NCBI GenBank assembly: GCA_001045525.1
Contig: LDWW01000029.1
Span: 1-42,168, forward strand
Origin: Chitinispirillum alkaliphilum
GTDB lineage: Bacteria > Fibrobacterota > Chitinivibrionia > Chitinivibrionales > Chitinispirillaceae
DNA length: 42,168 nt
Reading direction: 5' to 3'
In this document: positions 1-42,168 of the stretch, in pieces
How the letters are laid out: every line of letters starts with the position of its first letter
Position numbering within the stretch: the stretch's first letter is position 1
Notes under the pieces: generated by a model
Told to the model about the DNA's origin: nothing
What the model saw: the letters and a program-made list of their open reading frames with translations, nothing else
Databases searched by the model: none
Program-made: the position numbers and the translations under genes

Positions 1-147
1 CGTGGCAGCGGACTGGGACTCTCAATTGCCCAGGAAATAATCCGCGCCCATAAAGGCAGAATCTGGGCGCAGTCGGTCCTGGGCAAAGGTTCCACATTCT
101 TTTTTACTCTGCCTGTGGTTGACAAGGCACACAGCTGCCCGTCCTGA
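1..147 (+). CDS. Sensor histidine kinase, C-terminal end (partial)
   Basis: This is the last 48 codons of a gene that begins before the window. The reading frame opens with [18 protein letters not shown] and ends in a beta-strand run (STFFFTLPV). That is the G2 box and final strand of a HATPase_c ATP-binding domain, as in two-component sensor kinases. Only the ATP-lid side is visible, so the sensor input, the phosphoacceptor histidine and the partner regulator are unknown. The gene ends with TGA and is separated from the next gene by a spacer holding a good promoter, so the downstream HDOD gene need not be co-transcribed. Family call is secure; specific role is not. Confidence 0.85.
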
Positions 148-171
148 TCAGTTTGGGTTAGGCAATTGTGT

Positions 172-200
172 TTGAAATATCTCCATTTCTGTTGTATAAT
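172..200 (+). promoter_or_regulatory. Sigma70-type promoter for the HDOD gene
   Basis: TTGAAA (172-177) and TATAAT (195-200) are separated by exactly 17 bp. A transcript would start near 207 and have a leader of about 115 nt before the GTG at 322. That leader contains a perfect 9-bp inverted repeat (239-247 with 265-273). Confidence 0.6.
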
Positions 201-238
201 ACTTTTATACTGTTATACATGGAGGCACATTGGATAGA

Positions 239-273
239 CTGAGGAGTGTTTCCATTTCTCCCAGACTCCTCAG
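239..273 (+). other. Inverted repeat (stem-loop) in the HDOD leader
   Basis: CTGAGGAGT (239-247) pairs perfectly with ACTCCTCAG (265-273) across a 17-nt loop. No T-run follows, so it is not a simple terminator. It sits in the predicted 5' leader of the HDOD gene and could affect mRNA stability or translation. Its role is unknown. Confidence 0.35.
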
Positions 274-321
274 CTCAGAGTATTCAACACCTGTGTTTTC
301 ATAAATATTACGGAGACTTGA

Positions 322-2109
322 GTGAAACAGAGAAAAGTGCCTGGTATACTTGGCAGTGAAAACAAAGGCCCCCTGGTGCTTATGTTTTCCTGTCGGGATA
401 AGGTGCGGGAGATACTGTCAGTTGGCCTGGTCCAGTCCAATTACCGGATTATCCAGGCTGCAACTTCGAGTCTGGCCATTATAAAATCAACACAGATGCT
501 TCCAGCTTTGGTGATTGCTGATCTTGCAGGAGAGAATCCAAGTGATATATCACTCGCTTTACGGCTGCGCAGATCGTCGAGGACCCAAAAAATCTCGATC
601 TTGGTTATCTTACCCCAAAACCCCCATTCCTATGTTTTAAAGACAATGGCGGAATTAACTCCCCGCGATTCCGAAGACGGGGAGGGGATTGATTCTTTGG
701 GGTATCCATTCTCTTATGCAAAATTTTTGGAAAAAGTAAAAGAGCTTGCACCTCCGCTCAACGTAAAACAGGATCCAGAGCGGGTCTCTCTGCCCACCAC
801 CAATCGTGGAGTGGCCAAGAGACTTTTTGATTCCTCATCGACAGTATCTAAAAAGCTAAGCGACATCGACTCTCTGATCCTTAAACAGTGGGTGTTCCCC
901 TTTACTGTGGTAAGGGCGTTTGATATCATGGAGACAGACAAGAGCTGCTTTATGGAACTAAGCAGATGCATCTCCGGAGATCTGGCGGTTTCTTCTGCTG
1001 TGCTTAAAGTGGTCAATACGGTGTTTTATGCCAGCAGAAACGGCCGTATCACCAATATCAACAATGCTGTTGTTCGGCTTGGATTCAGGGAAACAAGAAA
1101 TATTATGGCCTGTCTCTCCCTGATCGATCTGACCCCCGGTATACATGGAAAAAGTGGATTTGAGAGAAAAGAGTTTTGGCTTCACTCCTTAGCGGTTGCC
1201 TTGATTGCTGAAAAGCTCTGTGATGATTGTAGATTTGTTAAACCAGGATACGCTTTCATTTCTGGGCTCCTTCATGATCTGGGTAAAATACCTCTTGATA
1301 ATTGCTTTGAGGATGTTTTCCCTTACCTTCTGGATGAGACGATCTCCTCTTTTGAGTCGTTTGCTGCAACCGAGGAGCGTCTGATGGATTTTAACCATGC
1401 TGAACTTGGGCAATATTTGGCAAATAAATGGAATTTTCCCCATATCATATCCCAATCCATTTTAAATCATCACAATAAGGATCGGATATTGAAGAATCCG
1501 GGAAAAGCGGAAAGGATGGTTCTGGGGGCCGTTTTTGCCGCCAATTTACTCGCTAAAGCCATGGGGATCGGGCACAGTTGCGATGAAATACTGGAGGAGA
1601 TCCCTTTGGAGCTGCTCCAGGATCTCAATTTCAAAAATGGGCCGGATGAAACTTTCCTTTTCAAGATCCGCAAAGATGTGGAGTTATTCTGTCAGTTTAT
1701 GAACCTGCCTTTTAACAACGACAACAATCTGAGGGAAACCGACAGCGGCAAAAAGTTTTCTGTATTTGTACACTATAATAATAAAGTGCAGTATCATCCC
1801 GTTGTTACAGCACTGCGCTGCAACGGATTTGAAGTAAAGGCCTCCGAGCGGATGTCGGAGAAGATGTCTGCAGATGTGATAATTTCAATGCCGGAAAAGG
1901 GACTTCCGCCAGAGATGATGTTATATGAGGATGAATTTTCAAAGTCGGAAAAAACCCTGAGGGTAATCCTGGTTCCTTTTGAGTCTGTCAGCAAACTGAA
2001 CATTGATGATATAAGCGATAACAATATGCTGATAATGAACCGTAACAACCTGGATACCAGACTTCTGATACATGCGCTGGATACCTTTTTCCAAAAGTGC
2101 CGCCACTGA
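322..2109 (+). CDS. HDOD-domain signalling protein with receiver-like ends
   Basis: A 595-aa cytoplasmic protein. The centre (about residues 175-400) is an HDOD domain: an N-terminal helical part (AVVRLGFRETRNIMACLSL), then SGLLHDLGKIPLDN and a later NHAELGQYLANKW...ILNHHN block. HDOD proteins are usually degenerate HD hydrolases that act as signalling scaffolds; here the HD pair and downstream histidines are still present. Residues 17-140 resemble a response-regulator receiver: VIADLAG supplies a candidate phospho-Asp, but the usual KPF lysine is replaced (YPFSYAKF). The last ~110 residues look like another alpha/beta receiver-like fold, a weaker call. The start is GTG at 322, with CGGAG 7 nt upstream. 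It follows a kinase fragment, which fits signalling, but the partner is unknown. Confidence 0.8.
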   Translation: MKQRKVPGILGSENKGPLVLMFSCRDKVREILSVGLVQSNYRIIQAATSSLAIIKSTQMLPALVIADLAGENPSDISLALRLRRSSRTQKISILVILPQNPHSYVLKTMAELTPRDSEDGEGIDSLGYPFSYAKFLEKVKELAPPLNVKQDPERVSLPTTNRGVAKRLFDSSSTVSKKLSDIDSLILKQWVFPFTVVRAFDIMETDKSCFMELSRCISGDLAVSSAVLKVVNTVFYASRNGRITNINNAVVRLGFRETRNIMACLSLIDLTPGIHGKSGFERKEFWLHSLAVALIAEKLCDDCRFVKPGYAFISGLLHDLGKIPLDNCFEDVFPYLLDETISSFESFAATEERLMDFNHAELGQYLANKWNFPHIISQSILNHHNKDRILKNPGKAERMVLGAVFAANLLAKAMGIGHSCDEILEEIPLELLQDLNFKNGPDETFLFKIRKDVELFCQFMNLPFNNDNNLRETDSGKKFSVFVHYNNKVQYHPVVTALRCNGFEVKASERMSEKMSADVIISMPEKGLPPEMMLYEDEFSKSEKTLRVILVPFESVSKLNIDDISDNNMLIMNRNNLDTRLLIHALDTFFQKCRH

Positions 2110-2130
2110 AGGAAGCAGGGAAAGGGCTGT

Positions 2131-3033
2131 TCATGCATATTTTGATGATGGGAACAGCTCCTGAGGGTCTTTAGGTTCAACCCTTACCGTTTTGCACCGT
2201 TCTGCAATCACCTCTCCCGGGGGAGCTTTTCGTCTCTTATGAACAAAACGGGCTTCGGTGACATGGACCTCTGCAAATGAGGTGTGTTTGGCTTTTGAGT
2301 ACCACACGGCCAGCGAGGCCGCCTTCTCTACTACGTCTTTGGGCGGGTAAGGGGAATTTTTAGGGCGGCGTATAATCACATGACTTCCGGAGTGGGCGGC
2401 AACGTGCAGCCAAATGTCACTTGGTTTGGCAAAGCGGGTTGAAATTTCATCATTTTCCCTGCTGTTTCTGCCAAGAAAGATATCCCACTCCCCGGCTTTA
2501 AACTTCCTGAATGGAGTATGTTCCTCTTTTTTCCCTTTCTTCAGGGGTTCTTTTGTTTGAATAAACAGGGCTGCCTGTGATTTGATTTCGCTTATTTTCT
2601 CTTCTGTAATGGTGTTGAGGACATACTCATCCCCAAGCAGGGAATCGATCTCTGAGAGGCTCTTTTCTATTTTCCCAATTTGTACTTTTGTCTCTTCAAC
2701 CTTTTCGAGGGAGACCTCATATCCCCGCCGTCCCTTTCTGGCCTTTTTGTAGAGAAGCTGCGCGTTTTGGTTTGCGTCAAGTTTTGGATTAAGGGCGATC
2801 TTCTCTGGCGAGCCGGTGTGAACATTGGTCAATTCAATCTCTTTTGTGCCGCGTGGAGCTGTCCGGGGTTCTGCCATAAGGGAGTCCGCAAGCTGGGTGT
2901 AGCGGATATGGCTTTTCGATTCTTCAAGTTCTTTTGTCTGTTTGTCTACTTTTTTCTGTTCGTGCTTTAGCTTTCTTCTCAGTTCTCTTTTCAGCTCAGA
3001 TAAAATTTCCTGCGGTTTCTGTTCATTATCCAT
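2131..3033 (-). CDS. NFACT-R domain protein (RqcH-like, without the NFACT-N domain)
   Basis: Of the possible starts, ATG at 3033 is preferred: AAGGA lies 7 nt upstream, and a longer version would run through the divergent gene's promoter and start. The product is 300 aa. Residues 1-45 are a charged coiled coil. Residues 45-135 match the middle region of NFACT proteins (LTNVHTGSPEKIALNP, NAQLLYKKA), followed by more coiled coil. Residues ~175-290 are the NFACT-R domain (FRKFKAGEWDIFLGRN, PSDIWLHVAAHSGSHVIIRR). RqcH/NEMF proteins bind stalled 50S-peptidyl-tRNA and direct alanine tailing; they are normally about 550-600 aa with an N-terminal NFACT-N domain that is absent here. Ribosome or RNA binding is likely; tailing activity by this protein alone is doubtful. 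Confidence 0.85.
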   Translation of the reverse strand: MDNEQKPQEILSELKRELRRKLKHEQKKVDKQTKELEESKSHIRYTQLADSLMAEPRTAPRGTKEIELTNVHTGSPEKIALNPKLDANQNAQLLYKKARKGRRGYEVSLEKVEETKVQIGKIEKSLSEIDSLLGDEYVLNTITEEKISEIKSQAALFIQTKEPLKKGKKEEHTPFRKFKAGEWDIFLGRNSRENDEISTRFAKPSDIWLHVAAHSGSHVIIRRPKNSPYPPKDVVEKAASLAVWYSKAKHTSFAEVHVTEARFVHKRRKAPPGEVIAERCKTVRVEPKDPQELFPSSKYA

Positions 3034-3043
3034 GCAACAATCC

Positions 3044-3072
3044 TTGACAGCTCTTTTTATTGGTGGTACAAT
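3044..3072 (+). promoter_or_regulatory. Strong sigma70-type promoter for the zinc-ribbon gene
   Basis: A perfect TTGACA (3044-3049) and TACAAT (3067-3072) are separated by 17 bp. Transcription would start near 3079, about 45 nt before the ATG at 3125. The -35 box lies within the region just upstream of the divergent NFACT-R start, so the two genes share a 91-bp control region. Confidence 0.65.
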
Positions 3073-3124
3073 TATTACAGATGCGTAAACAGGTTTTCTG
3101 TTTTGTACGACAGATGGAGGATAA

Positions 3125-3544
3125 ATGGTAACAATTCTTACAGTAACGTGTCCTGACTGTGCCCAGGTTTCAGATATACATTTAAGCAGCGATGCAGGTG
3201 TAGTGATCCTGAATTGCCCGAATTGCTCATCTCCAGTTATGTATTTCGACAATAAAATATATCTTCTATCCCCTAATCAGATAGAGGCAATCCGAAATAG
3301 TGCCCGGGAATCAGATATGATGAATGTTCTTCAGAAAATTGTGTATTCTTCAAAGACCAAAGTGGTTGCTCAAAAGTCTTCGAAATACAGCTCCGGAAAA
3401 ACCACTGAAGGGATGGGTGTGATAAGGAGTTCTGCAGAACAGAATGCTGCTGAAAGGGGCTATATAAGTGATGATGATCTGATAAATCTAAGAATCGAGC
3501 TTGAGAGGTGTACCGATTCAAAGGATTTTATCGATAAGCTTTAA
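3125..3544 (+). CDS. Small zinc-ribbon protein of unknown function
   Basis: A 139-aa protein, likely cytoplasmic. Residues 9-34 carry two CxxC knuckles (CPDC and CPNC), the pattern of a zinc ribbon such as those at the N-terminus of MJ0042/zinc-ribbon regulators. No recognisable domain follows; the remainder is polar, with a helical C-terminus (DDDLINLRIELERC). The start is well supported: GGAGG lies 5 nt before the ATG and a TTGACA/TACAAT promoter lies upstream. It is divergent from the NFACT-R gene and transcribed alone. Zinc binding is inferred from the cysteines; function is not known. Confidence 0.7.
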   Translation: MVTILTVTCPDCAQVSDIHLSSDAGVVILNCPNCSSPVMYFDNKIYLLSPNQIEAIRNSARESDMMNVLQKIVYSSKTKVVAQKSSKYSSGKTTEGMGVIRSSAEQNAAERGYISDDDLINLRIELERCTDSKDFIDKL

Positions 3545-3696
3545 GCTGGCATAATTTAATCTGCAGTACTGAAATCAATAGTTTCTCCCAGAAATGCTTT
3601 TTTCTGCTGCGTTGTTCCGTTTATTCTATATCGGTATGGCTTTAGTGCGCAGCGGGCCGAAAAATCACGAATAATATCGTATAAAGAACCACAATC

Positions 3697-3725
3697 TTGC
3701 CTGCAGCTTAAAAAAATGTTATAAT
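3697..3725 (+). promoter_or_regulatory. Sigma70-type promoter for the ABC exporter operon
   Basis: TTGCCT (3697-3702) and a perfect TATAAT (3720-3725) are 17 bp apart, 40 bp upstream of the ATPase ATG. It is the only good promoter seen ahead of the three tightly packed genes 3766-6132. Confidence 0.55.
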
Positions 3726-3765
3726 TCTCTATAAATGAGTTTCCCCCTAATATTAAGAAACTATT

Positions 3766-4701
3766 ATGGACAGTATAATTTCATTTGAGGATGTCTCCAA
3801 GGTTTACCGTCGCGGGTTCAGGGCGACTCCGGTACATGCAGTGAGTAATTTCACTGCTAAGGTATATTCAAACAGGATAACCGGTTTTGTTGGGCCCAAC
3901 GGAGCGGGCAAAACCACATCCATAAAGATGCTTATGGGTCTTGTGAAGGCGACCTCTGGTAAGATTTCCATAGGTGGTTGTGATGTTTCAGATCCTCAGG
4001 CCCGAAAAGGGGTGGCATACGTCTCAGAGCAGCCCTACTTTTATCGTCATCTTTCTGTAAGTGAAGCACTTCGGTTTTCCTGTGCGCTTTTAAAAATCCC
4101 CTCAAATTTTGCAATGGATGAAGTTAAACGGGTGCTTGAGATAGTGGAGCTGAGCGGAAAAGAAAAAATGCGTATTCATGACATGTCAAAGGGGATGATG
4201 CAGCGTCTGAATATGGCAAATGGTCTGCTTGGAGATCCGGGGCTTCTTGTGCTTGATGAACCTATGAGTGGTCTTGATCCACCCGCCAGAAGGCTTTTCA
4301 GGAGTCTCTTCACCAAATTGGGCAAAGCCGGAAAGACGGTCTTTTTCAGCACACATGTTTTGGAGGATATCGAGATGGTGTGTGATGATGTGATTGTGCT
4401 GGATAAGGGAATGGTGCGTTATTCGGGGAAAGTAAGTGAGCTTCTGGCACGGGGATATCTTGGAACTGAGCTGATAATTGCAACGCTTCCCCCGGAAATC
4501 AGGGCGGGTTTTAGTGAAAGGGGATGGAGTATTTCCGATACCAAGGATGGGCAGTATATGATATTTGTTCCTGATGGGGATGGGTTAAGGGATTGTCAGA
4601 AGATCCTCTCTGAGTATGAGATCTTTTGCACCTCCGTTATCAAAAGGACGATGCCTCTTGAAACACTGCTTTACGGCAGCGCCATGGAGGAGAGATCATG
4701 A
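3766..4701 (+). CDS. ABC transporter ATP-binding protein (ABC-2 type)
   Basis: A 311-aa ATPase subunit. Visible motifs: Walker A GPNGAGKT (43-50), Q-loop in VSEQPYFY (87-93), signature MSKGMMQR (140-147, a variant of LSGGQ common in CcmA/GldA-type exporters), Walker B LLVLDEP (160-166), D-loop SGLD and switch histidine in STH (195-197). The ~100 residues after the ATPase core are typical of the extended C-terminus of ABC-2 exporters. The stop overlaps the permease start by 4 bp (ATGA), so the two are translationally coupled. It energises an exporter whose substrate cannot be read from the sequence. The ribosome-binding site is weak. Confidence 0.93.
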   Translation: MDSIISFEDVSKVYRRGFRATPVHAVSNFTAKVYSNRITGFVGPNGAGKTTSIKMLMGLVKATSGKISIGGCDVSDPQARKGVAYVSEQPYFYRHLSVSEALRFSCALLKIPSNFAMDEVKRVLEIVELSGKEKMRIHDMSKGMMQRLNMANGLLGDPGLLVLDEPMSGLDPPARRLFRSLFTKLGKAGKTVFFSTHVLEDIEMVCDDVIVLDKGMVRYSGKVSELLARGYLGTELIIATLPPEIRAGFSERGWSISDTKDGQYMIFVPDGDGLRDCQKILSEYEIFCTSVIKRTMPLETLLYGSAMEERS

Positions 4702-5462
4702 GAGTTTTAGCCATAGTGGCAATCAATACATTTAAGGAGACAATCAGAAACAAGATCCTCTATAATATTCTTCTGGTTGCAGGTGTTGTGCTGTTCATTT
4801 CCATGTCGTTTGGAGACCTTTCAGTTTTTTCAAGAAGTCAGGTGATGGCGGATTTTGGTATGGCCACCATGTCTCTGACCGGTCTTCTTTTGGCGGTTTT
4901 TATTGGGGTGGGGATGATAGGCATGGAGATTTCCACCAGGACGGTGTATGGTGTTTTGACAAGGCCGGTTGGAAGAGCTTCATTTATACTGGGGAAATTT
5001 GCAGGACTTTTTGTTACACTCGTGCTCAATCTTCTGATTATCGCCTCTCTTTTTATCTCTTCCATTCATCTTATGGGAGGGGATTTAAACTGGGGAATCA
5101 TTTCTGCAATACTTCTTATTATGCTTGAGATGGCGGTTGTTATTGCTGCGGCGATTTTTTTCTCTTCGTTTACCACCCCCACACTTGCTGCAATTTTTAC
5201 GCTTGGGTTTTATGCCGCGGGGCATCTTAACACCTATATCAATATCGGTGCCGGTGGGTTCGATAATGTGATCTGGCGTGGTGTTCTTGGGCTTGTTTAT
5301 TACGTGTTGCCCAATCTCGACCATTTTAATATCAGAACCCAGGTAGTGTACGGGCAGCAGATTGCGGAAGGCTTTTTTCCATTGGTTCTGCTGTATGGTG
5401 TATTGTATACTGCACTTTTTCTCTTTTTGTCTGTGTGGATTTTCAGCCGAAAGGATCTGTAA
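4698..5462 (+). CDS. ABC-2 type transporter permease
   Basis: A 254-aa integral membrane protein with about six hydrophobic spans (roughly residues 17-37, 55-77, 100-122, 140-165, 170-190 and 230-250). The segment GMEISTRTVYGVLTRPVGRASFILGKF is the cytoplasmic coupling region typical of ABC-2 permeases. It overlaps the ATPase gene by 4 bp and ends just before the third gene's GTG. With the ATPase it would form a homodimeric exporter in the inner membrane. Substrate unknown. Confidence 0.9.
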   Translation: MRVLAIVAINTFKETIRNKILYNILLVAGVVLFISMSFGDLSVFSRSQVMADFGMATMSLTGLLLAVFIGVGMIGMEISTRTVYGVLTRPVGRASFILGKFAGLFVTLVLNLLIIASLFISSIHLMGGDLNWGIISAILLIMLEMAVVIAAAIFFSSFTTPTLAAIFTLGFYAAGHLNTYINIGAGGFDNVIWRGVLGLVYYVLPNLDHFNIRTQVVYGQQIAEGFFPLVLLYGVLYTALFLFLSVWIFSRKDL

Positions 5463-5463
5463 A

Positions 5464-6132
5464 GTGAAGCGGCTGTTTTTTTCTCTCTTTACGTTGGTGG
5501 TCCTGTTTGGTGCGATTACGGCAACTCAGAGCCGCCTTACATCTGTTGTTGGTACTGCGCCCAAGCCTCAGAGTATGGCCTATCTTCCCAGCAGTGAGCG
5601 GGTAAAACCACTAATGATCGGGTATCATGAAACATTCTCCCACTATCTTTGGATCAGGACTGTTATTTACTTTGGAAGTCAGATGATGAGTGAGAGGGAA
5701 TTGCCCTGGCTCATTCAGATGCTTGATATAATAACCCGTCTCCATCCACATTTTTTCCCGGCTTACGAATTTGCGGGTTTGTTGGTTCCTGATCTGTGTG
5801 GTGATCCTGATGCTGCGCGGGTAATAATGGAGAGGGGGATGATTCACCTGGGGGAAACCCGCTGGAACATACCTTTTATATTGGGAATGCTTTATTACAG
5901 GTACTATGATGATTATGAGATGGCTGCGCGGTATTTCTCTCTGGCTTCAAGGATTCCCGGTCCCCATTCACAGAGGTTGGCGACACTTTCAGCGACCTTC
6001 TTTCACCGCTCCGGGAGGGGTACAGAGGGGCTTGAGCTTTTGTTGCTGCTTTATGAGACAAGTGATAACCCCGAAGTGCGCAGGCATTTGGGGGAAAAGA
6101 TTGAAGAGTTGGTTGAGGAGCTGAAGGGATGA
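5464..6132 (+). CDS. Exporter-associated TPR-like membrane-anchored protein
   Basis: The start is taken as GTG at 5464, one base after the permease stop, with AAGGA upstream; longer versions would overlap the permease. The product is 222 aa. Residues 3-18 are a single hydrophobic signal-anchor. The rest is helical with TPR-like pairs: HYLWIRTVIYFGSQ, LDIITRLHPHFFPAYEFAG, YYDDYEMAARYFSLAS, and the P-G-P turn before RLATLSATFF. Similar small TPR proteins accompany ABC-2 exporters in some delta-proteobacterial and related genomes. It probably faces the periplasm and assists the exporter. Co-transcription with the two upstream genes is strongly suggested by spacing. Confidence 0.75.
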   Translation: MKRLFFSLFTLVVLFGAITATQSRLTSVVGTAPKPQSMAYLPSSERVKPLMIGYHETFSHYLWIRTVIYFGSQMMSERELPWLIQMLDIITRLHPHFFPAYEFAGLLVPDLCGDPDAARVIMERGMIHLGETRWNIPFILGMLYYRYYDDYEMAARYFSLASRIPGPHSQRLATLSATFFHRSGRGTEGLELLLLLYETSDNPEVRRHLGEKIEELVEELKG

Positions 6133-6318
6133 TACCGCTTATCGGATCTGTGAGGTCTCCTTTTTCTTTCAGTTTATAAGTTTTCACACCATTCTAATTT
6201 AGCACCATATTTTTTAGATTTTTCACTCCGTTTCTCTTCTCCGGTCTGGTATTTGCTCTTCTACAGAGGAAGAGAGGATAAATGTTTCCGGTTAACTATT
6301 TAAGTGGGAGAAGATTGC

Positions 6319-8223
6319 ATGGCTGATACTCGGCAAGGCAACGATGGCGGTAACAAGCCAGAGATGGGAAACAATGTAGGGGGGAAATTTGTCCTGTGGA
6401 GATTTTTGCTTTGGGCAGTGATACTGACGATTCTCTTTTCTTATATATTTGGCAGTTTTGCTTCTCCAGACAGAGTATCAATATCCTACAGTCGTTTTAA
6501 GGAGCATCTTCGGGCAGAGAACATATCCAGTGTGGTTGTAAGGGGTGAGGAGATAAATGGTGAGTTCAGGGAAGAGCATAAGGTAGAGGGTCCAGCGGGG
6601 GATAGCATAGGTTATTCCCATTTTTCTACAGTCAGGCCTCCCTTTGAGGATGCAGAGCTTATGGGTCTTCTTGAGCAATCCGGGGCGGAGGTTGAAGCGG
6701 AGTCTGACAATGGCGGATGGCTTTGGAGTTCATTGATTTTGCTTTTGCCCTGGTTTTTGGTGATACTATACTTTGTCTATGCGGGCAGCCGGATGCAGAA
6801 GCAGATGAAGGGGTTTCCTGGTGGAGGTCTTTTCAATGTAGGAAAATCCAAGGCTAAGCGTTTCCAAAAAGAGATGACCAATGTAAGCTACTCTGAAGTT
6901 GCGGGGTTAAGCAATCCCAAAAAAGATCTCAGTGAGGTGGTTGATTATCTCAAGGATCCTCAAAAATTTACAAAGCTTGGAGCAACCGTTCCCAAGGGTG
7001 TTTTGCTTATGGGGCCTCCCGGAACAGGCAAAACCCTTCTGGCAAAGGCCACGGCAGGAGAGGCTGGTGTGCCGTTTTTCAGCACCTCAGGGTCGGAGTT
7101 TATAGAGATGTTTGTGGGTGTGGGAGCATCGAGGGTGAGGGATATGTTTGAGACCGCCAAGCGTGAAGCTCCATCAATAATATTTATCGATGAACTTGAT
7201 TCTGTTGGCAGGGCCAGGGGAACCGGTCTTGGTGGAAGTCACGATGAGCGGGAACAGACACTTAATCAGATATTAAATGAGATGGATGGTTTTAATCCCA
7301 ATGAATCGGTTGTGGTGATTGCGGCCACAAACAGGCCTGATGTATTGGATCCGGCCCTAACCCGTCCGGGGCGCTTTGACAGGCAGATCGCTCTTGAGCT
7401 GCCTCAGAAAACCTCACGGCTGCAGATCCTGCAGATCCATGCCTCTCATGTACCGGTTGCAGAGGGTACCAGTATGGAAAGAGTCGCGGCGAGAACTGTT
7501 GGGTTTTCCGGTGCGGATCTGAGAAATCTTGTAAATGAAGCGGCACTGCTTGCCGCAAGAAAAGGCAAACAGGAAGTAAACTCAGAAGACTTTGATGAGG
7601 CGCAGGATAAAATCCTGCTTGGAGCAGAGAGGGAAGATAAACTTAATGATGCGGAAAAGAGAATCGTTGCATATCATGAAGCTGGGCATGCACTTGTGGC
7701 AAAGCTGCTTCCGGAAACCGATCCTCTGAGAAAAGTAACCATCATTGCCAGAGGCAGGGCACTGGGTGCAACAGAGCAGATCCCCGATACCGATCGTCAC
7801 AACTTCAACAGACGATATCTGTTGAGTCGGATTTCGGTCGCTCTCGGTGGAAGGGTATCAGAGAAACTGGTGTTTGATGAGTTGACCAGCGGCGCAGCTC
7901 AGGATTTAAAATATGTCACTCAGCTGGCAAGGAGAATGGTCTGTCAGTGGGGAATGAGTGAAAAGATTGGGCCCGCTACTTTTTCCCAGGGGGAGGAACA
8001 TCAGTTCCTGGGAAGGGAGCTGATGCAGCAGAAGGATTTCAGTGAACATACCGCGCGTGTAATAGATGAAGAGGTGCAGAAGATTATAGCCGAGCAGGAA
8101 AAAAAGACAATCCAGGTATTAACTGAAAACAGGAAAAAGCTGGATTCTCTGGCTGAGGCACTGATTGAACATGAAACTCTGGAAAATGGAGATGTAGACA
8201 AAATTCTAAGTAATGCCAGTTAG
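6319..8223 (+). CDS. ftsH: ATP-dependent zinc metalloprotease FtsH
   Basis: A 634-aa membrane-bound AAA+ protease. Start at ATG 6319 is preferred over the GTG at 6304 because GGGAGAAG lies at the right distance from 6319. Order: cytoplasmic N-tail, TM1 (~25-45), periplasmic domain, TM2 (~135-155), AAA+ ATPase with Walker A GPPGTGKT (232-239), Walker B IIFIDELD (287-294) and the second region of homology ending RPGRFD (~349-354), then the M41 protease domain with HEAGH (453-457) and the downstream aspartate in SGAAQDL. It forms hexamers that degrade membrane and short-lived cytosolic proteins. All key residues are present. It is monocistronic: 186 bp to the preceding gene and convergent with rfbC. 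Confidence 0.97.
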   Translation: MADTRQGNDGGNKPEMGNNVGGKFVLWRFLLWAVILTILFSYIFGSFASPDRVSISYSRFKEHLRAENISSVVVRGEEINGEFREEHKVEGPAGDSIGYSHFSTVRPPFEDAELMGLLEQSGAEVEAESDNGGWLWSSLILLLPWFLVILYFVYAGSRMQKQMKGFPGGGLFNVGKSKAKRFQKEMTNVSYSEVAGLSNPKKDLSEVVDYLKDPQKFTKLGATVPKGVLLMGPPGTGKTLLAKATAGEAGVPFFSTSGSEFIEMFVGVGASRVRDMFETAKREAPSIIFIDELDSVGRARGTGLGGSHDEREQTLNQILNEMDGFNPNESVVVIAATNRPDVLDPALTRPGRFDRQIALELPQKTSRLQILQIHASHVPVAEGTSMERVAARTVGFSGADLRNLVNEAALLAARKGKQEVNSEDFDEAQDKILLGAEREDKLNDAEKRIVAYHEAGHALVAKLLPETDPLRKVTIIARGRALGATEQIPDTDRHNFNRRYLLSRISVALGGRVSEKLVFDELTSGAAQDLKYVTQLARRMVCQWGMSEKIGPATFSQGEEHQFLGRELMQQKDFSEHTARVIDEEVQKIIAEQEKKTIQVLTENRKKLDSLAEALIEHETLENGDVDKILSNAS

Positions 8224-8263
8224 TATCACTTGGAGAATGCAAAAATCTCTCTCTCAAAAAAGC

Positions 8264-8278
8264 GGCCCTAAACGGGCC
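8264..8278. terminator. Possible bidirectional terminator between ftsH and rfbC
   Basis: GGCCC and GGGCC form a 5-bp GC stem around TAAAC in the 65-bp gap between convergent ftsH and rfbC. It has an A-rich upstream side (CAAAAAAGC), which would be a U-rich tail for minus-strand transcripts. Short stem, so only a tentative call. Confidence 0.35.
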
Positions 8279-8288
8279 TGACCTCGAT

Positions 8289-8840
8289 TCAGGTACTGAA
8301 CGGATTTGTAAAATCCTTAAAATATGGCAATGTCGCATCTTTGGCGGAAAGCTGAGGTGCGGCAGAGGGCCAGTCAATTGCCAGATCCGGATCATCCCAC
8401 CTGATCCCTCCTTCTGATCCCGGTGCATACAGCTTATCCACTTTGTACTGTACTTCACAGTTCTCCCTTGTAGTGCAAAAACCATGGGCAAACCCCGCCG
8501 GAATATAGAGCATCAGAAAGTTCTCTTCACTCAGTTCAAACCCTCTCCATCTACCCAACGTTTTGGATGATGGGCGCAGATCAACAATTACATCATATAT
8601 TGCACCTTTGGTGACCCGGATAAGTTTACTCTGGGCGTAAGGAGGGGCCTGAAAATGGAGTCCTCTTATTACCCCCTTCGAAACCGATTTGGAGTGATTG
8701 TCCTGAATAAACTGATCGGTTATTCCGGCATGTTGAAATTTTTCATAAGAGTAGGTTTCCAGAAAAAAACCTCTCTCATCATTGAACACTTTAGGTTTGA
8801 TTACATACACATCGTCGAAATCGGTTTTAATGAACTCCAT
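8289..8840 (-). CDS. rfbC: dTDP-4-dehydrorhamnose 3,5-epimerase
   Basis: A 183-aa cupin-fold enzyme, the usual length for RmlC. It epimerises C3 and C5 of dTDP-4-keto-6-deoxyglucose in dTDP-L-rhamnose synthesis. Visible: the N-terminal FNDERGFFLETY, the catalytic histidine in GVIRGLHFQ (H62), IYDVIVDLR, and the catalytic tyrosine in CEVQYKVD (Y132). AAGGA lies 9-10 nt before the ATG. It follows rfbA by 12 bp on the same strand, so the two form an operon. rfbB and rfbD are not in the window, so the pathway must be completed elsewhere. The product supplies L-rhamnose for surface polysaccharide. Confidence 0.95.
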   Translation of the reverse strand: MEFIKTDFDDVYVIKPKVFNDERGFFLETYSYEKFQHAGITDQFIQDNHSKSVSKGVIRGLHFQAPPYAQSKLIRVTKGAIYDVIVDLRPSSKTLGRWRGFELSEENFLMLYIPAGFAHGFCTTRENCEVQYKVDKLYAPGSEGGIRWDDPDLAIDWPSAAPQLSAKDATLPYFKDFTNPFST

Positions 8841-8852
8841 TTGGCTCTGTCC

Positions 8853-9728
8853 TTATATGTTCTGTTCTGCTATATCGTAAAGGTATCTTCCGTAGTCATT
8901 TTTTTTCATAGGTGATGCGAGCTCACAGAGCTGACGGGAATTTATATAACCCAGTCTGAAAGCGATCTCTTCGGGACAGGATACTTTCTGGCCCTGTCTT
9001 GTTTGGATTGTCTCGACAAATTCAGATGCTTTGAGCATAGATTCATGTGTTCCGGTATCAAGCCATGCTATTCCGCGTCCAAGATTGGTGACCTGCAGCT
9101 GCTCTTTTTGGAGATAGAGCCTGTTGAGGTCAGTTATTTCCAGTTCTCCCCGTTGAGAGGGTGAAAGCTGGCTTGCCAGTTCGCTTACCTGTGAATCGTA
9201 AAAGTATAAACCGGTGACCGCGTATTTGGATTTGGGATTTTGTGGTTTTTCCTCCAGTGAAATTGCTTTCCCACTCTTATCGAACTCAACAACTCCGTAG
9301 CGCTGGGGGTCATTAACCCTATAGGCAAAGACTGTTGCACCTGTTTTTCTCTGGCTTGCTTCTCTTAGGCACTCAATCAATCCATGTCCCCAGAATATAT
9401 TGTCTCCAAGGATCAGGGCAACCGGGTCATCACCTATGAAGTCTTTTCCGATTATTAATGCCTGTGCCAGTCCTTCGGGACGGGGCTGCTGAGCGTAAGA
9501 GAGAGAGATTCCCCATTTACTCCCATCCCCGAGAAGCTTTCTGAAAGATTCCTGGTCTTGAGGTGTAGTGATGATCAGAATATCTTTGATACCTGAAAGC
9601 ATAAGTATCGAAAGGGGGTAATAGATCATTGGTTTGTCATAAACGGGTATGAGCTGTTTTGAAGTGGCGATGGTTATGGGGAACAGACGAGACCCTGAAC
9701 CGCCAGCCAGAATTATACCTTTTAGCAC
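8853..9728 (-). CDS. rfbA: Glucose-1-phosphate thymidylyltransferase
   Basis: Makes dTDP-glucose from dTTP and glucose-1-phosphate, the first step of dTDP-rhamnose synthesis. The start is placed at GTG 9728, giving 291 aa, the normal RmlA length; AGGAG lies 5 nt upstream and the next residues (LKGIILAGG) are the conserved N-terminus. Other visible blocks: [18 protein letters not shown] (nucleotide-binding loop and lysine), [21 protein letters not shown], and [17 protein letters not shown]. An in-frame extension upstream to 9785 has no family similarity. First gene of a two-gene operon with rfbC. Confidence 0.95.
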
Positions 9729-9943
9729 ATCAACTCCTCTGCGTTTAGTGTGGCTAAAACTATAAATATACACAATCAGTCTCAAGGTTTTATGGAAATG
9801 AACAAGTTGTTACAAATCTGTTGCAATATGAGTCATGCTGTGCATACATGCTTCCCATAATTTATATAAAATACATAACTGTTGTCAGATTTTATGATGC
9901 CCAAAATGAATGGGCAGTTAATTTCAGGATTTGGATTCGGTTT

Positions 9944-10876
9944 ATGTCAGAGCATACGATTTCTCAACTTGAAGATGTTATCAATGATTTTCTTGAGTAT
10001 ACCCGAAAAGAACGGGGGTATTCTGAACATACCATTTCTGCTTACAGAATTGATCTTGGACAGTATGTGACCTTTTTAAAACGGTCTGATGTTCCCACTG
10101 ATCTGCTTTCGTCTCTGAATAAAGGCAATATACGTATGTACACCTATTCTCTCAGAGAGAACGGACTTAAACCAAAATCTGTTGCCAGGAAAATTGCTTC
10201 ACTGAAATCGCTCTGTAATTATTGTGTTAGGCAGAAACTGCTTGCGGCTAATCCGGCGAAGGCTCTTGCAACTCCGAAACAGGAGAAAAATCTTCCGGTA
10301 TTTCTCTCTCAGTCCCAGGCTGGGGAACTGAATTCGCTTCCCCTGGAAGGGGAAGAAAACATTCGTAATCAGGCGATATGTGAGATTTTTTATGGAAGCG
10401 GGATCAGATTATCAGAGCTGCACAGTTTGAATGTTGCAGATTTGGATAACCGGGCCATGACACTGCATGTAATGGGGAAAGGAAATAAGGAGAGGATTGT
10501 GCCGGTGACCAGACAAGCCATAGATTTGGTGAGGCAATATATCTCTTTGAGGCCTCCAGGGGAAAGTGTTAAAGATCCCCTTTTCACAAACAAAAAAGGG
10601 GGAAGGTTATCACGTCGTCAGATAGAACGAATAGTGAACAAGATGCTCACCGGTATCAGTACCCGAAGGAAAAAGAGCCCTCATGTACTTCGCCACTCTT
10701 TTGCTACACACATGCTTGATTCGGGAGCTGACATCAGGGCGGTGAAGGAACTTCTGGGTCACAGTTCACTTTCCGCGACCCAGATTTATACTCATATTTC
10801 GCGGGAACACTTGCTTCGGGTATATCGTCAGGCTCATCCAAGAGCTGAGAATACAAACAAGAAAAGTAACATTTGA
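9944..10876 (+). CDS. xerC: Tyrosine recombinase XerC/XerD family
   Basis: A 310-aa site-specific recombinase. The ATG at 9944 gives the standard Xer length and N-terminus (ISQLEDVINDFLEYTRKERGYSEHTISAY); a frame extension to 9821 is non-homologous. The N-terminal SAM-like core-binding domain spans ~5-95, the catalytic domain ~115-300. All catalytic residues are present: R155 (GSGIRLSEL), K179 (GKGNKER), H247 and R250 (HVLRHSFATHM), H273 (LLGHSSL), Y282 (TQIYTH). The C-terminal LRVYRQAHPRA is closer to XerC than XerD. It probably resolves chromosome dimers at dif with a partner encoded elsewhere. No phage or integron genes adjoin it. The ribosome-binding site is weak. Confidence 0.9.
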   Translation: MSEHTISQLEDVINDFLEYTRKERGYSEHTISAYRIDLGQYVTFLKRSDVPTDLLSSLNKGNIRMYTYSLRENGLKPKSVARKIASLKSLCNYCVRQKLLAANPAKALATPKQEKNLPVFLSQSQAGELNSLPLEGEENIRNQAICEIFYGSGIRLSELHSLNVADLDNRAMTLHVMGKGNKERIVPVTRQAIDLVRQYISLRPPGESVKDPLFTNKKGGRLSRRQIERIVNKMLTGISTRRKKSPHVLRHSFATHMLDSGADIRAVKELLGHSSLSATQIYTHISREHLLRVYRQAHPRAENTNKKSNI

Positions 10877-10981
10877 AAATGCAGTTTTGGTGAACATTCA
10901 ACAGACCGGGTGAAAGGAGAGCCGTCCATCCCTTAACTCAGGTTGAATTGTGCCAGAGGCGGCCCCCCAAACAACTTCATG

Positions 10982-12016
10982 CTATCTGTTACCCAAGCCG
11001 GTGTTCAGGCAAAGTGTTCTGTTACGAACTGCGGGGAGTTTTTCTTTTATTATGGTGAAAGGTTGAGTGAAAGATTCTCCTCCCGGGCCTGTGAGTTGGG
11101 CCCGCACATAATTACCCGGAATTGTTATATCGTTATAGGCAAGAAAAGGCCCCTCTGCAATGGCTTTACCCTGGGAGATCCATAGTATACGCATGGTATT
11201 TTCAGCTGATACACTTAAAATACTTCCGGTCTTGTCATGATAAATTGAGTTGATAACCGGGGGCGCTCCATCGGTTCCATAAATTGTACTGTTGGAAGAA
11301 AAATAGAATGTACCATTTTCCATAGCTTTCCTGACCTCTTCACCATTTAACTCTGGCAGCAGAAAAACGTTCCAGTTTTTAGCAATGTGAGCATCACGAT
11401 GCATGTCATCATTTGCAAACCCCCACACCATTCTCTCCGGTAACAGTTCCGACAGTATGGCATCCCAGGTAAGTCTGTCCCCCTTGTACCTGTCTTCCTG
11501 GTTTATCACCTCCAGGCCTACAAGATGCGGATGGTTTTTGTAAAGATTAACATACCAGTCAATCTCTAAATTGTACCTGCCTGGGTGGAACAATACCGCA
11601 AGGCCTCCAAGTGCGCCGATCTCACTGAGTGCAAAAAGCTCATCAGAGGTGGTGCTGTTGAAGGAACAGAAATAACTCCCTAAATGATGGGTGTTTGAGA
11701 TCTCGTTCCCTTCTATTGCAATCATGTTCAATTCACTGGGATCTCTGCCAAATGCACTCCAGGGCCAAGTGACTTTGTTGTGATCCGTAATCGAGAGAAT
11801 CTGATATCCCCTTTCCCTGTATATGTCGATTGTTTGGTCAGGTGTGTATTTGCCATCACTCTGGGTTGTGTGGGTATGAAGGTTAGCTTTATATTGGCCA
11901 AAGGTCTCCCAATCCACAGATTCGTAGGGGTTTACCAGAGTGTTTATGTAAAGGGACTGTGTTATGGCAATACGGAACAGGATTGAAATGATCAATGTGA
12001 CACTTTGTAATCTCAT
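10982..12016 (-). CDS. Exported PHP-domain metal-dependent phosphoesterase
   Basis: A 344-aa protein with an N-terminal hydrophobic segment (residues 3-22) that reads as a signal peptide or anchor. A PHP domain follows: LHTHTTQSDGKYTPDQ (H47, H49, D54), SITDHN (D78, H79), IEGNEIS (E102), LFHPGRYN and the late NDDMHRDAH block. These are the metal-binding positions of polymerase-and-histidinol-phosphatase hydrolases. The C-terminal ~90 residues form a beta-rich region of unknown role. CGGAG precedes the ATG. Most PHP proteins are cytoplasmic, so an exported one is less usual; the substrate (phosphodiester, phosphosugar or nucleotide) cannot be told. Transcribed alone, convergent with xerC. Confidence 0.82.
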   Translation of the reverse strand: MRLQSVTLIISILFRIAITQSLYINTLVNPYESVDWETFGQYKANLHTHTTQSDGKYTPDQTIDIYRERGYQILSITDHNKVTWPWSAFGRDPSELNMIAIEGNEISNTHHLGSYFCSFNSTTSDELFALSEIGALGGLAVLFHPGRYNLEIDWYVNLYKNHPHLVGLEVINQEDRYKGDRLTWDAILSELLPERMVWGFANDDMHRDAHIAKNWNVFLLPELNGEEVRKAMENGTFYFSSNSTIYGTDGAPPVINSIYHDKTGSILSVSAENTMRILWISQGKAIAEGPFLAYNDITIPGNYVRAQLTGPGGESFTQPFTIIKEKLPAVRNRTLCLNTGLGNR

Positions 12017-12244
12017 ATATGCTCCGGGACTATCGTTTTACTTGCATTGTATACCTTGTGATACCAAACGAAGGTATAAATGGGAAAATAACTACAGGGT
12101 GTCATGTCAGGTCCAGTTTCGTGTTATAAAATTGAAGTGATGGGTCTCTTGTTCGGTTTATCAAAAAAAATGGCCATTCTGGTTTAAGTATGGACGAGAC
12201 GTAACAGAACAATGAAGCGTTAAGATATAGGGAAAGAAATATTC

Positions 12245-12410
12245 TGGGCGGCTGCCGCGGACGTCACCGGTTCCCTTGCAGGCTCGTCGTTCCTCCTCGG
12301 TGCCTCGTTTATAGGGGCTGCGCGCAGACGCGTGTGCCCTTGGAGGGCACTGGACGCTTAAGAAAGCGCCACCTTCCAGGCAATCTGCCGCGCTTTGTCC
12401 AAGCAGTTTT
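12245..12410. ncRNA. Candidate structured RNA or decayed mobile element (GC-rich hairpin cluster)
   Basis: Within 165 bp there are GTGCCCT-TGG-AGGGCAC (12334-12350, perfect 7-bp stem, 3-nt loop), GG(A)CGCTT-AAGA-AAGCGCC (12352-12370, 7 bp with one bulge), GGCA-ATC-TGCC, and the self-complementary CTGCGCGCAG. The stretch is much more GC-rich than the intergenic DNA around it. Compact successive hairpins with tiny loops suggest selection for structure, but the strand is undetermined and no Rfam family is recognised. It may equally be a remnant of a mobile element. Confidence 0.3.
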
Positions 12411-12730
12411 AACTCCGGATTGTCTCGCTTTTCTGGGGCTTGGTAAGAAGAGTACCCCGGCCTTAACTTAACAATTATGGGGAATTTGATCCTAAGTTGC
12501 TTTGCCTTTGCCACACGGGCCGCTCACATTGGCAGGCAAGTGGTACAACTTCCGGCGCTGGATGCAGAAATTTTGGTATAGGGACTGCCACTTGGGACAC
12601 AGGATGTGCAGATATTCACGCCGGAAAGCAAATTCAGGCACAGAAAACAGATGAAAAGTTGCTGAAAGGGGCCAGTTTGCGCACTGGAGATGACTTTGTA
12701 TCACCATTTAAAACCCCTTGTTCCCGCGGT

Positions 12731-12760
12731 GGGGGACTTCGGAGGACTCAGGGTGACCGG
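12731..12760 (-). repeat. REP-like intergenic element, copy 1
   Basis: On the minus strand this reads GGTCACCCTGAGTC followed after a short gap by CGAAGTCCCCC. It shares TCACCCTGAGTC...CGAAG with the copy at 28658-28685. It resembles the widespread intergenic TCACCCTGAG...TCGAAGGG motif seen in many bacterial genomes. Confidence 0.4.
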
Positions 12761-13153
12761 AATGGGATTATTAATCGTTATACACCTTCCAAATAAGTTT
12801 AAGTTGACGCCTATGTGCTTACATTGGGTTCGGTCTCCCGTTTGAAGCACTGCGAAGACTCTGAATCTTGAGAAATATGGCATTTGATAAGCTGCCACTC
12901 TGCGCCCCCTGGCGTCTTGCCGGGCGGTTGGTTTAGATGATTTTTCTGACTCTCAATGTTGTAAAATAAAGATAAGTGACATTTTGTTTTACCGGTTATG
13001 TTTAAGGGTGATTCTAAAAGCCGCGAATTTCTGATAACTTCCCACAGCTAAATCAGAGTAGCTAAAAGGTCTGATATCTTTGACTTTTTATAACACATGC
13101 GGGCAAGTTTTTTACCATAATATTGTCTGTTTTGTGTATTGCTCCAATTAAAT

Positions 13154-13182
13154 TTGTAACATTTCTTATTTTCCGGTAATCT
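13154..13182 (+). promoter_or_regulatory. Possible promoter of the RND efflux operon
   Basis: TTGTAA (13154-13159) and TAATCT (13177-13182) are 17 bp apart, about 100 bp upstream of the adaptor ATG. Each box matches the sigma70 consensus at four of six positions. No adjacent regulator gene was seen. Confidence 0.35.
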
Positions 13183-13285
13183 AAACGGAAATCAATCTTG
13201 TCAAAGATCTTTCAGATTTTGGTGGGTGAATATCATTTTTAGCTCAGTAGTGTGTTTGAAATACCCTTAAAAAAAGTGACTGGTT

Positions 13286-14485
13286 ATGGTGAAAAAGAGC
13301 GTTTGGCTGATCGTTTCAGGTGTAGTTTTAATAATTGTGCTGCTGTTATTGCTGGGAAGAGATGAGCCGGGAAGGGACTCGGGGGCAGGCTGGGGGCGTG
13401 GCCCGCAGGGACCTGTGGCGGTTAGGGTGGCAGAGCCAGAGAATCGTCATATGCAGGAGATCCGGCAGTTCACCGGTACTGTCCGTGCCTCGTACACCTA
13501 TGTTGTATCTGCGCAGGCTGCTGGAAGATTGTTGTCACTTGATAAGCGGATTGGTGACAGAGTGGGGGCAAATGAGATCCTTGGTCGTATAGATGAAACC
13601 GAATACCGTCACTCACTTCAGGAGATGGAGGCTCAGGCGAGAGTGAGCCGGGCCACATTAAGCGAATCAGAATCACAGCTGTTATTTACTGAACGGGAGT
13701 TTGAGCGGGTTAAGGTTCTTGTGGAAAAGGGTATCTCCTCAAGGATGGAACTTGAGACACTTCAAACTCAACTGGAGTCGCATCGTTCGAGGCTTGAGCT
13801 TGCCCGTGCTCAGCTTGAACAGCGTGAGGCTTCACTTGCTCAGGCACGCACACGGTTGGGATATACGAGGATCAGATCCTCAAAGGGCGGCCTGGTTGCC
13901 AAGCGTCATGTGGACGGGGGCGCTCAGCTAACAGTGGGGGCACCGGTAGTGACTATCGTAGGAATCGATACGGTTATAGTTGAGATTGCTGTCAATGAAA
14001 GGGATTACCATCGCTTTGAACCGGGAAAGGCAGCTGTTGTTTCTGTAGATGCTATTCCGGGGAGAACTTTTGAGGGGGTGGTGCACAGAGTTGCCCCGTT
14101 TTTTCAAAAAACCTCCCGTACTGCGGTTGTGGAGGTTGCTGTGGTGAATGTTTCACAACAGATAAAGCCGGGGATGTTTGCCCGGCTTTCTGTTACTCTT
14201 TCGGAGAAAGATTCCGCACTGGTTGTCCCTTCTTCAGCTTTAGTTGAAAAGGGACAGGAATATTTCATGTTTGTGCTCACGGATTCCTCTACCGTGAATA
14301 TGGTGAACGTAACTGCGGGAATCAGAGATGAGCAGTGGACAGAGATTGTTTCTCCTGAGAATGTTGACGGGGCGGTTGTTACTCTTGGTCAGCATATGTT
14401 AAGGGATGGGGCAAGAGTGAGTGTTGAGAATAAGTCTTTAAAGAAAACATTAGGAAAAGAGCAGGGGTTGAGAGCTGATGAGTAA
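13286..14485 (+). CDS. RND efflux periplasmic adaptor (membrane fusion protein)
   Basis: A 399-aa HlyD/AcrA-family protein. Residues 5-24 form an uncleaved signal anchor. Then a split lipoyl/barrel-sandwich domain: YTYVVSAQAAGRLLSLDKRIGDRVGANEILGRID on the N-terminal side and RIRSSKGGLVAKRHVDGGAQL on the far side. A long coiled-coil hairpin (~100-185) lies between them (RLELARAQLEQREASLAQA). Beta-barrel and membrane-proximal domains follow. It bridges the inner-membrane pump and the TolC-like channel. Its stop overlaps the pump start by 8 bp, so the operon is tightly coupled. The lack of a lipobox cysteine means anchoring is by the N-terminal helix. Substrate specificity is not readable. Confidence 0.93.
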   Translation: MVKKSVWLIVSGVVLIIVLLLLLGRDEPGRDSGAGWGRGPQGPVAVRVAEPENRHMQEIRQFTGTVRASYTYVVSAQAAGRLLSLDKRIGDRVGANEILGRIDETEYRHSLQEMEAQARVSRATLSESESQLLFTEREFERVKVLVEKGISSRMELETLQTQLESHRSRLELARAQLEQREASLAQARTRLGYTRIRSSKGGLVAKRHVDGGAQLTVGAPVVTIVGIDTVIVEIAVNERDYHRFEPGKAAVVSVDAIPGRTFEGVVHRVAPFFQKTSRTAVVEVAVVNVSQQIKPGMFARLSVTLSEKDSALVVPSSALVEKGQEYFMFVLTDSSTVNMVNVTAGIRDEQWTEIVSPENVDGAVVTLGQHMLRDGARVSVENKSLKKTLGKEQGLRADE

Positions 14486-17400
14486 TCCCTTAATAACACT
14501 TCCCGTACGCAGGCCGATTCTCACCATAGTTATTTATCTTGTGGTGCTTGTAACAGGACTGTTTTCGCTGAGCCGTCTGCCCATTGATCTTATGCCTGAG
14601 ATTACTTTGCCGACAATAACCGTGGTGACAGGTTACAGTAATGCCGGTCCGCGGGAAGTTGAACAGTTGGTTACCCGTCCGATTGAAGGGGCGTTGGCCG
14701 GTATACAGGGGATAGAGGAGATCGTTTCAACATCGAGTGAGGGATCAAGCACGGTAAGGGTATCATTTGTATGGGGAACAGATCTTGATGAAGCGGTGAA
14801 TGATATGCGGGATCGGATTGACCGTATTCTGGGTAGACTTCCGGCTGAGGCTGAAAGACCTTTTATACGTAAATTTGATCTTAGTGCTTTTCCGGTTATG
14901 ATCTTAGGGGTAGTTTCTGATATGGATCTGCTCAGGGTAAGGCAGATCGTGGAAGATCAGGTGCAGTATCGCCTGGAAAGAGTTAACGGAGTTGCATCAG
15001 TTGATTTGAGAGGTGGTACAAGGAGGGAGATACAGGTTGCTCTGAGTTCTTCTGCACTTGAAGCGTTTGGTGTTTCCTCTGATATGGTTGTAAATGCACT
15101 TCGTCAGGAAAACAGAAATGTTCCGGCAGGTTCTGTCGAACAGGGCAGCAGAGAAGTGATTGTAAGAACTCTGGCTGAGTATGAGAACATAGATGATGTG
15201 CGAAATACAATTATTACCGTTCGTAACGGAGCGGTGGTCAGAGTTGCCGATGTTGCAGAAGTAAGGGATGGGTTCGAAGAATCCACTTCGGTTATACGAA
15301 TCAACGGAGTTCCCGGTGTACAGCTGGCGGTAAGCAAACAGTCCGGAACAAATACCGTTGCTGTGGCAAAGGGGGTTCACCGGGAATTGGAGAGAATAAA
15401 CAGGGACATTCCTGAAATAGAGCTGCTCCCCATAATGGACACATCAGAATATGTTGAACGTTCGATTCAGGCTGTTGCCTATTCGCTGATGCTCGGGGGA
15501 ATAATAGCAATTTTGGTACTGTTACTGTTTATGCGTAACATTTCCACTACACTGATAATCGCCACGGCTATTCCTATATGTATAATTGCCACCTTTGCAC
15601 TTGTGTATTATTCCGGCCTGACACTTAACATGATGACATTTGGAGGGCTTGCGCTGGGCATAGGGATGCTGCTCGACAATGCCATAGTTGTCCTTGACAA
15701 CATTTATCATAAGCGGGAAAACGGTGAGGAATCATTCGATAGTGCTGTGAGAGGCGGGGCAGAAGTATGGTCGGCTGTGACTGCAAGTACATTGACAACG
15801 CTTGCGGTGTTTTTCCCGGTGATGTTTATCCGTGGAATGTCCGGGGTGATGTTTCAGTCTCTTGCTCTTGTTGTGGCGTTCTCGCTTGCCTGCTCTCTTT
15901 TAGTAGCTCTTACTCTTGTGCCGATGCTTTCATCAAAATTCATGAGTACCAGCGATCTGAGTCAATCCAAAATAAAACCTCTCTCAGGGATGTTTCTCGT
16001 CTCCAAGAGATCTCTGTTGTGGGTTGAGAGTAAGTACAGGATAATTATTAACTGGGCACTTGCTCACCGGTTCACAGTTGTTTTGACTGTTGCAGTCCTG
16101 CTTGTTCTATCCGTTTTGCTCATCCCTTATGTAGGGATGGAGTTGATGCCTTCTGCAGATGAGAGTGAAGTACGTGTAAATGTAACGATGGAAACAGGGA
16201 CGAGGCTTGAAGTTACAGCACAAACGGTCAGAGAAATTGAAAAGATAATTGAGAGTGAAGTGCCGGAAGCACAGTTTATGTTGTCAAGAACAGGTGGTGG
16301 TCGTGGCGGATGGGGAGGGTCAAACAGCAATACTGCAAATCTCAGAGTCGCCCTGGTACCAAGGGGTGAGCGCAGACGATCCACAACCCAGATTGCAGAC
16401 CAGCTAAGAGGATCGCTTACCGGTATTCCAGGTGCAATAATCAGGGTTCGAGAAGGGCAGGGGCTTTTTATACTTAGAGTCGGGCAGGGGGGGGGTGAAT
16501 CAATTTCCCTTGAAGTCAGGGGGCATGATCTTCAAACCGGTCAGGGGCTGGCACAACAACTTGCCGTAATTGCTGAAGGGATTGACGGAATAACTGATGC
16601 TGAGGTAAGCCGGGAAGCTGGGAGACCCGAGTACAGGGTAAGGATTGATCGTCCCAAAGCTGCTGACCTGGGGTTGTCTGCGGCTCAGATTGGAACTGCT
16701 GTGCAGACTGCAATGGGAGGATCCAGAGCTACTCAGATAAGGGTTGATGGGTTTGAGTATGATGTAAGGGTACGGCTTGCTGAGGATGAGAGAAGGGATT
16801 TGGAGAAGATGTCAAGAATGACGATTCTAAACAATGCTGGTGTGCCGGTTTCTCTTCAGTCTGTATCTGAAATAGAAAGGGGAACCGGTCCGGTGCAGGT
16901 TGAGAGACGTGACAGAGAACGTGTAGTTTCTGTTATGTTGAATCACACTGGGCGCGACCTTGGCTCTGTCGCCAACGATCTTCGTCTTGCGATCAGAGAC
17001 ATAGAATTACCTGAAGGTTTTTCTGTTTTGATAAGGGGGGATTACGAGGAGCAGCAAAGAGCTTACAGAGAACTCATGACCGCCATACTTATCGCCGTCC
17101 TTTTGGTTTTTCTGGTGATGGCGGGTCAGTTTGAGTCGTTCAAAGATCCGTTCATTGTGCTGTTTTCAATTCCTGTTGCCCTAACCGGCATTGTTGCTGT
17201 AATGATTCTCACCGGTACACCTTTCAGTGTTCAGGCATTTATAGGATGTATTATTCTCACAGGTATAGTTGTAAATAATGCCATAGTACTGGTAGATACC
17301 GTAAACAGGTACCGGCGTGTGGATGGTATGGAACTCTTTGAGGCTCTCAGGAGTGCGGGCCAAAGGAGACTTCGCCCCATACTCATGACTACTCTTACAA

Positions 17401-17588
17401 CTGCTATGGGACTTTTCCCGCTTTCACTGGGGCTGGGTGAAGGGGGAGAGGCTCAGGCGCCTATGGCACGGGTGGTGATTGGGGGTTTACTTGCATCCAC
17501 AGTTATAACCCTTGTGCTTATACCTGTTGTTTACTCGTTTGTTGAAGAGCGCAGAAGTGCAAAGAAAAGAATCACCAAAGCAGGCTGA
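14478..17588 (+). CDS. RND multidrug efflux pump, AcrB/HAE1 family
   Basis: A 1036-aa inner-membrane proton-driven pump of full family length. It starts with the conserved PVRRPILTIVIYLVVLVTGLFSLSRLPIDLMPEI, has two large periplasmic loops and about 12 membrane spans. In TM4 the motif is GIGMLLDNAIVVLDN: one of the two aspartates of the E. coli proton relay is Asn, as in many HAE1 pumps outside the enterobacteria (SwrC-like). An N9-G homopolymer (16487-16495) lies in frame at about residue 670. The gene overlaps the adaptor by 8 bp and is followed 28 bp later by the TolC-like gene, so all three parts of the exporter are encoded together. Confidence 0.95.
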   Translation: MSNPLITLPVRRPILTIVIYLVVLVTGLFSLSRLPIDLMPEITLPTITVVTGYSNAGPREVEQLVTRPIEGALAGIQGIEEIVSTSSEGSSTVRVSFVWGTDLDEAVNDMRDRIDRILGRLPAEAERPFIRKFDLSAFPVMILGVVSDMDLLRVRQIVEDQVQYRLERVNGVASVDLRGGTRREIQVALSSSALEAFGVSSDMVVNALRQENRNVPAGSVEQGSREVIVRTLAEYENIDDVRNTIITVRNGAVVRVADVAEVRDGFEESTSVIRINGVPGVQLAVSKQSGTNTVAVAKGVHRELERINRDIPEIELLPIMDTSEYVERSIQAVAYSLMLGGIIAILVLLLFMRNISTTLIIATAIPICIIATFALVYYSGLTLNMMTFGGLALGIGMLLDNAIVVLDNIYHKRENGEESFDSAVRGGAEVWSAVTASTLTTLAVFFPVMFIRGMSGVMFQSLALVVAFSLACSLLVALTLVPMLSSKFMSTSDLSQSKIKPLSGMFLVSKRSLLWVESKYRIIINWALAHRFTVVLTVAVLLVLSVLLIPYVGMELMPSADESEVRVNVTMETGTRLEVTAQTVREIEKIIESEVPEAQFMLSRTGGGRGGWGGSNSNTANLRVALVPRGERRRSTTQIADQLRGSLTGIPGAIIRVREGQGLFILRVGQGGGESISLEVRGHDLQTGQGLAQQLAVIAEGIDGITDAEVSREAGRPEYRVRIDRPKAADLGLSAAQIGTAVQTAMGGSRATQIRVDGFEYDVRVRLAEDERRDLEKMSRMTILNNAGVPVSLQSVSEIERGTGPVQVERRDRERVVSVMLNHTGRDLGSVANDLRLAIRDIELPEGFSVLIRGDYEEQQRAYRELMTAILIAVLLVFLVMAGQFESFKDPFIVLFSIPVALTGIVAVMILTGTPFSVQAFIGCIILTGIVVNNAIVLVDTVNRYRRVDGMELFEALRSAGQRRLRPILMTTLTTAMGLFPLSLGLGEGGEAQAPMARVVIGGLLASTVITLVLIPVVYSFVEERRSAKKRITKAG
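16487..16495 (+). repeat. G9 homopolymer inside the RND pump gene
   Basis: Nine consecutive G in the codons GTC GGG CAG GGG GGG GGT GAA. A +1 or -1 slip would truncate the pump after roughly 670 residues. A second G9 tract lies at 33996-34004. Confidence 0.9.
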
Positions 17589-17616
17589 TCAAAAGCCCGG
17601 CCTTTTCAGGAGAAAC

Positions 17617-19062
17617 ATGAATTTAATAAAGAGTATTTTAATCGTTGTGGTCATTGTATCTGGAGCCTACTCCGGCAATCACTTGGATACTGTTTATCTG
17701 ACGCTTGAACAGTTGCTACTCAATACATTTAATAGCAATCCTCTGATAAGAATCGAACAACTCAATACAGATATCGCTTCTGCAGTTTATAGGGAGAGTT
17801 TTTATGTGTATGAGCCCAGGATTCAGGCTTCTGTGCAAAGTGTAAACAGATCTGATATGTCCGGAGATGAGAATCGCACTCTCGAGGCATCTCTTCAGAT
17901 AACAGAGGAACTTCCAACCGGCACCAAAATCCAGCTTGGTGGAAATGTCACCCCCGCAACATCGATGCAGCAGGGACAGACAACAGAAAATCAGTACAGA
18001 AACACATATGGCCTGACTGTCACTCAGGCCATACTCAGAGGTTTCAATCCATTTGTAAATCTTGCACCGCTGCGCAAGGCTGGCTTGGACATAAATATCA
18101 GACAACAGGAGCTTGCAGGGTATGCTCAGAGGTTGCTTTATGATACAGAAAAAGCGTATTGGGATCTCTATCTCTCGGCTCAGGAACTCGATATCCACAG
18201 ACATTCTCTTGCACTTGCAAAACGGTTGATGCATGAATCCGAAGAGAGATTGAAAGCGGGTAGAATCGCAGCTCTCGATCTGGCTTCGATAAGGGCGGAA
18301 GTGGCTTCCAGAGAGAGAAATCTCATAGATGCAGAAACCGCTCATCTACGCAAGCAGTATCGTCTTGTCTACCTGATGAACAGGCCTGAACTCTGGAGTT
18401 CTTTTATCGTAGCAACAGACACACTTCTCCTGCCGGGCAGTGTCGACTCTCTTGATGATCACATTTCTGTTTCGAAAGTATACAGACCAGATCTCAGACT
18501 TGCCCGCTTCATGCTCAATAAAGGTGAACTGGATTTGATACAGACCCGAAATGGTCTTCTGCCCAGGCTTGATTTTTTCATCTCTCTGCAGGGCTATTCA
18601 TACCAGGAAAGCTTTTCGGATGCCTTAGGCTCCTTTTCTCATTCATCCGGCAGCGTCTCCGGAGGGTTGACACTCAATTTCCCTCTGACCAGCGGAGCGG
18701 CAAGAGAGCGCTACAGACGGGCACGGTTCAGCAGGGAGCAGACCTGCCAGTCACTGACAAATCTGGTGAGGCTGATTGAGTATGAAGTACGCTCTGCATA
18801 TCTTGAGGTTTCAAGGGCACAGAAGCAGATTGATGCTGCGGTTGCATCGAGAACTCTTCAGGAAGAGAAACTTGAGGCTGAGCAGGCAAAACTTATGGCT
18901 GGTAAATCAACAGAATACCTGCTGCTTCAGGCACAGCGTGATCTCACTTTGGCAAAACTCGATGAAGCACGGGCAAGAATCTCACATGTCATGGCTGTAC
19001 TGGATCTGTACATGAAAGATGGCACTCTTCTGGAAAGACGTGGAGTAGATTCAAAGACCTGA
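17617..19062 (+). CDS. TolC-family outer membrane efflux protein
   Basis: The ATG at 17617 has CAGGAG 4-5 nt upstream and yields a clean signal peptide (MNLIKSILIVVVIVSGAYSG), so it is preferred over a longer frame that overlaps the pump. The product is 481 aa. It shows the two-fold TolC architecture: LTLEQLLLNTFNSNPLI starts the first helical repeat, AYWDLYLSAQELDIHRHSLA and LAKRLMHESEERLKAGRIA the second, and NLVRLIEYEVRSAYLEVSRAQKQ the later coiled coils. It forms the trimeric outer-membrane channel for the adaptor and pump upstream, completing the tripartite exporter. Confidence 0.92.
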   Translation: MNLIKSILIVVVIVSGAYSGNHLDTVYLTLEQLLLNTFNSNPLIRIEQLNTDIASAVYRESFYVYEPRIQASVQSVNRSDMSGDENRTLEASLQITEELPTGTKIQLGGNVTPATSMQQGQTTENQYRNTYGLTVTQAILRGFNPFVNLAPLRKAGLDINIRQQELAGYAQRLLYDTEKAYWDLYLSAQELDIHRHSLALAKRLMHESEERLKAGRIAALDLASIRAEVASRERNLIDAETAHLRKQYRLVYLMNRPELWSSFIVATDTLLLPGSVDSLDDHISVSKVYRPDLRLARFMLNKGELDLIQTRNGLLPRLDFFISLQGYSYQESFSDALGSFSHSSGSVSGGLTLNFPLTSGAARERYRRARFSREQTCQSLTNLVRLIEYEVRSAYLEVSRAQKQIDAAVASRTLQEEKLEAEQAKLMAGKSTEYLLLQAQRDLTLAKLDEARARISHVMAVLDLYMKDGTLLERRGVDSKT

Positions 19063-19162
19063 TTTGCACAATTGTATTTTATACAGGTGTTTTGATCCTC
19101 GGTAGGCTTAATTGTACTGAGCTGCTGAAGAGACGTCACCTTTACAGATAGAGGGAAGTTTT

Positions 19163-19840
19163 TTGCGTAGGAAAAAGAAGTTGATTGCTGCTGAAGATCT
19201 GAGTTGCATTGAGGCCGACTGCCCTCTGTGCAAGAGTAAAGGGATATATTTTTATCATAACAGAATACATGTTTATTTCTCCTGCTTGCTCTGCAGAGGT
19301 GTCTTTGTGAACAGAGCTACTCTTCCCGACAGGGAAGCAGAATTGAGCCGGTATAAGGAACACAATAACGATGTCAATGATCCGGGATACCAGAATTTCG
19401 TCTCGCCCATAGTCGAATCTGTCCTAAGGGATTACTCCACTGGTCATGACGGGCTCGATTTCGGGTGCGGTCCGGGGTCGGTTATATCAAAACTGCTTTC
19501 AGATAAGGGGTACAGAATAAATCAGTACGACCCCTATTTCTCACACTCTCCCCATTTGCTAAAAAGAAAATATGATTACATCGTGTGCTGCGAGGTGATC
19601 GAACATTTCTACAATCCGTATAAGGAATTTGCCCTGCTGAGGAAAATATTAAGCGTGGGAAGTGCGCTCTACTGCATGACAGATATTCTTACAGATAAAA
19701 CCGATTTCGGTAAATGGTACTATAAAAACGACAAGACCCATGTGTTTTTCTACAGGCATGAGACATTGGCCTGGATAGGTGAGCAGTTCGGTTTCAGGAA
19801 TATATCAGTAAACAATAGGCTGATAACTTTTTGCGGCTGA
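19163..19840 (+). CDS. SAM-dependent methyltransferase with N-terminal zinc ribbon
   Basis: A 225-aa protein. Residues 20-44 hold two CxxC knuckles (CPLC, CLLC), a probable zinc ribbon. A conserved linker (RYKEHNNDVNDPGYQNF) precedes a class I methyltransferase fold: motif I GLDFGCGPGSV (97-107), QYDPYF as motif II, and YDYIVCCEVIEHFYNPYKEF as motif IV/post-IV. The start is TTG at 19163 with AGGGAAG just upstream; no better start is seen. It lies between tolC and pyrR on the same strand with about 100 bp on each side, so it may be read separately. The methyl acceptor is unknown. Confidence 0.8.
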   Translation: MRRKKKLIAAEDLSCIEADCPLCKSKGIYFYHNRIHVYFSCLLCRGVFVNRATLPDREAELSRYKEHNNDVNDPGYQNFVSPIVESVLRDYSTGHDGLDFGCGPGSVISKLLSDKGYRINQYDPYFSHSPHLLKRKYDYIVCCEVIEHFYNPYKEFALLRKILSVGSALYCMTDILTDKTDFGKWYYKNDKTHVFFYRHETLAWIGEQFGFRNISVNNRLITFCG

Positions 19841-19850
19841 TTTGCATCGG

Positions 19851-19868
19851 CTTTTCAGTCTGAAAAGT
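19851..19868 (+). terminator. Possible weak terminator after the methyltransferase
   Basis: CTTTTC and GAAAAG form a 6-8 bp AU-rich stem around AGTCT, followed by a T-rich stretch (TTGTGTATTACTTTTCTTT). It lies just upstream of the pyr operon. Because the stem is AT-rich, the call is tentative. No second mutually exclusive stem of the kind needed for PyrR-controlled attenuation was seen. Confidence 0.3.
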
Positions 19869-19910
19869 TGTGTATTACTTTTCTTTATATCCCTGATTGA
19901 CTACAACCTT

Positions 19911-19946
19911 AAGGGGAAGTATTTTATGAACTATGAAAAAAATTGA
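19911..19946 (+). promoter_or_regulatory. Ribosome-binding site and six-codon minicistron overlapping the pyrR start
   Basis: AAGGGGAAG (19911-19919) is followed at good spacing by ATG 19926, which opens a six-codon frame (M-N-Y-E-K-N-stop) ending at 19946. The pyrR ATG at 19933 lies inside it in another frame, about 16 nt from the SD core. Ribosomes could load on the minicistron and reinitiate, or choose between the two starts. Confidence 0.4.
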
Positions 19947-20481
19947 ACTTATCATGGACTCTCATGCCCTGGACCTTGCACTCACCCGGATAACTCATCA
20001 GATCCGTGAGAATCATTCTGATTTAAGCAAACTGGCAATTGTTGGTATGCAGACCCGCGGAGTTTTTCTTGCAAAGCGAATAGCTGAGAAGATAAAGAGT
20101 ATGGAGAGCAAGGAGTTACCGGTAGGTGTTCTTGACGCAACGCTTTATCGTGATGATTACCGCACCTCATTAAAACAGCCAAAAGTAAAAGTAACAGATA
20201 TACCTTTTAATACGAATGGTAAGACAATTGTTCTTGTGGATGATGTGCTTTACACCGGTCGAACCGTACGGGCTGCGCTTGATGCTCTGACCGATTTTGG
20301 AAGGCCGGGTATAATACGGCTGGCAGTTTTAATAGACAGGGGGAACAGGGAGCTTCCTATCAGGGCGGATTATGTGGGAAAGAAGATAACCACTCTGGCC
20401 AACCAGGAGGTGGCATTGAATGTGCGTGAGATTGATGATGAAGATTCGTTGTGGTTAATGGAACTGGAGGAAGGTGATTAG
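19933..20481 (+). CDS. pyrR: PyrR: pyrimidine operon regulator / uracil phosphoribosyltransferase
   Basis: A 182-aa protein of normal PyrR length. Type I phosphoribosyltransferase fold with the PRPP loop TIVLVDDVLYTGRTVRAAL (98-116) and family blocks LDLALTRITHQI, VGMQTRGVFLAKRI, LDATLYRDDYR and RLAVLIDRGNRELPIRADYVGK. In Gram-positives PyrR binds UMP and pyr mRNA to promote attenuation and also makes UMP from uracil and PRPP. Here it is first in a pyrR-pyrB-pyrC cluster. No anti-terminator/terminator pair is visible in the 92-bp leader or in the 3-bp pyrR-pyrB gap, so RNA-based control here is uncertain. The unusual start region is described separately. Confidence 0.95.
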   Translation: MKKIELIMDSHALDLALTRITHQIRENHSDLSKLAIVGMQTRGVFLAKRIAEKIKSMESKELPVGVLDATLYRDDYRTSLKQPKVKVTDIPFNTNGKTIVLVDDVLYTGRTVRAALDALTDFGRPGIIRLAVLIDRGNRELPIRADYVGKKITTLANQEVALNVREIDDEDSLWLMELEEGD

Positions 20482-20484
20482 GCC

Positions 20485-21411
20485 ATGGGGCTTGAGATCC
20501 AGCATTTACTGGGATTAGAAAACGTTTCGAGGGAGGATATAAAACTTATCCTCGATACTGCCGACTCTTTTTATGAGGTTCTTCAGAGAGAAATTAAAGT
20601 TGTCCCTACCCTGCGGGGTAAAACTGTTGTAAATCTCTTTTATGAAGATAGTACCAGGACAAGAATATCCTTCGAGTTAGCGGAAAAAAGGCTTTCTGCA
20701 AGTCCGATGAATTTTTCTGCCTCTACCAGTTCGGTGAAAAAAGGTGAAACACTCAAGGACACAATTCGCAATATTGAAGCAATGAAGATTGATATGGTGG
20801 TTGTGAGGCATAGTGCTGCAGGTGTACCCTATTTTCTCACTCAGTGCACCGATGCGGTTATTGTGAACGCCGGTGATGGTCTTCATGAGCATCCTACCCA
20901 GGCACTTTTGGATATGATGACCATACGACAGAAACTGGGAAAACTTCAGGGACTTAAAGTTGCGATAATCGGGGATATTTTCCACAGCCGGGTAGCCCGC
21001 TCAAATGCCTGGGGGATGAAAACCATGGGTGTGGATGTGGTCCTGTGTGGCCCACCAACCCTCTTGCCTCAGCACCCTTACAGTCTGGGAGTTAATGTTA
21101 CGGATAGTGTTGAGGAAGCGATTGAGGGGGCGGACGTTGTGATGATGCTTCGTATGCAGCTTGAACGTCAGTCAAGTGGTGTTTTCCCATCAATACGGGA
21201 ATACAGGGATCGTTATGGTCTTGATCTCGAAAAAATATCAAAACTAAGTAAAGATGCCCTTATCATGCATCCGGGACCGGTTAACAGGGGTGTGGAGCTG
21301 GCATCAACTGTGGCCGACAGTCCAAATTCGGTTATTCTCGATCAGGTTACAAACGGAGTCGCTGTACGGATGGCGGTTCTCTATCTTCTTGGGGGTGGTG
21401 AAAGTGAATAG
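20485..21411 (+). CDS. pyrB: Aspartate carbamoyltransferase catalytic chain
   Basis: A 308-aa enzyme joining carbamoyl phosphate and L-aspartate to give carbamoyl aspartate, the committed step of de novo pyrimidine synthesis. Carbamoyl-phosphate site: STRTR in [20 protein letters not shown]. Other ligands: [30 protein letters not shown] and [12 protein letters not shown] near the end. It begins 3 bp after pyrR and overlaps the preferred pyrC start. No regulatory chain gene (pyrI) is adjacent, so the enzyme probably works without the E. coli-type regulatory subunit, perhaps in a complex with the dihydroorotase. Confidence 0.97.
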
Positions 21412-22747
21412 GAAATCAGCAGGTGCAACAATATACATGCCCCAATTGTCACAGGAGCAGCCATCTTTTGTCTTGAAAAATGGGCGGGTGATTGATCCTG
21501 CAAACAATGTCGATTCAATATGCGATGTCTTTGTTTGTGATGGGCGGATAAAATCGGTGGGTAAAGATATCTCTCAGCAATACAGTGAAACGCGGGTTAT
21601 AGATGTAAAAGGTACCTGGGTTGTCCCCGGGCTTATGGATATGCATGTACATCTCAGAGAACCGGGCAGAGAGGATAAAGAGACAATCTCTTCCGGTACG
21701 CAGGCTGCCGCAGCCGGAGGTTTCACCGCTGTAGCGTGTATGCCAAATACCTCTCCTGTTCTCGATGAAGAGTCAAAGATTCGTTATGTGATTCAGCGGG
21801 GCGAGGGGTGTCCCTGCAGAATCTTTCCTGTCGGGGCGATAACAAAAAATCTGGAAGGGGAAGAACTTACACCCTTCGGTGAGATGATAAAGACCGGAGC
21901 CCGTGCGGTATCCGATGATGGAAAAGCGGTTTCTGACAGCAGGATAATGCGCAATGCATTGAATTATTCAAAATCTTTTAATATCCCTGTAATATGCCAT
22001 AGTGAAGATTCTGATCTGAGCTCCAAGGGACATATGAATGAAGGTTTGGTTTCAACCAGAATGGGGATAAGGGGTATACCGGTTATTGCCGAAGATATCG
22101 GGGTGATGAGAGATATCCTTCTGGCTGAGTACACCGGGGCAAGGATTCATATCGCTCATGTCTCCACAGCCGGTGCGGTAAGGTTGATAAGAGATGCAAA
22201 ACGCAGAGGGGTTAATGTGACTGCTGAAACCTGCCCACACTATTTTACCCTTACCGATGAAGAGATTGGGCTCTACGATACAAATAAAAAGATGAATCCT
22301 CCTCTGAGAACAGCTCTTGACAGAGAGGCCATCATTGAGGGACTCATTGACGGAACCATCGATGTGGTGGCAAGCGATCACGCACCCCACGTTTCGGAAG
22401 AGAAAGATGTGGAGTTTGAAGCCGCTGCATTCGGAGTGGTTGGCCTTGAAACATCTCTGGGTGTAGTGATGACTGTTCTGGTAAAAGAGAATAAACTCAC
22501 ACCTGCACAGATGGTTGAAAAAATGAGTTTAACGCCCAATAAAATTTTGGGAACTGAGGGGGGTACGCTATCGCCAGGTGCACCGGCAGACATCACCGTG
22601 ATCGATCCTGACCGCTCATGGAAAGTTGAACCTGAAAAGTTCTTCTCCAAATCGCGCAATACTGCATTTGAAAATATGCAGCTCCAGGGTGAGGCTGTTT
22701 TTACTATTCTGGATGGCAGAATCGTTTTCGAACGTGAACGTGTTTAG
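21404..22747 (+). CDS. pyrC: Dihydroorotase (type I)
   Basis: Cyclises carbamoyl aspartate to dihydroorotate. The preferred start is GTG 21404, which overlaps the pyrB stop and has a strong SD (GGGGGTGG) upstream, giving 447 aa; ATG 21437 (436 aa) is the alternative but has poorly placed SD. Amidohydrolase motifs are intact: [14 protein letters not shown] (metal ligands), [34 protein letters not shown] and VASDHAPH. The sequence order and length match the class I enzymes that pair with pyrB. Last gene of pyrR-pyrB-pyrC; the rest of the pathway is outside the window. Confidence 0.95.
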
Positions 22748-22802
22748 CTTTGGTCTGAACTGCTGAAGAGTGCAGATTCAAAAAAACAACGGTTAGTTTA
22801 TA

Positions 22803-24380
22803 TTATAGAATTATTCTGCCAAGGCCGGAAACTCCTGTAACGCTGTTTTCGTTATTGAACAGAGGCTGTTCTGTAATTTCCACTGTACACAGAGAACCGC
22901 CTTTTTTCATCATTTCCACACGGTAAGTTGGTTGTTTTATACCTTTTAGTGAGAGTGAAGTGTGTTCGAGGGCTTTTTTGTTTATGGGGTTATCAGAGAG
23001 GAAATTTTCAAAATTCACCATAAATTCCTCATTCGAATAGCCAAGAGTTGTTTCTATCCCATAGGCATAAGTGAAGACCCCCTCTGTATCGTGCCTGTAA
23101 ATGAAACATCTGGTAAACTGAGATAGTATCTTCATCAGCTTTTCAGAAAAACCGGACAGGTTTTCTGCACTGGTTTTAACCAAAGCAATATCTCTGGTCG
23201 TTTCTGTAATTCCTGTGCTTACACCGTTGATTGTACTTGAAACTTCAGAAATACCCTGGGCAGATTCGGTTACATTTTCAGCCACATCTTTTACACCACT
23301 GCTTACATGACTTACATTTTGTGCAATTTCATTAATGGTGCTGCTTTGCTGCTCAACAGCAACTACAATTGTCTTTGAAATCGTATTCACTTCTTCAATA
23401 ACACTGGTTACCAATTCTATAGCTTTGACAGCAGATTCTGTATCGGCCTGCATTTGTTCTACTTGTTCTGAAATCTCCTTTGTTGCCTTTGAAGTCCCGG
23501 AGGCAAGCTCTTTAACTTCGTTTGCAACTACAGCAAACCCTTTTCCGGCATTTCCGGCACTTGCAGCCTCGATAGTGGCATTGAGGGCCAGGAGGTTTGT
23601 CTGGCTTGCAATTGAGTTTATCAGCTCTACCACCTTACCGACAGATCTTGTTGCGGCACTTAGTCGGTCCATTGATTCTTTACTGGTGCTTGCATGCTTT
23701 GTTGCTTCTTCGGAGATCGCGAGCTCTTTTTGACAATTACCGGCTACTTCGTTGAGTGATGCACTCATCTCTTCCACTGCAGTGGCAACTGAATCAGCTG
23801 AATTAGACATCTCTTCGGCGGCTGTGGAGATAGAATTGATATTAGTAGATGCCTGCTGTGCTGATGAAGCAACGGTAACACTTTGTGTACTCATCTCCTC
23901 GGAGGTGGAGGAGATGTGAATTGATGCAGCCAGAAGCTCGGAAGCTGAAGAGGCTACATTGTCTGCAGTGCTGGTAATATTACCCATCACATCACTGAGT
24001 TTTCCTGTCAGATTGTTAAATGATTCGACCAGGTCTCCAAGTTCATCATTGCCGGCTTTTATATCAAGCTTTTGAGAAAAATCTCCATTACTTAGTTTCT
24101 TGTTAACTTTTACCAATTCAAGCAATGGTGCTTGAATTTTTCTTTTAATATATCTTAGCAGCAATAATAAAACTATTCCCAGAAACGGTACTATCCAGAA
24201 AATGTGTTTCCAGCTTGCAACTGCAAAAATATAGGTTACAAGAGAGGAAAAAAAAGCAAAAGATATAATTGTAAAACTTATAAAGGAAGTAACTGAGCTT
24301 TTAAAAATCATTTTTGTGGTCATTATTAAAGACAAAACAGCTGCAGTCAATGATATTAAATAGATTAAATGCAGGCTCAT
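22803..24380 (-). CDS. Methyl-accepting chemotaxis protein with C-terminal PAS domain
   Basis: A 525-aa receptor. Three or four hydrophobic segments fill residues 1-80 with almost no periplasmic loop. A HAMP domain follows (~80-135, [19 protein letters not shown]). The signalling coiled coil is marked by the conserved tip [20 protein letters not shown] and [15 protein letters not shown]. After the coiled coil, from about residue 420, lies a PAS-like domain ([28 protein letters not shown] ... [21 protein letters not shown]). PAS sensing domains in chemoreceptors normally precede the signalling part, so this order is unusual. AGGAG lies 9 nt before the ATG. It is not next to other che genes. 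Ligand unknown; cytoplasmic or membrane-potential sensing is plausible. Confidence 0.9.
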
Positions 24381-24435
24381 AGTTTTATACTCCTGTTGTT
24401 AATGCCTAAGCCACGGAATTCTCTCTTCTCAGATA

Positions 24436-24441
24436 ATTATA
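24436..24441 (-). promoter_or_regulatory. Possible -10 box of the chemoreceptor gene
   Basis: On the minus strand a perfect TATAAT lies about 55 bp upstream of the ATG, inside the palindrome CAGATA-ATTA-TATCTG (24430-24445). The -35 at 17 bp is poor (TGGTAA), so an activator or another sigma factor may be involved. Confidence 0.3.
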
Positions 24442-24603
24442 TCTGATTGGTATGTTAATTACCATCGTTTTTTTGGTTAAAACACAGTTAAACAGAATCT
24501 GCAATGTGGTGATTTAAAAATTGAACTATGTGTAAATGCGAATAAGTAAATTAGCTGATTGCATGCTCGTCAGGTTGGGAGAATTTTTGAGGGGGGGAAT
24601 AGG

Positions 24604-25308
24604 TTATTGAACTGCTGAGTATTTCAGCGTGGTCGTAACTGAATGATTTCTTCCTGAGAGAACAAATTCGATTTTTGTGTTTCTGCTTATCCATTCTGTT
24701 CTAACCGTAAGAAAACCAATCCCTGCGGCAAACCCCCATTTGGATCTGTTATCTTTATACATGTCATTTGTCCAGTCGTGCTGTTCAGCTGCGGGGCTAC
24801 CATAAAGCGGGATAAGATACTCCCTGAGTTCTTCATAATCTCTGAAATATCTGGTAGGATTTGAATTCGGCTGGCTTATATTACAGTGGACCCGTACAAG
24901 CCTGCCCTCTTCAAAAATATAGAAAAGCTGAGTCAGATAGCCAAACATTTCAAGTTCATACTCCAAAGTGTCATCACAGCCCCCTATAAAGGACGCATCT
25001 TCCGCCGCTCTGACCTGCTCTTTTGACATATACCATTTAACAGATCTGAAATTACTTGCTGAGTCCCCGGCAACAAGCTCTATTAGTGAGGACCTCTGTG
25101 AAGAAATTGTTTCTGTACCTGAAAGATCACGGTTGCTTTGTTGTTGAGGATTATTTCCCTGAGATGTCATTTTCCGATCTTCTATAAAATTCCAGGTGCC
25201 ATCACTTTGGAGTCTTACCCGCCTGCCATCCTCTGTGACCGCGATATGATCGGCAAACAAAGCTGAGAAAAGTAAAATGGTGGAAATTATAGATAATCTT
25301 GTGATCAT
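24604..25308 (-). CDS. Exported protein of unknown function
   Basis: A 234-aa protein with a signal peptide (MITRLSIISTILLFSALFA, cleavage before D20). Directly after it comes VTEDGRRVRLQSDGTWNFIE, a short motif found at the start of several small secreted proteins of unknown function (DUF3157-like). A polar Gln/Asn/Ser linker (45-70) leads to a compact domain (~85-225) with a cysteine pair (GGCDDT, VHCNIS) and WTNDMYKDNRSKWGFAAGIGFLTVRTEW. The last domain resembles families that compare predicted and observed stability of secreted substrates only in a general way, so no function is given. The ribosome-binding site is weak. Flanking genes are also on the minus strand but 180-220 bp away. Confidence 0.7.
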   Translation of the reverse strand: MITRLSIISTILLFSALFADHIAVTEDGRRVRLQSDGTWNFIEDRKMTSQGNNPQQQSNRDLSGTETISSQRSSLIELVAGDSASNFRSVKWYMSKEQVRAAEDASFIGGCDDTLEYELEMFGYLTQLFYIFEEGRLVRVHCNISQPNSNPTRYFRDYEELREYLIPLYGSPAAEQHDWTNDMYKDNRSKWGFAAGIGFLTVRTEWISRNTKIEFVLSGRNHSVTTTLKYSAVQ

Positions 25309-25357
25309 GAAAATCTCGCTTAGAATGTGAATCCCTGATATAGTCTACAGTTTATAT

Positions 25358-25379
25358 ACCCTTTTTTCAAGGGGTATTT
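25358..25379. terminator. Possible terminator hairpin
   Basis: ATACCC...GGGTAT forms a 9-bp stem including T-A and T-G pairs, with a TTTC loop. TTTTG follows on the plus strand. It lies between two minus-strand genes, 110 bp downstream of the UPF0149 stop, where the minus-strand tail is not U-rich. Direction is therefore unclear. Confidence 0.35.
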
Positions 25380-25489
25380 TGTCAAAGGGAGTGGTGAGGG
25401 GCGAAGGGCTGCAATGGAGATTGCGAACCCGCTCACTTACTGTGGTGGTCTCGGTAGTTAAATATGGGGTAGTGGTTCAGCTTGAAAGA

Positions 25490-26158
25490 TCAGTTATTAC
25501 CACAACATTTCTTGTACTTTTTTCCGCTTTCACACGGGCACATCTCATTTCTTCCAATCTTTACAAAAGGTGCGGTGGCGTTTGGGATATCATTGTTACA
25601 TTCATATTTTATGTACTCACTCCAAAATTTATGGATCAACGGAATGGCTTTACCAATATAACTATACATTTCACAGTCATTTTCATCCCCAGCATCTTTT
25701 GACCGGTCTGGATATTCACAGTCGTCAAAAAAATGGATTATTGGCGTTAGGAGCACAACTAATTCAGCATCTTCATTAAATTGATATAATAACTCCTCAC
25801 CCCAAAAGACCATTCCTCTCGAAAAACCGCTGCACCATTTCTTAACCCCGCTATTATCATGTTCGGAAAACGGGGTGTCAAGTAAAGGCTCAAAGGTTTG
25901 CGAATCTATTTGAGTAATTATTTCCTCTTCCATTTCAGCAATAAGGGTTTTAACTTTTTCAATTTCGCTGGTCGATTCAAGGACCGGCGTTTCGTCACTT
26001 TTTTTTAAAATGTAGGGTAAATAATCGTCTGTTAACACCATATTGGGGCCAATCTTCAATGCTGTAAGCATTCCATGTACTTCTCCGGGAGTACATACTT
26101 CATCTTCGGGTATTACTGAAAGAGCTTCTTTTAATTCCGACAATTTTTTTTGATTCAT
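25490..26158 (-). CDS. UPF0149 (YecA/YgfB-like) protein with SEC-C zinc motif
   Basis: A 222-aa cytoplasmic protein. The N-terminal ~170 residues show the UPF0149 pattern: TPGEVHGMLTALKIGP, FEPLLD, GVKKWCSGFSRGMVFWGEELL (family signature W..GF..G) and ELVVLLTPIIHFF. The last 25 residues form a SEC-C motif (GRNEMCPCESGKKYKKCCG), the CxCx8CC zinc site also seen at the end of SecA. E. coli YecA has the same layout and has been linked to ribosome/SecA-type binding. SD is poor. It stands alone on the minus strand. The family assignment is strong, the molecular role modest. Confidence 0.9.
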   Translation of the reverse strand: MNQKKLSELKEALSVIPEDEVCTPGEVHGMLTALKIGPNMVLTDDYLPYILKKSDETPVLESTSEIEKVKTLIAEMEEEIITQIDSQTFEPLLDTPFSEHDNSGVKKWCSGFSRGMVFWGEELLYQFNEDAELVVLLTPIIHFFDDCEYPDRSKDAGDENDCEMYSYIGKAIPLIHKFWSEYIKYECNNDIPNATAPFVKIGRNEMCPCESGKKYKKCCGNN

Positions 26159-26340
26159 AACACCAACTTTGTGATTTCAGCCCAATTGTGCATAGTAAAA
26201 GTATCAGAAAATTTGGGGTGCTTATGTTCCCAGAACGTTGTCTGTGCGTCCCCATATGAAAATACTATATTAAACAAGGTCGCTAAAATATATGATATAT
26301 CGCAATTTCAATTAATAGTATAAATAACGGGAGCTTTGCT

Positions 26341-26970
26341 ATGAATTGTCTAATATGCCTGATAGTTGTTCTTTCGATTGTTGTGTCTCATGCCGGGACA
26401 GTCAGTGAATTTATAACTATCGATCAGTTTGGGTACAGACCTCAGGCTGCCAAAATTGCAGTTATAAGAGACCCGGTAATAGGTTTTGATTCACTTAAAA
26501 CATTCACTCCTGGTGCTCAGTATGCGGTGATGGATAACCATAGCGGCGAACAGATATTTACGGGTACTCCTGTTGAGTGGAATGAGGGACGTGTTGATTC
26601 GTCATCGGGCGACAGAGCATGGTGGTTTGATTTCTCATCTGTAGCAGAAGAGGGAACTTACTATATACTCGACGTGGAACAGGATCTCAGATCCCACTCT
26701 TTTGTTATTGCCCCCACTGTTTATGATGAAATTCTTAAGCATGCAGTAAGGACATTTTTTTATCAGCGCGCAGGGTTTGAAAAAGAAGCCCGGTATGCAG
26801 GAGAAGGGTGGGCTGATGGAGCGAGTCATGTCGGCCCTCTGCAGGATATGAACGCCAGATGTTTTTTTGATCAGGACAGGATAATCCCGAAACCGAACGG
26901 GACCTTCATGGAGGGTGGTATGATGCCGGTGATTACAATAAATATTCAGCCTGGACTGCAAATTACATAG
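26341..26970 (+). CDS. GH9 endoglucanase, 5' part (signal peptide and Ig-like domain)
   Basis: A 209-aa frame as read. Residues 1-19 are a signal peptide (MNCLICLIVVLSIVVSHAG). Residues ~22-120 are the N-terminal immunoglobulin-like domain of GH9 enzymes (ITIDQFGYRPQAAKIAVI, WWFDFSSVAEEGTYYI). The start of the catalytic domain follows (YDEILKHAVRTFFYQRAG, VGPLQDMNARCFFDQD). The last ~32 residues after the CAGGA duplication are out of frame and not homologous to anything. On its own this product would lack all catalytic residues. Confidence 0.75.
   Translation: MNCLICLIVVLSIVVSHAGTVSEFITIDQFGYRPQAAKIAVIRDPVIGFDSLKTFTPGAQYAVMDNHSGEQIFTGTPVEWNEGRVDSSSGDRAWWFDFSSVAEEGTYYILDVEQDLRSHSFVIAPTVYDEILKHAVRTFFYQRAGFEKEARYAGEGWADGASHVGPLQDMNARCFFDQDRIIPKPNGTFMEGGMMPVITINIQPGLQIT
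26872..26881 (+). repeat. CAGGA tandem duplication causing the GH9 frameshift
   Basis: Two perfect copies of CAGGA back to back. Deleting one restores the reading frame and the conserved GH9 motif, which makes this the precise frameshift lesion. Short tandem duplications of this type can revert by slippage. Confidence 0.9.
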
Positions 26971-27071
26971 TCACCTTTTTACATGCATATCAGGAGAATC
27001 CCTATGCATGGGGCGATGACTACAATATTCCTGAATCAGGTAATGGGATACCCGACATCCTGGATGAAACC

Positions 27072-28556
27072 ATGTTTGGTATGGACTGGCTCATGCGGAT
27101 GCAAAATGAGGATGGTTCTGTTTTGAGCGTAATGGGCTTGTCGCATGCATCACCCCCCTCATCGGCCACTGGCCAAAGCTTATACGGCCCTGCAAATACA
27201 ATTGCTACCCGTAGAACAGCAGCAGCATTTGCACTGGGAGCTACAGTCTTTCGAAGATCCGGTTTAAGTCAGCTTGAAAACTACGCGGATACTCTTCACA
27301 ACAGAGCCCTTTTAGCCTGGCAGTGGGCAGAAACGTATCCCGACTCAATTTTTCACAATAATAGGGATCAGAATAATTCCCGGGGGCTTGCTGCAGGAAA
27401 TCAGGAAGTTGATGATACTGAAAGATTGGCAGCCAAACTTGAAGCTGCAGTATATCTTTTTGAGTTAACAGGTGATACACAGTTCAGGGCTTTGTTTGAT
27501 GAAAATTACAAGCAACTGCCGCTTTTTCTCTGGAATAATGTTGTGGATCAGTATCGTTTCAGACATCAGTCAATGTACAAATATTATGCTGCATTACCAG
27601 ATGCAACTCCGGCAGTACGGGATGAAATCCGTTCATCTCTTACTGCCGGCTATAACCGGAATGGAAATTACATAGAAAGACTGGTCTCTCAGGCAGATCC
27701 CTACAGAGCGTTTATAGATCACTACAACTGGGGTTCAAATGCATACAAGTCAACCTATGGCATATCTTTCTGGCAGCTTAACAAATACAGCCTCGCTCAG
27801 ACCGAAGAGGTAGATTTTCTCCAGGCTGCAGAAAGTTACCTGCACTATATTCATGGTGTGAATCCTCTTGGTATGGTGTACCTGAGTAACATGGGGGAGT
27901 ATGGTGCTGGAAAAAGTGTCACCCAATTTTTTCATGCCTGGTTTAGCAACGGCAGCCCAAAATGGGATGAGGTCGGGGTTTCAGAGTATGGTCCGGCTCC
28001 GGGATTCCTAACAGGGGGGCCAAATAAGTTTTATGACTGGGATGGCTGTTGCCCTTCTGATTGTGACAGCCCTGTGAATAATGCCCGCTGTTTTGAAGAA
28101 TCCATACAACCACCAAGAAATCAGCCGCCACAGAAATCATACAAGGATTTCAATACCAGCTGGCCGCTCAATTCATGGGAAGTCACAGAAAACAGTTGCG
28201 GATATCAGTCTGATTATATTCGCCTTTTGTCAAAATTTGTGAGCAACCAGGGATTCTCATCAGTGATACCGGGTTCTTCAGAAAGAGTTTCTTTTGGTCT
28301 TGAATCTGTTAAAAAGATTACAGTACGGAACAATGTGCTGGAATTTAGCCTCCCAGCAAATGTAAGAGCAGGCAAACCTGTGCAGGTGGATATTTTTTCC
28401 CTATCGGGAAAGCTGCTTAACACTGTGCAGATCGACTCCGCTCCGGGAAAAAATCGTGTCGATTTACCTTCGGAAAACCTGTCATCGGGAACAATTCTTG
28501 TAAGGTTACGAATGGACGGCAATACGGTGTTCAGGAATATGGTTTACCTGAAGTAA
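27072..28556 (+). CDS. GH9 endoglucanase, 3' part (catalytic domain and C-terminal sorting-like domain)
   Basis: The first in-frame ATG gives 494 aa, but the homologous frame extends back to 26871 and includes DLHGGWYDAGDYNKY with the catalytic base aspartates. The (alpha/alpha)6 barrel continues through ELTGDTQFRALFDE and the substrate-binding YIHGVNPLGMVYLSNMGEYGAGKSV. The general acid lies in NSWEVTENSCGYQSDYI. The last ~85 residues form a separate beta domain (VDIFSLSGKLLNTVQI ... GTILVRLRM...MVYLK), resembling the C-terminal sorting domains of type IX-like secretion in Bacteroidota/Fibrobacterota. Substrate: beta-1,4-glucan. Alone this part lacks a signal peptide. Confidence 0.85.
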   Translation: MFGMDWLMRMQNEDGSVLSVMGLSHASPPSSATGQSLYGPANTIATRRTAAAFALGATVFRRSGLSQLENYADTLHNRALLAWQWAETYPDSIFHNNRDQNNSRGLAAGNQEVDDTERLAAKLEAAVYLFELTGDTQFRALFDENYKQLPLFLWNNVVDQYRFRHQSMYKYYAALPDATPAVRDEIRSSLTAGYNRNGNYIERLVSQADPYRAFIDHYNWGSNAYKSTYGISFWQLNKYSLAQTEEVDFLQAAESYLHYIHGVNPLGMVYLSNMGEYGAGKSVTQFFHAWFSNGSPKWDEVGVSEYGPAPGFLTGGPNKFYDWDGCCPSDCDSPVNNARCFEESIQPPRNQPPQKSYKDFNTSWPLNSWEVTENSCGYQSDYIRLLSKFVSNQGFSSVIPGSSERVSFGLESVKKITVRNNVLEFSLPANVRAGKPVQVDIFSLSGKLLNTVQIDSAPGKNRVDLPSENLSSGTILVRLRMDGNTVFRNMVYLK

Positions 28557-28657
28557 TTTCATAAGCTCTGTTGTGTGTTTTTTGAGATTCAGTGATGCGT
28601 GGGAATGATTGGTGTAACGAGTGTCAATCCAAGAGGGGCTTCCGTATTCGCCTTCCG

Positions 28658-28685
28658 CTCACCCTGAGTCGGATCGAAGGGTTCC
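28658..28685 (+). repeat. REP-like intergenic element, copy 2
   Basis: CTCACCCTGAGTC GGATCGAAGGGTTCC. It shares TCACCCTGAGTC...CGAAG with 12731-12760 (minus strand) and can fold on CCCT/AGGG with internal G-A mismatches. Both copies are intergenic. Confidence 0.45.
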
Positions 28686-29541
28686 TAAGAGAATGGGTGT
28701 ATAAGATTTTTAAGGTAGAGCGCGGAGGCGTTGCGGCCAATCAGTGTTTTTCAATAGCTCACTGTCATACGTATTAATGGTCGCAATGGTGTGCCGACTT
28801 TGAGAAGGATCTGTTCGGTTTAAGTTCCTTACTGATTAATATTCAGCATTATGGAGACTTTTGTTTTTTTCGTCTGTTTGGCACGACTGTTTTTGGTGCC
28901 TCCTACACGTCCTCACACTAGGCAATACCATAGTGGGGGTTACCACCTTCGTCTCGGGCGACCCTTAAAAATTTTATTAATCATACCTAAATCGTACGAT
29001 TGTTGGTTAAAACAATCCTTCAGTACTCCTGCAATCCGGGCAAACATTCAAAATTGTAAAATACAATTGTCCATTGACTGGAGAAACTTGCAGAAACACC
29101 TGAAGGATGACATTTCTTATTCCGGAAATGTGAAACCAAACTCCAGGGATTCCTTGATTTTTCTCTTTCCGTTATAGCGTACATGTTTTCTGTGATGCAG
29201 TATATTGTTTTTTTGACATTCTGGTTGTACATTATTTATTTCCGGGTAAGCTGAAGGGAAAACCCAATCTGTTTGTCAACCGGTGTAAAGAGCGTAATGG
29301 TGTCTTGCTGAAGAGCGAGTAGCCTCATCCTCAAAGTCAAATTTCCTTTTAGCTAAGAGGATAGAGCGTAACGCCTGTACTTTAAGAAATTAATCATCCC
29401 CCGGATCACGAGTCATTTATCAGCATATAATTTCGGTTTAATTGTAAATTTAGGGAATGTATAACCTGTAAATAGTTTCGGATTTTAACCGGAATAACAT
29501 AAGCATTACAAAACATCCGCAGATTTCTACACTATAGCTAC

Positions 29542-29551
29542 GGATGCAGTA
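29542..29551 (+). repeat. GGATGCAGTA, left copy of a direct repeat
   Basis: Ten bases identical to 34233-34242; together they flank the 4.7-kb ankyrin/DUF2330 module. TAAATGT also occurs close by in both places. May be coincidental. Confidence 0.3.
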
Positions 29552-29730
29552 TCTGTAGTAAATGTAAGAGGGAGATCCTATATTGTTTCTATAAGGTATA
29601 CAGCGTATATACACTCCTGTTGTTTTGCATGATTCAGGAAGTCATAACCAGAGGGATATTAGAGGTAATAAAGCGTAAAACTTGGAAATTCTCCTCTGAA
29701 AATTGTTTGTTTATAAAAAAGAGAGGATAG

Positions 29731-32700
29731 ATGAATACTTACAGATCAAAAATAGCAGTAGTGATGTTTGTTTTGGGGGTGATTACAGAATGTTTTAGCG
29801 GTTTTGAAGAGAAACCTATGATACTTGAGTTTAACACAGATCTAACCCGTAATAGAACCATATCCCTGCCTCTCTATGGCAGAGTAAATGTCACTGTTGA
29901 TTGGGGTGATGGTAACAAACAGTCCGTAAATGACACAGGGGACCACAGATACACCTACGAGCAGCCAGGGACATATATCGTTACAATTCACGGGAGGTTA
30001 GAGAAATTCGGGAGATTGGGAGCCAAATCCATATTAGGGTATAATAATCTTGTCAGGGTGAGGTGTTTCGGTGATTTGGGAACGACTTCCCTCAGAGGAG
30101 CTTTCTATGGGGCAAGAAATCTCCTAAAAGTGTCTGATTCCATACCTGAACATATAAATGATATGAGTGGAATGTTTAGAGGAGCCACATCTTTCAATGG
30201 GGATGTCGGCAATTGGAATGTTTCCCGTGTTACTGATATGAGTGAAATGTTTAGTGGAGCTACATCATTCAATGGGGATGTTAGTAATTGGAATGTTTCC
30301 CGTGTTACTGATATGAGTGGAATGTTTAGAGGTGCCACATCTTTCAATGGAGATATTGGTAATTGGAGGGTGTCTCGTGTTACTGATATGAGTGGAATGT
30401 TTAGTGGAGCCACATCTTTCAATGGAGATATTGGTAATTGGAGGGTGTCTCGTGTTACTGATATGAGTTATATGTTTAGCGGAGCCACATCTTTCAATGG
30501 AGATATTGGTAATTGGAGGGTGTCTCGTGTTACTGATATGAGTGAAATGTTTAGTGGAGCCACAAATTTCAATGGGGATATTGGTAATTGGAGGGTGTCT
30601 CGTGTTGTTGATATGAGTTATATGTTTAGCGGAGCCACAAATTTCAATCAGGATGTTAGCCAATGGAATATTTCTTCTGCTACAGATGTGGAGCACCTAT
30701 TTGATAGTAGTGGGATAAGTCCTGCTAATGACACAGCATCAATCATAATGTTTTTACGATTGATACCAAACAAAATATGGCCAACAGAGAAAAATCGCTT
30801 ACTTCACCATGCGATCAGCGTACGGGACAGTATAACTGCTTTGTATTTAATTCGCAATGGGGCGCCCCTAAATAAGCCAAAGCAGGATCCCGTTTTGGTC
30901 AATTGTATCAGGAATAATCTTTTTTCGGTTGCAAAGGAAGCTGTCCTAAACGGTGCAGACATCAATGCTGAGGTTTGTATGGGTCCATATCGTAATGAAT
31001 GGAGCAGTCCCATCGCAACAGCATTTTTTTACCGCCACAGTGATTCCTCTCAGGCAATAGCTCGATTTTTAATTGACGAGCATATTTCAAGGGGAATTCC
31101 ATACATGGAAAATAAATGGTTGTATAAAGCTCTGTATGCAACATCTTGTAACACGGATTTTTTTTCCTATATTCTTAACAACACAAATCCTCCCTCATCT
31201 CTATTGGATTCTGTTTTTACTAATATCATGTTTCGAAAATGCAGCGGTAAAGCGGGCGAGTTACTTATGTTGCAGCAAACTTTTACCTTGCCGGTTGTGC
31301 ATATTGCGATTCGAAATGCATTCAGAGCAAAGAATTTTGATAAATTTGAACAACTACTACTATTAGATACTTTAGAGTTATTCAAAGATTCACTTGTCGA
31401 TACACTTCTAACATTTTCAATCAAAAGGTTCAATACAGACAGTGAATATTTTGTTAATCTGGCACAACTGATTCCTGAGCCAGCTCTTGGTATAAGACAG
31501 GAACCTTTTTATACTCTTATTAACAGGCTATACCCCGTAACCTCTTCGCGTGACTCTTTGTTAGCTAAAAAATTCAAAAAATTGTATCCAGAAAACTTCG
31601 GGTATTTTTATCAGCAAAAGTTAGAAAACCTACCACTGAATGACCGCATGCGTGAAAACATACGTGCCAATAATCGGGATGATTTTGAAAAACTGATTTA
31701 TTCCGGAGTACACTTTTCGGAAATTGATACAGCACGGCACCACCGTAACAGTCTCGTTTCCTATGCTATTTCAAATGAAAGGTATGATTTTATAAAAAGT
31801 CTTGTGCAAAATGGTGCTGATATCAACAGATATGTCAATGGAAGGAAATCTTTGATGCAATGGGCACTGGATGAAGGGGATACAACTCTTATACATCTTC
31901 TTTTAACAAGAGAGGATCTTGATCCACAGCAAGTGATCTTGGCGATACTGTCAGCTGTTGAAAATCAAGACATTTCTCTGTTCGATAAAGCTTTTGAAAA
32001 AGCTAATCCGGAGTCTTGGAATATTTCCAGAGTTCTGCGCAAGGCGTTCTTGAGTTCAAGTATACATATGATAAAAAGCATTGTCGAGAAAGATAACTGG
32101 AAAGAATTTCTTACCAGAGAAAGATATTATCTTCGCATCATAGCAGAAAATGGACTTACGGAAGTTTTTGAATTGATGATTAGTGATAGTGTCAGTTTTA
32201 GTGAAGGGTATCTCCAGAATGCATTAAATATTGCATGTCGAAATGGACATGTTGAATTGGCAAAACGTTTGTTGGATGCTGGCGCAGAACTGCCTCCTAC
32301 TTTACAGTGTATGAGTTATCACCCATTCACCTCGTTTTCTGATAATGAGTATGACTCATCAAAAAACCAGCTTGTCAAACTGTTTTCCAACTACGAAATG
32401 TCTGAAAATCTGAAAAGACATATCCTTGTCTATGCCATATCTTATAACAAGATTGACCTTGTACAGCGGATTTTGGATTTGGGGATTTCAGATTCTGTTC
32501 TAAATGAAAGAAGTATTCGATTACCAAATATGTTTGAGAACCTGACTATTCTTCAATACGCCTTTCGTAAACGGTGTGATTCCTTAGTGCTGGTTATGCT
32601 TGATTCAGGATTGGATTATGTCATCGTTGACACTGTCAGAGGAAATGCTTATGGATCTGTTCAGTCACAGAGTACCATCAGGCGAAGAGAACTCCTTGAG

Positions 32701-33318
32701 ATGGCTATCAAAGACAGCAGAATAGAATTAGCACGAATACTGCTTAAAAGATATGATCACTTTGAAGAAAATGTTTTTTTAAACACAGCCATACATAGTG
32801 GATATTTAAATATCGCAGGAGAGATTTTATCAAAAACATTAGATGTTAACATGCCCGATATTATTACATTTAAAACACCTTTGGAAATGGCTGTTGAACA
32901 TGGTCATATTGATTTTGTCAGGAAGATAGTAAGCAGTGGTGCAGATCTGTCAACCGAAAAGGATGCCGGTTACGTATTGCTGGCTTTGAAATATGGATAT
33001 TTGGATATTGCTGCTTATCTGATTCAGGCCGGAGCACAGATTGGCGCGGGGGAGGGACCAGAGCTTATTTTCGCAGTGCATCGGGAAAATGCCGATATGG
33101 TACGACTACTTCTTGCTAATGGGGCCACTCTTGATCAGGAGGCATGGAAAGAGGAGTTAAACTTTAGGGCCTATGAATCACTGAATGCGACAGAAAGAGA
33201 AGGACATAGAACTGTTTATCGAAATTATCGTAAGGTTGCCGGATTACTTTCGCAAGTCAGGAATGATGATTTCAGAAAATTTCTCGAAAGGGAATTTCAA
33301 AAAGGAGCTGTAAAATGA
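29731..33318 (+). CDS. Giant exported PKD-like / BspA-repeat / ankyrin-repeat protein
   Basis: A 1195-aa protein. Residues 1-~24 are a signal peptide. Residues ~33-95 resemble a PKD-like beta domain (VNVTVDWGDG ... YTYEQPGTYIVTIHG). Residues 142-316 are seven near-perfect 25-residue BspA-like (DUF285) repeats of the type VTDMSGMFSGATSFNGDIGNW. From ~350 to the end there are many ankyrin-type helical pairs, clear in places (ALNIACRNGHVELAKRLLDAGAE, TPLEMAVEHGHIDFVRKIVSSGADL, IFAVHRENADMVRLLLANGATL) and degenerate in others. It is exported, so the ankyrin solenoid probably lies in the periplasm or outside. AGAGGA precedes the ATG. It overlaps the DUF2330 gene by 4 bp, indicating a joint function; adhesion or protein binding is a guess. 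Confidence 0.85.
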   Translation: MNTYRSKIAVVMFVLGVITECFSGFEEKPMILEFNTDLTRNRTISLPLYGRVNVTVDWGDGNKQSVNDTGDHRYTYEQPGTYIVTIHGRLEKFGRLGAKSILGYNNLVRVRCFGDLGTTSLRGAFYGARNLLKVSDSIPEHINDMSGMFRGATSFNGDVGNWNVSRVTDMSEMFSGATSFNGDVSNWNVSRVTDMSGMFRGATSFNGDIGNWRVSRVTDMSGMFSGATSFNGDIGNWRVSRVTDMSYMFSGATSFNGDIGNWRVSRVTDMSEMFSGATNFNGDIGNWRVSRVVDMSYMFSGATNFNQDVSQWNISSATDVEHLFDSSGISPANDTASIIMFLRLIPNKIWPTEKNRLLHHAISVRDSITALYLIRNGAPLNKPKQDPVLVNCIRNNLFSVAKEAVLNGADINAEVCMGPYRNEWSSPIATAFFYRHSDSSQAIARFLIDEHISRGIPYMENKWLYKALYATSCNTDFFSYILNNTNPPSSLLDSVFTNIMFRKCSGKAGELLMLQQTFTLPVVHIAIRNAFRAKNFDKFEQLLLLDTLELFKDSLVDTLLTFSIKRFNTDSEYFVNLAQLIPEPALGIRQEPFYTLINRLYPVTSSRDSLLAKKFKKLYPENFGYFYQQKLENLPLNDRMRENIRANNRDDFEKLIYSGVHFSEIDTARHHRNSLVSYAISNERYDFIKSLVQNGADINRYVNGRKSLMQWALDEGDTTLIHLLLTREDLDPQQVILAILSAVENQDISLFDKAFEKANPESWNISRVLRKAFLSSSIHMIKSIVEKDNWKEFLTRERYYLRIIAENGLTEVFELMISDSVSFSEGYLQNALNIACRNGHVELAKRLLDAGAELPPTLQCMSYHPFTSFSDNEYDSSKNQLVKLFSNYEMSENLKRHILVYAISYNKIDLVQRILDLGISDSVLNERSIRLPNMFENLTILQYAFRKRCDSLVLVMLDSGLDYVIVDTVRGNAYGSVQSQSTIRRRELLEMAIKDSRIELARILLKRYDHFEENVFLNTAIHSGYLNIAGEILSKTLDVNMPDIITFKTPLEMAVEHGHIDFVRKIVSSGADLSTEKDAGYVLLALKYGYLDIAAYLIQAGAQIGAGEGPELIFAVHRENADMVRLLLANGATLDQEAWKEELNFRAYESLNATEREGHRTVYRNYRKVAGLLSQVRNDDFRKFLEREFQKGAVK
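30154..30678 (+). repeat. Seven tandem 75-bp coding repeats (BspA/DUF285 type)
   Basis: Period 75 bp, seven full units plus a degenerate eighth. Units differ at a few sites only (for example SGMF/SEMF/SYMF and GNWN/GNWR), so several are nearly identical at DNA level. That points to recent unequal exchange and likely copy-number variation between strains. All are in frame. Confidence 0.92.
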
Positions 33319-34232
33319 GATGTACATTAATACTCTTTGTAATGGCTGTGGTTTTTTGTAATTCCGCTCATGCTGATGGCTTCTTCCTGTCCAAACGAGA
33401 GCAACGTCTTCAGGAACCAAGTCAAAAAGCCGTTATTGCCTGGGAAGACTCCACACAAATCATGATTCTTTCCTCTGCTGTGAAAGCGCAAGAACCTGAT
33501 GGCTTTGCCTGGATTGTACCAATTATATCAAAAACCAAGCCTGAAGTAGACGCCGGTGATATCTCTTTATTCGAGGAGTATGCAACTCTTTTTTCCGGAC
33601 ATCCGCTGTCAGATATTTCAACGATTGGTATTGGTTATGGTGCTGGGAGTGGCAGTGTTACGATTGTTGAAGTTTTGAAAATTGACATATATAGTATTAC
33701 AGTCCTGAAAGCAACCGATGCGGAGGTGCTTTTCAGTTGGCTACTACAAAATGATTATCACTTTGATTCAAAGATTAAGCCAATACTCGATCATTATATC
33801 AAAACAGGGTTGTGTTACTTTGTTATTAATAGTATAGATTTCACTGCCAGCATAGAGGGGGAAAATTTAAGTCCTGAAGAAGAAGCTGCAGAGCGCAGAA
33901 GGCATATCAGTCAATTAAACCGTGGAATAAGTACACCACTTGCATTCACTTTTACTCCACCTTATCCATACTTCCCTTTAAAGATTTCAAGCATCGGGGG
34001 GGGGACAATGACCAGAATTGAAGTGTACTTTGTTTCGTCGGGAAGGGTAAGGGATGTAAACAATATACTTGATTTTAGTAACTTTAAAAGGATGAGCTCT
34101 CAAGTTGCCGATAAAACTCGTGAGGTTTTGGAAGGGGATTTTGGAGATTATATTAATCTCTTTGTATATAGTGGACTGTTAAACGGGCTCATTGATGATG
34201 CTGTTTTTGAATTCGTTGATGATTCATACTAA
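33315..34232 (+). CDS. Exported DUF2330-family protein
   Basis: A 305-aa protein with a cleavable signal peptide (MRCTLILFVMAVVFCNSAHA, mature start DGFFL). The mature N-terminus carries the DUF2330 signature: DGFFLSKREQRLQEPSQKAVIAW, MILSSAVKAQEPDGFAWIVPI and KPEV. The family is found in diverse bacteria; no function is established. The C-terminal membrane helix seen in some relatives is not evident. The start ATG overlaps the preceding stop (ATGA), so it is translated with the ankyrin-repeat giant. A G9 tract (33996-34004) lies in frame at codons for IGGGT. Confidence 0.85.
   Translation: MRCTLILFVMAVVFCNSAHADGFFLSKREQRLQEPSQKAVIAWEDSTQIMILSSAVKAQEPDGFAWIVPIISKTKPEVDAGDISLFEEYATLFSGHPLSDISTIGIGYGAGSGSVTIVEVLKIDIYSITVLKATDAEVLFSWLLQNDYHFDSKIKPILDHYIKTGLCYFVINSIDFTASIEGENLSPEEEAAERRRHISQLNRGISTPLAFTFTPPYPYFPLKISSIGGGTMTRIEVYFVSSGRVRDVNNILDFSNFKRMSSQVADKTREVLEGDFGDYINLFVYSGLLNGLIDDAVFEFVDDSY
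33996..34004 (+). repeat. G9 homopolymer inside the DUF2330 gene
   Basis: ATC GGG GGG GGG ACA; nine G in frame at about residue 228. Slippage by one base would truncate the last quarter of the protein. Confidence 0.9.
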
Positions 34233-34242
34233 GGATGCAGTA
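34233..34242 (+). repeat. GGATGCAGTA, right copy of a direct repeat
   Basis: Starts at the base after the DUF2330 stop and matches 29542-29551. See the left copy. Confidence 0.3.
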
Positions 34243-34319
34243 AATGTGTATCCAGTTGCATCGGTGATGTATCAGGCAAAATATGGTTACTGGTTTCGGC
34301 TTGTCGAGTGATCTGCTAT

Positions 34320-34687
34320 ATGAAACTCAGTGTCCTGATTCAATGTTACAACCATAAACCTTATCTGCAAGAAGCCATCAAAAGCGTTCATGATCAGGGG
34401 ATGACTAATGTTGGAGTTATAGTAGATGATGATGGCAGTTGCGACAATAGTGCTCAACTGCTTCAAAAATTACAGAAACAACACGATTTCAATCTTATTT
34501 TACAAAGAATTTATCCCGACACTCAATCACCTTTTATCCGTTCTAAAAGTTGAATATCTATGCATGTCAGCTGGAGATGAGTTTCTTTTCCGAAAAACAA
34601 ATTTGTTATCTGGATAAACATCGTCAATGTTCGGTGCTGCTGGAAAACTTTATTGCTGTTGATAGATTTCTAAAGTACTACCTTTAG
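34320..34687 (+). pseudogene. Family 2 glycosyltransferase remnant
   Basis: The start MKLSVLIQCYNHKPYLQEAI and VDDDGSCDNSAQLL match the N-terminal UDP-sugar-binding region of GT2 enzymes. Homology then moves to a second frame (TLNHLLSVLKVEYLCMSAGDEF, the usual N-x-G-x-Y-I...GDDD-like block) and to a third (SEKQICYLDKHRQCSVLLENF). So at least two frameshifts are present, near 34505 and 34590, and about two-thirds of a normal GT2 is missing at the 3' end. It is a decayed gene, probably once involved in surface polysaccharide synthesis. Confidence 0.75.
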
Positions 34688-34731
34688 AGATCACGTCAAA
34701 AGGTCTATTCTATAAGGATACAAATTAAAAT

Positions 34732-34769
34732 GGCTCAGTTGGGTTACACTTTGTTAACCCAACTGAGCC
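34732..34769 (-). terminator. Rho-independent terminator of the TonB receptor gene
   Basis: A perfect 15-bp inverted repeat (34732-34746 with 34755-34769) with an 8-nt loop. On the minus strand it is followed by ATTTTAATTTG. It begins 36 bp past the receptor stop. It may also stop plus-strand reads from the GT2 remnant. Confidence 0.85.
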
Positions 34770-34805
34770 GGTTCAGAATGCCTGTTTTCCGAACTATGGA
34801 GGAAA

Positions 34806-37454
34806 TCAGAATTCCTTTGACAATCTCAACTCATATGAACGCAGGTCTGTGGTGTAAAAGTTTCTTTGTTCAAGATTGTAAACGCTGTTTTGCCATCTTG
34901 CTGCATGTCTGTTTCCGCTGTTGCCAAGTATATTGTTGGCAAATACAGACATTGTCAGGTCGCGTGGAAGCAGGAAGTGAAAACCGGCATTCCATTTTAC
35001 AGCGATGCTGTTCAACCAGCCGTTTTCTCCGTAAAGACCAAGATATTCGGCTTCTCTTTCTGCATTCCTCATATCAGGATTGTCACTGAGAGCTATCTGG
35101 CTGACATCTCTTCTGCCAGGATGACCAAAAAACACCCGTGCATTGGTACTGATATTGAGCCAATCAGTTACATAGTAATCAGCAAACATTTTTGTGGTAT
35201 AAGCTGCAACATTTAAGAAATATCTGCCGTCATATGTTACACTTTCTCTGATAAGCTTTTCGTGTATTGTTCTTGTCTGGGTTGAATCCAATGCGTAAAG
35301 AGTATCACCGATACTGTTTACCTGATCTGTTTTTTCAACAGTGGGGACCTCAAGCTCTGTTTCATAATCATTGTTTGTATTAACCGGTCTCTGCATTGTA
35401 TTATGCATCCCGAAAGAAAACCTGTTTCCCTGATAACGCAAACTTAAATTAGCTACAAGAGCATTGTAATCACCGATGTTTACATTTCTTTGAAGAGTTC
35501 TGCTCCAGAAAAAATTATCTCTCATCATGTTGTAGGAGATAGATGGTGAGACCTGAACATAATCATCAAAAAAGCTGTGCATTGTGTTCAGTTCAACAGA
35601 CATACTTCTCTCTGGTTGTAAGCTTTGCAGGTCATCCTGTGTTGGAACCACTACGATAGCTGGATTAGGAATTGGTGAAAGTCCGTCACCAAAATCTCTG
35701 AACTCAGAGGCTCTTACAGTACCATCAAAATTGTAATGATCACCGTTGAATTCGTATGCATTTGCACTTCCGTTATTGGATGACATCTGACCGAACAGCT
35801 TTACTACATGATCAGGTGAAGGCTTAAAGATAGCGGCCAATTTGGGGCTAAGGACAAAATCGGTTCGTGTGTGTTTATCTAAACGAACTCCGCCCATCAG
35901 ACTCCAATCATGACTGATATCCCAAAAGTTTTCTGAAAAGAGAGCAAAGTTATGATATACGACAGGAGAAATAACTGGTTTACCGGCAGAACCGAATTGA
36001 GCATTTAATCCTGAAAAATCATTCCCGATATCATCTATTCTGTATTCTACTCCAAATACTGACTGGATATCTGAATATGACAATGATAATATTCCCTGTC
36101 CGTAATATCTTCTCTCCCCGAAAGTTTCATATTCGAGATTGGGATAATCATATCCGACAGTCCAGGCATCACGCTCTTCATTGAACCCTGTATTTTGGAA
36201 AAATGATTTCTGCTGATTTGCTATAGCCCCAAGTTTGATTTCAAAATTGCTGTAATCAAAAATCGGCTGGCTGTATTTCAGCTCCAGTGAGAGATTGTCA
36301 TATAAAAATCTGCGGGTTTGATTCCAGTTTCTCTCATGGGATCCAAATTCAAGCGCTCTTTTCTGATCATCCAGAAAATCTGAATACCTGTATGTTGTTC
36401 CGTCAATTGTAACATCCGGAAAATACTTTGAATTATGCACAGAAGCTTCTTCGTTATACTGCTCAAGCATAGAGAGCTGTATGGCTGGATCTGTTATATT
36501 TCCCAGAGATGGATCCTCAGTGAGAAACTGATCAAGATACTGCTGCCAGTTCTCTAAGGTGTTTTTGTATTGCTGTGTGTGGGAATCCCATGGAAATCTT
36601 CCAAACATAGAAGAGGTGGAATATTGCTGGCGGGTAGCTCTGCCTAAAATTTCAAAGTTACCTATCCTTGCATTTGCACCTAAACGATAGTTTCCGTCTG
36701 TGCTTCCAAAAGACCCCTTTCCTGGCCATCCGTCTTTATTGATAAATGATGAATTGTCAGGCCAGCTAAGCACTCCAAACTGCCGTGTTGCGCCCTCACC
36801 GGTTCCACTACTGAAGCGATATCCACCAGAGAGAGTAAGAGAGACGTCTTCATCGTAAACGGTATGGGACATAGCTTCTAAACCAAAGCCGGTGTGTGAT
36901 CCGTAAACAAGAAAGTTGCCTTCATTAAACTCACTCTCAACCGCAGTTACCACATTGACTACTCCGGCAATTGCACCTGAACCGTAAACCATACCTGCAG
37001 GCCCTTCCAGAACTTCGATGCGCTTGATATCACCCATCAAGCCTAAATTCATCTCTGTTGCGGCACCATTTCTTCCCTGTAGATTCATTTTAACGCCGTT
37101 TACAAGAAATATGATTTTGTTGTTGAAATCGGCAGCAACACCTCGCATCGCCCATATGTCACCATTCCATTTGTTGTACATATACTGAAAGCTGGGAACA
37201 TATATTTCGAGCAGCTCTCCAAGATGACGGGCTCCGGATTTATTAATCTGATCTTCAGAAATAATTGTCATAGCTACTGGGGAATTTCTCAAATCAAGTT
37301 CAAGAAAAGATCCTGTCGTTAAAGTTATGTCAAATAGATCTGACAAACTGAGTGCCGATGTCCTCTGGTCTAACTGATCTGATGCGAAACTACCAGATAA
37401 CAAAATGAAAACAATGAGTGAACAAGAAACTACAAACGTTCGGAACTTCTTCAT
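34806..37454 (-). CDS. TonB-dependent outer membrane receptor
   Basis: An 882-aa protein when started at ATG 37454, which has GGAGGG 7 nt upstream and a clean signal peptide (MKKFRTFVVSCSLIVFILLSGSFA). The plug domain spans ~30-160: LSDLFDITLTTGSFLE, SPVAMTIISEDQINKSGARHLGELLEIYVPSFQ, MRGVAADFNNKIIFLVNGV and IKRIEVLEGPAGMVYGSGAIAGVVNVVT. The beta-barrel occupies the rest, ending in an aromatic residue (YELRLSKEF) as outer-membrane barrels do. No carboxypeptidase-like N-extension is present, so it is not a SusC type. It imports an unknown ligand. Strong own promoter and terminator make it monocistronic. It lies downstream of the radical SAM pair on the same strand. Confidence 0.92.
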   Translation of the reverse strand: MKKFRTFVVSCSLIVFILLSGSFASDQLDQRTSALSLSDLFDITLTTGSFLELDLRNSPVAMTIISEDQINKSGARHLGELLEIYVPSFQYMYNKWNGDIWAMRGVAADFNNKIIFLVNGVKMNLQGRNGAATEMNLGLMGDIKRIEVLEGPAGMVYGSGAIAGVVNVVTAVESEFNEGNFLVYGSHTGFGLEAMSHTVYDEDVSLTLSGGYRFSSGTGEGATRQFGVLSWPDNSSFINKDGWPGKGSFGSTDGNYRLGANARIGNFEILGRATRQQYSTSSMFGRFPWDSHTQQYKNTLENWQQYLDQFLTEDPSLGNITDPAIQLSMLEQYNEEASVHNSKYFPDVTIDGTTYRYSDFLDDQKRALEFGSHERNWNQTRRFLYDNLSLELKYSQPIFDYSNFEIKLGAIANQQKSFFQNTGFNEERDAWTVGYDYPNLEYETFGERRYYGQGILSLSYSDIQSVFGVEYRIDDIGNDFSGLNAQFGSAGKPVISPVVYHNFALFSENFWDISHDWSLMGGVRLDKHTRTDFVLSPKLAAIFKPSPDHVVKLFGQMSSNNGSANAYEFNGDHYNFDGTVRASEFRDFGDGLSPIPNPAIVVVPTQDDLQSLQPERSMSVELNTMHSFFDDYVQVSPSISYNMMRDNFFWSRTLQRNVNIGDYNALVANLSLRYQGNRFSFGMHNTMQRPVNTNNDYETELEVPTVEKTDQVNSIGDTLYALDSTQTRTIHEKLIRESVTYDGRYFLNVAAYTTKMFADYYVTDWLNISTNARVFFGHPGRRDVSQIALSDNPDMRNAEREAEYLGLYGENGWLNSIAVKWNAGFHFLLPRDLTMSVFANNILGNSGNRHAARWQNSVYNLEQRNFYTTDLRSYELRLSKEF

Positions 37455-38163
37455 AGCGTGCCCTCCCTGCATAGATGATAATAAGTGAAAAGAAGCCTAT
37501 CGTATGTTTAAACACATAAAGAATTCTACCACTACCGGGAGACCGAGTCAATACTTTTCTTGGAAAAATGTGAACTGAAAAAATATTTAATTCAGGTATA
37601 AACGTCCTGAAACTGAGCATATGGCCTTTTCTGGTAAATAAGTTTCAATTTTTGCGAGGGCTTATAAAATGGATTGAATACCACTGCCTTAAATGAGACC
37701 TTCTGGATTACTTCTATGCCGGATTTTTAATTGCATTTATTGGGAGGGAAGTTCGATCTGTCGATGTTCCGGAATATCCGTCAGTCAAAAATCATTCTGG
37801 CATACGGATCACATCTTAACAAAATAAAATGCGAAGCTGGAATAACAAATTAGAAAGTGGCTGTGGTTTTATAACAGGGGTTAGTATCTGCCCTGATTAG
37901 TTAATCAGTTATACAGATTGTTTATAACAGTTTGTACTGGTTATCTTATCTGATATTTAGCAAAATGTAGCAAGACATACTGAGGTCTTGAAAGTCAAAT
38001 GCAAAAATTCAAAGTCTGTCGCTTTGTAGCCTGAAAGTGTCTTGACTTCAGGGTGCCATGATATTGATGTTAACGAAGGGCACTTGGACACCTTGAGTTC
38101 ACTGTGACTTCAACTCCAACAACGGTAAATCTCGCAGGAATAACGAGCTGTCTGCATTTCGCG
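37455..38163. other. 709-bp intergenic region
   Basis: Contains the receptor promoter near its left end and a nearly palindromic TATGT-TTAAAC-ACATA (37503-37518) at the expected transcription start, a possible operator. The remainder is AT-rich with no gene, RNA or terminator that can be supported, including none for the radical SAM gene. Confidence 0.5.
37523..37551 (-). promoter_or_regulatory. Strong promoter of the TonB receptor gene
   Basis: Minus-strand TTGACT (37551-37546) and TAGAAT (37528-37523) are 17 bp apart, about 70 bp upstream of the ATG. A TATGT/ACATA inverted repeat overlaps the predicted start of transcription. No Fur box was recognised. Confidence 0.65.
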
Positions 38164-39255
38164 TCACTTTGCTTTCATAATTTGGTTGTAATTACAATGA
38201 AGAAGCTCTCCTGTACCTTCTTTTCGTAAGTGAAGGCCGTTGCCCCTGCAGTATCTCCAGACTTTGCACTTTTTGCACTCCCCGGTTTTCAACCAGTCTC
38301 TATTTCGCATAACATCATAACGGGAGTTCCAGATATCCATAAAACGGTCCTTATAAATACTGCCTTGTATAAAGTCAGCTCTTAATGAGGGGCATGAGGA
38401 AACAGAGCCATCTGCAAGAACAGATCCGATTTGTACTCCTGCTCTGCAGTAAAATGGTGTATCGCGAACTTGCATTTCATAGTTGCCCAGGAACCCTTCA
38501 CAGCCATACGAAATTGAAATATCTCCTTCTTTTCTGCTTTTTTTAATAAAGTCAAGCAAATCTCTTAACTGCTTTGGGTTGAGTTTGAGTTCATCGTTAT
38601 CTGCAGCTCTGCCTTTGGGGAAAATAGTTGCAAGCCGCCACCTTTTTACTCCCAAACTGATAAGAGTGTTTTTAATCTCATTAAGAGTGGTTATGTTTTT
38701 TTGATTAACGCATGTTACCACATCCAAAAAAAGTCCTTCGTTGAATCGGGCAACTGCAAGATTAATAGCGTTGACAGCTCGACTGAATGATTTTTCTTTT
38801 CCTCTGAACCAATCATGATCATCTTCAAGACCATCCAGACTTATTGTCATAAAACTGATATTCGATCTGAGGAGTGCTTTGAACCTTTGCGGAGTCATGT
38901 AATAGCCGTTTGTAACAATGCCCCATTTAAAACCAAGTCTGTGAATTTCAGCTCCTGCCTCTGCAAGATCAGATCTCATCAGAGGCTCCCCGCCTGTAAT
39001 TACTACAAATACTTTTGAGTGATCCCGGTGTGTTTTAATATTTTCAAGCACATTGAGAAAGTGCTTTACAGGCATGTCAGGTACACCAGTATCGGGTGAA
39101 CAGTCACTTCCGCAATGAATACATGCGAGATTGCACCGAACAGTACATTCCCAAAAAAGATAGCTCAATTCATGAACTTTAGCCTCTGCTTTCTTTTTTC
39201 TACTGTATAGGTCAAGGGCTAGTTTTTTCTTAAAAGGAATCTTCAGATCACTCAT
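38164..39255 (-). CDS. Radical SAM/SPASM enzyme, rSAM-lipoprotein-system type
   Basis: A 363-aa enzyme. The [4Fe-4S]/SAM motif is C41-x3-C45-x2-C48 within ELSYLFWECTVRCNLACIHCGSDC-like sequence. The GGEP motif (TGGEPLMR) and other barrel strands follow. A C-terminal SPASM domain has FYCRAGVQIGSVLADGSVSSCPS and a C-x2-C...C cluster in GECKKCKVWRYCRGNG. SPASM enzymes bind extra iron-sulfur clusters and often modify peptides. The N-terminal KKKLALDLYSRK...HELSYLFWE resembles, from memory, the Bacteroidetes 'rSAM/lipoprotein system' enzymes (TIGR04133-like). Its start overlaps the partner's stop by 4 bp (ATGA), so they are translationally coupled. Substrate is likely the partner or a small molecule, not established. 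Confidence 0.88.
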   Translation of the reverse strand: MSDLKIPFKKKLALDLYSRKKKAEAKVHELSYLFWECTVRCNLACIHCGSDCSPDTGVPDMPVKHFLNVLENIKTHRDHSKVFVVITGGEPLMRSDLAEAGAEIHRLGFKWGIVTNGYYMTPQRFKALLRSNISFMTISLDGLEDDHDWFRGKEKSFSRAVNAINLAVARFNEGLFLDVVTCVNQKNITTLNEIKNTLISLGVKRWRLATIFPKGRAADNDELKLNPKQLRDLLDFIKKSRKEGDISISYGCEGFLGNYEMQVRDTPFYCRAGVQIGSVLADGSVSSCPSLRADFIQGSIYKDRFMDIWNSRYDVMRNRDWLKTGECKKCKVWRYCRGNGLHLRKEGTGELLHCNYNQIMKAK

Positions 39256-39977
39256 TTAACTACGACTCTCAGATTCAGATCGTGTCTTGAACCCGCTACA
39301 TTCATAATGTATACCCCTTTGGAAACTGATCTGGTATTCCATCTTATGCTGCCATCTTCTGAAGTCTGCAGAGTCTCGATTTTCTCTCCCTTCAGATTAA
39401 CTATTTTTACTTTTGCATTTTTTTCGTTAAAATCCGGAATCCTTACAACCAGTGTTTTACCCTGATATGTATACATCTGATTAACATTTGAATTGCTTAT
39501 GGCGTTTTTAACCGAAGAAAAACCTCTGTGAGTAAGGTATACTGTATGGATAGAATCCTTATCATCATCAAAATAAAACCATTCTGAGACATAAGTCGAA
39601 TATTCAGTTCCATGTACCAAGACAAAAGGATAATATCGGACCGGTTCATCCACAGAAAATTTGAAATACCCGGTGTCGTCTGTATAGGTGCTGTCCAGCT
39701 TAATGTAGTCAGATAGTCTAATTAAAGATCCGTACATAACTGCCAGTTCCTCGCACAGAAATAATCTTATGTTACCCATCACTGTGGAATCTTTTGCATT
39801 CAACGCTATTCCTCTCAGGCTATGGCTCTTTGTCTCTTCATTTTCAGATGATTCTGTCTTGTTGATTTGGCCTGTAATTACACAAAAAAGAGCAAAAATA
39901 ATTGTTATAACTTTTGAATAAAGAGAAAATATTGACTTGCACGACCAACGCGACATTTTGATTAATTGTCTTCCCAT
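39252..39977 (-). CDS. Exported partner protein of the radical SAM enzyme, with sorting-like C-terminus
   Basis: Start at ATG 39977 is chosen for GGAGGGG 4-5 nt upstream; longer frames have none. The product is 241 aa. Residues ~15-37 form a signal peptide or anchor (SIFSLYSKVITIIFALFCVITG) without a lipobox. Residues ~55-130 look like a carboxypeptidase-regulatory-like beta domain (LRGIALNAKDSTVMGNIRL ... YTDDTGYFKFSV). The C-terminal ~75 residues resemble a type IX-like sorting domain (VKIVNLKGEKIETL ... KGVYIMNVAG ... LRVVVK). In the described rSAM/lipoprotein pairs the partner is a lipoprotein with a related beta domain; here the tail differs. It is first in the two-gene operon. Confidence 0.75.
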   Translation of the reverse strand: MGRQLIKMSRWSCKSIFSLYSKVITIIFALFCVITGQINKTESSENEETKSHSLRGIALNAKDSTVMGNIRLFLCEELAVMYGSLIRLSDYIKLDSTYTDDTGYFKFSVDEPVRYYPFVLVHGTEYSTYVSEWFYFDDDKDSIHTVYLTHRGFSSVKNAISNSNVNQMYTYQGKTLVVRIPDFNEKNAKVKIVNLKGEKIETLQTSEDGSIRWNTRSVSKGVYIMNVAGSRHDLNLRVVVK

Positions 39978-40179
39978 TCCACCCCTCCAAAATTTTTGAT
40001 ATGTTATCTTTGAGGAATTGCTATCTTTGAACCGCATGATAGAGCAAAAGCTTGAGCCTTGCTCTGTGATCTTTAGCACTGTGTATCACCACTGTAAATG
40101 ACCTATATAGACAATATATAAAAATTTAAACGAATAAACATATTGTTTTTAAATCAGGAGGATTTTTGGGGTTAAACTG

Positions 40180-40320
40180 TTGAAGTGCCACGGGAAAAAC
40201 TGCAAAAACCCCATGGCGTACACCGAAATTTTTAGTGGAATATGGGATGAAGATTTGGATAAACGAAAGGGACTTTTTGTCCGTCTTGTCCGGGGTCCTG
40301 AAAATAGCTGGTTGAAGTAA
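40180..40320 (+). CDS. Small cysteine-containing ORF, uncertain
   Basis: A 46-aa frame from TTG 40180: LKCHGKNCKNPMAYTEIF then SGIWDEDLDKRKGLFVRLV and RGPENSWLK. Composition looks protein-like, with one CxxxxC pair. The SD AGGAGG (40156-40161) is 18 nt from the TTG, too far; the TTG at proper distance (40166) opens another frame that stops after five codons. So it is either a gene with a damaged start, a remnant, or not coding. No family is recognised. It points away from the radical SAM operon. Confidence 0.25.
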   Translation: MKCHGKNCKNPMAYTEIFSGIWDEDLDKRKGLFVRLVRGPENSWLK

Positions 40321-40337
40321 AAAGTCCGTTATGTCTG

Positions 40338-40370
40338 ATGATATCAGTCCACATGGGGGCCTGATATCAT
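40338..40370 (+). other. Perfect 10-bp inverted repeat
   Basis: ATGATATCAG (40338-40347) and CTGATATCAT (40361-40370), loop 13 nt. It lies 18 bp after the small ORF. There is no T-run, so it may be an operator or an mRNA stem rather than a terminator. Confidence 0.4.
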
Positions 40371-40713
40371 TCAGGTCTTGGATTAATTGAACCTGCCCTG
40401 AAAATCAGATAAATCCATAATCCTGCTTAAATAGTTCTGAAAATTGGCCAATAATGGCGGTTAGCTAAGCTTCTTTTTTTTCTGGGAACTTAGTTTTAAA
40501 TGAAACCGCTGATGAATGTATCAGGCATAACTTGTTTAAGGTATGTGCGTGATTGTAATTTTGATAGCAGTCAACAGTTTTATGTTTTGTGGTGCGTTCA
40601 GGCCTGAACCGGCGGTAATTGCCATAAACCTGCTTACCTTTAAGAAGCACCCGATTATAGTACCTTCACTTATCTGTTGAAAAAATCTTTTTACATCTTA
40701 TCAAGGGTATACC

Positions 40714-41931
40714 ATGGGAACAAAAATAAAAGCTGTAATGTGTATTGTCTTATTAGTTGCCATTTTTACAAAGGGTTTTGCGGACAGGAAAGCCAGCATT
40801 GAACAGGAAATAAGCAGGCTTGTTACAAATGGGTCTGTTGTTTTGCATGATGAAGCAGGTAATCCACTTATATCTGAAAACGGGGATAATCTATATATAC
40901 CAGCTTCAATTGTAAAAATTTTGACTTCAGCAGTTGCTATAGATCTCCTTGGTGCTGATTTTCGCTTCAAAACAGAATTCCACATAACTGAAAACAATAG
41001 CCTTGTGATTAAGGGGTGGGGAGATCCATTCCTTGTTTCCGAAGAAATCAAACTGATTGCAGAAAATCTTAAAATTATGGGTGTTTCCTCTATCAATCAG
41101 ATCTATGTAGATAATTCCACTTTTTCTCCCAATATCGTTATACCGGGAATTGTCAGGACGCAGAATCCGTATAATGCACTTAACGGAGCACTTGTAACCA
41201 ATTTTAATACTCTCAACCTCAGGAGATGTAATCTGGGGAATATCTATTCTGCTGAAGAGGTGACACCCCTTACACCAATAGCCATTTCCAAAGGGGGAAG
41301 CATAGATGTCGGAACCACCAGACGGATAAACCTGTCGGGAAGCCGAGAAGATTGTTTAAGATATGCCGGAGAACTTTTTGCCACTATTTTTCAGGAATCG
41401 GGTATTGAGATAGAAAATGAATACATCACAAATTCTCAGCTTGACCCAGCCTCGACTCCTTTCTACGTACACTATAACTCCAGAGATATAGTTGAAATAT
41501 CCAAGGGATTGCAGAGGTTTTCAAACAATTTCATTGCAAACCAGATTTTTCTCACGTTGGGAGCAGAGAAACTTGGGTATCCTGCAACATTGGAAAAGGG
41601 AAAATCCGTATTTGAAAATTACATAAGGACAGTACTGGGTATTCCTTCAGAAAAACTGGTTATGGAAGAAGGTTCGGGTATTTCAAGGAATAATAAAATT
41701 ACCGGCAATACCATGGTAAGCATATTGCAAAATGACAAAAGTCTCTCAGAACTGCTTGCGGCAAGGGGAAGCTCATTGGTTAAATCTGGCACACTTACAG
41801 GCGTCTACAATTATGCAGGTTATATTCAGGCCTCACGGGGACTGATGCCGTTTGTAATTATGTTGAACCAAAACAGTAATCATCGGGACAGAATATTGAC
41901 TTTACTTGAAGAATATACGAAATATATCTGA
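40714..41931 (+). CDS. dacB: D-alanyl-D-alanine carboxypeptidase, S13 family (PBP4-like)
   Basis: A 405-aa exported enzyme that trims or cleaves peptidoglycan peptide cross-links. A signal peptide covers residues 1-23 (MGTKIKAVMCIVLLVAIFTKGFA). Penicillin-binding motifs: SIVK (S65-K68, nucleophile and base), SNN (S270-N272) and KSG (K357-G359). Supporting blocks are IYVDNSTFSP and EEGSGISRNNKITGNTM. The length is below that of E. coli PBP4 (about 477 aa), so one accessory domain is reduced. AAGGG lies 7 nt before the ATG. Transcribed alone. The symbol is by family resemblance. Confidence 0.88.
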   Translation: MGTKIKAVMCIVLLVAIFTKGFADRKASIEQEISRLVTNGSVVLHDEAGNPLISENGDNLYIPASIVKILTSAVAIDLLGADFRFKTEFHITENNSLVIKGWGDPFLVSEEIKLIAENLKIMGVSSINQIYVDNSTFSPNIVIPGIVRTQNPYNALNGALVTNFNTLNLRRCNLGNIYSAEEVTPLTPIAISKGGSIDVGTTRRINLSGSREDCLRYAGELFATIFQESGIEIENEYITNSQLDPASTPFYVHYNSRDIVEISKGLQRFSNNFIANQIFLTLGAEKLGYPATLEKGKSVFENYIRTVLGIPSEKLVMEEGSGISRNNKITGNTMVSILQNDKSLSELLAARGSSLVKSGTLTGVYNYAGYIQASRGLMPFVIMLNQNSNHRDRILTLLEEYTKYI

Positions 41932-42066
41932 GATCTCTGCCAAGGGTATCATCTCTCCAATAGGGTAATCATACTGAGCCGAAATGGGTGTGGTTTAATT
42001 TTCCGCCACTCAGAGTAGGCGTTTGTTATTTTAGAGCAGAAAATTCCCGTTTAACAATTTCTTATC

Positions 42067-42094
42067 ATTTATCTGTTTGTCATTACAGATAAAT
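42067..42094 (+). other. Perfect 10-bp inverted repeat near the right end
   Basis: ATTTATCTGT (42067-42076) and ACAGATAAAT (42085-42094) with an 8-nt spacer. It lies 16 bp before a possible start at 42111, a position suited to an operator; it could also be a leader hairpin. Confidence 0.4.
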
Positions 42095-42110
42095 CGTGTT
42101 TGGAGCTGCT

Positions 42111-42168
42111 ATGATACCCTATCTGGTTTTGTTAAGGTTTTTCCCCGCTTTACATAGTCATTTATCGT
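42111..42168 (+). CDS. Possible start of a further gene (partial)
   Basis: ATG 42111 is preceded at 6 nt by GGAG and the frame stays open to the window edge (MIPYLVLLRFFPALHSHLS). Only 19 codons are visible and no family is recognisable. The hydrophobic start could be a signal or membrane segment. Confidence 0.3.
   Translation, partial: MIPYLVLLRFFPALHSHLS

Follow-up and report, generated by a model that had tools for sequence, protein, structure and literature searches.

NCBI describes the radical SAM enzymes of the TIGR04133 family and the lipoproteins of the TIGR04134 family only as a pair of hypothetical equivalog status, and no paper naming this pair was found in our literature search. 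TIGR04103, a second radical SAM family relevant here, is presumably the PlpX family, which fits the Nif11/NHLP neighbourhood described for PlpX. A survey by Scott et al. (Chem, 2022) is said to have revealed widespread splicing; the papers citing it mention only widespread, previously unrecognised RiPPs. The PlpXY splicease (Morinaka 2018, as presented in PMC11002830 and PMC10533398) acts on X-Y-G targets, with several sites per precursor and with MYG and LYG as natural splice sites (PMC10533398, PMC11002830). Its precursors are small Nif11/NHLP peptides, Nif11/NHLP also being the gene neighbourhood of PlpX (PMC11002830), and PlpX requires the small RRE protein PlpY. Inhibitory activity has been reported for spliceotides (PMC10373908).

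Here, a gene pair was analysed in a 42,168-nucleotide stretch of Chitinispirillum alkaliphilum DNA (contig LDWW01000029.1), referred to as the window. Like PlpA3, the partner protein of this pair contains MYG; in contrast to the PlpXY precursors, it would be a folded protein that leaves the cell by way of a Sec signal peptide and is shown on the surface, and its locus has no neighbouring RRE helper. On balance, sequence comparison tilts towards a splicease-like enzyme that would rewrite surface-displayed proteins, exported here by the type IX secretion system (T9SS) instead of being lipid-anchored.

The gene pair, its anchoring types and its distribution

The two ORFs and their ATGA overlap, as described in the original prediction, were confirmed from the sequence (Table 1). 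The partner gene lies upstream, starting at the ATG at 39977 behind a GGAGG (39988-39984), and its TGA (39254-39252) overlaps the ATG of the enzyme gene (39255-39253). A second enzyme/partner pair of identical order and domains is located on another contig of the same genome.

Table 1. Features of the enzyme/partner locus in the window.
Feature	Position	Strand	Evidence
TIGR04133 radical SAM/SPASM enzyme, 363 aa	38164..39255	minus	NCBIfam TIGR04133; Pfam Radical_SAM and SPASM
CxxxCxxC of radical SAM cluster (C41, C45, C48), then G49-S50	39112..39135	minus	Residue comparison with PlpX-type enzymes
SPASM domain, residues 270-331; Cys 270, 288, 327, 330	38263..38448	minus	Pfam PF13186
Exported partner, probable substrate, 241 aa	39252..39977	minus	ORF, homologues in alignment A1, co-occurrence
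Signal peptide, residues 1-37, without lipobox; proposed double role as enzyme-recognition leader	39867..39977	minus	Identity comparison
Beta-sandwich, carboxypeptidase-regulatory-like domain, ~residues 52-150	39528..39824	minus	AlphaFold strands; PF13620
Met81-Tyr82-Gly83, predicted modification site (X-Y-G motif)	39729..39737	minus	Conservation, disordered loop, YG enrichment
T9SS type A C-terminal sorting domain, residues 181-241	39255..39437	minus	PF18962, SprA in genome, 8glk_D match
Shine-Dalgarno GGAGG of partner gene	39984..39988	minus	Sequence

The enzyme scores 519.1 bits against TIGR04133 (NCBIfam cut-off 425), placing it well inside the family and bearing out the likeness to radical SAM/lipoprotein pairs drawn earlier. 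Its Pfam matches, Radical_SAM at 73.9 bits and SPASM (PF13186) at 34.3 bits (cut-off 21.5), both lie above the cut-offs, and the three cluster cysteines and the SPASM region read from the sequence at the outset were located as expected.

The signal peptide of the partner ends at FALFCVITG, followed by Q, and has no lipobox, in agreement with the original prediction; membership of TIGR04134 was rejected, there being no match to the model (cut-off 39.8) and no lipobox. The C-terminal tail scores 26.4-28.6 bits against PF18962 (cut-off 27) and 21.3 bits against TIGR04183 (cut-off 23). The T9SS tail is regarded as probably real, though borderline in this one protein, whose score lies at the cut-off: all 11 homologues of the window partner match PF18962, and the genome encodes the T9SS translocon protein SprA (447 bits vs 200) together with 36 sorting-tail matches. 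Part of the predicted partner structure also matches one chain (8glk_D) in the solved structure of a T9SS-substrate complex, with a TM-score of 0.71. The carboxypeptidase-regulatory-like domain that had been proposed (PF13620) is significant in two of the 11 homologues and weak in the window protein itself (E 0.09). AlphaFold evidence was read locally only because the full partner model is of low confidence (overall pLDDT 66, pTM 0.36), and global fold matches of this model to pilins were set aside for the same reason.

A close TIGR04133 match was found in 90 of the 168 genomes of the window's phylum (89 above cut-off), other members being encoded in Bacteroidota, Spirochaetota and one Ignavibacteria-type genome. 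Within the order, 10 of the 11 genomes with TIGR04133 also encode a full-length homologue of the window partner (alignment A1), as against none of the 29 without it (Fisher p = 1e-8, a value that is too small since the genomes are related). The two findings named beforehand as grounds for abandoning the idea, an enzyme outside TIGR04133-like families and a partner missing beside orthologues, were looked for and did not appear. In a same-genus relative (G005), a partner gene (locus L177, from 2001) is interrupted by in-frame stops and no enzyme adjoins it.

The partners fall into distinct anchoring types. In the phylum's largest genus (about 80 species), they are lipoproteins (MFYKHWKKIALALTGFFWASC...) with poly-serine or Ser-rich sequences, often encoded two or three in tandem, with mutually unrelated mature parts; those of Bacteroidota and Treponema are TIGR04134-type lipoproteins, and those of the window's family are T9SS proteins. 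In a sister family, the G030a partner exceeds the cut-offs of TIGR04134 (46.5 vs 39.8) and of the T9SS sorting model (32 vs 23) alike and thereby links the two types; the T9SS-type partners are accordingly taken as relatives with a changed anchor that belong to one and the same system. The window locus shares with the TIGR04133/TIGR04134 pair the enzyme family, the gene order and an exported partner with a beta domain and Tyr-Gly, whereas its partner, which has a T9SS sorting domain at the C-terminus and no lipobox, fails TIGR04134, so that the different anchoring mode suggested earlier holds.

Elsewhere in the window, two consecutive ORFs (26341-28556) appear to be fragments of a single secreted glycoside hydrolase that has a T9SS-like tail; a large protein (29731-33318) carries near-identical NWxVSRVTDMSxMFSGATSFNGDI repeats followed by ankyrin-like repeats; and short overlapping ORFs (34308-34617) resemble the start of a family 2 glycosyltransferase and are probably a remnant.

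Tyr-Gly in the exported partners

Of the 49 non-redundant exported proteins paired with TIGR04133 enzymes, 46 contain Tyr-Gly. The set spans three phyla and includes both lipoproteins and T9SS proteins, many of which are mutually unrelated; Tyr-Gly as a common feature of these partners appears to be described here for the first time. YG is the most enriched dipeptide of all in the set, with 93 occurrences observed vs 27.1 +/- 4.8 in shuffled sequences (3.4-fold) and never more than 41 in any of 500 shuffles, and 298 non-partner ORFs from these loci give an observed/expected ratio of 0.96. An effect of composition was rejected on the basis of the shuffles and these control genes. The residue after YG is mostly V, P, I or T, and P stands at +2 in 40 of the 93 cases, YGxP being present at 23 of 266 YG in the other ORFs of the loci. 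The motif is kept in partners whose mature regions are unrelated. As for the three partners without YG, L013 is a wrong-frame ORF, L059 has a mis-chosen start (its full ORF contains CYG and AYG), and L019 is a true exception, its second upstream lipoprotein carrying YG.

In the T9SS-type partners, YG occupies a single alignment position in one to four copies, Tyr82 and Gly83 being nearly invariant. In the AlphaFold model of the window partner, it falls in a disordered loop (residues 79-89, pLDDT <50) between strands 71-76 and 92-98 of the beta domain. The window MYG precedes S-L, the commoner context elsewhere being V/P/I-P. Taken together, the independent comparisons give good support to the proposal that the partner is the enzyme's substrate, with YG as the predicted site. 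The original prediction of a variant system producing a modified secreted protein is supported in its general form; it had left the modified site unnamed, and YG is now a specific candidate.

Many Bacteroidota and Treponema partners (L050-L068) read ...QACYGTP..., with C-Y-G-T-P or a similar motif and the Cys at the lipobox. Where Cys is the X of CYG, a splice would touch the lipidated residue.

Possible kinship with PlpX-type enzymes and the predicted reaction

In phylogenetic analysis, the window enzyme and 27 other TIGR04133 members form one clade (support 100/100), which joins the PlpX/TIGR04103-like enzymes, separately from AhbD, TIGR04053, TIGR04347, MftC and PqqE, with support of 98/96, rising to 100/97 once long branches are removed; in the AU test, trees placing the TIGR04133 or the PlpX group with AhbD/TIGR04053 were not rejected (p about 0.12). 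The GDL-motif peptide radical SAM maturases (TIGR03913) also group with PlpX in the tree, and differ in having small DUF1843 substrates, YG being present in only some of those sampled. The HCGS sequence (G49-S50) and Trp206 are common to the TIGR04133 and PlpX-like groups and mostly absent in other SPASM enzymes, G49 being present in 28/28 TIGR04133, 6/7 PlpX-like and 0/9 other SPASM enzymes. The window enzyme scores 121 bits against TIGR04103, far from the cut-off of 725, and its assignment as a TIGR04103 splicease was rejected. Among other NCBIfam models TIGR04103 is only marginally the nearest, since TIGR04053 and AhbD follow at 119 and 114 bits. A PDB search with the enzyme returned distant radical SAM enzymes only.

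Within these groups, divergent TIGR04133-like enzymes on long branches were encountered at L085, L099 and L100 (about 270-324 bits, below the cut-off), the L085 partner sequence reading AACYGTP. An annotated Nostoc TIGR04103 enzyme is accompanied by a precursor ending in ...SIALYGLPPELF and then by a 71-residue PlpY-like ORF, and in Spirochaetales a TIGR04103-like enzyme has as its neighbour a peptide with a GG leader that ends in ...LVKYGIIIPMYGVPVPKE. A candidate new spliceotide is a 55-residue GG-leader peptide (...GPDPLVKYGIIIPMYGVPVPKE; L113 1218-1385 and L127 1718-1885, both minus strand) that in a Spirochaetales genome adjoins a TIGR04103-like radical SAM enzyme whose C-terminus is greatly extended.

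Tyramine excision is our best guess for the reaction at the partner's Tyr-Gly, one we hold with slight preference. Another radical SAM chemistry at the same place, such as a tyrosine cross-link, a change of the tyrosine side chain or oxidation/cleavage at the glycine, is a real but clearly less probable reading: YG enrichment tells the site and not the reaction, SPASM enzymes catalyse many reactions, and the AU test leaves kinship with PlpX short of proof, yet splice sites already known (LYGLPP, MYGVP) show X-Y-G followed by V, L or P and with P at +2, and the fingerprint residues are those common to the TIGR04133 and PlpX-like groups.

Signal peptides as candidate leaders

The signal peptides of the T9SS-type partners show a mean pairwise identity of 54%, compared with 31-32% in the remainder of the proteins, and M1, F28, F31 and G36 are invariant in them (alignment A1). 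Among the lipoprotein-type partners, pairs with less than 35% identity in the mature part retain 59% identity in the leader. A conserved signal peptide in front of a variable mature part is the pattern expected of a leader. A model of the lipoprotein leader, built from one genus, gave 20 strong matches (19 at TIGR04133 loci) across five genomes, followed by a drop in score from 37.5 to 20.7 bits; the weaker matches that were readable were mostly YG lipoproteins too. In one genome (G004), a single TIGR04133 gene is matched by four partners that all carry the leader and YG, and two of these lie far from it. Such a shared leader on multiple and remote partners is the trace expected of a leader-guided enzyme with several substrates, acting also in trans.

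No RRE protein was found beside the window pair in a search by PqqD similarity, which a PlpY-like protein lacking such similarity could escape, the genome's only PqqD-like RRE adjoining another radical SAM gene on contig C23. With no adjacent RRE, leader recognition would fall to the TIGR04133 enzyme itself. A second signal-peptide type (MNIRKFWRLSCLTVASFFWASC) was seen on more YG lipoproteins away from the main loci (L164-L166, L169, L170), which are perhaps served by divergent enzymes or in trans.

Modification of the partner elsewhere, for example at the conserved Cys32 or in the beta domain with YG merely a structural turn, is improbable: conservation among the T9SS-type partners extends to C32, G56, N69 and G103, but unrelated Ser-rich lipoprotein partners share only the signal peptide and YG and not those residues, and YG lies in a low-confidence loop instead of a predicted turn of the core. 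Still a little less credible is a partner that serves as an exported helper or binding protein for an enzyme acting on a small molecule or another protein, since, although adjacency and co-occurrence are no proof by themselves that the partner is the substrate, an enzyme that is soluble in the cytosol can encounter an exported protein only before export, and one enzyme with several tandem or remote partners, one leader and variable YG repeats resembles a RiPP system with its precursors.

For modification at Tyr-Gly by a splicease-like reaction, the following course is proposed. Before export, the TIGR04133 enzyme would recognise the conserved signal peptide of the partner as a leader and act at the Met81-Tyr82-Gly83 loop; the modified partner would then pass through Sec and the type IX system to be displayed on the cell surface, and in related bacteria the modified protein would instead be a lipid-anchored lipoprotein. 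Of this scheme, the pairing, the YG motif, the conservation of the leader and the T9SS tail can be read from the sequences; the partner's status as substrate, the function of the leader, the chemistry and the biological use are inferred. An alpha-keto amide on the displayed partner could be reactive there and might, for instance, inhibit proteases; a role as surface protease inhibitor is speculation by analogy with the inhibition reported for spliceotides (PMC10373908).

The YG motif and the predicted excision provide a specific candidate target residue and reaction for the TIGR04133/TIGR04134 pair. More broadly, and with about even chances in our judgement, TIGR04133 may represent a splicease branch that installs alpha-keto-beta-amino acids in surface proteins without an RRE helper, using the Sec signal peptide as leader, across the window's phylum, Bacteroidota and Spirochaetota, one lineage having exchanged lipid anchoring for type IX secretion. 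If this is true, ketone-bearing proteins with an edited backbone would be present on the surface of many Bacteroidota and Spirochaetota and of relatives of the window's host, and might there block proteases or form covalent links with other molecules, and the family would be a source of helper-free splicing enzymes for large exported proteins.
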